Assembly (NCBI GenBank): GCA_025677835.1
Contig: JAIXMR010000018.1
Coordinates: forward strand, 124,001 to 188,000
Source of the DNA: Sporodiniella umbellata
Lineage: Eukaryota > Mucoromycota > Mucoromycetes > Mucorales > Rhizopodaceae
DNA length: 64,000 nucleotides
Direction: 5' to 3'
Every line of letters begins with the position of its first letter. Position 1 is the first letter of the stretch. The notes beneath the pieces are model-generated. The model saw only the letters and a list, made by a program, of their open reading frames with translations. It ran no database searches and was not told the origin of the DNA. Positions 1 to 64,000 of this stretch are shown here, in pieces. A program made the position numbers and the translations under genes.

Positions 1-2104
1 CGCTTGTCTTATAGTAAAAACCCTCTATTCATCAAACCGAACAAAGAACCAAGCTACAAGCCTTTAATGAGCGACAGAAGGGACTTTATTTTTGATCCCC
101 AGCTGTAAAACAAATTCAAAAAACAAAAAAAAACTCGTATTTTATTCATGAAACATATACACACATTATACATTACATTTTAATACAAATCAACCAAAAC
201 AAAAGAGACAAAAAAATAGAAACATTTCATTGATAAACCATTTACACAATAAAAAATCAGTTGTATTTCTAAAGCCATAAACCTTGTTTTTTTTTTTGTT
301 TGAACTAATAAAATACTTTGTCTTCATTTATACATTACCCCTTCAATAGCCCTTAGTAACTAAATTGGTTAAGAAGTATCGAAAGGCGTTGTGATGAGAT
401 TGCCCCAACATTGATGCACATTTTATATTGTAAAATTGTTAAAACATCAAAACACTCTCTGTTTGAAGATAGATTGTATATCATAGGCAACCAAAAACCC
501 TCAAAGTGTCTACATCCTTTTGAGTTTTTTCTTTTGTGTTTGGTGATGAAAAAAGAGTCTGTATTTTCTGTTTCGTAGAGGTTTGTTGCAGCTAATTCAA
601 ATATACCACATACTGTTATGACCGGAAACTTAGAGGCACATCAATTCCGATGGTATAGTATTCATGTTTTAGCTCTCTTGATGAAAAAAAAAGGGAGGAG
701 ATGTGAAAAAAGCTAAAACCCTGTTTTAAAAAAGTGGTTTAATTTCTTAAAAGTAATGAATGAGGAGACGGAAGGATGTTGGTATTTAGACCACTGTTTC
801 TATTTATGTAGCTTCAAAATTCTCCCGTTAGTTTTTTTTTTTTAAGCTTTTATGTGTGTTCAAAAACAGACTATAGGCAGTAAAGACGAAAAAACATTGA
901 ATACTGTTAACATAATAGATTTCCAAGGAAAAAAAACATAATATATAGCTTGAAAATTCGTTTTTACTCCAGTTTTTTATAGAGTTCTGCTAGGAACCTA
1001 TTTCAACTGAAGATCATGTAATCTATTCATAATACCTCAAGTCGACTGAGCCAAAGTGCTGTTGATTTTTAAGGTGTTTGCACAACCAGAAAAAAGAAGA
1101 AACTACTCCTCTCTCTTTAATTTGGCAATTGAATTTACAAGAAAAGAAGAAAAAATATCCAAACCTGGAACGTTTAACTATAAAACACTCCCCAAACCTG
1201 TTAGTAAATGTATGACCAGCTTTTTAAAACTTTTTTATCTCAAAAATCTGACAATTAAAATAGCTGATTATCAATACTACAAATAATCGCATCAACCGCT
1301 TTCTTTAAGCGAAAAAATAGGATGAAGACTTTACACTGCTGGTTATACTTTAATTGCAAAAGATAAACTGTATGCTTTTTTGCGGTTGAAAATTTTGAAA
1401 ATTAGAGAACTGACTAAATGATTTAAGACAAGCCTCAATCAGTTAAACAAAGAACAAGATTCTTAGAGGAAGCTTGTTGTATGACAGCTGTACTGCTCGC
1501 AAAACTTTATTATAGAAAAAACGTGAGAAGCCCCATTTATGTCTATAACTCTACACAACATCTGTGTACAGTCACAAAAATTGGACTTCACCGATTTCAT
1601 GAGTGTAACAATATTAATGGGCGGGCTTCAAATTCTCAAGGTGTGCTTTCTTTTCTAAAAAGCGGCTACTATTTTCTCAAGGCTGGTTGCAATTTTATCG
1701 AAAGGATGTTTCTTTTTTTTTTTTTGCAGCTATCTGGCAATTTACTATATAGAACTGTTTTCTAAGCAATTTTGAAATACAGTCTTTTAGAGTGTGTCAG
1801 TTGAGTTAAGAAAGAGTATACTAAGTGGTTGTAGGAGCCCCATAAAAAATTGACGTTGTGGCATGTTTTACGTTAGCTGTGTACTTTGTATCTTTTTGTT
1901 TCTTAAAACCAGTTGGACGCAATACACTTTATATAGTTGCAATTCCTATCAAAACTTCAATGCGGACGCAATGATCAAAGACTGCAATGCTACAAAACCA
2001 TCTCAACTAAAGTTTTTATATCAACGGAAAAGTCCGGTATAGCCGACCACTACAAGGTGCATTTCTGCTATCTTTACTGATGACTTCCACAGTAGATTTT
2101 TACT

Positions 2105-2970
2105 AATTAAAGGTTGTCTCGCTGTGATATTTCTTTAGTTGTCTGTATAATACTCTCATATATCCAAAACTTACTTTGTCTGCTCTCAAAACAAAATCTT
2201 GACTCCATTTCTTCAAGCTCCTCGACAATACTTGGTATATTTCAGTCAATGGGACTGTCGACCAAACATCGTGCGGAGGCTTCCAGACAGTTCATCATAG
2301 CTTGGTGTTTGGCCTTTCCTTCTCGTTCAAAAGTTCTCCCAGCTTTTTTTCTGAAATACCTCATAACTTCAAAGCCATCTATCTTTAACTTATTAGTAGC
2401 AGTTTTGTAGCTTTTTCGATATTTGACCAAATTGTATATCAGAAAGACTCATGCAAAATATTGGTACGGAGTTGCATTTGTAAATCATATATTTCTGCAA
2501 TGTTACGCACCTATCCTTCCCATTCACTACATATTATATCTTGCGCTCGATTCGATTTTTTTTCTAAACACTTGAGCTTTCAATTTGTGATTTGGAATAA
2601 TGAGAAACTTGGACGTATGTGTATTAATTTCTTTTTTTTTTTTTTTACCAAAAATATATAGTGTATGAATTATAAAATTGCGCGGCTTTTTTCTCATTCG
2701 TTATTGGCGTTTCTTGTTTAGATTGAAGCTATATTTTAGAATGTTATGTTTTCATCTTGCTTTATGAGTTTTTTTGGCGTCTTTGGAACAAAACACCGTC
2801 GTTTTGTTTTTGTCCTTAAATTGTTGGTCTTCCAGATATCGAGAGTTTTGGACAATTTTAAAGGTTGTAAGGATGAGCTCTCCAGCTTCTGTCCCAACGT
2901 TCAGGCTTGCTGATAGACTTAAGGATGACAACCTTCTAACCTTCTCCATTACTCTGAGGGAGATCTCTTA
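2105..2970 (-). pseudogene. possible decayed gene, family unknown
   Basis: The minus strand holds two frames with protein-like composition: 2752-2949, and 2430 down to about 2105. The second is interrupted by one in-frame TGA after the residues LVDSPID and then continues in the same frame with NIPSIVEELEEME to a stop. Between them are several stops and no clean splice sites. The pattern fits a relic of a gene or transposon, but no family was recognised and chance open frames cannot be excluded. Confidence 0.3.
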
Positions 2971-3178
2971 ATTGCTTAATTCTATGAGGCTTTAAGTTCT
3001 TCAAAAACCTTTCCTACTGGTTTGGTCATAATTAGGGCGTGTCAGAGTCCTTGACTATTTATTTTGATTTCACTTAATAACGTTTAAGACCCTTTATAAA
3101 CTAGCAGCAATACTAAACAATTTTAGTGACTAGTGCATTTCCTTTTTTGTCTTTCAAAACTAAAAAATACCAAAAAGT

Positions 3179-3436
3179 TTATACATTGTGCTGAACGACA
3201 TGGCTGTCAGCCGCCTTTTGGAAAAACACAAACCACCTATTGCTAATCCAAACCTGCCGTTTTTTGCCATAAAAAACTCGCCCTTTAGCGTTACGCTGAC
3301 TGTAAGCACCTAATTTGCCTGTATCTAAACATGTGTATACGTTTTTGGGCTTTTGGGTATTTTTAGACGAATTCGTACAACGTATACGCGGCTTCAATAT
3401 AACGTCCATGTATTTCAAATATTCATTAATAAACAA
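3179..3436 (-). pseudogene. open frame of unknown origin, possible relic
   Basis: This is an 85-codon minus-strand open frame rich in Lys, Arg and aromatic residues, including WISNRWFVFFQKAADSH near its end. It has no recognised domain and no partner exon was found. It lies in the gene-poor left block next to another broken frame, so a degraded transposon or gene fragment is as likely as chance. Confidence 0.2.
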
Positions 3437-6400
3437 AGAACAATTTTTTTAAAAGTTTAGTTCCACATTTTTGTGCTCCGGTCATCCTTGTACAAAGTGC
3501 TAGACTCCATCTAATGATCGGCTGAAACAGACATATTTGGTTCTTTAGGACCTTGTATTTGAGTATCTAGGGGAAAAGTACACAAATTGATCAATAAGGC
3601 AAAAACCTTGGTTGATCGCTACATCGCTCTGTTTGCTAGTAGTACTCTTTTTCATTAGCACGAAAAGTTCTATTGTGTGAAAGGTGTTGCTGTTTTTGTG
3701 CGAACAAAAAAAACTTGGATGATTTAACTTTTGTTTACGTTGTGAAAACTAGATTCATTAAATTTGTGATTAAAACAGTAGATTTGAAATAATGCTGTAC
3801 GCCTAACGTTTTAAAGAGGAGAGGTATGAAGGCTACATGTTCCAATTTGAAATACTGAAAAGGTTGGAATCTGTTTTTAGATGGTATGCCTAAAGTAGGA
3901 ATCTTTTTTTTTTTCGTATACAGCCAAACATTAGCTCTTTGACGCAAAAACAGTCGTAAAAGATGACTCCACTGGAGAAAGTCAGCCAATGCATACTTTC
4001 AGAGCAGCTACTATATTTTGATATGACATGACGGTATACACACAAATATATCGAATATATTTTCCTAAAAGAGTAGTTGTAGCCTATATATTGTTTTGAA
4101 GTAAAATGCCATATGACAGGTTTTTTTTTTTTTTTTTTTTTTTTACAAAAATTTAGACCGCTTAGGGTAAAAGAAACGAAAGCATGGTAACAAAATGTAA
4201 CCTAAAAAATTAAAGTGAGGTAAGACAATTATTGATATTAAATGAGTTCAAAAGAGCTCTTCAACATTCTATAAACTTGATATCATAGCCATTCCTGTTT
4301 AGCTAGTTTCAGTATCTTATAAGCATATAGCTTTTGCTTTTAGAACTTTAAACGCGGAAACTGTAAACTAAAACGCGTTGTCTTAAAGGGCAGCCGATTC
4401 GGGGAGAAAAAACTGGCTCAGAATATTACTCGTTGGACTCCAAGAACTTAGAGCCGCTTATCCACACACCAGACGTATTGTAGAAAAGGTTATTCAAAAG
4501 CTTATTCGTTTTTATTCTACTGAGTGCTTTAAATAAAATCTTTGGTGCAGATTGTAGAAAGAATGCTATTTCGTAATGTGTTTTTGATTTGTGAAAGCAA
4601 ATAAATGTAAGTACATCATGACTAAAATCAAGTAAATAGTTTTTTTTTTGGCATTATATATTCCGCTTTAATATAGCAATGGAACTATAGCGACTATCAA
4701 ATCCTGTTTTAGTTTTGTAAGATGAAATCTAATATAGCTCCTCTTATAGAAAAGTCAGTAGACAAGGTAAAACGATTTTTCAGAGCTCTGATCTATGCTC
4801 TAAACAAAGACCACACGCTAAATACTAACACTCACTAATATACAAATACTACGGATAAATAGGTTAAAAAAGAATTGTCAGCCTGTATTCTCATCCGAGG
4901 ACTTTTTTGTCATACCCATATGATAAAGCGGCCATTATGAATCTTGCAATAGTAGCTTAGGACATCTGAAAACAGCTTCCGTCATTAATAAATTACGCTC
5001 AGATAAAACCCAAAAACCAGAAGCTCTTTTGTTTTGTTTTTTTTTTTTTCATAAACCTTACGCCAGAGTTAGTATCATGACTTTGGGATGGTTATATACT
5101 ATCTGTCTAGTTAAGACCACTCTCTTAAAAACTAAGACTCATAATTATACTTTTGTCAGAGTTTACTATTACAAGTCCAATACTAGGAATAAAAAAAGAG
5201 CTCTTTTTTTTAATTCGATTGTATCACCTAAAAGCTACCCTAGCTTGACCTGATCATTAAAAAGCTTTGTGTTTACGATTTTAAAATTGACGTCCAGAAG
5301 ATGGCTTCGAATTCATTCAAGCACCGTATTCAACATCCTTACTCATTTTGTATTTTTGTAAATGGTTTTGTTAGTACCCGTCTTGCGTCTGCTCAATATT
5401 CTCTCGAACACAGTCTGTATGTTTCAGATTCAGCCAAAGTCTATACTTTTTCAACAATAATGTTCTTTATATACTTTCTCTTTGCGTCTAGAGAAAAAAG
5501 TTACTGGACATACAACTAAAAAAAATGTATAGCGTTGTCTTGCTTGGTGTTCTAAGCAAGGGTGGCCTGACATCGAGAGATCTACCGACTGTAAATGACT
5601 GTCTATTTTTTTAAAAAGAAAAACGTAGTTACAATATATTATAACTAAAGAATACTTTACCTATAAAAAAAATAAGAAGCAATAACTTTGTGTTATAGTA
5701 TAATTTAAAAGCTCATGCTAGTTTGTCTCTTTTGAGTTCTAAACTGACTCGTCCTCTTCTCAAAAGTTATGTATCAAGCTTTTTGTTTTAGTGTATATTC
5801 TATGTTTTAGTTGCATTTTCTTTTTTCAAAGGAAAACGCGTCTAAATTTGTTTAGTATGAAATGGTCTTAAGTGGAAATGTATGTAATTTATGCAAACAA
5901 TAACATTGATTTGTATCAATGAAAACAAAGTCTGTGATATTTACACTGACTGTTTAAGGTTTGTACTTGTTTGAGAAGCTTTGTATTCAAAAGCGGGAAT
6001 TTAAACACAAAACATTGTAAGTTTAAGCTATTTTCAATGTACTCGCTGTGAAACGCCTTCAGCTACAACGTTCTTTTCTGTTTTCCAAAAATGGCTTGAA
6101 ACACAAGGATATCAGACTAGGCTTTTCCATCGAATTACACAAAACAGGTTACTTTTTTGGCTATACTATTGTACACAAGGGTCTTCCCTTCGAAAAACAC
6201 CCTTTGTGTTCAAGCTATTGTATATTTTATATAGATATAGCAAAGATTTATTGGCTTTTTTTTTTATTGAAAAGAGGGTCTACAATAAGCCCTCAGATCT
6301 TCTCGAATCGACAATAATTTTTTGCTTCTTAATAAGAGTATTCAGAATATCTAATTGTTACGCGTTAAGCTAACTGCTCTACGACTATTTGTTGGTTACT

Positions 6401-6611
6401 AACCTATCACTTTCATTTTTTCAAATCCGGGTATTGTAGCTCGCCTTTGGTAATAAAAAGTTGGCTTTCTATAGGAAAAACAACAACAACAGATTAGTTT
6501 GATATTAAAAAGCAATATACATAGATATATATTTACGCAAATCCACAATATTTAGAAAAGTTCAACTGTGACTCTTCTACAAGTTTTTCTTCTACCACTT
6601 GCTCTTTTAGT

Positions 6612-9013
6612 CTATATTCGATAGTTTGTTAGATGCTCGCTCGTATCCCCCTTTTTTTTTTCTTGCCTCTCTAAAAACTCCAATTCTTCTAAAACATTGG
6701 CTTTTCGGTTGGAAAGTAAGGAACCATCGGGCTGTATCAAATGCTTGATTCGCTTATATCTATTTTGGAGTTGAAATCTAGATTTCTCTCCATTAAACAG
6801 ACGCTCTAGTGATGCGATCTGAAAGCTTTCGCCGTTTTTAGCCTTAAGTTCAGTAATGCCTTTAGCAAGAACTTCATCTTCTTCTTTTGTCCATCGACTT
6901 TTGTTATCTAATAAATCTTCTGTAAGTATGATGAAAGTAAAAAGTGATAGTGGATTATTACTGAGCTTACTTTTTTTTTTATCGTCTTTAAGATGTTTGG
7001 ACATGTATGTTTGAACATCCGAAGTCATTCTGTTCATGTCTTTGGCTATCAGTCTAGCATTTCTTCCATGAAATTCTACCAATCTTTGCAAAGTTCAATA
7101 CAGCCGCAATAATAGTGATTGTAGAGATGTATTTTCAAACACTTACTGGTTTAGCCTACTGACGTCCTCTTTGGTCCATTCTTTATTATTTCTATTGGGA
7201 TGATAAGAGTCTCTGCAGTGAGCAACAATAGATTTAATGGGTACATTAGGGAAAACCCGAGCAATCTTTTGATAAAATTTTTTATGCGTTGTAGGTCGTT
7301 CTGATGCAAATATCTCTTGTACTTCCTGAAACGATATGTTTTCACGCTGTTGAGACGATTGTGAGTATCCGTTATAATTACCCACTTTCTTTCTTTTGTT
7401 CATACTCTGCAGATTTTTTTGACACGCTTTTCTAGCTTTAGATTATCCGAGTATCCAAACTTTTTCCTTTTGGGCCAATTTGTTTCGCCTTCTTTTTTAC
7501 CACGCAAACTTTGTTGCCAAACAGGAAAGCTGTCCGAATTATAATCGTCACCAGAATCTGTGTCAGATTCAGAGTCTGAAATAAAAAAGTCTTCATAAAC
7601 CGTTGGAACAAAAGCGTCAGACGCTTTGTTTTTATAATTCCAAGCTGCGCTTCTGTTCTCGTCATAGGCGCATGTCTTTCGATTTGAAATCCGATTCCTC
7701 TCTAAATTGAGCCTCTTTTGTTTTCTGTATACAAAAGTACCATCTTCATCTGAATTGCTGTCTGAATCGCTTTCTGCTTTGTCGTCTTTACCTTTGGCGG
7801 TTTGCGTGGTTGTTTTTTTTTGATTTTTTTCTTTGTCTGTATCATCCGAATCTGAATCCGATTCTGAAATGAATTTCTTTGATAGAAATTGTTTCTTTAC
7901 TGCCTCTCTATCACTGTCGTCTGATTCCGAACTGGTTTGCTGGGATGCATGTTTTTTTGAGGTAGTGGGCCGAGACTTTGTTGGTCTTTTTTGAGACTCT
8001 GGCAGCTTCTTTTCCTTTTCTACATCTGTACTATCTGAGTCTGATTCAGAGCTGGCTTGTCTGGTTATGGGCTTTTTCTGGGTTGCTGCTCGAGCCTGTG
8101 TTGGCTTTGGTAGTTTCTTTACCTCTTCCATATCCGTGCTGTCCGAATCTGAATCGGAGCTGGCTTGTTTGGTTACAAGCTTTTTCTGGGTTGTTGCTCG
8201 AGACTGTGTTGGCATCTTTTGAGGCTTTGATGGTTTCTTTACTTCTTCCATGTCTGTATCATCCGAGTCCGAGTCAGAGCTAAATTGCTTAGCTACTTGT
8301 TTTTTTTCGACTGCTACTCGAGACTGCTTTGGCCTCTTTACTTCTTCCATGTCTGTATCGTCCGAGTCCGAGTCAGAGCTAAATTGCTTAGCTACTTGTT
8401 TTTTTTCGACTGCTACTCGAGACTGCTTTGGCCTCTTTACTTCTTCCATGTCTGTATCGTCCGAGTCTGAGTCAGAGCTAAATTGCTTAGCTAGTTGTTT
8501 TTTCTGGGCTACTGCTCGAGTCTGTGTTGGGTTTTTTGCCTTTTTTATGTCTGTATCATCCGAGTCCGAGTCAGAACTAGCTTGTTTGATTGCTTTTTTT
8601 TTCTGAATTATTACTCGAGTCTGTGTTGGTTTCTTTACTTCTTCCATATCTGTGTCTTCTGAATCTGAACTTGAGGTAGCTGATTTAACTATAGGCTTTC
8701 TTCGAAACTGTGTGGAGGTTTTTATCTTTTTCTCCTCCAAATTTGAATCTGAAATCAATTGCTTTTGACTTTCTGGTTCTAAATGAGCTGGCTTGAGCAA
8801 CATGTCTTTTGTCACTGTCAATTTAGCAGGTGTTGGTTTATTCTGAACTTTCGATTTGTACTGCATAGACTTTTTTTTCTTAGACTTGGACGAAGTCGGT
8901 ACCTTTTTAGTGGGGCTTGGATCATTTTTTTGTTCCGATAGCTTCTTTTGCTTTTTTTTGGCTGTGGTAGACTTGGAATCATTGGATCTTTTAAGTGAGT
9001 CGTGGCTGTTCAT
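6612..9013 (-). CDS. Reb1/TTF1-like Myb DNA-binding protein with acidic serine repeats
   Basis: Probable nucleolar Myb-type factor of the Reb1/TTF1 family, which binds rDNA and terminates RNA polymerase I. Exons on the minus strand: 9013-7406, 7346-7147 (or starting at 7325), 7083-6971 and 6919-6612, giving about 742 residues in frame. The C-terminal third carries Myb/SANT repeats, seen as KEWTKEDVSRLNQLVEFHG and SRWTKEEDEVLAKGI, after a conserved KIARVFPNVP stretch. The N-terminal 500 residues are about ten SSDSDSDDTD-type acidic serine clusters alternating with Lys-rich linkers, as in Nopp140/treacle. The 51-nt intron at 6920-6970 is a multiple of three without a stop, so its retention would add 17 residues. 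The family is fairly sure; the exact orthologue is not. It is divergent from GCN5. Confidence 0.7.
8251..8500. repeat. 99-bp coding tandem repeat
   Basis: Nearly identical 99-bp units begin at 8251, 8350 and 8449; the third is partial. Each encodes 33 residues of the Reb1-like protein: one SSDSDSDDTD casein-kinase-2-like cluster plus a basic linker. The near identity of the first two points to recent duplication or array homogenisation. Confidence 0.9.
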
Positions 9014-9553
9014 TTATACATATATCTCTACAAAGCAAATTCCCTCCCAAAAAAAAAAAAGAAAAAGAAAAACATTTATGCCTTATTTGTAGCTAGAGAC
9101 AGTCACACACCAAACGAGTCCCATGGGTACAAAGGTCATTGGATAGTGTTATAGAAAATGCCAATGCGGGTTTTTACGGTATATTGAGCTCATGTTGAAA
9201 AGAGGAAATGGACTTGTTTGACCTTAGAGAGTCTGTCTTTATTTTCACCACCAAAAAGGAGTTTACTTTCTTTTTCTAAAAGAAAAGACGCGATTATACA
9301 AAGATAACCAAAAAAAAGGTACTTTGGAAACAATTTGTTTATTATTGGCTTGAAGAGAAACATTGAGAGTCTTTATTGATCCTTCTGTTCTTTCAAACGT
9401 TTTTTTATTTTTTTTTTATTTTGAAAAAAGAAACGAAATATATTTTTAAATAACCGCATAACAAACATCTTGAAAAAAATGCGTTTAACTTTTTTTTTTT
9501 TTTTTTTTTACAACTTGAAGCGCTGTTCTCTTTTTTTTTTTTTTTTGTTGGTC
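9014..9553. promoter_or_regulatory. divergent promoter between Reb1-like gene and GCN5
   Basis: About 540 bp separate the two divergent start codons. The spacer contains several T runs just before the GCN5 start (9490-9509 and 9533-9546) and A-rich DNA next to the Reb1-like start. No TATA box or factor site could be assigned with confidence. It probably drives both genes. Confidence 0.5.
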
Positions 9554-11700
9554 ATGTCAAATAAAACAACCCAAAATGAGTTGTTTCCTCAATTTGAAAA
9601 TACGACTGAAACTGAGAAATTATTAAAGATTGCACGGCATTTGCCTTGTGATGCTTGCGCTTGTCAAGGTTGGAGGCCGTTCTTATCTTATACCTGTTCT
9701 TGCGGCCATGAAGTAGACCAACATGTAGACAACAAGAAAGACTGGACCAGGCGATTTAAAGTAGCGTTACGCATTGAGGAATTACTAGAGGTAACAAACT
9801 GTCTAAAACAAAACGGTCTAAACCTATGTTATGATAGGAAAAAGGAAAAGTAGACGATTATGATTACATGGATCAAGATATTGCTTCTCTAAGAAAGTAG
9901 GTCGATTACAAGAAAATGAATGTTTCCTTAACTCTGTGTGTGTGTGTGTTTTTTTTTTAGACAAATATTATATAATGCGCAAGCACAAGAAGAAAACGCT
10001 GTGGATTTCCTGTCTGAGGCCTCATCACCTTCTTCAGTCGAAGACAGATCGTTCTTTAAACGGAATCGAGATAGTAGTGATGAAGAAGAAGAAGATGCCG
10101 CCAAGCGATTGAGGACTACTTTTGAAGAAGAAGAGGAAGAGGAGGAGGAGGAGGAGGAGGAGGAAGAGGAAAAAGAGAGTGAAGAGGAAGAAAAAGACAG
10201 TGAAGAAGAAGAAAGCGAAGAAGAAATAGGGGAACAGGAACAGGAAAGAGTAGAGATCAAAGAGGAAAGCAAAGAGGATAAGGAAGAAGAGCTGGTTGCA
10301 GAGTTAGATAGTGAAGTGGTAGCTATGAAAAACTTTTTAGAAGATGACCTACCGGTGGCAGCCAAGAAGCCGCCTACTCGACATGAGAACGGAAAACGGC
10401 CCCCGTCCAGCTATAGAGAGACAGAGGATATAGAGATTGAGCCCATCAGTCCACCTCCAGAATCCGATCGAAAAGAGACACCGGCCATGACTGAAGAAAG
10501 ACTTGGGCTGATTGAAGTGCGGATTGTAGAGAACGACAATGGCCGGGAAAGCATGATCCTTTTGACAGGCCTAAAAAACATCTTTCAAAAACAGCTACCC
10601 AAGATGCCTAAGGAGTACATTGCGAGGTTAGTGTATGACCGTACCCATCGAAGTATAGCCTTGATTCGAAAACCGATGAAGGTCATTGGCGGTATCTGTT
10701 ATCGACCTTTTGATGAACAAGAGTTTGCAGAGATTGTTTTTTGTGCTATTGCCTCAACAGAACAAGTGAAAGGCTACGGTTCGTTTCTGATGAGCCATCT
10801 CAAAGATCATATCTCGACATATACCAACATGAAACATTACCTAACCTATGCAGACAATTACGCTACCGGTTATTTCAAAAAACAAGGCTTTACAACCGAT
10901 ATCACATTAGACAAGAGAAAATGGGTGGGTTATATCAAGGATTACGAAGGAGGGACTATCATGCAGGTAGGAGAAATCGACTTCTATGAGGGTGGGGGCT
11001 ATTAACAAAAAAAAAAAAAAAAAAAAACATCTCGTTTAGTGCACAACGGTTCCTAAAGTGAAATACCTAAAGATACAAGAGACATTGACAATTCAACGTA
11101 ATGCGGTTTTCGAAAAGATGAAGGAACACTCTACGTCGCACATTATATACCCCGGGCTACAGATGCCTATCAATGAACAAGGAAAGAGAAGTATTGACCC
11201 TTTCTTGGTACCCGGTGTGAAAGAGTCTGGATGGACACCTGAAATGGATGCTTTGTAAATGTTGTATAGAAAGGTGACAGAAACTCATGTCTAAACATAT
11301 AGGTCCAACCGCCCACGCCACCAGCCTCATTATAACCAGATGAGACATCTAGTGAGCGAGTTAAGAGCGCATGCCCATTCTTGGCCTTTTCACGAACCTG
11401 TCAATGCTGATGAAGTTGTGGATTACTATGATGTGATTAAAGAACCCATGGGTAAAAACAAGTGTATATATGTATGCACCTATACTCAAAGGTATCCAAA
11501 CGTCCTATAGACCTGTCCACGCTGGATCATAACGTAGAAAACGATGTGTATCAAACCATGAACGAATTTATTCGTGATGTACAGAAAATATTTGATAACT
11601 GTCGACTCTACAACAGTGATTCCACCAACTATGGTCGATGTGCCAACCGATTAGAAAAATACTTTAATGAAAGACTGGACGTCTGGACTCATGGTGAATC

Positions 11701-11704
<4 letters not shown>
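9554..11704 (+). CDS. GCN5: GCN5/PCAF-type histone acetyltransferase
   Basis: Catalytic subunit of SAGA/ADA-type complexes, acetylating histone H3 lysines in the nucleus. Exons: 9554-9790, 9838-9896, 9961-10966, 11040-11254, 11303-11451 and 11511-11704, summing to exactly 620 codons (619 residues). Residues 1-110 resemble a short PCAF N-terminal domain with [11 protein letters not shown] and [10 protein letters not shown]. Then comes a Glu-rich run of about 100 residues. The GNAT domain (about 280-450) shows [10 protein letters not shown] with the catalytic Glu and the acetyl-CoA loop [11 protein letters not shown]-terminal bromodomain (about 500-615) carries [13 protein letters not shown] and the acetyl-lysine Asn in DNCRLYN. 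ATG 9554 is preferred because upstream in-frame codons run through T tracts. Intron 5 is odd: its last 19 bases resemble the preceding exon end. Confidence 0.95.
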
Positions 11705-11733
<29 letters not shown>

Positions 11734-11791
11734 AACTACGATAAAGATATCTTTGGTTTTATTACTACTTGTTGAATATATAAAGGATCAT

Positions 11792-12007
11792 TTAAAGAAA
11801 TCGTCTTGCAACCAAACGAATCCGATTATCGAACGAAGGGTTGGTGATAGAAGCGTTCTTTTCATAAAAGGGGTTCATTATGATTTTTATATACAGTTCG
11901 TAAATTTCCGTGAAAAAGGACTTGATGCTATCTTCTGATTTTTGGTCGTGCAAGAGCATAAATTTAACGTCTATGTATAAAATAATATAAAAAAAGGTTG
12001 GATAAAC

Positions 12008-12045
<38 letters not shown>

Positions 12046-12134
12046 AGATATTGGCTTACTTCCTGCAGTGATAAAACAAGAGACGTAGTATTCGTTGAAT
12101 CTATCAATAGATTTCAGGTACCTAGTCGTATGTC

Positions 12135-12170
<36 letters not shown>

Positions 12171-12494
12171 GTTTTTCTTTAAAACAAAATCTGTTTCATA
12201 CATGGTTTGTACGTTCCATTGATATTCTTCCACGACATCTAATGCCGCATGTATAATAAACTGGTTTAGGTGTTTGTGTTCATCTCTCTGCTAATGTAGT
12301 TTTTTTTTTTTTTTTTAAAAAAAAAAAGCCTGAAGAGATTATTATCAATGGATCAGGCCAAAGCAATATGGATATTTAATGGTGTTTACTCTATTTGCAT
12401 CAGAAAAAGCATTGGAGCGTGAAGATGGAGTTAGCTCTGCCTCATAAATAGGATTATCTGTTGCTCCAACAATAACAAAGTAGTAGTTTGACAT
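11792..12494 (-). CDS. TRS20: TRAPP complex subunit 2 (sedlin/Trs20)
   Basis: Small longin-fold core subunit of the TRAPP tethering complexes, acting in ER-Golgi traffic and autophagy. Minus-strand exons 12494-12390, 12290-12202, 12121-12060 and 11970-11792 join in frame to 144 residues, close to the roughly 140 of the family. Diagnostic segments are MSNYYFVIVGATDNPIYEAE at the N-terminus, HLNQFIIHAALDVVEE, YLKSIDRFNEYYVSCFITAG and LLHDQKSEDSIKSFFTEIYE. Introns 2 and 3 are dominated by long homopolymers of the two strands (12137-12169 and 12010-12044). The gene converges with GCN5, 87 bp between stops, and diverges from the EB1 gene, 140 bp between starts, so it prob­ably shares a promoter with it. 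Confidence 0.92.
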
Positions 12495-12634
12495 GGTGCG
12501 ATGAAGAAAGCTAATAATAAAAAAAAAAAAAGTAAAAGAGGACTAACCTAGCGCCAGTTTAAAACGCACAGGAAACGGACGAATGACATCACGGAAATTT
12601 TGTGTGCCTTTTGTTTTCTTTCTTTAGTCAAACG

Positions 12635-13677
12635 ATGGGAGAATCTCGGACGGAATTACTAGCCTGGGTTAATGATCTATTACAAGTGAACTATACCAAA
12701 GTTGAGCAGGCTGGAACAGGTAAAATGAAGAAGAAGAAGAGACCAAAGAGAAACGCGTTGTAAACCTTATTTTTAGGTGCTGCTTATTGTCAGATTATGG
12801 ATTCCATCTTTAGTAAAAAGCTTCTCCATCTGTTGTAAATATAAAAAGAAAAAAAGGAATTGACTCAAGAGAATAGACGATGTTCAGATGAGCAAAGTTA
12901 AATTTGATACGAAACATGAATATGAATATGTGACGAATTACAAAGCACTTCAATCATCTTTTGATAAACACAAGTAACAAAAAAAAAAAAAAAAAAAAGA
13001 TGGAAACAATGTTTTGATTGCTACTTTTTTTTTTTTTTTTTTTTTTTTTGTTCTACTAGGATTGACAAAGTAAGAAGAGAAAGAGAGAAGGGGGAGGGGG
13101 ATCTAATGGCAAGATGAATTAGGTGATTCCAGTAGACAAACTATTGAAGTGTAAATTCCAAGATAATCTAGAGTTTATGCAATGGATGAAGCGGTACTGG
13201 GATCAATTTTTTCCTGGTGGGGAATACGATGCTTTGTTACGTAGAAAAGGAGGATCAGCCAAGAGTCCGGCTGGACGAGCGGTAAAGAAAGCAGCAGCAG
13301 GTATGCACAGATAGAAAGGAGGGTTTAAGAGATTTAATTGGAGAGGGATAGGCAAGAGCCCTGGGGTCCGACCAGCCAATACGGCCGCCCGTACGCGCAC
13401 GAGCGAAAGTGGAGGGGACAAGAGCCGACAGCAGATCACGGAATTAAAAGTAACAGTGGATGGATTGGAAAAGGAACGTGATTTTTATTTTGGCAAATTA
13501 AGAGAGATTGAGATATTAGTTCAGGAACAATTAGAGATAGCTGGACACGCGACCTCGGAAGAGATAGAATGCATTCGAGAGATCCAATCGATTCTGTATA
13601 GAACCGAGGAAGGATTTGAAGTACCTCCAGAGGAAGAAGAAGAAGCTGAGGGCTTAGATTATGAAGAAACATTTTAA
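12635..13677 (+). CDS. MAL3: EB1/Mal3 microtubule plus-end-tracking protein
   Basis: Autonomous plus-end-tracking protein that binds growing microtubule ends and recruits partners. Exons: 12635-12719, 12777-12812, 12877-12973, 13060-13069, 13123-13300 and 13352-13677, exactly 244 codons (243 residues). The calponin-homology domain (1-110) begins MGESRTELLAWVNDLL and includes KIDKVIPVDKLLKCKFQDN and FMQWMKRYWDQFF. A basic Ser/Pro/Ala linker follows. The coiled-coil EB1 C-terminal domain contains ERDFYFGKLREIEILVQ, and the acidic tail ends LDYEETF rather than the EEY/F of animals. Exon 4 is only 10 nt, yet it completes KIDK between two well-matched introns. The stop codon overlaps that of PSMG2 on the other strand. 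Confidence 0.95.
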
Positions 13678-14546
13678 TGATACAGATCTGGATTAAATGG
13701 AGATCCAAATAAAAACTCCCAACTTTTAGGCGGTGTCCACTGTTGGAGGGTATGTATATCCAATGCGGTATTCACGTAATTTCCGAATTCGATGCTGTCC
13801 TGTACGTTATCTAAGAGAAGAAAGGGCAAGGGGGGGGGTTATTGTGGAGCCAAAGGATGCAAACGTTTTTACCTCCTTCAAGAGCAAACATGAGAAAGAG
13901 GGTTGCTTTGTCGAATAGTTTTTCGTAAATGAGAGAAGTTAGGCCAGCTCCAGGCAAATGTAGTTTTTGATCGGCGGGAGTTTCCAAGAGGGGAACACCT
14001 AAATCCAGCGAACGTTGAGTGTGTTTTCCCAGTACGCGAAAGGGAATGCTATTGATTTGAGAGTCGAGTCGAGAGGAAGCGTCAACAGAAGTGAGCAGAT
14101 AGACGTGTTGAAACTGAGAAGCGAACTGGACCATGTCTTCTACATAACCCTTTCTTCTGCCCTTTGCGGTAGGTGCTCTCTGCTGTACACAAGTCCATCG
14201 ACGACATGAGGATTGATAGACTTTGCTAGGGGTGAATAAAAGGCGGTGTTAATGAAGAGAATTATACCTTCGATGGGTACGGTTGTCCCTCTCTGTTGGT
14301 TATCTTCACGCGCGCCGGAAACAGGCAAGACGTGGTGAGAGTCTATGAATCCAATGCGTTGCAGGGCAAATGTGTGAATGAAGAGATCGGCGGTGAGTTG
14401 AGGGACATTTCCTATAGAGACCATGGGCTATATGTATGCCGATTGAATAACTGTTTTCAAAGGGCTTTGATGGTGCTTACTAGAATCAAGGTGGATTGCG
14501 CCAGCCATTGACTGTCATAGTTGGGAACGGGAACAAACAGACTCAT
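13674..14546 (-). CDS. PSMG2: proteasome assembly chaperone 2 (PSMG2/PAC2)
   Basis: Chaperone that, as a heterodimer with PAC1, assembles the alpha ring of the 20S proteasome. Minus-strand exons 14546-14481, 14427-14268, 14220-13873 and 13810-13674 sum to 237 codons (236 residues). Family signatures: MSLFVPVPNYDSQWLAQSTL, ILPMVSIGNVPQLTADL across the first intron, VYQSS...WTCVQQRAPTAKGRR after the second, LHLPGAGLTSLIYEKL, then EGDNVQDSIEFGNYVNTAL and the ending PKSWEFLFGSPF. The second intron is 47 nt, ending at CAAAG; only that acceptor restores the QQRAP frame. The TAA stop (13676-13674) lies within the same TTAA as the EB1 stop. Confidence 0.92.
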
Positions 14547-14634
14547 AAAGAGAAAGAGAAAAAGAAAGAAAACAAGAGAAAGGGGGGGGGGCGGTGATGG
14601 CGTGTCTGACGCGTGGCGGTGTGTGCGTATCGAC

Positions 14635-14641
14635 TACGTCA
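14635..14641 (-). promoter_or_regulatory. CRE-like site upstream of PSMG2
   Basis: The minus strand reads TGACGTA about 90 bp before the PSMG2 start, matching a bZIP/ATF (CRE-like) core. Many fungal proteasome and stress genes use bZIP factors, but a seven-base match in isolation is weak evidence. Confidence 0.3.
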
Positions 14642-14786
14642 CGCCTCAAGGAGAGACTAAATTACCAAGAAAGGAAAAAAGAGAGGCGTGTAACAGCAAA
14701 CGATTTCGGTAAGACAGTTCCGTTCTAGAGCAGGGCTAAGAAGATTGGGAGAGCCAAAAAAAAAAAAAAAAAAAAAGAAAGGCACG

Positions 14787-14817
<31 letters not shown>

Positions 14818-15519
14818 TATTTTGTTTAGAAAAGGGAGAGCGCAGTTGTTCAATTTAGAGCCGAAGGATTTGATATTAATAAGTTGAATGTAATTGTAAT
14901 TGTGTAATCAAAAATAGTTGAACGAAATTCTAAAAGTACGACATTTTCATAAGGAAATCATCAAAAGGAGTCTCAATGTTGCTTTCTTTACTAAGCAAGC
15001 TTTGTATCCCCGACTATGTGCTTTAGAAAAGTGATTGTAAAGGGAAACAATATCACTTTTCTGGAAAAACAAAAGACAACAGACAAACCAAGGCCCGCCT
15101 GTCGCTGTTCTAAATCGACGGTAGCCAAGCGGTGGATCTAAAAAAGGGGCAGAGCGATCTAATCTGGGGTACAATCAAAGCGCTTTCTGAATCCGCCCAA
15201 GAAAGAGAAAGAGAAAGAGAAAGCGAGAGCGAGAGGATGGCTAGGCCAGAGGAGTTTGATTCTGGCCCTGAAAGCGAGCCAACACGTTTTAAGTGAGAAG
15301 GCCAAAAGGCGATATTAAATTGTGATCGCTTTATTTGGATTAAGAAAGAGTCCCCAAAAAGAGCGTGATTTGCCTTAAGAAGGACTGTTCTATAAATTCA
15401 CGTGCAAGCTTTTTGACACCTTTTTTATATTAAAAGTGAAAAGGAAGATCACAAACCTATTTTGGACGGATTTCCTAATCAAGACATAAGACCAAAAAAG
15501 ACGCACAAGAAGAAGAAGA

Positions 15520-15576
15520 ATAATAATAATAATAATAATAATAAGGATAATAATAATAAAATAATAATAATAATAA
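15520..15576. repeat. AAT trinucleotide microsatellite
   Basis: Imperfect (AAT)n tract of about 57 bp, flanked by an A run, in the spacer upstream of the homeobox gene. Confidence 0.9.
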
Positions 15577-16210
15577 AAAAAAAAAAAAAAAAATTTTTTT
15601 CTCAGTGAAACAACAAATAAAAGAATTTTTAATGTCTGAAAGCCAAAATAATAGAAAATATACTTGCAGTGTATTACATTCTCTACAAGAATTCATTTTA
15701 AAATACCAGATTACAGTCGGCGCAATAAAAAAAAAAAAAAAAAAAAAAAAAGAGATCATAAAAGCGAATAAGAAGATTTCAAAAAAACGTGTTTTATCCA
15801 AGAACATTTCATTTTCAACGCTGGTTGGCTGGAAATGTGGCGTGAGCTTTTGCTTGCTGTCGCACAGGATAGAAGCGGGTCCCCGGAGAAAAATTTACTG
15901 ATTTTTTAAAGCGTAGGAAGAGCAGAAAGAAGACCCGTATTTTGTGTGATCTGGAAATCAAAACCACTCTTTTTTTATTTTTGGCTTTTGACATAAAGTT
16001 GGCTCGAGCGGATTTTAATAAATAGAATGCCTCATCACAACAAAATAGAGATATACACTTACAAAAATAGAAAATATATAAAAAATAGATAAATACACTA
16101 TTTTTTTTTTTTTTTTTGGTCTTTTTAATTCCCTTTTATTTTTTTTTTTATTTTTTTTTTTTTTATTTTATTGATTGATTGATTGATTCTTTTTGTGTGT
16201 CTATTTTCAG

Positions 16211-16687
16211 ATGTTATCGTTGAACCACATGTTGAATGACAGATATAAAAGACCTGCTATGCTGGACATTACCAACCTTTTAAATAACGATTACCCAACA
16301 CAAGGAATTGTCCCCAAAAGCCCTTCACTTTCGCCCTCACTTTCTTCATCACCCACCAGCGTATCCTCTGTCTACTCTGGTTGTTATCCGTTTTCCCAGC
16401 AAGACTACTGGGACCTGGCCAAAGAGGACATGGAAGACAACGAGGAAGAAGACGATGAGGAAGACGATGAGCCGGTCAAGGCAAAGAGAAGAAGAGCCAA
16501 CTCTGAACAGTTGCAGGTCCTTAACAGAGTCTTTGATCGCACCTTTTTCCCTTCCACCCAAGTCAGAGCTGAGCTCGGTCGTCAGTTAAACATGAACCCA
16601 AGAACGGTTCAAATCTGGTTCCAGAACCGTCGTCAGGCTATGAGAACAAAAGAACGTCAAAGATTACTCAAACTCACTAGAAAATAG
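16211..16687 (+). CDS. homeodomain transcription factor
   Basis: Single visible exon of 158 residues from ATG 16211. Order: a Ser/Pro-rich N-terminal half with PSLSPSLSSSPTSVSSV, an acidic stretch (NEEEDDEEDDE), then a homeodomain at about residues 93-152. The recognition helix is NPRTVQIWFQNRRQAMRTK, with the invariant WFxNxR and Gln at homeodomain position 50. A nuclear DNA-binding regulator is expected; its target is unknown. The ATG directly follows a good acceptor, TTTTCAG, so there is probably a 5' UTR intron, or an upstream coding exon not found here. A GATT tetranucleotide repeat (16170-16188) and T runs lie just upstream. Confidence 0.85.
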   Translation: MLSLNHMLNDRYKRPAMLDITNLLNNDYPTQGIVPKSPSLSPSLSSSPTSVSSVYSGCYPFSQQDYWDLAKEDMEDNEEEDDEEDDEPVKAKRRRANSEQLQVLNRVFDRTFFPSTQVRAELGRQLNMNPRTVQIWFQNRRQAMRTKERQRLLKLTRK

Positions 16688-16982
16688 ACCCCCCCCCTTT
16701 TTTCATTATATCCATCCAACACACATCCCTTAAAGCCTGGTTTGCCTCAACATGTTGTCTGTATTCGTCTTTTTGCCTTTTGATAAGGTTTCCCCCCCCC
16801 CCTTTTTTTGTACTGAAATAAATAAAAATGAAAAATTATAATAAAAAAAAAAAAAAAATTTAAATCACCCATCCTTGGTTTTGGGAAGCATTCCCCAACG
16901 TATCATAAATACTTGATTTTTTTTTTTTTTCTTACCCTCTTATTTTCTATTTCTTTCTATAAAGCAATCAGAACAAATAGCA

Positions 16983-17829
16983 ATGTCTCAGAGCAAGTGC
17001 ATCAGACAATCACCAGGCAAGAAAATCACTCCGTTTGTAGTCAAAAGAAAACAAATCAATCATCATCTGCTCGATCCTACCCCACTCAGGTACACTCCAC
17101 TTACCCGGTGGCTTTGATAACCCACATTGTCTATTTAGTGCCCATCAGCCTTTTGAATGTAAGCCTCTATCAAACCCTGTGTTTCCCTAAAGACTTTTTA
17201 GCAAAACAAGTGTACGAACATCTGATGAAGGACAAGGACGAAAAGATCAAAGAACTCAAGGTAAATCCACTACACACCTTCCTCTCTCTCACTCTCTATT
17301 CTAGACTCAGCTGGAATCCTTAAACAAAGAACTCACCAAAACACGACACCAATGCAGGCTATTGGAAAACGAAAGGGGTGAATTTGAAACCTCTGTCAAC
17401 GGTAAAAAAAAAAAAAAAAAAAAAACAAGCCTTTTTTTTTGACTGATTTCCACGTCACCAAGAGAAATACACAAAAGAAAAGCTACAGACTGAAACCGAA
17501 CTCAGGCTTTTAAAAGAAACGCATGTAGAAAAAGTGCAAGACCTATCCACTTATCTTAATCAGCTCTCTAGCACCGTCGCTTTACTCAGAAATCAACTAC
17601 AACAACACAATATTAAAGAAGAGCGTATGCACGAATGTCCTAGATATAAACAAACTGACCTTTTCTCTAGACACAGAAGAGCAATCCCTTTGGATCAATC
17701 ATCATTACAAAAAAGACGCCCAATTCATTCAAGAAGCTTATCAGCAAGTCAAACAAGAAACATCTTCTCAGCATCCTCTCTGGTCTCACCTACAGGTAAT
17801 ACATAGCCACACTCACTCACTCGCCCATT

Positions 17830-17860
<31 letters not shown>

Positions 17861-18006
17861 AGTCTACCACCAGTGCCATTCGTCAGGAAATTGATACTTT
17901 TCAAGCCTGGAAAACAACAGGCTCAATTCCTGTTCATGAATTGGCAAAACTGGTCTCCAAAGAGCAAAAATCTAGAAAAACATTGTTTGGTAGAAGAAAG
18001 GGATGA
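16983..18006 (+). CDS. coiled-coil protein of unknown function
   Basis: Seven exons: 16983-17089, 17139-17158, 17202-17260, 17305-17401, 17463-17624, 17671-17795 and 17863-18006. They sum to exactly 238 codons (237 residues), which supports the model. The N-terminus is basic (SPGKKITPFVVKRKQ). From about residue 45 to 150 it is a long coiled coil with heptad-like segments such as DEKIKELKTQLESLNKELT and DLSTYLNQLSSTVALLRNQL. A second helical part follows (AIRQEIDTFQAWKTT), and the C-terminus is basic (SRKTLFGRRKG). Exon 2 is only 20 nt. No family was recognised; a cytoskeletal or kinetochore scaffold is possible but only a guess. It follows the homeobox gene on the same strand. Confidence 0.7.
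17833..17859. repeat. CT dinucleotide repeat in an intron
   Basis: (CT)n tract forming the polypyrimidine stretch of the last intron of the coiled-coil gene, ending at the acceptor at 17861-17862. Confidence 0.9.
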
Positions 18007-18099
18007 TGACGTAATGCTTGGAAAGTTTGACAAAGAAAAATAAAAGAAAAAAAATTTTTTTTTTTTTTTTTTTTTTTTTTCCTTTTTTTATTATTTTTC

Positions 18100-18138
<39 letters not shown>

Positions 18139-18405
18139 GTTAATTTTTCCTTTTCTCTTTACTAAACAATACTTTAAATCATAATAAAAAAAAGAAAATG
18201 GAAACAACACCTATTAATAACACATCAACATTTAAAAGGTAGCTTTTTCTATATACAAAAAAAAAAAAAAAAAAAAAAAAATAATGGCGTTTTGGAAAAA
18301 AAAAAAAAAAAAAAAAAAAGAGATAAAAATACGCGTAGTTTTATTTTTTTAAAAAAGAGAGAGAGAGAGAGAGAGAGAGTTTCTTTGAACATGAAAAAGT
18401 AAACT
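18007..18405. other. spacer rich in homopolymers
   Basis: No gene. It holds T runs at 18053-18080 and 18111-18138, A runs at 18257-18280 and 18296-18319, and an (AG)n repeat at about 18355-18379 just before the BET gene start. These probably form the BET promoter and 5' UTR. Confidence 0.7.
18355..18379. repeat. AG dinucleotide repeat
   Basis: (AG)n tract about 27-50 bp upstream of the BET protein start codon. Possibly part of the promoter or 5' UTR. Confidence 0.9.
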
Positions 18406-19962
18406 ATGCTTAGTGCAGCCGACGGTTTGCCTTCACCCCCAGCCCAAAAGCCATTACCTCTGGGAGTTCAACCGATAACCAAAGACCAGACAAAGTACTG
18501 TGCAGCGATTATGAGAAATCTAAAGAAACATCGAGACGCCAGTCCTTTCTTGAACCCAGTGGATTACATCAAGTTAAACATACCGGATTATCCACAGATT
18601 GTGAAGCGACCGATGGATCTCTTGTTGGTGGATCAAAAGTTGAACGGGTGCGAGTATGCGGCTGTGGACGAGTTTATAGCGGATGTGCGACTGGTGTTCA
18701 ACAACTGCTTCAAATACAACGGACCTGAAGCCATGATCTCTGTGCTCTGTCAAAACGTCGAGTCTGCATTTGAGAAAGGCTTGAGACAGATGCCGCCTGG
18801 CTCTGACGCCCTATCGCCTCCCCTCAGCCAACACAGTTCACCCCACGAAGAGCAGCCAGATTACTATGATCGTCCGAAACGAGAGATCCACATGCCTTCC
18901 AAAGACTATCCAGAGACTTTCACCGTTGCCTCACCCAAGGGGATGAAGTACTGCCTTCAGACAGTGAAGGAACTCAAGAAGCAAAAGTACCGCCACCTCT
19001 CCTTCCCTTTCCTCTACCCTGTGGATCCCGTCGCTCTCAACATACCCGACTATCCTACGATCGTACAACACCCTATGGATCTACACACCATCGAACAAAA
19101 GCTGAACAAGAACGACTATCAATCACCCGATGAGTTTGCGGCCGATGTTCATCTCATGTTTGATAACTGCTATCTCTACAATCCACCCCAGCTTCCGATC
19201 CACACCATGGCCAAACAGTTCCAGGCTGTTTTTGAGGAAAAATGGGATCAGCGACCCCCGATTGAACCCGTCGCCCGTACTCCCCTGCCAAATTCACCTC
19301 CCCATAAGAAAAAAAACAAGCCTCAGAAGCGACCCGATAAGGAGCAAGACAAGATTGCTGAACTCGAACGTCATATCGCCACCATCTCTCAACAGATTCA
19401 ATCCATCAAATCCACACAGCCCGTCAAAAAGAAACGAGCCGCGCCTCGTTCGTTGCCCAACAAGAAAGAATCTCCCAAAAAAAAGAAACGAATGACAAAG
19501 TATCGGGAAATGTCCAGTGATGAAGAGGAAGAAAAGACCTTGTTTACTTTTCAACAAAAAAAGCAATTGAGTGAGACCATCTCTCAATTACCAGAAGATC
19601 GTCTCGCTCATATTGCACAGATCATCCAAGCCTCCATGCCGCATCTCGGAAACGTAAAAATCGTACGCTCGTCACTTGTTTTGGTATTGAAAGCCTCTTT
19701 TTTTTTTTTTTTTTGTATAGGATGAGGAAGAAATCGAATTGGATATTGACTCACTTGATCTCACCACCCTCACTCAGTTACATAACTATGTTTATTATGA
19801 AAGTACAGATCCACCTAAAAAACAGAACGGCTTAAAAACCACTCCTCAAGGTAAAAGCAGTCCTCCCTTTCTTTCTTTCTTATAACCCCCCTCTTTCTAG
19901 ATTCTTCCAGTGAATCCGATCCCTCTTCCGCTTCTAGCTCGGATGACTCAGATTCAGACTAA
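18406..19962 (+). CDS. BDF1: BET family double-bromodomain protein (Bdf1/BRD-like)
   Basis: Chromatin reader that binds acetylated histone H4 and helps recruit general transcription factors. Exons 18406-19653, 19721-19850 and 19901-19962 sum to 480 codons (479 residues). Bromodomain 1 (about 25-130) shows NIPDYPQIVKRPMDL and the acetyl-lysine Asn in NNCFKYN. Bromodomain 2 (about 185-290) shows NIPDYPTIVQHPMDL and DNCYLYN. A Lys-rich region and a predicted coiled coil follow. The ET domain (about 385-445) spans the first intron junction: LSETISQLPEDRLAHIAQII joined to DEEEIELDIDSLDLTTL. The tail is Ser/Asp-rich (SSSDDSDSD). It converges with the GRWD1/Rrb1 gene, 195 bp between stops. The symbol is by family; the paralogue is not resolved. 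Confidence 0.93.
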
Positions 19963-20157
19963 AACTTTCTTTTTTTTTTTTTTTTTTTTTTTACTTTACT
20001 GTTGCTTTTTAAAAAAAAAAAAACAAGTGTGTACATAGTTTTTCTTTTAATAAAATCTTTTTTATATATATTTTTTTTTTTTTTTTGTTATTATTATTGT
20101 TATTATTCTTATTATATACAAACAATCTCAGTGCAATAATAATAATAAAAAAGGAAT

Positions 20158-21789
20158 CTAGATGCTGATGGTTTTAAAGATATTCACGCCAGTGTTGGCC
20201 GTGCTGAGAACACAACCTGGGATTTGTTTATGGAAATGTAATTCCTTGATATCTTCTTGACCTTGATGAACAAAGAGCAATTGGGGAGGGACATCTTCGT
20301 TGGCCATCGTTTGGCCTTCTTGTTCACTGTCTGGTTCAACAGAGAGATCCCATAAGGTCAATTGATTATCTGCACCCGATACGGCCAGAACAGATTCTTC
20401 TGTAGGATGCCATTCAATCGATGTAATAGGTCCATGATGCCATTTGAAAGTGGCCACAGGTGTACTCTCTGCATTGGGTCGGAACGTACGAAGATCCCAG
20501 ACACTAAACACACCATCGTCATGGCCACTCGCCAAAAGATAGGATGCCTTTCGGTTCCAGCTGATCACGTTCACATCCGAACCAGAGGCACGTACGCTCA
20601 CCGCAGAACGCTTCTTGTTACGGGTATCCCAGATCTTGACTGTCCCGTCGGCAGAACAAGAAGAAAACACACTGTTTTCTGTAGGTGACCATTGAAGATC
20701 TTCTACAGAAGACCGATGTTCTCTAAAGGCTACCGTCTCTGTCTGTACCCCGGATGGACTGAGGATCGTTTGATATATCTTGCCGCTGTTGTCACCTGTC
20801 AAAAGTCTAGAAGAAAAAAAAAAAGTCAACCTCTTTTGCTTTCTTGTTCAACTTTACCTTCCAACATCAAGACTCGACCAATCCATCGCATAGCCTTCGT
20901 CCCGTCCGTGTTGATGGATGGTGGCCAAGGGTTTTTGAGGAATGGCTGAAGTAGCGCCTGGCGTTTCTAAATGCTCTACAGCTTGTGATAGATCGAAAAG
21001 ATGGACTTTGCCTGTCTCAGCCCAAGTAGATGCAATATGTCTGTTCTGTTGGTAGGGCATCATACGGATACGGTTCACACATCCCTGATGAGGAATCGAT
21101 TTATATTCAAGTACTGGGTCTTCATCTAAAGCTTCAGGATCGTCCTCATCGTCAGAGTCTATTCAATCTATCAGTTCTCTCTCTTTTTCTCATCACACTT
21201 ACCTTCTTGCAGTGTCTTGTGTAAAGAAGACATCTTCATCACTACCACCTCATTATCACGTACACCAGGAAGTGAAGTACCGGCTGCAATATAGGCAGTG
21301 GCAGGGAACTAGAAACACCTGTCAATCACTCACTTTTTTTTTTTTTTTTTTTTTTTCTTTCTTACATTCTTTCTTTCATCACCCAACTTGTCTTCTATCA
21401 CATCGAAACTCAAGAAAGGAAGGCGTACATCCAAATTATGAAGCATCACATATACTGATTGATCGGCTTCTAATACTTCACCTTCCTCTAAAGGCTGTCC
21501 AGGCATATACACCTTTAAATCTTCAGGTGTTTCCTCTTCTTCTTGGTCTACATCCATACCCTCTTCCCCTGAAATGAATCCATCAGGTAAGCCTCTTCAG
21601 CTTTGTCTATCTCCTATGCTTACCTTCTTCGGGTGCCTCTGTGACTTCTTCATCTTCTTCAATCTCGTCTTCCCAATTATCTTCAAAATGTCCCATTTCA
21701 TTCTTTTCTTCTGCTTCACGTCTATCTTGGAAAGCAGCTGCTTTTGATAACTCTCTTAATTCAGAAAGATCGGCTTGACGTTTGGACAT
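20158..21789 (-). CDS. RRB1: glutamate-rich WD40 protein GRWD1/Rrb1
   Basis: Nuclear WD40 chaperone for ribosomal protein uL3 in early 60S assembly. Minus-strand exons 21789-21624, 21568-21366, 21308-21203, 21158-20858 and 20806-20158 join to 475 codons (474 residues), close to the family length. The acidic N-terminus holds DNWEDEIEEDEEV. Next come VYMPGQPLEEGEVLEAD and LPFLSFDVIEDKLGDER, hallmark segments of the family, then YIAAGTSLPGVRDNEVVVMK. A seven-bladed WD40 propeller follows, with SSCSADGTVKIWDTRN, ASGHDDGVFSVWDLRTF and ITSIEWHPTEESVLAVSGAD. The C-terminus is IPGCVLSTANTGVNIFKTI. The third intron junction restores the uninterrupted acidic stretch DSDDEDDPEALDEDP. Confidence 0.93.
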
Positions 21790-21807
21790 GGTATTTCTTT
21801 AACAAAA

Positions 21808-21844
<37 letters not shown>

Positions 21845-22219
21845 ACAGCTTTTTTTTTTTTTCAAAAGAGAAAAGACAGTCCAACTTTCGGAGAGAAGGT
21901 CAAAAAGATTGAGACGGTGTTCAATTGACAGAGTCGTTCTTGATACAATCTCAATTGACTCCATTCTGTGATAGAGACCTGCTCTTGGTAATGTCGATTC
22001 TTTTAAATCTTTATAGATGTATCTACATTGTCTCCCTCTAAGATAATCCTCTGTTGATACTTTGAAAAGCATGAACCCTCCTTTGACTTGATCAACAGTA
22101 GTGTGAACAGGGATGGCTTTGAAAAGACCAAAAAAAAAATGTTTGATTTTAAACGCTTCCCCAAAAAGCTTTCTCACACGTCAAACTCAAACAGAATAGA
22201 ATGGAGTTTATTTCAAACG

Positions 22220-22256
<37 letters not shown>

Positions 22257-22348
22257 TAAAAAGCAACTGTAAAGCATGGTAACAAAAAGAGGTGGGATTC
22301 AGCCATTTTGGTATACAGCTTTATTAAGTTCTAATAATAAAAATCAAA
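21790..22348. other. spacer upstream of GRWD1/Rrb1
   Basis: Contains an A run (21811-21840) and a 33-base T run (22221-22253). On the minus strand a frame of about 90 codons between 22129 and 21850 looks coding-like (PVHTTVDQVKGGFMLFKVST). It could join a 22-nt exon from ATG 22277 across a homopolymer intron ending at CAAAG. No family was recognised and no clean 3' end was found, so it is not called as a gene. Confidence 0.35.
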
Positions 22349-22872
22349 TTACGTCAACTTTTGAGCGGCAACAAAGACAGTATTGAACCAACAGTTAGCG
22401 TGGCCCATGCAATCATCCAACGTTTTTAGATAGTCCCGTATTTCATCTTCTGTTTCTAATCCCAAAAACGGCTTGATATGTGTAATAGACGACCTGATCA
22501 ATTCAATCACGTCCCATCTTAACCCTTTGGAAATAATATCATTTGAACCTAAAATAAAACCGGTTTAGAAGCACACACACACATATATATATATATATTT
22601 TTTTTTAGGGTTACTCAAATTGCACTGTTTATAGTCAGATTGATTGACTCTGACATTTTGAAACGAGGAGATCAATGACGCGAGTTGATCACAAATATAT
22701 GGATTCTGTCCTCTGGATTCAGCAAGAGCATTTGCTGATTGCCAAGTATCAGTGGTAGTGTTTTAAGATGCTATGCTGTATTTACCTGCATTGGAAAACC
22801 TAAAGTAAGCACAAGATGCATCCTCCTGTGACTGATAACAAAGCTTAGTCATGGAAATAGTAGTAGTAGTAG

Positions 22873-22903
<31 letters not shown>

Positions 22904-23600
22904 CTAAAGCATACCACCCGGTTTGACTACACGAATGGCTTCTTGGATGGCCTTTGGCCAATCTTCTTTACCAAGAGCAAATACCAAAAGACGCATCTGA
23001 ACCAGATCAAACGTGTTGTCTTCATAAGGAAGACCTTTTACCACATTTCCTTCCCGAAAACTAAAATTGGGTACATTCATCTTTTTACTGATAGCATGGG
23101 TGATATCGCAACCATAGTATCGACAATCAGGAAACTCCCGTGCCATATCCTACATTCTAGTGTGTTGGCCTACTTTCGATATACCTTTAAACTTACCTCG
23201 ATCCATATGCCGGATCCACAGCCAATATCTAGAATAGAAATGTCTTTTGAAAAATCCAGATTCTCTCGGATGTTGTTCAGTATGTTTCTATGGAAACCCT
23301 AAGTCTCTTTATTTTTTAGAGTCTGTCCGTACCCTTTGAATAAAGCTTTATATACAGAATGTTGCTGATAGGGATTGTTAGTCTCACCTTTTTTTTTTTT
23401 TTTTTTTTTTTTTGGCTTTCAATCTTTTTACCCCAACTAAACGCATCTCTTCCTCCTCATCATTCGACAGTCAATAACTAGAGTCCTCATTCTTATGATA
23501 CTCTCTCTTCAAGTTAATATCTAGGTTCTTGGGTAATTTGCTAATATCTAAAGGGGTTTCTACAAGCTGCACTGAAGCCGTCTTTGATCAACGTGTTAAA
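22349..23600 (-). pseudogene. decayed SAM-dependent methyltransferase
   Basis: Class I methyltransferase of the family common in Mucorales, apparently broken. Recognisable minus-strand pieces: a leader (SKLPKNLDINLKREYHKNED) with an in-frame TGA at 23473-23471; the AdoMet-binding loop ISILDIGCGSGIWIE around 23220-23270; EFPDCRYYGCDI; and NTFDLVQMRLLVFALGKEDW followed by EAIRVVKPGG (22904-23150). Later pieces hold SLISSFQNVRVNQSDYK and a clean final exon from about 22552 ending at TAA 22351-22349 with MGHANCWFNTVFVAAQK. Besides the TGA, the joints before and after ETNNPYQQHSVYKALFK do not keep frame, and the segment after KPGG does not join to the next piece. A pseudogene fits best; sequencing error or an unusual splice pattern is the alternative. 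Confidence 0.6.
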
Positions 23601-23638
23601 GTCTTGGTAATAAAAGCAAACCAAAGTTACCATCTTTT

Positions 23639-23675
<37 letters not shown>

Positions 23676-24642
23676 TTTTTCAATAAAATCAATGGATTAG
23701 TATAACTTACAAACCGTATTTTATACTGTCTTGAAGAGCATTTACGCTGCTGACGTTGACATAAATCTCGTCTTTAAAAAGGTAGTACGCATCCCAAGTA
23801 TAGGTGGGTCAGCCATTCGTTTGTATAGTATATTTTCACCTCATTCCATCACTCCGTCTTAAATATCAGCTGGGTACTTTTAACTATTATTTCAGTCTGA
23901 CGTGAATCAACATCGCCCTTACTTTTCTATGCTTAGTTTTGAAAATGTTACCGTCAATGGGTCTCAGTTTATTGTGTTATCGTAGCGCAATTGCCTTTTT
24001 TTTTTTTTGGTTTGAGCGCTTTTCTTAAAAATCCAATTTACGTAACCCAGCTTGTACTTTTAAACCAAATCATACTTTTGAAAAGTCAATTTCAAAGGGT
24101 GTGTTTGATCGACACATTCATCTTTTTAAAAATAACATGATAGTGTTCCACGAGATGGGCTTTATTCCCGGACTTTTGTTCACAGAACGATCACTCGTGT
24201 TTAAAAAAGCAACCTATCTCTACTTTGAATTAGAGGAATATATCGATAAACAAACCTATCGGCACGAGTAGATCATTCACTAGCTCAAGTAGTATCGGGT
24301 ACGTGTCATCTCTACTACATATTTTTTTTTTTTTTGAAAAAAAAAAGTCTTCAACAAAACACGATCAAATAGAGTTAAAGCTTTAGGTAGAGCGATTTTA
24401 CAAGAAATAAATAAATAAAAAGGGGGGGTTATTTATCGTATGTTTTCCTAACTTGTCAATGATAAGCTGTCTTGTTAGGCGAGATAAAATAAAAAAAAGT
24501 GAGGAGAAGGATTACCCTTATTTTGTTTGTAGTTCAAAACTACCAAATGACACTGTGTATCAGAAATGGGTTTCTATATTTTCAGTTGTAGCCTTTATTT
24601 GAAATAGAATGAATGCGTTTCTTTGAAGATTTGAAAACAAGG
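23601..24642 (+). other. unassigned coding-like fragments
   Basis: Several plus-strand frames look coding but could not be joined into a gene. From about 23701 a frame reads QTVFYTVLKSIYAADVDINL; in that frame ATG 23692 is followed two codons later by TAG. At about 23902-23985 a frame reads HRPYFSMLSFENVTVNGSQF. At about 24042-24270 a longer frame reads SISKGVFDRHIHLFKNNMIV and ends at TAG. No family was recognised. Either a multi-exon gene whose splicing I could not resolve, or a relic. The minus-strand methyltransferase relic lies just to the left. Confidence 0.35.
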
Positions 24643-24783
24643 TTATATAAACAATTTTAGATGAGCTGCCATGCTAAAGTTTTTGATGGAAAGTATCCAC
24701 TGTATCAACGACTTGGCAGTGTCTTTCAGAATCGAAGCTTTGGCTAGCTGAGTGATGTCATAAAAACGGTCACAGTCACCCAT
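24643..24783 (-). CDS. possible small protein, 46 codons
   Basis: Open frame from ATG 24783 to TAA 24643 encoding MGDCDRFYDITQLAKASILK and more, with balanced composition. It starts 82 bp from the NDUFA13 start on the opposite strand, so it could use the same promoter region. No domain, no homologue recognised and no supporting splice site; it may equally be chance. Confidence 0.25.
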   Translation of the reverse strand: MGDCDRFYDITQLAKASILKDTAKSLIQWILSIKNFSMAAHLKLFI

Positions 24784-24865
24784 GAGCTGGGCTTTGGTGG
24801 ATTGTATTTTTTTTTTTTTTATTATTTTTTGCCTCATCTCGTTTGTTGTATTAAATTTAAGCACA

Positions 24866-25039
24866 ATGTCCACCCCAACTCAAGACATGCCTCCTCAAGG
24901 AGGTTTCGCCCAAGTCAGATATCGTCGTTATTTGCCTCAACGTGGACCTTCTGGCTTAGTTTTGCTTTCTGGCGTGCTTGCCATTTCAGCTTATGGTTTT
25001 TATAAAGTTGCTGAAGGCAACCTTGAACGCAGGTAAACG

Positions 25040-25092
<53 letters not shown>

Positions 25093-25350
25093 ACATTGAA
25101 ATTGACTCTTGTTTTATTTTATTTTTTGTTTAGAGAATTGAAACGTGAAAATCTATGGGCACGCATTCACCTTGTTCCTCTTTTATCTGCAGAAGCTGAT
25201 CGTGATGCCTATCGACGTTCAGAAGCTGCCAAAGCCCGTGAATCAGAAATTATGAAGAATGTCGAAGGTTGGAAAGCTGGAGAGTCTGTTTACAACAACA
25301 CCAAATATTACACCCCTCCCACCTTTGTCATTTTCCCTGAAGAGAATTAG
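24866..25350 (+). CDS. NDUFA13: NADH dehydrogenase complex I subunit NDUFA13 (GRIM-19)
   Basis: Accessory subunit of mitochondrial complex I in the inner membrane. Exons 24866-25032 and 25134-25350 sum to 128 codons (127 residues). The N-terminus MSTPTQDMPPQGGFAQVRYR leads to RYLPQRGPSGLVLLSGVLAI, the single membrane helix (about 28-50), then YKVAEGNLERRELKRENLWA and the matrix/intermembrane helix with IHLVPLLSAEADRDAYRR. The end VYNNTKYYTPPTFVIFPEEN is typical. The 101-nt intron contains a run of about 52 A. It converges with the PL14-like gene, 235 bp between stops. ATG 24866 is the first codon that gives the conserved N-terminus. Confidence 0.95.
25040..25091. repeat. 52-base poly(A) tract inside an intron
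   Basis: Uninterrupted A run just after the 5' splice site of the only NDUFA13 intron; it makes up half of that intron. It is the longest homopolymer seen in the window. Confidence 0.9.
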
Positions 25351-25585
25351 AAAGTTTTTTTCTTGTATAAAAACGCAGATATACACGACCATTGCCAAAA
25401 AAAAAAAAAAAAAGAACCCTCAATTACAAAAGCTTAATTTATTATAACCTCACGGACCAAATTTTTTTTTTATTGTTACTCTTGTATTTATTTCTTTGTT
25501 AGTTTATTCTTGATAAAAGAGGGTGTGTGTATGTGGGGAATATAAGTATGTATATATAAAGTGTTTCTATGTTGTTTTTTTTTTT

Positions 25586-26625
25586 TTATACAAAGAATTG
25601 ATATAGCACAACAAAGGATAGTAAAGCAACATGGAATAAGGAAGGATAGTACGGCAGACGAGCAGAACTATTACTTGTGTCGACATTTGTAATAGGAGTG
25701 TCACCGGTACTCAATTGAATGTTTTTGAAATAAGAAGAAGTATTTACAGGAGTAGCATAACTTGTCGAGCCACCACCAAAAAACGTACTGAACATCAAGC
25801 TAGAGACGCCAAAATCATCTGTCTTTCGATACTGCACATTTCGTTCAATGACCAACGCGTTGTCTTGCCAGACTTTCAAAAGGCCGTTTGTGTTTGTTAC
25901 CGAATTCATTTTGATATAGATTTCAATACGCGACCATTTCATTTTGGAAAAAGTAAAGGCGCCTCGAGAAAAGGAAGTACCATAGGTACCATGACAAATC
26001 ACATCTTTTTGACTACATAAAGCTTTTGAGGTGGGGACATAAGCATAGACTTCTCCCTCAGCTTAAAAAAAAAAAAAAAAGAAGGAGGGGTTAGGTTTTC
26101 CTTGATGAGATCTATGCAAATACCTTTTGTTCTCCACATCATTCGAACAGAAAAGCAGGTATCTCCCGTGGCCTCTTCACCACCTGAACACCCTCGACTA
26201 TCTCTGCCACCGTACAGACCCAACAATTTCCCGCCTTTGACCCAATCAAAATTAGGAGCGAAAGCCACGTCGTAAGTCAATAAGGCTGTGTTGTATTCCT
26301 TTTTTCCGTTGGGATTGGAAAAAAACTCTGCGCCACCAAAAGGGCTTCCATTCTGGGTTCCTCGAGGGGCGTAAGAGCCCGCTGGATAGTCCACTTTGAG
26401 AACAAGTGTGGAAGCATTGGTTTCGATAGGATCGTTTACAAAATTGAGATTGTTTGAGCCATGGATATTGGATGTTGACCAACGAGCTTTGATAAACTCA
26501 TCTGCAGGTGAAGGTGATTTTGGCATAGGCGCATTCCATGTACGTGTCAAGTTGAAAGAACCCGCTCTCGTATCATCTTTTGCATTCACCAAGGCAACTA
26601 AAAAGACAATGAAAATCACCAGCAT
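25586..26625 (-). CDS. secreted polysaccharide lyase family 14-like protein, probably GPI-anchored
   Basis: Predicted extracellular beta-elimination lyase fold acting on uronic-acid polysaccharides, perhaps the fungus's own glucuronan wall polymer (inference). Minus-strand exons 26625-26124 and 26061-25586 join to 326 codons (325 residues). The signal peptide MLVIFIVFLVALVNA is followed by a PL14-type core: FGGAEFFSNPNGKKEYNTA, DWVKGGKLLGLYGGRDSRGC, DTCFSVRMMWRTKG, then GEVYAYVPTSKALC after the intron. The SNSSARLPYYPSLFHVALLSF region and hydrophobic C-terminus suggest a GPI anchor signal. ATG 26625 is chosen because it starts the signal peptide; upstream in-frame codons run through a T tract. 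Fold assignment is fairly sure; substrate is not. Confidence 0.8.
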
Positions 26626-27346
26626 TTCTTTTTTTTTTTTTTTTTTTTCAGAGAAAAAGAAAAAGAGAGTAAATAAACACAATAATAAATATTAATGAAA
26701 GAGAAAGTATGTTTCTAAAAATAGTGAGAAGAGACCTAATTTTATCTGTTTCTTCTCAGCGTGGCTTTCCCAAGGGTCTGTTTTGAAGCCTAGCAGCTTT
26801 GTGTTGTCAACTGTGAAACAATAGTCTAATACAAGCGCTGGGTCTTTATTTAGTAGCAATCAACATACACACACGGGATTTTATTACTACAGAACAAAGA
26901 AGAACGTGTTTGGGAGAAAAAGGTGTCTAAGCAAGCTCCCGAAAGAGTAAACAATGTGTTTTGCTCCTAAGCTCAATGCTATCGGCTAATAGCTACTGAA
27001 AAGCCACCTTCATTTAAAAAGGTGTGTACAATGGATAGCTTATTTTCTCTCATTTTGTTACCACTTGTAAAAAAAAAAAAAAATGCTTATCTCCTATCGG
27101 GGACATGTTTCATTGACCTCTTGGTGACGTAAGTTTGGAGCGTTTTTTTTTTTTTTTTTTCTGTTTTTAGCTGCTATTTTGAAAGAAAATAACAAAAACA
27201 AAAACAAACTAAATAAATAAAGAAAAAGGAGAAGATAGGCTATAAAAGCAAGAGGGAGTTATTTTGAAGGGGAAGTGAATTATTCCAGATAACGGGTTTC
27301 GTACAACCTGTGCTTCTTATTTACGAGAGCATGCCAAGAGTTCTTT

Positions 27347-27377
<31 letters not shown>

Positions 27378-28445
27378 GGTGTGAAGATCCTGTGTGCCCT
27401 AAAGCGTAAGACAAGAATCTACAAAGAAAATCTTTTATTAAGCTTTTCTTGATTTGATAACCACCCATAGATTAACATTGGCTGTTATTCAAACAGGCTA
27501 CGGTATTGATTCTAGACTTTGTCAACGTACATGTATGTCTCATCAGGGCATAGCGTGTTCAGTTAATGCAGACATATATGGACAGTTCATTGATTGCCTA
27601 ATGTGCTTGGTTTTAGTTTTAAAGCTATGGCTGTTTGTCACTCTAAAATACGATACAGTACTTTATAAAACTCTGTCTGTGCCAATTCGTAAAAGGTTTG
27701 AAAAAAGAAATCATCTGGACTGTTTGAGTGGCACGAGAAAGGAAATATGTGTTACAAAAGCACAATGATTGCTTTGATCCACCAATCAATGTTCTTTCCC
27801 CTTTTTTGGGTTTTTTCTTTGGTGCATTTTTTTTGATCTCTTTACAACGTTTTGCAGTTTAGGTCAGGGACAAGTGTTTATTACAGTAATAAGGACAAAA
27901 GCCCAAAACATTAAATCGGCTTTCTATTATATTCTCAGGACCACAAGTGCAATAGTTGTAAGAGTCATACCACTTTGAGTAATACACTGCTTATGTCTTT
28001 GGAAACAAACCAGAAGCCTAAAGGGGCCAAGGGAGAAAATGGTGTATGGATAGAGTCAAAACATACTAGCCATGGTAGAGGCTTGTGGCTATAAAATTCT
28101 CAGTTGTACGAAAACAGCTGTTTTTTTTTTTTTTTTTTTTTTTGGCTGATAGAGCAATGGCCACATGTAAACAAGACCTTATGCAACAATAAGGAATGAA
28201 TTGTTTTCTAAGTATGCAAATGACACAATATGCACATTGGTTTATTATACAACGATCGGGAGCAAGGAAGATAACAACGATAAGAAAAGCGGTCATTATG
28301 AAAGAAGCCTGATTTATTTTTGGATGCATACGCCAAGGTGATATAGAAGAGAAAGGGATATATAAGAAAACAACAGGAATAGAATAGTAATTACAGGGAA
28401 AGGAAAGAGACGACAATAGATAGATACAAACATGCTTAAGGGAGG
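26626..28445. other. spacer of 1.8 kb without a recognised gene
   Basis: AT-rich, with a T run at 27141-27160 and a T-then-A palindrome at 27343-27377. Open frames here (for example 27454-27768) start without ATG and show no domain. Nothing further was seen. Confidence 0.6.
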
Positions 28446-28981
28446 TTATTTCATAGAAAGGTAAGCTCCATGCGAGCGGTAGTGTTGATGGGCTGGGGAA
28501 TAGAATAGCTCATCGTCGGACGAGATGGGCGACGTGGATACTTCGCTGCCCGTTTCGCCCATATATGCTGTGCCTTTTGGGTAGATAAGGCCTTGGTGTG
28601 GTAAGGGGAATCCAAGTTTACGTGATTTTCGGATGCCTTGAAGCGTTCTGTAACGATTGAAACAGGTGGCTCGTTTGCGATGCGGTAACAGCTCGGAAAT
28701 TTGTCCCCAGGTCAACCCGTGAGTGACGCCTTCTCGAATGATGTTGTCTTCGTACTCTGAAAACCGACTGCGCGATTTACCCACGACTTGGTCATCGATA
28801 TGCGGCTGGTATTTAGAAAGTAAAGAACTCGACGTACATCTTGACTTGCTGTTTATCAATGGATTCAATAGCTCTGACACTTTAAAAAACCAAAAAAAAA
28901 CCAAAATATGTAAGCGCACCAAAAAAAAATAAAAATTCCCTTTTTTTTTTTTTTTTGACAATAAATTTAACTACCATTCAT
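28446..28981 (-). CDS. small Myb/SANT DNA-binding protein
   Basis: Probable transcription factor of 146 residues with one Myb/SANT repeat. Minus-strand exons 28981-28975 (only 7 nt) and 28879-28446 join to start MNVSELLNPLINS and sum to exactly 147 codons. The repeat (about 40-90) reads RFSEYEDNIIREGVTHGLTW, GQISELLPHRKRATCFNRY, with aromatic core residues at the expected spacing although the first is Phe rather than Trp. The C-terminal tail is Ser/Tyr-rich (SPISSDDELFYSPAHQHY). The intron has T/A runs. An upstream start in an earlier exon cannot be excluded, but the 7-nt exon restores frame and gives a natural N-terminus. Confidence 0.7.
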
Positions 28982-29078
28982 ATTAAAAAGAGGCTGAATA
29001 ATAAATAAATGTAAGGAAAAAAAAAAAAAAAAGAAAAAAGAAAAGAAAATCAAAAGAGAAAAAGCAAGTTTTTTATAT

Positions 29079-29109
<31 letters not shown>

Positions 29110-30692
29110 GTAACATGCAATACAAGGCATAACAAAAATTATTCTTTAAAAAGCCATGACAACAAAAGAGAAAATCACTTTTGAAAAAAAAAAAAAGCCG
29201 TTTTTAAACCAAAACACAATCAAGTACGGGGCTTGTTCCGTGTACAACCACAGGAAAGCCTAGAAAAGAGCGTTGGGTGCTGGAAACAGCCTTCTATCCA
29301 TCGATCGTTCACTCTACAGACAGAGTGCGCTTTGCAACAGATCGTTTTCATCTACCGCGCTTGTCTTGTTGTCAATTCTAAAGCCGGGAAGTCTCGTACA
29401 AGAAAAAAAGAAAGCCGAGACCGTGTTACACTGACGAAGGCGCCTTTTGAGCCGACCTGAGTCGTCATCTAAGGTTTCTCTTGTCCTTTTTTTTTTTTTT
29501 TTTTTTTTTTTTGGTTTTTCCTTTGGGGTAGAAAAGTTCATTCGAACAGATACAAGTCTCTGTTTTACTACCTTTTGAATCTTTATAAGCTTAAAGTGTT
29601 TCACGTTCATCTTTGTCTCACATGGACGCATCTTTGAAACAAAAACCTTTTACGGTTTGGGATCTCCGAAAAAAAAAAAAAAGGCAGAGATTTCTTCAAT
29701 CCAAAAGGTTTTTCTAGTTACATTCGATGGCTAGCTTGACTCAGTCTCATGAAAAAATAAGAGCAACAGCGCTTGAATTGTTCCATGCATTTCTCGCACT
29801 TGGACTGTTCAAAACGACATGTGTTGTCAAACAAATATCAGGTGGCTGTGTTGTCTTGTCAAGCCATCTTTATCTTTAAAAAAAAAAGCAGCACAAAGGT
29901 CACGCTTTGCTCCACCCAATCTCTTTGAGAACAAAAAATCTCTTTCTTGCTTTTCAAAATAAGGCTCCTTTGTTCAATAACTGTTCTCTTCATAGCTCCT
30001 TTACCTAAAAGCATTGCACAGCTCGTAACACATTTCACAAAAAGGAAATCCAAAAAAAAAAAAAAAAAAAAAAAAAAGCCTATCACTGGATTATGCGCTT
30101 ACCCTAGCCTGCATCCAAGTACTACGCGTACAATCACAGGACAGTAAAAGCTTAGCCTCTTTGTTACTTTGCTTTTGTTCATAAAAAAAAGAGGGGGTTC
30201 GTTGTTTATCTCTAACCAAAAAGAAGACAAACAGCTTTACATAAAAGACAATACGCTTCACTCACTACTGTTGTTGCTTTCAAACAATAGACCTTGCTTC
30301 TTTCTAGAACTAAACAGGTGAGCCTTACACTGCTTTTGCCTGTCGTACCAAAAGCATTTGACATATCTCTCTCTACTGACTTTTAAAGCAATCAGATAAT
30401 GTTCTAATAATCTTTATATATAAATGCAAACATGCTTTTGATTTTAAATAGTGCTAGGAACACTTTGGTTTCTATCGTATCTCCTAAGTACAGCATACGA
30501 TAGAAAATAAAATCAACCTTATCCAAACTTTTGTCTATGAAAAAAAAAAAAAAAAAAAAAAAAGCTGCGCTCGAATTTATAGAGAGTGACGTTACTATCC
30601 GACCCTATGGGGTGTGCCTAAGCTGTTTTGTCCGGTTTCCGGACCGAAAATAGACCATTATGTTTATTCTTTAATATAACTGTCAATTAAAA
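28982..30692. other. spacer of 1.7 kb before the tRNA
   Basis: Many homopolymers (29082-29109, 29488-29512, 30053-30077, 30540-30563) and no frame with a recognised domain. A locally GC-richer stretch at 29220-29460 has no identified function. Confidence 0.6.
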
Positions 30693-30766
30693 GCCCGACT
30701 GATGTAGCGGTTTATCATACTGTCTTCACACGACAGAGGTCGTCGGTTCGAACCCGACGTTGGGCA
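30693..30766 (+). tRNA. tRNA-Val (anticodon CAC)
   Basis: Complete cloverleaf without intron. The acceptor stem GCCCGAC pairs with GTTGGGC (one G-T pair). The D loop contains AGCGGTTTA. The anticodon stem CTGTC/GACAG encloses TTCACAC, with CAC at 30727-30729. The T arm is GTCGG TTCGAAC CCGAC with a canonical B box GGTTCGAAC. The discriminator is A and a T run at 30767 gives the RNA polymerase III terminator. It decodes the valine codon GUG. Confidence 0.95.
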
Positions 30767-31324
30767 TTTTTCATTTTTTAATGGCTACGTTATTGAATCT
30801 CTAATACTTATTGTTTGATTTTTTTTTTAGGAGCTGAGGCAAGTGTTCTCGTACTGTTTCACAGTCTATCGATCAGAACAGCAACGAGCGCATTACTTTT
30901 TATATTTGTGTAAAAACTGGATTCATTTTGTGATTGGTATGTATGTATTTGTGCATCTCAGTTATTGGTTGGCATTCTCCCCAATGTGCCGGTGGGTGTA
31001 CTTTCGTGTTTATTAGTAAAAGTGATTCCTAACAAAGCGATCCTGTCTACAAGCAGCAGTCAAACCATTCATAGGAAGAAAAAAGAAGTTTTAGAAAACT
31101 GAAAAAAAAAAAAAAAAAAAAAAAGGAGAAGGGGAAGAAGGGCTTTTTTTTTTCAAGCTGTTTCAAATAGCATTGAATGAATGTTCAAAGACGACTCTTC
31201 AATAACAACTGAAAGAAGAAAGCTGCGAAAAATGATTATCTCAGCACAAAAGGCGGCCAATGAAATATAACGGAATAAAAGATCTTTTACATACATCACT
31301 TTTTTTTTTTTCTTCAATAGAAAA
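30767..31324. other. spacer between tRNA and quinone oxidoreductase
   Basis: Contains a 61-codon plus-strand open frame at 30831-31016 that follows an acceptor-like TTTTTTTTAG and has no usable start; no upstream exon fits its frame and no domain was recognised. Also an A run at 31101-31123 near the promoter of the next gene. Confidence 0.4.
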
Positions 31325-32534
31325 ATGAAGGCAATTGTTGTAGAGAAATGGCTAAAAGGGCCTGAAGAACTTTCCGTAAAGGAACTTTCTTTCCCAGAAG
31401 CTCCCAAGAAAGGTGAAATTCAAGTTCAAGTGAAAGCAGCTGGTTTGAACTTTTTCGACATTTTAATGGTAAAAAAAAAAAGTCGAAATGCATAATTGCT
31501 TTTTTTTTTTTTTTTTTTTTTGGTGAGCTATTAACGTTTGACAGGTACAAGGCAAATACCAAACTCGACCTCCTTTCCCTTTTATCCCTGGTGGAGAATT
31601 TGCTGGTGTTGTTCTGAAATCGACTGTACCTCAATTCAAAGCAGGCGACCGTGTGTTTGGCTCTGGTAGCTCTTTTACAGAGGTTACCAACGTACCTGCG
31701 ACTCATGTGTTACCTATACCAAAGAACTTTAATTACGAACAGGCAGCTGGTATCTACCTTACTTACCCTACAAGCTATGCTGGCCTCGTTTTACGTGCTC
31801 AACTCAAAGCCGGTGAGTACTGTCTTGTGCATGGAGCTGCTGGCGGTGTAGGCGTTGCTGCCGTCCAAATCGCTAAGGCCCTAGGCGCAAAAGTAATTGC
31901 AACCGCCGGAACAAAGGAAAAACTGGAGGTGGCTAAAAACAATGGAGCCGATTTCTTGGTTAACTATCGAGACAAGGATTGGCCGGAACAAGTCAAAAAA
32001 CTCACAAACGGACATGGGGCAGATGTTGTATACGATCCAGTGGGATTGGTTGAAACTAGGTATGGCCAAAAAAAAAAAAAAAAAAGATTTACACCATAAC
32101 AGATCGTTTACAAACATACAATTGATCCACTATTTTGTAGCACAAAATGTACTGCATGGAACGGTCGTATTATCGTTGTTGGTTTTGCTCAAGGTGCTAT
32201 AGAAAAGCTTCCTACAAATCGTCTTTTGCTCAAAAATATCTCTGCAGCGTAAGAGTTTTCTTTTTTTTTTTTTTTTTTTTTTTTTTCAAATGTTTTAATT
32301 GGCCTGTTTCTTAGTGGTGTGCATTGGGGAGCCTATGTCAAAAATGAACCTGAGAGTATCCCTGAAGTATGGCGAGCCCTGTTTGGGCTATTTGAATCGG
32401 ACAAGTTGAAGCCTGCTCTTTACTCGAAAATCTATACACTCGATACTGTCCCACAAGGCCTAATGGCTATTCGCGACCGCACATCCTTTGCCAAGGTGGT
32501 TGCAAAAATAGGTGGTGAAGATAGCAAACTCTAG
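31325..32534 (+). CDS. zinc-less MDR quinone oxidoreductase (NADPH:quinone reductase-like)
   Basis: Medium-chain dehydrogenase/reductase using NADPH to reduce quinones or enones, cytosolic. Exons 31325-31468, 31545-32059, 32141-32248 and 32315-32534 sum to 329 codons (328 residues), the usual size. N-terminal GroES-like domain: MKAIVVEKWLKGPEELSVKE, LNFFDILMVQGKY, PFPFIPGGEFAGVV. The Rossmann nucleotide loop is CLVHGAAGGVGVAAVQIAKA and the second strand AKVIATAGTKEKLEVAKNNG. Structural and catalytic zinc ligands are absent, as in the QOR subfamily. ATG 31325 is the first in frame and starts at the conserved MKA. It converges with eL24, 173 bp between stops. Confidence 0.9.
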
Positions 32535-32707
32535 GCAAATAAAGCAGGTGGAATCCTATTTTGCCTTTAGTTTTTTTTTTTTTTTTTTTTCATCAAGAAA
32601 AATATGTGTCCATATAACAGGGCAATTTTTTATTCGAGTTGTGTAAAGACGGAGCAATATGTACAGGTGTCCATATACATATCAGAGCACATACCGGTCT
32701 GTCAAAC

Positions 32708-33520
32708 TTAACGAGAAGTGGCAGCAGCCTTAGGAGCGAAACCCTTAGCTTGTTGCTTGCTGACCTTGGATTGACCCTAAGAGTAGAGATGTAAATTTTA
32801 TAGCCCATTTTTATGATTTTTTCTTTTTTTTTTTTTTTTAAAAAAAAAAGAAAACTTACAGCAGGAGCAGATGCCTTTTTAGCAGCAGCAGCAGCTTTCT
32901 TAGCATCTTTGCTTTTGGAAATAGCAGCTTGACGGGCGGCAGCACGAGCATCAGGCTTTTGGTTACGCTTTGCGCGGATGGCATCCCAAGAGGCACCGAC
33001 AACAGCACGTTCATGCTTGACAGTACGGCGGGATCTCTTCTTTTGGACTTCTTCAGTCATACCCTTCTTGTTCAAACGACGGTAAATGGCGGTCCATCTG
33101 ATCTTACGGGGATTCAAACGTTGAAGAAAGTAAGATTCGGTCTTACCGTTGATGAATTTGAAAGTCTATTTGAAAACGAGTGTTACTTCGAGGCTGTCGA
33201 ATATTAAAGCGTCATTATATACTTCGAACTATACGTACTCTAGAAAATTATAAGGAAAAAGATAAGTCATTTTTGCAACCTTGGCTATTTTTTTTTTTTT
33301 TTTTTTTTTTTGCTCCTTTGTCTCCCTTTTTTTTTTTTTTTTTTTTTTTTTACCTGCTATCGATACGAACATAGGTCTTACCCTTAGCAGGGTAGATCTT
33401 TTGACCAGAGAAAGAACAAATCTCGAGCCTTTTTTTTTAAATTTTGTGTTTCCAGATAGGCATGTTTTCGATTAGTAATTGTATGTGGATGGATGGATGG
33501 ATGGCTGACTCTTACTTCAT
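32708..33520 (-). CDS. RPL24: 60S ribosomal protein eL24 (RPL24)
   Basis: Late-assembling 60S protein. Minus-strand exons 33520-33516 (ATGAA, 5 nt), 33428-33354, 33239 (a single A), 33165-32860 and 32776-32708 sum to exactly 152 codons (151 residues; family usually 155-160). Start is MKLEICSFSGQKIYPAKGKT, the classic eL24 opening, then YVRIDSR, TFKFINGKTESYFLQRLNPR, KIRWTAIYRRLNKKG and a Lys/Ala-rich tail ending in TSR. Exon 2 leaves two bases (AG), while TFKF needs phase 0. Only one extra base fits, and TTTTCTAG-A-GTACGT at 33243-33233 supplies it with good splice sites. Long T/A runs fill the introns. Gene identity is certain; the one-base exon is a prediction. Confidence 0.93.
33239..33239 (-). 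other. predicted single-nucleotide exon of eL24
   Basis: One base, A, lies between a strong acceptor (TTTTCTAG, ending 33240) and a strong donor (GTACGT, from 33238). Adding it turns AG + A into Arg and joins IDSR to TFKF with no gap relative to other eL24 proteins. Without it every single-intron model is out of frame or meets a stop. A 10-nt alternative (33239-33230, donor GTTCGA) keeps frame but inserts three residues. Confidence 0.6.
33487..33506. repeat. GGAT tetranucleotide repeat
   Basis: About five GGAT units in the first intron of eL24. Confidence 0.85.
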
Positions 33521-36500
33521 CCTTGATTGTATTAAGAGGGGAGAACATGTTATACCACTTCGGGCACATTGTTTTGAGTTTAGATTCGGACTTTTTTTTT
33601 GTGGATGTTGTAAGACTTTATTTTGGATACTATACTTTATTTCAGACGAATCAAAATGCTTTTCCAGATACAGATACTATTGTTGCACTCTCACTAGTTA
33701 TCCAACCTATTTGGCTATAACAAGAGGGTTTAAAGAGTTGCTTTTATTTTAAACATAAGTTTCTTTAGAATTAAGATAATCCCGAAATAGAGTTGATTGT
33801 TTACTCTGCATACGTCTTTGAAAAGTCTCACAGATTCAATAAGCTTTGAGGAAAAACTCGCAAAAAAGCTTCTGTGATATTTTGATTGACGCCTAAAAAT
33901 GAGCTTGTTAAATATAGCTCAAAGCGTCTATTGGTGATCTCTGTACATATTGAACTAGTGTAGGGCATTCTTATATGTAAGTTCAGATTATAAGTGCAGT
34001 GCTTAAGGGTTGCGTTAAAAAAATGATCTTGATCTGACCAACGTTATCAATTGTATTAAATAACAGCAACACACTACTCAGTATCTTGCACCCAGACGCT
34101 TTCTGGGTGGACGGTCCTTAATAACACGAGTTTACTGATACTCATTTGTAGTTTTTTTTTTAACTAATTTTACTAAATCAGACGCAAATTTGCCTTCTTT
34201 CTTAGCTCAACAAATAAAACGTAGATAGACATTATTAACTGGCTTGAAAAAAAATTATGGAGGAGAAAGTGAATGATGGGTTGGCCTAAAAAAAAAACAC
34301 ACAAACTAGAGTCTGTCAATACATTCATATCAAACGAATTAGCCGTAAAGTCTAGTAACATAACAAAAGTAACTACAATGGCTCAATGACTTTGCCTTAT
34401 AAACTTGTTAGAGATACGAGAAGCAACTATTTTAGATACTGATTTTACATAGCTACCATCACTGCTGATAGTATCTTCTTTTTTCTCCTTACCTATTTCT
34501 TCATAATTCGCCCATGAAAGGTGATTACGAATCTCAAGTAAGAAAAACCTCATCCTCCTTCGTCTTTGTACACTAAGAATGAGATTACTCTAAAGTAAAA
34601 TGAAAGTTGCTGGACCTATTAAAAAAAAACATTTTGCAAGAAAACTAAGAGGTGGATAGTGTCATCTAAAACAGTTTTATAATCTGAACTACATAGCGAA
34701 GAGTGGTATTTGTGTAATTCTGAAAATACACGTAGTTTATGTGGTTCCAACAAAACAAGGATTTTAAAGTATATATAAATATACTATAAAATAAAGAAAA
34801 ATGCGCAAAAGCATATATTTAATCATGTTTACTTTTAAAAGCATATTAGATAAAATTGTTGCCTTAAGAAAGAAGACGGAAGTCGTGATTTTTAAAGAGC
34901 AGGCTAATGGGAAATAGTTTTATGGTCAGTTGGATCTCAAAAACTGTATTCATCTACGACTTTGACAAGCCTATACCATGAAAGAGCCATATACAGCCTC
35001 TTTTCTTATCAGTTACTTTTTTCTTGTTCAAAAAACAGCCCGGAAACGGTTTAAGATAAAAATCATTCTGAGCGCTTTTTTTGTTAAGGTAAGACCGAGG
35101 GAATTGTGTGTTTTCTAGCTTTCAAACATAAATATCTCAGTAAGAGACATTCAATCTGCTATAGCTCAAAACGTTAAGCTGTAATAACAGTTGAAACCAA
35201 AGTACATAAATTATGAGTAAAGGGGTTAGAGTCTTTAGCTATGGCAAGAAATCTATGTATCATAACTTTGAATCACTTTCTCTGGAATCAGAATTTTTCG
35301 AAATTACATATTCCTTGAGGTGTTTTACCCAAAAAAATCTAGTCCCTTCTCCCTTTAAAATTGATCCGACAAAGATCATTGTAAGTCTCATGAATTTCAA
35401 TCGCTAGCGTTCCTTGTTTTAAAAAATCCATTTTGCCTGACTATCTCCAAAAGTTCAGATGGCTATACCCGTTTGCATTCTGGAGAATACAAAAGAAAAC
35501 TGAAAGTTGCAATACTTCTCTGTACTGAAGGAATCATCTATAGGAATGCATAAAGTAAATTATATCGTCTTATCTCTAGACGGCTGTCCGTTTTATCGAG
35601 ACCAATTTTTTTAAAGGCTCGGACAACGCCCCCTGCATCATAGGTATCGGTCTGTTACTAGTTTTGCGCAAGCTACGCTTTTGTAAGACTTCCGTTCCTT
35701 TTTCTCAAAAATGAAATAAAAAAATAGTTAAGTCTTGTTTACCACAGAAAAAGACTGGACGGGATTGCTATAAATTCATAAGTAGTGCCCTGAAGGACGA
35801 TGTAATCTACGTGTAAACATTTTAGTTTCCATAATTACAACCAAACTGAGCTCCTGCTATTGTGAATCAAAAATGCTTATGTCCTTTTTTCAAAGCTAAA
35901 GAACCAATTTGACGCTTTCTTCTCAGAAACTTCCTCGTGGCCTTTTTTGGTAGTGCCCAACTTATGGCTGAATATATACAATCACATCGCTATATTCAAA
36001 GCATTGGTCAAAGAAAAATACATTTGTGACGATATTGGAGTGAAATATGTAATATTGCTTGTACCGTGTACAGTATGTTACTTTCTCCACTTCTAGCTGG
36101 AAACAAAGAATTTTTTTTTTTTTTGACATACATTCTAAAAACCGCGGGTTTACTCGATGTGTATAGCAAACAGAGCCGAGGATTTTGGAGGACTCTGGAA
36201 CATTTCAATAAAAGCAAATGCGCAAAGTTCCCCGGAGAATTGTTTCTCGAATTTGATACAAACTGTTTAATGATTATTCTGGAAACAACCAAAAAAGAGC
36301 CGGAACTTATTGTTCAATGACTAATTCGCTTACATAAATGATTTTCATTCGCTCCACGAATGGCCAAAGCACTATGTCCTGACTTTGAAATCTCTACGTC
36401 ACTTTTTTTTTCTTAAATGACTCAGAGAGTATAAAATCCTTTCTTTCAAGTTGTAAATTTTTTTCTTTATTGGTGCACGCATACAACCTCCTTTTGCCCG

Positions 36501-36556
36501 TCCAAGAAGTTACCAAAATTTCGTTAATTATCTCAACTATCGTTTTTGCCCAGAAG
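33521..36556. other. 3 kb AT-rich spacer
   Basis: No gene recognised. A perfect 8-bp inverted repeat with a 5-base loop lies at 34089-34109 (CACCCAGA/TCTGGGTG). An open frame at 36066-36320 shows no domain. Otherwise no structure was seen. Confidence 0.6.
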
Positions 36557-37965
36557 ATGGTTTCGGCCACTCTTGAACAAGTCTTGCGAACTAGTAGTTT
36601 TATTTATCCATCCCAAGTCGAGAGCTCAAGAGCACCACCTATTAAATACCGCAAAAAGTTTTTATTTATCACTCTAGTCCGGAAAATAAAGCAACTTCGT
36701 ACCGAAAATGAAACCCTTTCTAAAACTGTAGATATCCTTAAGAGTGATATAAAGGATTTAAATGAATCAAGAGCCCAGGTGGATGTGTCGTATAGACGTA
36801 CGTGCGAAAGCTATTTCAACAAAAACGATCAACTGGAAGTAGACTTGATGGACAAAGACGATGAAATTAAACAACTCAAACAGCAGATATGTGATCTTAA
36901 GTCTCAATTGAATGCCAAAGCGTCTGTTAATGAGCAAGAGAGTGATATGTATGTTCAGCCAACATTGACCGAGCTATTTGAGCAATACTATGAAGATTGT
37001 GCGGAATTCGATAGAAAAAGGGAGAAAAACAATGGAAACAGCAGCAACGGGGACGATTCTAAACTCACAATCAAGGTTGATCCTGATAAGAATGAGGAAA
37101 CCAAAATCGTAATTGAGAGAGATAATAGTGACGCTCAATATGAGACTAAGGTAACAAATGAAAATGTAATCTTTGTGTAGCACTGGCATACTAACATATT
37201 TTTAAGAGCGACAGTGGTTTCGATGATGACGACGACGAGGAGAAAGAAGAGGATTTGAGCTTTACTGATTTGGGGGACACTTGTATCAAGCAAGCTCTTG
37301 TATCAAAACTATCCAGCGCTCGTACTAGATTGGAATTTGACGATTTGATTGTTAAACATGATGCTAAGGATGAGGCTGTGGCGGCGGTTTTAGGTCGTGC
37401 TTTCGCCCAATGGGTTGGTGAGTTTTTTGATTTTCAGGGGTTTTCGCCAGCGATTGCTAGTGAGTACGTGGGCGAGGTTGAATCCGGTGTTGCAGAGTTT
37501 TGGGATACTTTTCTGCAACATTATAACGACATTGAAGAAAATCAAGTGTCATTCCTTCAAGCAATGGAGTCTGCTGTATTGAATGGAGAAAAGATACATT
37601 TGCCTCAGCTGATCATCAATAACTTTGAACACTTGTTATTTATTATGTACAAATACAATATCATTTGTGGCGAAGCGGCTTGTGCATGGTGGGGTGTCAA
37701 AAGAAATACACCAGATAGCTTACAAATCCACAACAATTCTCGAGGGTTTATCCAGTGGCTCTTGGAGGAGGACGAAGACGGAGACGAAGAAATCAACGAA
37801 GAAGATGAATATGAGGATGAAGACGACGAGGCTTCCACTATAGATACCATGATCGAAATGTACGACCAATGCCTTTCCCCAACTTCTATTCACTACAACA
37901 GCAACAACCCTACTTCGCCTTGCAGCGGGACTGAAAAAACTAAAAAGAGTGTAAAAATTGTATAG
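36557..37965 (+). CDS. coiled-coil protein with C-terminal W2 (eIF2B-epsilon/eIF5-like) domain
   Basis: Exons 36557-37150 and 37207-37965 join at a canonical intron (TACTAAC branch, TTTTTAAG end) to 451 codons (450 residues). The N-terminal half is a coiled coil, for example KIKQLRTENETLSKTVDILK and DDEIKQLKQQICDLKSQL. An acidic hinge (SDSGFDDDDDEEKEEDL) leads to a helical C-terminal domain resembling W2: LVSKLSSARTRLEFDDLIVK, VSFLQAMESAVLN, HLLFIMYKYNIICGEAACAW and RGFIQWLLEEDEDGDEE. In eIF2B-epsilon this domain binds eIF2-beta, but here the nucleotidyltransferase and beta-helix domains are absent. A regulator or relic derived from eIF2B-epsilon is possible. Start codon: the frame stays open upstream to 36470 without another ATG. 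Confidence 0.55.
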
Positions 37966-40900
37966 AAAAGATAAAAGTCATTAAATAATTCAACCAATAT
38001 CCCCGACTTTGTTCGCTATTAAGTGCTAGCAGCGCTATGACTTCCCCTTTTATTCTACCCTATTTTATTTTTTGCTGACATTATGCTTTTATTTACACTT
38101 CAACCTGTTCACCTTTACATTTCCTATTTATAATCCTTACATCTCTCATTACAAATATAAATCCTCGTATCCTTTTCATCTAATAAACTTCATTCAGCTA
38201 TTTCTTTCTCTTTTAATGACTGTAGCCAATAGTCAGGTTCTCTCACAGTCTGCATTTTGGATGTGTTTACTATTCAAATTTTGAATTTGTATTATCCAGA
38301 AGCAGTTTATCGGTATACAATGTGAAAATAGTTAAACTCTTCATTAAATTAAGTGTTCTACTGATTCTGCGAAAAACTAATACAGCCAACACTGCTTTAG
38401 CCACTAAAAGCAAAAGAATAATAATACTTGTATGCTAAGCGTTCCGGGCTATTGCGCTCTGATACAGTTGTTGTATGTGCAGCCCTAGAAAGTAGGCTTT
38501 TTTTTTAAAAAAAAACAAAAAATGACGACAAACAGAATGACCTTAAAAGCGAAATCTCTATTTTGTGAAGTAACGTAGAGTATATATAGGTGTTTCAAAA
38601 AAAAAAAGACAAGTTCGTTACGTTATAGACATTTACAGTATGTATACATGTATAACAGGGTCAGTTCCCAAACTTCCTTGTGGTACAAATAGAGCCGGGT
38701 TTTACAGCTGCCTTTTACAGTTCACTTGGACTTTTTTTTTTGTAAAAAAAAAGCTTTTTTTGGGTTGCAGCTTGTCATTTTCTGTAACTCGTAACACACG
38801 CCAAAAAAAAAAGGAGGGGGTAGAGCGTTTGTTTAAAGCCGTACCAGATATATATAAAAGGTAGGATACACAAACAGTGAACGAGACAAGAACAACAAGT
38901 GGCTAAAAGTGATAAGGAACTCAGACCCTAGAAATTACTTTTACTAGACCCAATCTTTTCTGATTGATAAACCATCTAAAAAACAATCTGACTTAGGATA
39001 TCTAAAAAAAGAGACAGTATGAACTGGCTGTTTGTAAGACTGTTTTAATGAAGCATGTCTGAGTTAATCAAGAAAACTGTCAAGAGCTCCAGAAGAGTGC
39101 CTTGTGGGAGGCAATGTTTATATAAACCATGTTAAGATAATGCTCAGTTTCTTATATCTTAGGAGAACAGGAAACCTTACATTACAGATCCCAACACAGG
39201 GTAAATCAATATGTACAAAAGCCTCATTGCTTTCCTTTGTGTCTCAACAGCTTTTTTTTCTTCCCTCCGTTTCTATCTTTTTTTTTTTTTTTTTTTTTTT
39301 TTTTTGTAGTTAACTTCGATTCAACCAGGTTAGCAGCTTCTTTTTGGTATGTGATGCACGCTTATTCGTTATATCTTGATCTTTTGCATATTCTGTGGCT
39401 ATCACTAAATGGCTTTGCACTTGTTCATTTCATTTTCTAGTCTGTATCAAATCTCTATAAAAGAAAGTGTGAAAAAGACTAAGAACACGCTCTAATTGTT
39501 TGTTTATGCAGATAGAGTAAACAAAAAGTTGTTGACCAATCAAAAAAGACGGATACGTTTTGCTCCCAACAGCTTCTCTTTACTCTAAACTTTGGCTTTG
39601 TAGCTATGATTTTTTTCATTTGCTCTCTACCTTATATTAAGTATTCAGATACCTGAAATACTCTACTCTTTTCTTTATCAAAAACTTTAAGAAAAGCTCT
39701 ACCTCAAGTAGGCTAGATTGCTTTTTTTTATATATACCTTTTTGTTTGGCGCTTTCTTGCTGTTGATGGGATTGTTTAATGGCTGAGGTTTTCTTTTAAC
39801 ATTTAGTTTACTGTAGGTCTACTGTATGATCTTTTTCTTTTTTTTTTTTAGAAGATAACTTCTTCGTCTACATGTGTATGATTATTGTTTTCGTTATTGA
39901 GGTTTTTTTTTTAAAAAAAAAATAGGGTCTTCAGGGCGCTTACATTCAAGTCCGCCAACATTCATACACATCTATTCACGTGACAGCTTTACCTTCAAAA
40001 CTTCACTTAATTTTTAAAGGCTGGTTGTATCCACTCAGCAATCCACTTAGACAAATTTCAACTGAAAGGCTACTCTAGTATAGAAATTCAGAAGTACATG
40101 TTTGACTGGGTGCTTTTATAGGCCGTGGCTACGCATCTTTTATCGTTAAAAATAATATCGTTTTTACGTGAATCTTTAGCGGATTATTGAAGCGATACCC
40201 CTAAGCTCTTTATATTAGTGGGAGTTGCATTCTTGAGATTGTTAAATTGTATATAAAAAGCGATTAAAGCTTTGCATCAAGTATGCAGAACACAAAAAAA
40301 AAAAAAGATAGAAATAGACTGTCAGTTACATAAATCTGTGCGACACTGCATATAGTTTTTATGTATACTATCTTTCGGATCAATGTGCTTTTTACTAGAA
40401 AACCTAGTGAAGAATCATATATGTGAATCCGCAGTGTCTATTTATTGTATAGCGAAGCGTTTTTTTAGCTTGGTTATTCTAAAAAAACAGCTTTTTCATA
40501 TTGGATTTTTTATTGGAGGGAATCAAGAGATCTTTAAGAGAAGATGCTTGTGATTGTGTTTGATAGATACGGGCTGTATATAAATGTTCTTGTTTTAATA
40601 AATACTGTGGCTTAAGTAAGAAAAATTTCGTACTGAAAATCAAAGCAGCTATATGAACGATAGGTATAAACAATTTGGTATTCTAACTTTCAACGTTAGC
40701 ATAAATTGTATCAAATGGTCTGTTCACAAACACATAGTCTTTGTGATTAGAATTTATGAATTGTAAAGCTCCCCTTTTTTTTTGAAGCATACATATAATA
40801 GCCATGTGTTTTTTCCGCTGGCACCAAGGTTTGATGTTTTGGATCTACTAGACAATATTGCTACAAAGGATTCAAAACGAATTTTTTGCTCTGCTAAATA

Positions 40901-42209
40901 TTTGGGTTTCAGATCTTTTATGTATTTATAAGGATTTTTGACCTATTGTTCTTCACGCTATTTTCTGTATTGTATTCAAAACTGTTGTTTGGGCCAAAAA
41001 TCATATTTATAGCGTCTAAAGACAATGGGGGAGTGTTATAATAAAGTTTGTACACAGAAGTTTGCCGAAAAAGCAATAACAAGTAGTTATTAATATTTAA
41101 GACTATATACATCTGAAGGCACGAAAGAGGTTATAATAGGGGTTTTCAATTGTTCAATCCTTTTGCCAGGGCACTTTTCTCCAAAAAAATGTATTGAAAG
41201 CATGTTCGCTTTTGTCGTTCACTTATAAAACCGGTTATATTATGCAGACTATACATAAACTGCTCAGCTTTTCAGCAGTCGCCAGGTACACTTCGTTCAG
41301 CAACTGTTTCAGGAGACTCTTCCTTACAGCTGTTTGTGCTCTGGCTAAATAATTTGAAAAAATTCAAGATACTTGACCTTGTTTAGTAGCACCATACAAA
41401 GATCCTGATTATTTTTAGCTCATAGACATTAAAGAAAAACACGTTTACACCCCAGAAACAGAATGCACTTGGCTTTCTTTGCATTTGGTGTATGCGTAAT
41501 TCGTAGTATGCATCGAGCTTTTATGCTGAATTGTGTATTGCTCACTTTTAAAGAAGTCACGAAACCGGCTTAACGTAGTCTATGGATGTCTTGTGTTTAA
41601 ATATGAGGTTCATTTGAAAAAAACTGTAGAATTGCTTTTTATATTTTTAGGTACAGGATTTTGCTTCTCCTTTGATTTTCTACACCGACAGCTATAAACC
41701 TAAAATCAGAAATTGCTCCAGTAACGAAGTAGCGGTAGTATGGAGTTAGTCTGCAGAGTAGTTTATGTTAGTATCAAACCCGGGTTTGCAAAAAAGCATG
41801 CGACCCAAAAGAAAGTTCATGTCTATGTTATATGGTTTGCAGATCGACTGTGCTACAACCTTCCTTGACAGTTTTTGGTAAAGAAAACCAGTCTTTTTAA
41901 AGAAAAAGTTGTTCCCGCTTTATAAGGTTGTAGACACTATCATGTAAAGCATCAGTATTTACTGAACTACCAAATCAGGAGCTTGGCGGCTTTAACAACA
42001 GTTAAAGAGAGATCGAAAGTCGATAACACCTAGCGTATAGTATTTGATTAGAATACCCCTCCGATTTATTTATTTTTCACGGCTCTTGAAAGTTTTGTCA
42101 GGGCACATACTATAGCACTTGAACAGTTTTTGACCACTCTAAGCCTAATTAGTATACCACTTTATATCAGTAGATGTGTCCTCCTGATCTCTAATTCAGA
42201 GATCTGGCT
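37966..42209. other. 4.2 kb gene desert
   Basis: AT-rich with no recognised gene. T-A palindromic runs occur at 38497-38516 and 39901-39922, and a T run at 39279-39305. Short open frames (for example 40479-40673 and 40918-41112, minus strand) show no domain. Confidence 0.6.
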
Positions 42210-42446
42210 TCATTCTGAAGGGCCAATACAGATGGTCTCCATTTGTGACTGTTTTAACGTTTTGGCTTTTTTATTACAGTCAGGCCAGGTAAGTTTCGAT
42301 GAGGCTGTTTTTTAAGCACTCACCAAGAATTGCGGGAAGCTTGGTAAAGAACTGCTCTCGCTGGCAAAGTGCTTGGTTAACTCAGGGCGAATGTCCTCAT
42401 CGCCTGGCTTTTTAAATCCCTCTTCAGACAAAAGCCTTGTACTCAT
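42210..42446 (-). CDS. possible 53-residue protein
   Basis: Candidate minus-strand gene with exons 42446-42324 (41 codons, phase 0, donor GTGAGT) and 42248-42210, giving 53 residues starting MSTRLLSEEGFKKPGDEDIR and ending METICIGPSE. A likely 5' UTR intron ends TTTGTTTATAG just before the ATG, after a GTATGG donor and a CTAAC branch. Composition of exon 1 looks coding (acidic and basic residues alternate; a Ser/Pro/Phe end). No family was recognised. It is divergent from the Ndt80-like gene, 437 bp between starts. Exon 2 is the less certain part. Confidence 0.4.
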
Positions 42447-42883
42447 TGCTGAACTATAAACAAAAAACAGAAAAAAAATAAAACTATCTAAAGCAATAAA
42501 AAAAAACCTTTAGTTAGTGCTCCATACCTTTCAACAGTTGCCAGGCAAAGCTTATGATAAGGTTTTTACAAGCACGACTCTACACACTGAAATGCAAGGC
42601 TAATTTTGATTGGTTGGTGACATCACTTTTAATTGGCTAGCAACAATAGCTTTGATTGGCAGCAACGCTGTTTGTTGGAGGTTCTGCGTTTGAATTTCAC
42701 AAGTAATAAAACTTACTGGCAAAAATTCTATGTCCGACCGATTTTTTTTTATAGTCTCGAGTTCGGATACTGTGTTTCGTTTCACATTTTTTTAAAAAAA
42801 GAATTGTCATTTTCTTTCTTTCTTTTTTTTTTTTTTTTTATTTTTCCCTTTTTTTTCCTTTTTTTTAGGCTCATTCAAGTTTA

Positions 42884-44979
42884 ATGGCATCGCAACCTAA
42901 CACGCCCAAACCTGCTGTTGCAACACCGTCCCTTGTGAGTAGCCAACAAAAAGTAGATAGCTATCCCCCCTCACCGCCATTGCCCCTGGAAAGTCAAAAG
43001 TGCGATGCGGTTACACCAATTCAAGCAAGAAAGGGTCGTAAAGAATCGTATACAGATCAATGTCCTTCGTTTGGCCCAGTTATGTATTTGCAAAATGTGT
43101 TTGCGCTAGATAGACACACTTGGTAAATTTTTTTTCCCTCTTTTTTTTTCAGTCCCAAACTAATAATTAAATTTTTTTCTAGTGTCGATGTTAGACTTTA
43201 TACTAAAGTAGACCGTGGCTTTTTTTTGGCAGACAATGACTGGACTTGTTATCGCAGAAACTACTTTCAAGTGAGCGGTTCGTTCTCTTTGGAGGGTATT
43301 GGTGTGTTGTACGAAGGGCAAGAATACCCTTGTTATGTAAAGAACTCAACAACAGGGCAGCTAGAAGAAATCGATTGCTTTATGTTGGGTGTTAGTGCCA
43401 AACTGTCTGACTGTGACAAGTCTGTTCCATTAGTGCAACATACGCCCAAGCGCGATAAAGGGCCACAGATCACGCCCTTACCTAAACCAATTCGCCCTGG
43501 AGGAAATTTAGGCTTTAGTGCAGTAGGCTCGGGACAGACCATTGCCACCTTTGAACGTTTGCAGTTTAAGACAGCAACTGCAAACAACGGCAAGCGACGT
43601 GCAGCGCAACAGTACTATGTGGTCGTCATGGAGTTGCTGGTCAAACTCAAATCAGGCTCTGTTGTAGTAGTTGCTAGTACAACTTCTTCTTCTATGGTGG
43701 TTCGCGGCCGTAGTCCTGGACACTATGCTGAAACAAGTAGTGGATTGCCTCGCGCTCCACGCGCTTCTAACGAAATGTCCAACTACTATGCACGTCCCAA
43801 TAGCGCTTATCATCCTCCGGATATGTTTCAACCAACTGAATATATTCCTTACGAGTATTCTAATTATTCTAGTTACCCACTTCAACCCCAGCCACAACAA
43901 CAACAACAACAGCAGCAGCAGCAGCAGCAACAACAACAACAACAACAACAACAACAGCAGCAGCAGCAACAACAACAACAACAACAGCAACAACAACAGC
44001 AACAACAACAGTCAAGTGCGCCCAGTACGCCTCATACTCAGTCTTATCCTGGAACACCTCACACGATCGTACCTCCTCAACAGCAACAAACAACCTACTT
44101 TGAAAACCACGAACGTCATCCAGAATACCCTAGACAACACACCTCTTATGAAGGCAGTCGAAAAGAGGAAACTCACTCTTCTCCTTACTACTGGCAAAGG
44201 CCTGAGGAATCGCCTCAGGAAAACTGGAATAGGTTTAGAGTTCCTTCAAACAGTTCGATCATGACTGCAAACAGCTCAACAATGGCCCCTAATCACCCAG
44301 CAATGACTGCTAACCATCAAGCATTGACAGCCAATCACCCAGCAATGACTGCTAACCATTCAGGAATGGCAACCAACCACTCATCAATGACAGCTAATCA
44401 CCCTACAATGACGTCCAATCATTCTTCAATGTCGGCTAACCATTCGCCAATGGCAGCTAATCATCCAGTCATGACAAACAACCACTCTCCAATGACAAAC
44501 AATCATTCAGCCATGGCAGCAAACCATTCAGCTGTAACACCTGGTCACCCCGGCATGACCTCAGGACATTCAGCGGTAGGACCTAGTCATCAAGTTATGG
44601 GCTCTGCACATTCACCCATGGCACATAATCACTCAGCAATGGCACCCGGCCACCCATCAATGGAGGGCTCATCCTACGCAAACCAGGAAACACCATACTA
44701 CTCCCACTCTTACGGACAACCTTCTGCACCATACTCAAGGTATTTGATGATGCAAGAAATTTTTTTATTTCACTGTTTTCTGTGTATCTAAAGCTGACTC
44801 TTTTCTGTATTTTTAGCTTGCCTCCTCCCCCTCCTATCCATACAGACCATTATCCAGGCTACAACAACAGCCCCTACGATTGGAGACCCAAGTACAATAA
44901 CAATGGGCCTGTTTACCCCTACGACAATAGACGGCCTGACATGAAACACGAACCTAGAGAAAGTAAAGGGTTCAAATAA
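42884..44979 (+). CDS. Ndt80/PhoG-like transcription factor with polyQ and heptad repeats
   Basis: DNA-binding factor of the Ndt80/Vib-1 (p53-like fold) family, which controls meiosis, development or nutrient responses in fungi. Exons 42884-43122, 43183-44739 and 44817-44979 sum to 653 codons (652 residues). The Ndt80 domain (about 55-235) shows DVRLYTKVDRGFFLADNDWT, RRNYFQVSGSFSLEG, then QYYVVVMELLVKLKSG and MVVRGRSPGHYAE. After it come 39 Gln (318-356) and 19 perfect seven-residue units M-x-x-N-H-x-x (440-572), then a Pro/Tyr/Asn-rich tail. The low-complexity half is probably a transactivation region. Upstream T runs (42818-42867) mark the promoter. Confidence 0.85.
43895..44011. repeat. 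CAA/CAG polyglutamine tract
   Basis: 117 bp of mixed CAA and CAG codons encoding 39 consecutive Gln in the Ndt80-like protein. The mixed codons make it less slippery than a pure CAG tract. Confidence 0.95.
44261..44659. repeat. 21-bp coding minisatellite, 19 units
   Basis: Nineteen consecutive 21-bp units with no indel, encoding M-T-A-N-H-P-A-like heptads in the Ndt80-like protein. Met at position 1 and His at position 5 are most constant; later units drift to G-H or S-H. Confidence 0.9.
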
Positions 44980-45438
44980 AGATTATTGATTATACACTGT
45001 TACATTTTAAACTTAGAACAACCAATCTAGTTTGCAGCAGCCACTACTCTATCTGAAACAAGATAGCCCGTTAAAATAGAAGTCCGGAAAAAGGCACTTG
45101 CGGCCTCTTCCGAGTTATAAAAGGGGGGAGGTGAGATAAGAGTGGTTTTGTATTTCGCTCTTATTTTACGAGTTACCATTATACCTAAGCTGCCTACCCT
45201 CTCTTTTTCCAAGGACCTTTTTCGGATACATGTTTAAGTCATGTCTTCAAGCGACTATCTGCGTTTTATTAGTGTATCAACACAAGATCTACAGTTTTGT
45301 ATCTCTATCCTATACACAAACTACCTTTTTTTTTAAAGTCCCTTTTTTGTTTACGTATATCTTGATGCAAACATCGTTTTTTGTTTTTGTTTTTATCTTT
45401 ACTTTTTTCTTGATCCTCTTTTTTATTGAATCAAAACA
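44980..45438. other. spacer between Ndt80-like gene and GDH2
   Basis: About 460 bp with T-rich stretches at 45328-45418 just before the GDH2 start. No gene was seen; it should hold the 3' UTR of the Ndt80-like gene and the GDH2 promoter. Confidence 0.6.
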
Positions 45439-48400
45439 ATGAAAAAGAGTACTCACGTTGTTAACAATGAAAGCGGTTATGCTGCCAATGTCTTTGCCGA
45501 TAAAGAGGCTCAAATGGTCCAAGTTTGTGAGCACCTTGATCAGATTGGGTTTCTTCCCAAAGAGCTAGTCAAAAACGAAGTGTCCTGGTTTTATAGGTAG
45601 GCGACCCGGCTGAACTAAAATTATATGATAACACAGATTCTGGCGTGTAGCAACTTGAATATCGATGATTATTATTTCGCGCTTGAGAGCGTAGACACTA
45701 TTTCAAACCATATTATGGCCCTTTACGGAGCCAAGATTTTGGCTTACACTAAAAACGAAAACGTTCTAGACGTCAACCTTCAGAAAGAGGCCGAGGACTC
45801 TGCTGTCTTTATTCACTCTTCTGTGCCTGGCGTTTCGCAAGTCCATGGCCCAGAGCATGAAAAAATGATCGATGAAAAGTTTTTGGATATCTCTACTCCC
45901 TCGTTGGCCTATCGTGTAGAATCGTACCGATCAAGCTCAAACGGCGGAGGATTGACCTCCCAACTTCGTAGCTACTTTATTACCAAGTGCGAATTTGAAA
46001 ATGCTACTCCCTCTTCTGAGCAAGAGACCGATATAAGACAAGTGGGCGATAAAAGCTTTTTAAAGAAGGCTACCGATCATACTTTAGATGTATATGAAGA
46101 AGTCATGCAAATTGCTCTTCAGCGCACTGGCCCAGTTATTGAAATGTATCAAGTTGAAGGCTCTCGTGAACGACGTCTGGTAGTCGGCTATCGCCAAAGA
46201 AGTACCAAAGGATTTTTTTCTGCTATTTCCGATTTGTACCACTATTACGATTTGTATTCTACTAGAAAGTTTGTTGGTAAGAAATATAGCATGATTTTAA
46301 CACTTTAAGACTCAAACTGTTGAACAGAGCAATTTTCTAACGGTGTCACTATTATTGGTCTATACTTGCATCCTTTGCCTAACTCAAAGTCTGAGCCCAT
46401 AGAGCATACAATATACCAAGTAATGAAAGAAACATCTCTTTTGTATTGTCTTCCCAAAACGCCACTTCAACAATACTTTCAAACCAACAAGCTATCTGTA
46501 CAAGAAATGGTGTATGGCTATGTGGGGTGGATATTTGCTCAACATTTCCTGAATCGTCTGGGTAAAGAGTACTTGAGCTTGACTTCTATTCTGAATCGTA
46601 CAAATCCTGTACATGAAGAAGTACTTTCCAAGTTGAAAAAACGCTTACGTCAAGACACATTTACGCGAGAATATATTTTGGATATAATGATGCGGTACCC
46701 AGAGTTACTTAAACTTCTGTATGCCAACTTTGCTTCGGTGCACTACGTTAACCAGCGAGAAGCTAGTTTACAGCCTACCATCTCTTATCAACGACTATCC
46801 AATATTGAGTTACTCTCTGTAAATGACATAAGCAAGAAAATCAAATCTATAACTTCTAATGCGCACGAACAAACAGTTTTTGAATCTTTCTTGACTTTCA
46901 ATACACATGTCCTCAAGACCAACTTTTACCAAACTACCAAAGTAGCTCTCTCTTTCCGTATGAATCCTAACTTTTTGCCGGAGATCGAGTACCCCACACC
47001 TCTTTACGGTATGTTTTTAGTTGTAGGCTCAGAGTTTCGTGGCTTCCACCTTCGATTTGGTGACGTCGCTCGTGGCGGTATTCGTATCATCCGCTCTCGT
47101 AACCGCGAAGCTTACTCAATCAATCTGCGTACATTATTTGATGAGAACTATAACTTGGCTGCAACTCAACAGCGAAAAAACAAAGATATACCCGAAGGCG
47201 GCTCTAAGGGTACTATTCTATTAGACATAGACCAGCAAGATAAACCCTTGGTGGCTTTTGAAAAGTATGTTGACTCTGTTTTGGATCTCTTAATCGATGG
47301 AAGAACTGTTGGTATCAAGGACAAATTGGTAGACTTGACCAAAAAGCCTGAAATACTATTCTTTGGTCCCGATGAAGGTACAGCAGAGTACATGGACTGG
47401 GCTTCTCAACATGCTCGTATAAGGGGCGCTAGTTTTTGGAAGGCCTTTACTACCGGAAAATCTCAGTCTTTAGGTGGTATCCCTCACGATCTTTATGGTA
47501 TGACTACTCGCTCTGTGCACCAATACGTGTTGGGAATTTACCGTAAATTCGGTCTCAAAGAAGAAGACTGTACCAAACTTCAAACTGGAGGCCCCGATGG
47601 TGATTTAGGGTCAAATGAAATTAAGATATCTAAAGATAAAACAATAGCCATCGTAGATGGCTCAGGCGTACTCTACGATAGTGAGGGTATTTATCGTGAA
47701 GAACTGGATCGCTTAGCAGAAAGCCGATTAATGATCAGTAATTTTGATACCAGTAAACTATCTAAGCACGGTTTCCGTGTTCTTGTAGATGAAGATAATA
47801 CTCAGTTGCCTGATGGTACACTGGTTGAAAACGGTTTACATTTCAGAAACACTTTTCACACAAATCCCCTAGCTCAAGCCACGGTTTTTGTTCCCTGCGG
47901 TGGTCGTCCCGAATCAGTTGGACTGGATAATGTCCAGCTCTTGTTGACTGAATTGCCTCTGTTTAAGTACATTGTAGAAGGCGCCAATCTTTTCTTTACC
48001 CAGGAAGCTCGTTTACGCTTAGAAAAAGCTGGTGTAATCATTTTCAAGGATGCGTCAGCAAACAAAGGTGGTGTTACTTCGTCATCTCTCGAAGTTTTAG
48101 CAGCTCTAGCTTTTGAAGATGAAGAGTTTGAAAAGAACATGTGTGTTAAGAACGGAGTGATCCCTAAGTTTTACGAGTCTTATGTTAAAGAGGTACAGGA
48201 GATTATTGAACACAACGCGGCTATCGAATTCGAAGCTCTCTACAGAGAATTTCAGCGTACAAACACACCTATATCAATCTTATCAGACGAACTCTCCAAC
48301 GCAATCGTACAACTTCAAGAGCAACTTCAAGGATCGGGTCTTTGGGATAACAGCTCTCTCCGTACTACTGTTTTGAAGCGTGCTTTTCCCAAGTTGCTGC

Positions 48401-48555
48401 TAGATACTTTGGGTTTGGATATTCTCCTTAAACGAATTCCAGAAAGCTATGTCAAGGCTATTTTTGGGGCTTATCTTGCATCACAGTTTGTATACAAATA
48501 CGGGCCCCATCCTGATAACTTTGCCTTCTTTGAATTTATGCGAGAGAGCTTCTAA
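45439..48555 (+). CDS. GDH2: NAD-specific glutamate dehydrogenase (GDH2)
   Basis: Large NAD-dependent enzyme that oxidatively deaminates glutamate to 2-oxoglutarate and ammonium, used when amino acids are the nitrogen or carbon source. Exons 45439-45596, 45651-46276 and 46328-48555 sum to 1004 codons (1003 residues), normal for the fungal type. N-terminal regulatory part: ELVKNEVSWFYSNLNIDDYY across intron 1. Catalytic part: GSEFRGFHLRFGDVARGGIR, RNREAYSINLRTLFDENYNL, then QRKNKDIPEGGSKGTILLD with the Lys of the active site region. Next FFGPDEGTAEYMDWA, KLQTGGPDGDLGSNEIKISK (NAD-binding loop) and FKDASANKGGVTSSSLEVLA. The acceptor GTGTAG at 45650 is the one that restores NLNIDDYYF. It converges with the sorting nexin gene. 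Confidence 0.96.
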
Positions 48556-49014
48556 GAGCTCCTAGCGTTTTTTGTTGGAAATTTAAAGTGCTTTTTTTTC
48601 TCTTTTTTTTAAACGAATTTGAATAAAAACATCGTTCAACTGTTATTGCCATTTTTCATGCTTGCCTCTTGTTTTTTCTAAGAGTAATACGTCTCTTATT
48701 AACACCCCAGTAAAACCAAAAACGAAGTGTATATATTTCTGATGCCCATAGTATCAGTAGGTGGCAGTTAAAACAGATGTATAAAGCTTCAATAAGGTTT
48801 TTTTTTTTAAAAATTGGCAGGGGATAAATTCGTGGACGGAACTAATGAGCTATGATATACAATATACTAGAACGACGTATGCACTTTGTTTTATTTTCAA
48901 GTATATGAAAATCATTTTATTAGCTACAGCTCGTTCACCGATATATCTATTTCATTTCTTATTTTTTTCCAGCTCAGCAGGTTCTACAGTTTCAGGAAAT
49001 CAAGGTAAATTAGA
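48556..49014. other. convergent spacer between GDH2 and sorting nexin
   Basis: About 460 bp between the two stop codons. Contains a short T/A palindrome near 48800-48815 and no recognised gene; expected to hold both 3' UTRs. Confidence 0.6.
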
Positions 49015-50777
49015 TCAAACATTTACGTAATTATCTCTTACTCTTTCACAATATGTCAAGTGAATCTTGGCGAAAGAAATAAGTATATGTTTTAGCTCTT
49101 TGCTCTGTTGTTCCTCTAGCCTTTTCAGCTCCTCTTTTAACGTACTCGAGATATCTATCAGTTCTTGGTTTGTACTTTGTTTTGTATTCTCAAGCTAAAT
49201 AGCATTAGTCTTTGTTTTTACAGGCCTACTTGTGCTTTGGATTTTTTTTTTTGAATTTGTATACCGACCTGAAGTATTGACTCTCTGGTTTTTGAAATTT
49301 GATTTTGCCTAGTTTGTTCAGGATCGCTGTCAATCATCCCTTGAATTGTAAAGCTAAATGCAGATAGTAGCTTTTTAGTAGATGACCATTTTTTGGTTTT
49401 CTCTTTAGAAGATTTCACAGTAGACAGAGTGGCATTTTCCGGATAATTGTACTCGTCTTCCTGTTTTTTAAAATCGTCTTTTATTATAGCTGCAAAGCCA
49501 TCTTCTATTGATTCGGTATCTAAAAAGTCGTCTTCGCCTTCATCTGTTACTTGCTGTGTATCGTGGGTAAGTGAAAGCGAGTCCATATCCGTTTTGAGTT
49601 TATCTGACTCATCTTGTCTTCGTACTAGTGAGCTAAGAGAAAGATGTCGCTGTCCCAGTGTATCATGTATCCACTCTAACTCAGCCTGCTTCTTATGTCT
49701 GTACTTTAGTGCTTGGTGTGCAATATGAATATAGTGAGTATAATCCTGAATATGCTCGGCGCATTCAATCTCTAATTCGCGAATCTAGCCGTATTTAGCA
49801 ACATCATAAATGGATATGCGATTTACCATTTCATTAGCTGAGGAGCACGAATCGTCAATCACTTGGCCTAGCTTTTCTATGAATCCAGAGAGAATATTCG
49901 AAGGTTCATATAAACTAAGCGCATTATATACAGACCCCAATTCGTTATAATCGTTGGATAGGTCTGTTGGTATTATTATTAAACACTCTCTTATGAGATA
50001 ATAGATTACCAGAGAGTCTCTTTAAGATGGTTTTTTGTGATTTGTCCAATTTGGTCCCTTTTTCTTGAATGGATTTGCTCACTTGTGTTTCTGCTTGCTC
50101 GAATTCTAAATTGGGGGTTTTTAAGGTATATGAGGAGCTGGTATGTATTTGCATGGTCAAAGGTTGGGTCAATATAGATTCTTTGGGTAAGTCAGATACT
50201 GGAGGTGATAGCGATATCTCATTCTATTTATGTAGACAAGAAACAAAAAAGAAAAGTTAAAAAAATAGAAAAGGAAAAAGAAAAGTTCAGGTTTACCCAG
50301 CTCTCCTTGCCATGAATAAATCGATGAAATACATGTTCTTGGCGCAGTATAGGATGGATGCCAACTCTCATCAAAAACCTCTCCAACATCCTTTTTCGTT
50401 TGTTTATGAATTCAGCACTTTCATCTTTGCGGGTGTATTCAACTGTCCAAGTTAGTTGGTTTTCTATCTTTAAGCTCTAACATACCAATCGAGTGTTTCT
50501 CGGGTATAGGAGGCACAAGCAAAACAGGATAAAGACGCAACAGCACTTTTCTTAGATGCTCGAACTCACTGTAGCGCCGCTTGACTTCTCTCTTATCCTA
50601 AGCAAATAAATGAGTGATATTGCTAACTGGTGCTATATCAACCTGTGTTTGAATCGTATAGACAATGAAGGATTGGTTCTCTGTCTGCGTTTTTTCTGCA
50701 TATGTGATTTTCAAGTCAAGGGGTTCTTTTTCTGCCCATTTGCTTACTAGGCATTGACAAATGTTCTCTTTGTACAT
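49015..50777 (-). CDS. ATG20: sorting nexin of the Snx41/Atg20 type (PX-BAR)
   Basis: Endosomal PX-BAR protein acting with Snx4 in recycling and selective autophagy. Minus-strand exons 50777-50643, 50597-50486, 50442-50297, 50223-50010, 49963-49827, 49784-49269 and 49194-49015 sum to exactly 480 codons (479 residues). The PX domain (about 20-125) shows [19 protein letters not shown] with the PI3P-binding Arg, VPPIPEKHS and [20 protein letters not shown] before EHVFHRFIH. The BAR-like helical part includes [55 protein letters not shown] and the final [20 protein letters not shown]. Some donors are non-consensus (GTTGAT, GTCGGT). Snx41 and Atg20 are paralogues and are not separated here. Confidence 0.85.
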
Positions 50778-52356
50778 ACGAATAGTGTATGTGTATATAC
50801 GTATATAAAAGGCGAAAAGAAAAAAAAAAAAAAAAGAAAACGAGGATTTTTATGCAAATTAAAATTTTACGGAGATTCAATCTATCATAGACTACCATAA
50901 TCCTTTTTCGATAGTTACATGACAATAACTATTATTGCCTACGCTTTTAGGGGCTCTCCACTAATAAAGTCAGTAAATAAAAGTAATAAATGCATGTGCT
51001 TTTCTCTTACTTGAGAGCAAGGCCTTGCTTTAGCTGAATATAGCTACGCACTCCATGTGTCTAATCATTTAACTGTCTAGCCAATCATGTGATCCAAATC
51101 CCTGCTCGGCTGAGATCAAATGTGTGAGTTGAGTGTCCAACCGAACTCTCAATTTTATTTATTACTGTTGTGGTAAATCAACCAAGCTATCTACCTCAGT
51201 ACACCAGCTCTATACTGCACAACGTTGATTTGTTTACGAAGCAAATTTGAGATTTACATGCCTGTAGTAGAAAATATTTTTTATATAGGATCAATTTGTA
51301 CTTTACGGTCTACGTAGAGTAATACTACATATGAGGTGTTTGTTTTATTGCTCTTAATGCTTTGATTTTATACATGTCTGATCACTTTGCAATACAAAAT
51401 TAATTTGCGTCTTTGGAAAAAGCTACTTGCTAAGTTTGTAGTATCCTTAAAACTTGTTGCTTTCGAAAGACAGCAAGTGTGCTATTGATGGGACTGTGTT
51501 GATGTAGAGGGGTATATTGAAAGTAAATGCATCAGGTTTTACTTTAGAAAGCAAGTGATCGTAGTCTTTATGACTGAAAAATTAACATCCAGTATGAAAG
51601 ACAACAAAGCAAAATTGCGATTCGGTAAGTTTGTAAGGGCCAAAATCGTTATGAATGTACATTCAATTGTAAAAGACACTGATCTCTTTTTTATTGTAGC
51701 TTTTGGTAAATATATACCGTCTTTATAAAGAAAAAGTACCAAGTATACAGTCGATTCTTTGATTGTTTCGTAATCAAAAATCAATCTACTAGCAAGACAA
51801 CATCTAAGCAGAACATTGTTGACTTACACTTTGTTGTGCATATTATTCTACAAGTCCCATTGTTAATGGATCATTTCTATTTTAGTAATATCTCAAATTT
51901 CAAAAAGAATTCAAAATAGCTAAGTTCATATAATGCTAATCAGCAAGGGCGACAAGAGCCGTATATATCCACAAAACCTATTGAACTGAGTAGGTCTTTT
52001 TTTTTAAAAAAAAGAAACAATACAGTACTAAAAATATTTACACGATGTGTACTAAGAGATAAATATCATGCACTACAACAACCCAGAACGTATCTATTAA
52101 ACTGAAATACACAAAACCAGGGTTAGAAACAGAAACCCTTTCTCAATATAGCTTAGTCGTCGCTTTGAAAATTCAGATGCAGGTGCCTAAGTCAAAGTGA
52201 CCAACAAGAAGTGGTACACGTTTTTTGCCAAAAAAAAATAAAAAAATAAAAGAAAAAGTTTTTGGTTCTGCTTAGTAGTGGTGATCAACACAGTCGTGCG
52301 TTTTTTTTCTTTTGGTAGAGTGCTTCTTTTCGCTTTTATTTCTATAATGTACATTT
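50778..52356. other. 1.6 kb AT-rich spacer
   Basis: No recognised gene. Contains a T-A palindrome at 51996-52014 and an A run at 50820-50835. A minus-strand frame at 51539-51784 shows no domain. Confidence 0.6.
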
Positions 52357-53282
52357 CTAATAAACAACCTCGGCGTAAATGTTGTAAACTTCTCCAGTTC
52401 GGGTGAGAGTGTATTTACTGTTGTGGAATGCACGGACACATCTCCAAGCCTCTGATTCCGACTCAAACTTTACCAAAAATCTGTTTACGGGCGAGTTTCT
52501 TCTTCTACAATATGCTTTAGCTCAGTTTCGTCTATATGTTTTGTTTGACTTACTGTTGTATCAGAAATGCACTATCGGGAACGCCATCCAAAGGAAAGAA
52601 GTTTTTTGATCTCAAATAGCCCAATATGTTATCGATGTTACGAAAAGGATGTCCTGAAATAATGACTGAGCTACCAGCAGCATGTTTAGTGTTGTCTTTG
52701 GATTTTAATTGAGGTTTGCGTAGGCTATCCAAGTATCCCTCAGGGTTTTGTGAGATTTTTGAAACCTTTTTTTTTTTTTCAGAAAAATTAGCAACTTTCT
52801 TTATTTTCTAGCCATTCTACTTACATAGGACATCTTAATGATATTTCCACCTAGCGAGCGTCTATTGCCATAAGAAATTAAACGTGTAGCGTCTTCAGGG
52901 GAATTTAATAAAACAACGCAGTTGCCATCAAAAGCTAAATTGTCTTTTCTGCAAAATACAACTAATATATAACTAAAGTTCAGTAATCATTTTGATAGCA
53001 TGTATACAACTTACTGTCTCTGATGCTTCTGTCTCCATTATCAAATGCTTCTCGAGCTAGCTTTCGTATGTCTTCTAAAGTAGAAGTAGAAGGAAGTGCT
53101 TCGATCTTGATTAGTCGAGTAGGTTTATCAGCATCCTCATTTGTTTGGCTTTTGAATCGATCAACAAACGATCTATTGGCTTGCTTTCCAAAGTCGTTGC
53201 ATACAACAGCAGATGTTTGAAACGATCTCGAAGTAGTAAGGCTTCTTCGGAAGACAGGAGCAAGAAAACGAATGGAAGACAT
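52357..53282 (-). CDS. mitochondrial RNA-binding protein with RRM-like domains
   Basis: Predicted mitochondrial protein of 254 residues. Minus-strand exons 53282-53015, 52961-52825, 52765-52554 and 52504-52357 sum to exactly 255 codons. The N-terminus MSSIRFLAPVFRRSLTTSRS is basic and lacks acidic residues, as in a mitochondrial presequence. A first RRM-like fold (about 60-135) reads RLIKIEALPSTSTLEDIRKL, then FDGNCVVLLNSPEDATRLI and RSLGGNIIKMSYV. A second (about 165-250) reads SSVIISGHPFRNIDNILGYL, RNSPVNRFLVKFESESEAWR and YTLTRTGEVYNIYAEVVY. Aromatic RNP residues are weak, so RNA binding is inferred from the fold pattern. No specific orthologue was recognised. Confidence 0.7.
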
Positions 53283-56200
53283 TGTACCTGTATACAAAGG
53301 TGAGTATCTAAAAAAGAAGACAAAAAATTTCTGTCAAGGGTGAGGATGGTAAAATCACTGTCCGCTAGATTGAATGGCCGACAGAGGCGTAGGTTAGCTA
53401 CTTGAACTTTGTTATCAATCTTTTCATTAAATAATGAGTACTCAATTTCTTTCTTTCTTTCTTTTTTTTGGTTTCTTGGTTAGCATGTATACAATTTTTG
53501 TTGCCATAATGCATAGCCATTCAAAACTATACTCAGTGATTGTTAACACATGCTTTTACTAACTGAAGCTGTTTACGCAGATCTAGACCAGAGCAGCGTA
53601 TATTTATTCTTTTCAATTACTTTATGTCAGATGCGCCCAAGGCCTCTAACATCGAGATATATTCCTACGGCCATATAGGGAGACATTTCTGAATCAAGAG
53701 GAAGGGAGATAAAATGCAAGTCAGCGCATCATTACACTGAAACGGCCAATTATTCCTGACTGACTTCGTACAAAATATACATGAAAAAAAAAAAGCTGGA
53801 AATAGTACAGAAAGAAAAAAAATAAAGTACCCAAATATGGCCATCGTTTTACAGGAAAAAAGCTCGCTTTCACTACAGCGCATTGAAATGTTAGTGTATT
53901 GAAACTCGTTTCTTCTTTAATTTATTTAAAGCAATAGTGGTAGCTTTGTAGAAAAAACACCACAGTTAGGGTCTCTTGATCCGTCAAAAAAAAAAAAAAG
54001 GAAGATAGAGAGTAGTCGATGTGTGTAGATTTACATTGTTACTTGCGAGGGATTGTCAAAGCGTTTGTCAACGGCTGCACTGTATAGAAAATCTAATAGT
54101 CATAGAGTAACGCCACAGGTTTTTTTTAACACTGTTAAAACATTAGTCTTTTAGATGCGAAGATACTACTAGATCGCTTTTCTTTATAAAGAAAAAGAGC
54201 TATCAGGTTTGGGTAAAGTACGTATGTTTTTCATAAAAATGTAGTGCTGCTTTTTAAAAGACAAGGAAAAGATAGCAAACCTTCAGCATTGGTTCTACAA
54301 CGTAAAGATGTATACTTACTTTCACTTACCTTTGTCTTGCCAAAGTGTTTACAAAATGAGAAAACATGCAACAAAAGTCAATACTGCTTTATTTTCTTTT
54401 CTCTCTAGAGAACATGAAGAGGCGAGTTTGTATCTATAGGGCATGGCATAGTTCAAAGTAATATACATATGTTCCATTGATCAGTAGATCTCTTACAGCA
54501 TGTGTGCTTATATTCTGTATTCTGTCTTGCTTGTAGTTAAAAACAATACCGATTAAAAGCTATTTGTCGTTGTAGAAATACTCTTGAGGGCTTGTTTCCC
54601 TGTTTTCTTTCATAACACATGTTGAAATATAAACTTGAAAAACTCCTTTATGAGAAATATAATTTTGAAGCCACAAAACGATAATAAAAGCATGGGCGGG
54701 TTTTCTTGACGTATCTACTGCTAATTAAAAAAACATTTGCGTGGAACTTTTTGTGTTGCAACGCTCCGACTATTGTTATATATTTTGAAGAGCAGTCGCT
54801 GTACTCAAAAGATCAGCGAACCATAGATAATCCCTAACGATGGTTTAGCACGAATGGCTGGGGAAAAATTCTTATAAGCTAACTTTGTCTGGCCTAATTT
54901 GTAGAGAAAATATATAGAAATAGGTTTTGGTTGGCTCCTGAGAATCTCGTTAGTTTTATACTACCTTTCTTCACATCTAAAACATTTTAAAAACCGTAAT
55001 TTAGGAAAATTTATTAGCCACTTTTTTTTTGTTTAATAAATCGACTGTGTTAACAGAGTGTATGAGTGTGGGTACATCCAACGCTTTGTACTAACATGGG
55101 CTGTTTTCTACTGTCTTCTAGCGTGTGCATTGGTGTTCAAACTACCTACTTGCCAAGCAAATAATCTAAACGCAAAACACTGTGTAAGGTTTCAAAAAAA
55201 AAAAACAAAAAAAAACGCAGAAATTTCATTGGAGATACAAAATAAGGTGTGCAGAAAAGTTAAAAACAAATATAATGCGTAACATCAAACTTTTTTTTTC
55301 TCCTTTTTTTTTATTTTCACAAAGCGTTTCCTCTCAATTGGGCACTTTTTAGACATAACACTCGGAGTATGATCTCACTATTCACTTTCAGATTAATTCT
55401 CAGAACATTCATTAGCTTTGGGAGTACATTCAGGAGTGGACGATACACTTTGATCTTTTCTTGGGGCATTGAAATATACAAAGGGGACAAGAAGAGAGGT
55501 GTGGGGAAAAAATCCAAAGGCATATTTATGTTTTTTTTCAGGGGCAATTGAGTTTGTAAGCTCAGGAAACTTTTCAGCAGTCTATTTGAAAGAGAGAGCA
55601 CTGGGTTTTTGTTTGGTGCTATAAGAGATATACGGTCGTTCAGAAAGCTGATCAACAATTAAAAGAAACTCCCTTGGATCTACACTAGCGTCCTATAAGG
55701 CAACTCAAATAGCTACTCTTTTCCTTATTTTATTGGAACCCCTTTTGAACGGACAATACCATTTATGTCTCGTTATAAGCACTATTGAATCAATGTAAAT
55801 TCGAACTGAAGACGGTAAGAGCATTAGGATTGAAAAATACAATTCAATCAGGTTTTAAACTTAAATTAGCCTTAGGATGGGTAGGGTTGGTTTAGTTCTG
55901 ACTGCGTTATTATGTGAGCGAGTAATTTGATGTTGACAAAAAAAAAGGCTTTTACTCGTTTCTGAAGGGTAGTAGCTTTTCTACGCTTAATTATTTGATC
56001 ATCAATCTCCTATAAAAACTATCTTACGTTTCTTGAGTGATTTTATAAGTGCAAACAAAATAAAGTAGCTTTGTCTAAAAAAGGCAATCGCCGTAGTTTC
56101 TAAAAAAGTGAAATTGAAAAATAAAAGTGGTTTTCGGAATTTCAATGACACAAATCGGAGATTTGGCTGGGTCAAATGGCCTTAAAAAAAATGCGCAATT

Positions 56201-56283
56201 GAAATTCAAAGGCCGATCATTTTTTTTTCAATTGAAGGAGGATGCACTGTGTTTTATTTGTTTTTTTTTCTATATATTTTTTT
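53283..56283. other. 3 kb AT-rich spacer
   Basis: Apart from the decayed frame at 55280-55720 (listed separately) no gene was seen. Sequences are AT-rich with few long homopolymers, unlike the 9-33 kb part of the window. Confidence 0.55.
55280..55720 (-). pseudogene. decayed gene of unknown family
   Basis: From an acceptor-like TTGCCTTATAG near 55690, one minus-strand frame reads protein-like sequence (DASVDPREFLLIVDQLSERP) for about 440 bp. It is broken by TAG after SALSFK, by TAA after ANECSEN and by a TAG-TGA pair, yet resumes each time in the same frame (KFPELTNSIAPEKKHKY, then SVMSKKCPIERKRFVKIKKK). This pattern suggests a gene or transposon relic with nonsense mutations. No family was recognised. 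Confidence 0.35.
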
Positions 56284-59200
56284 ATGATACATCTCAGCAA
56301 AACGGATATAGAGGCTGTAGCAGAAATATCCGGGTATACATTTGACATTTCTGATGTATGCGAAGAAATACACAACACTGTTGTCATATATGGTCAGAGG
56401 TACATAAATAAGGTTACAGAAATATATATGCAAAGCTAAATATTATATTAAAAACCAAAAAAAAAAAAAATGGCCAAAAGAAACAGAGACAAGAGATCAG
56501 TAGTAGCCAAATTATCACGACAACCGTTAAGACTTGAAAGAGAGTATCACATTGTGCAGAGACTTTACAGAGAACTCCCTTCTAGAGAGCTTTTGTGTAG
56601 GCCAATAGATAAAATTACTCTGCCCAACGGTCTAATAGCACTCATATTCGAAAATGATGGAAAGAATATACTGGAAGAATATCAGCCTTCAGGGAAGCAG
56701 TACAAATCCCAGTGTATGTCTTTAAATGGATTTTTAAACTTTGCTATTCAATGTTGCGATTGTTTGGAAATGATACACAAGCACCAAAGTTAGTACCTGA
56801 ACCTTTTCAAAAAAAAAAAAAAATCTTAAAACGTGTGCACTAGTTATACATGGAGAAATAAAGCTCAATGCTTTTTTACAATCAAACGAAAAAGCAGTCA
56901 AAATATGGAATTTTGGATCAGGGGCAAGAAGCTTAGAAACCAGCTTAACTTCCGAAGGCTGGAGAAAGACAATCAATGGGAACGACACTCATAGTTTGCT
57001 ACATATGTTAATTTACATGTCGCCAGAGCAGACAGGAAGAACATCATTTCAGCCTGATCACAGAACGGACCTTTATAGTCTTGGTATCACCTTCTTTGTC
57101 TTATTGACTCAAACACTACCTTTCTTTCATTCCAGCCCAATGGAAATTGTTCACAATGTTCTTAGTAAAAAGCTTCCCCTGACACACGAAACTGCTCCTA
57201 AAACACCTGAAATTGTTTCGGCAATTATCGAAAAGCTGACCAATAAGGTATGTAGTCTAAACAGGTTTGGTCGATCATCTCCTTTAACTTACACGTATTT
57301 CAGTCTCCTGACGAAAGATACACAAGTGCTCACGGCTTGAGGCAAGATCTCAAAGAATGCCTAAGCCAATTGGAGAAAAAAGGGCAAATACAAGTAAGTC
57401 AAATACACAGTAAAAGAAATCTTCGGCTCTTAACCACGCTTATAAAAGCCTTTTCCTCTTGGCAGATCTGATATTGCCAGCATTTTTGCTTTACCCAACA
57501 ATCCTTGTTTTGGTCGAAAATCTGAGCTTGATTTAATTAGCTCAATCATTCAAAGGACAGCTTACATGTGTAGACCTAAAAACAAGCGACAGACACTTTT
57601 TTCATCCAATACAACATTGCTATCGACACTCAAAATCGACGACACTTCATCCTTTAAGCGTGTACACAACAACGAGGGCAAGCGTATCAGTAGGCCGACT
57701 GAAATTGTAGCAATACACGGAAAGACTGGTGTAGGAAAATCGACTTTGATTAGGAATGTCAAACAGTATGCTCAAGAATATGGATACATAGCGGTTAGCA
57801 AATTTGACAAGCGGCAGCCAACGCCTTATGGATGTATTCTCAGATGTTTGTCTATCTATCTCAAACATGTGCTTGGTGAATCATCCGAAGAAATCGATAG
57901 ATTTTCATTAATTTTGAAAAAACAACTGGGAGCAGAAATTATGTCTCAATTACCAACCCTGTTAATTGATAACGTGCCAGAACTGGCTTCATTTCTCAGT
58001 CGTCCTTTTTTACAACGTATACCCACTGAAGATTTGAACTCTAATTGCGAACACAACATGGAAGTAGGAGAGGAGATAAGGACACGTTTTCACACTGCAT
58101 TTATTGAAATATTCCAAGCCATCGTCAACTTCAAGTTCTTAACACTGGTAAAAATTAATGAACAACAACAACAACAACAAAAAAGATAGCTTACGGCATT
58201 TTTTTTTTATATGATAAAAGTTTTTAGAAGATTTGCATGAAGCTGGTAAATTTTTATACTGGTGTAACGCTTTAGTGGTAACATACATTATTTTTAGACG
58301 AAGCCTCCATAGAGCTATTGAATTCTTTGGTATCAGCCAAACTAGACTTTCTTGTCATATTGAGTTATAGAGACAACGAAATGTCAAAAAAAACGTCTGG
58401 GTTACTAGCAAATCAAGACGCTGTAATATCCTTTGTAAATATAAAAAACCTAGATCAGTCTGCTTTAATGGATTTAATTCGTGCAACTATGCATCGTCAA
58501 GAAGAAATTGATTTGGCTCTACTGGCACCTTTGGTAGACTTTATTCACAAAAAAACATACGGAAATCCGTTTTATGTCTGTCAATTGATTGCTGCACTAG
58601 AGAGGAAAAGTCTGATCTACTTCACTTGGGAAAAAAGACGATGGGAGTACAATCTTCATGAAATTGAAAAAGAACTCGAGATAGGCAACGATGGGGATGT
58701 CAGCATTGAATTTCTAGTACGAAGACTAAAAGAGCTGCCGCAGGACGGCCGTAAGTTCTTAAAATGGGCCTCTTTCATTGGAAATAGCTTCAAGTATGAA
58801 ACAGTAAAGAATCTGATGATAGAAAACGACGACATAAGCGATGAGGATGATACTGATGACAGATGCAGTCCACTATATGAAGAAGAAGAAGAGGATTCGC
58901 TTAGATGCAAAGAAAAAAACAGGTTTGACGCTATAAACGGTTTGCAGTCTGCTCTTCAGCAAGGTTTCATTCAACCTACAAACAATGACGAGTTTCGCTT
59001 CACTCACGATCATTATCTGGAGGCCATTAGCTTGCTGACATCGTCTGAGCACCAAGATAGCTATCGCTTACGTATAATATCACATTTTATACATAAAGAT
59101 CACGTCGACAGCTTCTGGGTAGCAGATCATGTGAGAGAGCTTATTCACACTATAAAAGGATATTCAGTTAAGAGTATTTATCGAAGAATGCTTATACAAG

Positions 59201-62200
59201 CTGGTGATAAGGCTTTTGATTCTGGTGCTCACCAGCTGGCATATACTTACTACTCTGCTGCCTACGAGCTCTTGAGTTCAGGCGACTCATGGGTGAATGG
59301 TGAAGACTCAAAGTATTTAGAGACACTTCATCTTTATACTCGTTTAGCAGAGATTAGTCTATTCACAGATGAAACTCCTAACCAGAATTATCTCAAGACT
59401 ATCCTGTTACGCGCAGAATCTCCTATTGACCGTGCTGCCGCCTATCGTATTCAACATAGATGCCGATGGTCAAGGGCTGAAGGAAGCATGGAGAGCGTTC
59501 TAATACTTGTCAACTGTTTGCGCGATCTGGGAATTGAAGAGATCAAAATGGATTTGAAAAACGAAGAACTAAAAGAGTTGTACGAAAATACCAAACATGA
59601 GGTTCTCAGTATGGGTTTTGAGAATATACTCAAACTCCCAATTTGTGAAAGTCGGTTGATCCGAACTGGTTGCTCAATCATGGAAGAGTTGTGCCTGTGG
59701 GCTTATTGGACAAATAATGCTCGTGTCATGCTGACAGTTGGTTCGCGTTTTGTACTCAAGACTCTCAAGTCTGGGACAACACCCACTACTGGTGTAGGTC
59801 TTGTGATTTTCGGAATTGCTGCTACACAGCTTTTCAAAGCGTATGAGTTTGCAGAAAAAATAGGGCATGTAGGAATTTCGCTTTGTAACAATTATAGCGG
59901 CTATTCTGAATCAGGTCGTGCTCGTTTTTTCTATGCAACATATCTAAGCAACTGGAAAGACCCTTACCGCCACTCTATCATCATGGCTCGTATAGCAACC
60001 AAACAAGCTCTCAAAGGTGGTGACCGCACCTATTCTATTTTTGCTCATATACAGACTATCTTTGTCAATTTATTTTGTGGGGGAAATATGTCGGATGTAC
60101 TCAAGGATGCCAAAGACTGTGCTGAAGGGATTACAGAAACGTCAAAGCCTTTAGGCGCCGTAATCACAATCACTTCTCTGATTCGCTTTATATTATCCGT
60201 TCAAGGCAAGACTTATTTAACGGAAGAAGGTCTATTTGAAGACAAAGAGTTCAAAGAAAAACATTTTTTGCGCCAATGTGCAGTAGATAACTCAAGCTAT
60301 CAATTTCATGTTTATTATTATCATGCTTTCAAAGTAATTGCGCTAAGCATCTATTGTTTTGATGAAGCTGCTGTAAATCAAAGCTCAGAGCAGATAGCAA
60401 TGGCAAACGCCTTGCCTCCTGGAAGGCTGACACACCTCATGTTTTTTTCACGTTGTGTTTCATTAGCACGTTTGATACGTAACAAGAAACGCGACGATTT
60501 GATTCCAGAACTTATGGGCTGTAGAGAGAAACTGGCTGATTGGGCCTATCATTCTCATCCAGAAAATCTTGGCGCCCATCTAGACTGTATAGATGCCGAG
60601 ATTGCTTCTTTAAACTCTAATGAGCTGAAGGCTCAAGAGCTGTTTGATCAAGCAATTCGTAAGGCTAAACAAGGGAAATGGCATATCGAAATAAGCTTAA
60701 TGTATGAACTGGCTGGCGAATATTATTTACGAAGAAACCTCTCAACAATTGCTGGTCCTTTCATTGAAAAAGCAATTGCTGGTTTTCGTCATTCAGGAAT
60801 GTTTGGTCGTGCAAACCAGGTTGAAGAGAGACACCTTCATCTAATTAAAGAGTCTCAACATTTGGATATACCCAAATCGTCAGTTGCTCAGACAGAGAGC
60901 CTTCAAAGGGTCCCCAACAAACGGGATTCGCTGGACGATCTATCCCTAAAACAACTGGATACAATTTGCAACACCAATGTCAATAGCATAAATACATCAC
61001 CTGAAGAGGCATTGCTGGCTTTAGATATTGTCGACTTGGCGTCTATACTGAAAAGTTGCCAGGTCATTTCAAGTGAAATGAATTTTGAGCTGCTGTTAAA
61101 GCAAATGTTGGAGATAGTGCTGGAAAATTCAGGGGCCGATTCTGGTGTAATTATTGTCAAAGAAAACACCTCGTTTTCAATTGTCGGTCGTGGATCACAG
61201 CAAGACGAGTGCGACATATTTAGCAAGCCAAGACCATTATCGGAGGAGGAGGAATCCATGATGACCCGTATCTCCCAATACACTATTCATGCACAAAAAT
61301 CGTTGTTTATCATTGATGTTCAAAAAGACTCTCGATTTTCGGATGGTAGCGGGCAAACAAAGTCCTGTATATGTACGCCAATCATTCACAAGTCAGCAGT
61401 AGTAGGCTGCATTTATATAGAAGCACCGATTGGGTCTTTGACTTCTCGCCATGAGATTGTCTTGCGCCTTCTCTCTCAGCAGATTGGCATATCTGTTACT
61501 AACGCACTCCTTTTCAAAAGCATTCAAAAAGTAACATATGCCAATGTAAAAATGATTGAGAACCAGAAAGCTGCTTTGGAAGAAGCGCGTAAAAGCAAAG
61601 AGGCCGCATTACATGCTATGAAGCTTAAGGCAGATTTCTTAGCAAATATGTCGCACGAACTCCGTACCCCCTTTTCTGGATTTTATGGCATGATATCCCT
61701 TCTATCTGAAACATCACTAGACTCTGAACAGCAAGATATTGTTTTGACAGCAAAGGAGAGCTGCGAAACTCTTTTAAAAATTATTGGTAACAGAGTCTTT
61801 TTTCCTTCTCTATTCCATCATTTACTGAAAAATTCTTTTTGTATTTAGATGATTTGTTGAATTTTTCAAAACTAGAAGCGGGAAAAGTCACACTTGATGT
61901 CGGCCCGCTAGTGATTGAAGAGGTGATTGCAGATACAATTGAGATACTCAGTCCGTTGGCCACCAGGAAAGGCCTTGAGTTAGCATATATAGTGGACCCA
62001 AATGTACCAGTAACTGTTCTAGCAGACTCTTCACGTATAAGACAAGTGTTAACCAATTTACTGGGTAACGCTATCAAGTTTACTCATGGTGGAGGCGTTG
62101 AGATCAAATGCCATATGAAACAGTTATCTGAACCGCAAGAAAGTGGCCATATACAATTAAGATTTGAAATCATCGATACTGGTATCGGCATTTGTCCTGA

Positions 62201-63407
62201 GGAGCAACAAAGACTGTTTGAACCATTTTCCCAACTTGATGGTGGCACTACTAGAAAGTACGGTGGTACAGGACTTGGGCTTTCTATCTGTTTGCAGCTT
62301 GTAAGATTAATGGCAGGTGATATAGGCGTTGAATCCCAGCCAGAGAAGGGATCAAACTTCTGGTTTACAGTTGGTGTCGATAAAGAAGACGATAAATCTT
62401 CTAGGCGTAGAAGTGGAAAGCCACTGACTCTGAAGGCGATCCGAGAAAAGCAGCGCATACTTTTAGCCACTAGCAGCCATTTGAATACGAAGATGATGGA
62501 ATCATTATTGTCAGACTTTACTTTTGCCAGTACACTAGATATGCAACAGGCTGTATCCAAGGCTTTACAAGAGCGTTATCATATCTTAATTCTAGATGTT
62601 CCTCCTAACCCTACTGGTTTTATTACGCACCAAATACAGAGTGTAGTAGACGATCCAGAGTGTGAATTGCACATTGTATTGCTATACACACCATCGACGG
62701 AGGGTCACAGAGTAGCTGCCGAGGCCATTAACTCTGGATCAAATCGCCGTGGCCGTCTGGTAAAGATGGCAAAACCTGCACGCAGAGTTAAGCTACTTCG
62801 TCTATTGGAAATTGTTACAACTGAAAAGACAGCTGGAAATGCACCCCCTTCCCTTACACCAATCATTCCTACTCGTATGAAGGACTACTTCAATCAAAAA
62901 GAGCTGGAAATGTATACTGAAAAGTCAGTATTGATTGCAGAGGATAACTTAGTTGCTAGAAAGTTATTAAAGCAACAGCTTGAAAAATTAGGATTCTCTG
63001 TACAAGCTGCAGACGATGGCGAAGAAGCAATTCAAATCTATCGACAAAGGCCGCCCAACTACTTTTCACTTGCTTTCTTTGACCACCATATGCCTAAGGT
63101 TTTGTTTATATATTATGTTACGCTTTCTAATTTTCCGTTATAGTGCGATGGTGTAGAAGCCACCAGGCGTATTCGGGCACTCGAAAAAAAAACAGGTAGT
63201 CGACTCCCCATAGTTGCTCTTACTGCAGACATTCAGGCATCAGCTCGACAGGTTTGCATTGATGCAGGTATGGACGACTATCTCACCAAACCTCTTGTAC
63301 CCAAAAATCTGGCTGCAACCCTTCGCCAACTTTACCCGTCAATTCAGCACACACATTATGACACACCCAATTCTTCTACGCCTTCATCACCTGCGTCTTC
63401 ATTATAA
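56284..63407 (+). CDS. giant hybrid histidine kinase with N-terminal kinase-like and ATPase domains
   Basis: Two-component sensor of the fungal class with a protein-kinase-like and AAA-type N-terminus (S. pombe Mak2/Mak3-like). Exons 56284-56399, 56481-56788, 56844-57247, 57304-57393, 57449-58147, 58221-58245, 58298-61786, 61849-63098 and 63144-63407 sum to exactly 2215 codons (2214 residues). Kinase-like domain 10-290 with YMSPEQTGR; catalytic motifs degenerate (HGE, NFG). ATPase: Walker A GKTGVGKST (397-405), Walker B FLEDLHEAD. Long helical-repeat region. GAF about 1459-1610. H box ANMSHELRTPFSG (His 1667). HATPase with LLGNAIKF (Asn 1784), DTGIGI, GGTGLGLSI. Receiver domain with AEDN and phosphoacceptor FFDHHMP (Asp 2122), Lys in YLTKPL. 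Exon 6 is 25 nt. Likely senses stress and feeds a HOG-type phosphorelay (inference). Confidence 0.92.
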
Positions 63408-63776
63408 AACTTATATTTAAGAGGTCACACTCTTTAGTATAAATGCATTTTTTTGTACTTTGTAGAAAATAGCTTTTTTTTTTCAAGTATCTGAGCAACT
63501 ACTATTATTTAACACTCATATCCCTTGGTCTATCAATTCTTAATACAAAACGTCCTAAGTCAATGAGAAACGAACCTATTTCTATTTGGGTATTTTATAA
63601 GCTGTAAAATAAAGCATACAGTAGTATTACGACCAGATAAGATGTCAGTCATAGTAAGTAAAATTAAAACGGTAACTAGAAAAGTTGGGATTTTTTGCTG
63701 GGATGTTTTTTTCTTGTTTTTTTCTTTTCTCCTTTTTTCAACTCATTCTAAATTATAACCAAATAAAAAAAAAGCA
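63408..63776. promoter_or_regulatory. intergenic region upstream of the last gene
   Basis: About 370 bp, AT-rich, with T-rich stretches at 63706-63738 before the next start codon. It should hold the kinase 3' UTR and the promoter of the partial gene. No specific site was assigned. Confidence 0.4.
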
Positions 63777-64000
63777 ATGAACAGAGGCACTATTGTATTG
63801 TAAGACATTTTTGTGCAGTGTATCGCATATAAACAATTGCTTTAGAGATATAGACGAAGCAGAATATCTTTTGGATCAATTGGGAGCCCCAGACAAGGAT
63901 GAAGATAAGCTTGTAACCAAGCTTAGAGATAGACTGAGCCTATTTTTGAAAGATATTCGAAAAGGAGCCGAAGGTATGGTTTTTTTTTTAAAAAAAAAGT
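63777..64000 (+). CDS. partial gene cut by the right edge
   Basis: First exons of an unidentified gene: 63777-63799 (ATG, 23 nt, donor GTAAGA) and 63846-63973 (donor GTATGG), then an intron with a T-A palindrome that runs off the window. The joined start reads MNRGTIVLDIDEAEYLLDQL, followed by GAPDKDEDKLVTKLRDRLS and FLKDIRKGAE, an acidic, helical, coiled-coil-like N-terminus. Frame is kept at both joints. Too little is present to name it. Confidence 0.55.

Follow-up and report, generated by a model that had tools for sequence, protein, structure and literature searches.

A predicted one-nucleotide exon in the eL24 genes of the mucoralean fungus Sporodiniella umbellata

In the genome of Sporodiniella umbellata (Mucorales, Rhizopodaceae; 25.9 Mb in 198 contigs), the segment that separates two coding exons of a gene for the ribosomal protein eL24 very probably consists of two U2-type introns, parted by an exon of a single base, an A that completes the AGA codon of Arg27. 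The gene occupies 33520-32708 on the minus strand of the window, by which we mean the whole 64-kb stretch of DNA analysed (contig C90, positions 124001-188000); the divided segment runs from 33353 to 33166 and the lone A stands at 33239. A genome search recovered two further eL24 genes, on contigs C1 and C133, and with the lone A each of the three copies has a 456-nt CDS.

The gene model and its three paralogous copies

The gene model for the copy in the window comprises the following features:

33516 to 33520, minus strand: exon with the start codon, first 5 coding bases ATGAA; ATGAA-GTAA is identical in both paralogues
33429 to 33515, minus strand: intron 1, 87 nt, GTAAGA...AAG
33354 to 33428, minus strand: exon 2, 75 nt, 3' end AGC AG, phase 2
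33240 to 33353, minus strand: predicted intron 2a, 114 nt, GTAAAA...TTTTCTAG, with two long A-runs; counterparts of 81 nt (C1) and 69 nt (C133)
33239 to 33239, minus strand: predicted one-nucleotide exon (A), completing AGA (Arg27) as its third base; motif shared by the three paralogues, and C133 prediction identical to the public protein P0001
33166 to 33238, minus strand: predicted intron 2b, 73 nt, GTACGT...AAATAG; counterparts of 85 nt (C1) and 73 nt (C133)
32860 to 33165, minus strand: TFKF exon, 306 nt, opening ACT TTC AAA TTC
32777 to 32859, minus strand: intron 3, 83 nt, GTAAGT...TTAG
32708 to 32776, minus strand: last coding exon, 69 nt, stop TAA

With the lone A, the CDS in the window amounts to 456 nt including the stop and translates to an ungapped protein of 151 aa; re-translation thus confirmed both the coordinates and the coding sum of the first-pass annotation. 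The product gives a full-length family match and is identified as eL24 by its similarity to the public S. umbellata protein P0001 (PF01246; E 7e-86), which itself matches a solved eL24 chain (E 1.1e-44) and is identical, Arg27 included, to the translation of the C133 copy. The first exon of 5 nt given in that annotation is right as to its five coding nucleotides, the figure counting the coding part without the 5' UTR. This five-base coding start (ATGAA) is common to all three copies; as an MK[LITV][ED] N-terminus is present in only 49 of 120 homologous public eL24 models, so tiny a coding start may likewise be wrongly annotated in many models, from Mortierella and Mucorales alike. The window also holds a tRNA gene on the plus strand (30693-30766; Rfam tRNA, 53.8 bits).

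Exon 2 ends in ...GAT AGC AG at 33354, where it adjoins GTAAAA, and the next exon starts from 33165, after AAATAG. When exon 2 is joined straight to the TFKF exon, the reading shifts out of frame, and each of the three copies meets a stop at codon 44. The lone A lies in the context TTTTCTAG-A-GTACGT, and in all three paralogues an acceptor AG and a donor GT stand exactly one base apart, with flanking introns of the GT-AG type; each of the three paralogous introns contains a single AGNGT. Enumeration of the GT-AG, GC-AG and AT-AC single-intron parses around the junction yielded none that restores the full protein. To this extent the earlier claim that no single intron works holds, but a parse that pairs the GT at 33370 with the usual acceptor keeps the frame in every copy, at the cost of the conserved VRIDSR. 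Under rules that fixed the outer sites, required both introns to be GT-AG and at least 40 nt long, and allowed a single internal exon whose length is 1+3k and at most 61 nt, the in-frame two-intron parses number one in C1, two in C90 and one in C133. The second C90 parse has a 10-nt internal exon that is absent from C1 and C133, and the predicted single A giving AGA, as first proposed from the window alone, is the sole parse common to all three. The spliced junctions so predicted read ...GATAGCAG-A-ACTTTCAAATTC in C90, ...GACTCCAG-A-ACTTTCAAG in C1 and ...GATTCTAG-A-ACTTTCAAATTC in C133. In silico, both frame and conserved protein depend on the lone A: every copy runs into a premature stop not only when the A is skipped (codon 44), but also when intron 2a (codon 28) or 2b (codons 34-35) is retained.

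The copies differ from one another at 1-3 of 151 residues, as against third-position differences in 32-47 of 152 codons, indicating that silent sites are well diverged and that the copies look to be under purifying selection. The undivided intron at the junction measures 167 nt in C1, 188 nt in C90 and 143 nt in C133, and the three sequences scarcely align; besides the outer splice sites and scattered columns, the sole long intron-internal block in their three-way alignment is TAG-A-GTA[AC]GT with its T-rich lead, the form in C1 and C133 being TAG-A-GTAAGT. Of 20,000 dinucleotide shuffles of each intron, 1 (C1), 3 (C90) and 7 (C133) contained TAGAGTA[AC]GT; given the common descent of the copies, these probabilities cannot be combined by multiplication. 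TAGAGTAMGT occurs 128 times genome-wide (25.9 Mb, both strands), so that the 498 intron bases concerned would be expected to hold about 0.001 occurrences; they hold 3, in paralogues and hence non-independent. The motif has outlived most of the surrounding eL24 intron and is more than chance. In the genome as a whole it shows no general excess (128 versus 118 for the reversed control), and so is no pointer to many such exons. Three other [CT]AGNGTANGT sites lie within the 64-kb window, and the sequence around one of them, at 31767, looks by eye like the opposite strand of a coding stretch.

In their lengths and splice signals, 2a and 2b look like introns in their own right. The respective lengths are 81 and 85 nt in C1, 114 and 73 nt in C90, and 69 and 73 nt in C133; five of these six half introns, at 69-85 nt, fall inside the range of introns 1 and 3 of these genes, which served as controls (50-87 nt), and the sixth, 2a of C90 with its two A-runs, is longer than every control intron. 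A strict YTRAY branch point lies at most 60 nt from the acceptor in five of the six; within that distance none was found in 2a of C90, nor in four of the six control introns. Compared with the U1 consensus, the 2a donors match at 8, 7 and 7 of 9 positions (C1, C90, C133), including 2-3 of the 3 on the exon side, and the 2b donors at 7, 6 and 7, with one exon-side match and the rest within the GTAAGT or GTACGT hexamer.

A-runs are found in both 2a and 3 of the C90 gene, and both introns are longer than their paralogue counterparts. Homopolymer A/T runs of at least 14 number 65 in the window, 58 to the left of 33,352 and 7 to its right, and are densest at about 11000-33400. Their density is patchy along C90, where 19 other stretches (18 of 10 kb, one of 4 kb) hold 0 to 16.

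eL24 models from other fungi

Public eL24 homologues were surveyed through the 120 of 358 that were listed, all 120 sequences being examined at the protein level and the junction being scored by the fixed pattern VRxD[SN][RK]-xF. We divide them into 60 models from Mucorales, 6 from Umbelopsis and 54 others, a split in which the membership of genera in Mucorales, Sporodiniella excepted, is our own assignment; the 54 include 16 Mortierellomycota by name and several without an organism name (e.g., P0044, P0045, P0106 and P0113). Among these 120 of 358, the junction is intact in all 54 listed homologues outside Mucorales and Umbelopsis, whereas it is broken in 41 of the 60 Mucorales models and in all six Umbelopsis models listed, the other 19 Mucorales models being intact. 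Assigned row by row by hand, to classes that were defined after viewing the sequences, the 41 broken Mucorales models comprise nine of an upstream-donor type that lose VRxDSR (seen also in two of the six Umbelopsis models), eight with RV[RSC] straight after D[SN] and 24 of a mixed 'other' class. RV[RSC], that is, Arg-Val followed by Arg, Ser or Cys, is the expected read-through of A plus GTNNGT; the models with it come from Rhizopus stolonifer (two), Mucor fragilis, M. circinelloides (two), Absidia glauca, Rhizomucor pusillus and Lichtheimia ornata.

Six models have an insert after D[SN] that does not begin with RV: SA, SANMC, RYVPM, RR, RYAQ and SVLNPFRLYCR. The RY inserts can be read as AGG TAY, with exon 2 continuing into intron 2a, and the CR that precedes TF in SVLNPFRLYCR would be as from TGT AGA. 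In the Choanephora model P0034, exon 2 appears in the other frame and the whole 70-nt intron 2a would be decoded, with AYR (TAY AGR) before TFRF. Exon 2 of the gene in the window carries GGTAAGACC (AAG GGT AAG ACC; 33382-33374), a strong cryptic donor, and some public Mucorales models, P0031, P0033 and P0039, seem to use this donor while reading exon 2 in a different frame (TFRF is preceded by ...ILPR or TLPR). Searches for fungal eL24 DNA in bacterial and archaeal genome contigs (130 and 57 pattern matches) and in viral contigs (7 pattern matches) yielded none that was confirmed.

As the data from other species are protein models, they bear on the exon indirectly; conservation at the DNA level concerns the three S. 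umbellata paralogues. Together these suggest that the lone-A exon is probably kept in much of Mucorales and perhaps in Umbelopsis as well. The possibility that relatives keep CTAG-A-GT, raised in the first-pass annotation, is thus borne out by the two same-genome paralogues, which have TAG-A-GT, and indirectly, through the broken models, for other Mucorales.

Rival readings of the junction

Arg27 could also arise from one long intron whose donor is shifted by one base, AGG/TAA...TAG/ACT, such that its ends are TA and AG. The G is present in all three copies, and in each this intron gives the same protein at the right length. We know of no U2 or U12 intron type with TA-AG ends, and such an intron would leave unexplained the conserved TAG-A-GTA[AC]GT, the half-intron lengths and the RV[RSC] models, so that we regard it as very unlikely. 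Still less probable is a single GT-AG intron from the donor at 33370 (TAT/GTTCGT), by which eL24 would be six residues shorter and lack VRIDSR. While this parse is in frame in the three copies and its type is seen in 9 of the 60 Mucorales and 2 of the 6 Umbelopsis public models, it removes a segment that is intact in all 54 listed homologues outside these groups, is ungapped in the three alignments shown of the 86 matched to solved-structure sequences, and is kept in full in 19 of the 60 Mucorales models, P0001 among them. Moreover, the GT at 33370 is merely part of a Val codon, and the conserved motif is left unexplained by this donor too.

The 10-nt internal exon AGTACGTATA (33239-33230), mentioned in the first-pass annotation as an alternative ending at 33230, would add Val-Arg-Ile after the Arg; it is indeed open and in frame in C90, but it is unavailable in C1 and C133, and its three extra residues compare with none in the 54 listed homologues outside Mucorales and Umbelopsis, which makes it highly improbable. 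Two full tandem introns with an acceptor beside a donor are also what recursive splicing presents, and the site might be a stwintron or a zero-length ratchet point, with zero bases retained between the two removals. Joining with zero bases, however, leads in all three copies to the frame loss and early stop described above, and the GTACGT or GTAAGT donor is uninterrupted, whereas that of a stwintron would be split by an internal intron; the probability of this reading is negligible. The long A-runs inside intron 2a of C90 could point to an assembly error or a pseudogene with a base missing at the exon edge, but the identical arrangement recurs at three loci on three contigs, the runs are intronic, and the excess of third-position over amino acid differences suggests purifying selection, rendering this explanation vanishingly improbable. 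Against the lone A itself stand the over-long 2a of C90 without a strict YTRAY, the shared descent of the three paralogues, the indirect nature of the protein models from other species, the 19 of 60 intact Mucorales models, the 24 of 41 broken ones in the mixed class, the six non-RV inserts, and the shifted single intron that would likewise encode Arg. On weighing these points, the one-nucleotide exon appears to be by far the best reading of the eL24 junction.

Known one-base exons and the splicing of eL24

One-base exons probe the lower limit of spliceosomal joining, and few are known; placozoan mitochondrial cox1 is reportedly among the entries in this literature. Their rarity was nevertheless overstated in the first-pass annotation, which spoke of one described in Arabidopsis: the plant VPS55, Fusarium CYP621A and Candida snoRNA host cases are in print. 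In plants, APC11 is described as having a constitutive, frame-essential one-nucleotide exon that was missed by annotation and is conserved in most land plants (PMC4674806; PMC8831610). As presented there, it resembles the predicted eL24 exon in being a single base between two introns that is needed for the frame; it differs in gene and kingdom, and it is proven by RNA and reporter constructs, whereas the eL24 exon is predicted from the sequence of three paralogues. The account of VPS55 reports a strong GTRAGT donor after a one-nucleotide microexon that causes misannotation; in flowering plants the exon is found in one paralogue clade and absent in the other, and in some species its inclusion alternates with retention (PMC8831610). 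That donor is comparable to the GTAAGT or GTACGT of eL24, but, unlike in VPS55 as there described, all three S. umbellata paralogues carry the motif.

Among fungi, Fusarium CYP621A, a P450 gene described as seldom expressed, is reported from RNA reads in one genus to have a one-nucleotide exon, a G that is the second base of a Gly codon; the host intron exceeds twice the median length and the exon is conserved among orthologues (PMC12940212). By this description it shares with eL24 a fungal nuclear coding gene whose frame is rescued by AG-N-GT within a long intron. The eL24 exon would differ in its base (A), in residing in a ribosomal protein gene and in being probably order-wide, and it is predicted here from sequence. 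CYP621A is termed the first case in a fungal gene (PMC12940212), but single-base exons were described earlier in Candida, in snoRNA host transcripts with introns parted by one base (PMC5033589). These hosts, as characterized in that source, have no protein-coding potential, and hence no reading frame would be at stake, unlike in eL24. Stwintrons, known in Ascomycota, and recursive sites are, as far as their account extends, like eL24 in that adjoining or nested introns are removed consecutively, consistent with intron definition, and unlike it in that zero bases are kept, or an inner intron interrupts a donor or an acceptor (PMC6616335). In the open-licence literature, judged by title and abstract, we found no one-base exon reported for any ribosomal protein gene or for Mucoromycota, and the predicted eL24 case would add to a known but very small class.

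We propose that 2a and 2b are most likely excised sequentially, by intron definition: with the acceptor AG and the donor GT one base apart, U2AF and U1 could hardly be bound together, which would impose stepwise removal. Such stepwise splicing is one possibility that was proposed for APC11 by Guo and Liu (PMC4674806). Whether or not 2a has been removed, the trinucleotide before the second donor is AGA, since the ...AG of exon 2 plus the A rebuilds the AGA seen at the intron end, ...TAG-A; this donor should therefore be equally usable before and after the first step, and either order of removal is possible. The exon would probably be constitutive. As the skipped and half-retained products carry an early stop, a putative control of eL24 splicing through stop-bearing products is possible.

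With three paralogues in a single genome, and probably many species sharing the arrangement, splicing order, donor strength and origin can be tested directly. Mucorales includes fungi of medical and industrial importance, and the lone-A exon would explain why most of the order's public eL24 models (41 of the 60 listed) fail at a single junction; it also directs annotators to the cause. More tentatively, and in a form that we consider conceivable but on balance doubtful, the one-base exon might have become fixed in the ancestor shared by Mucorales and Umbelopsidales and have survived the later eL24 duplications, forcing ordered two-step splicing across the group and offering a possible control point. 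If this were true group-wide, an essential ribosomal protein gene would be under obligatory, ordered two-step splicing throughout Mucorales and Umbelopsidales.
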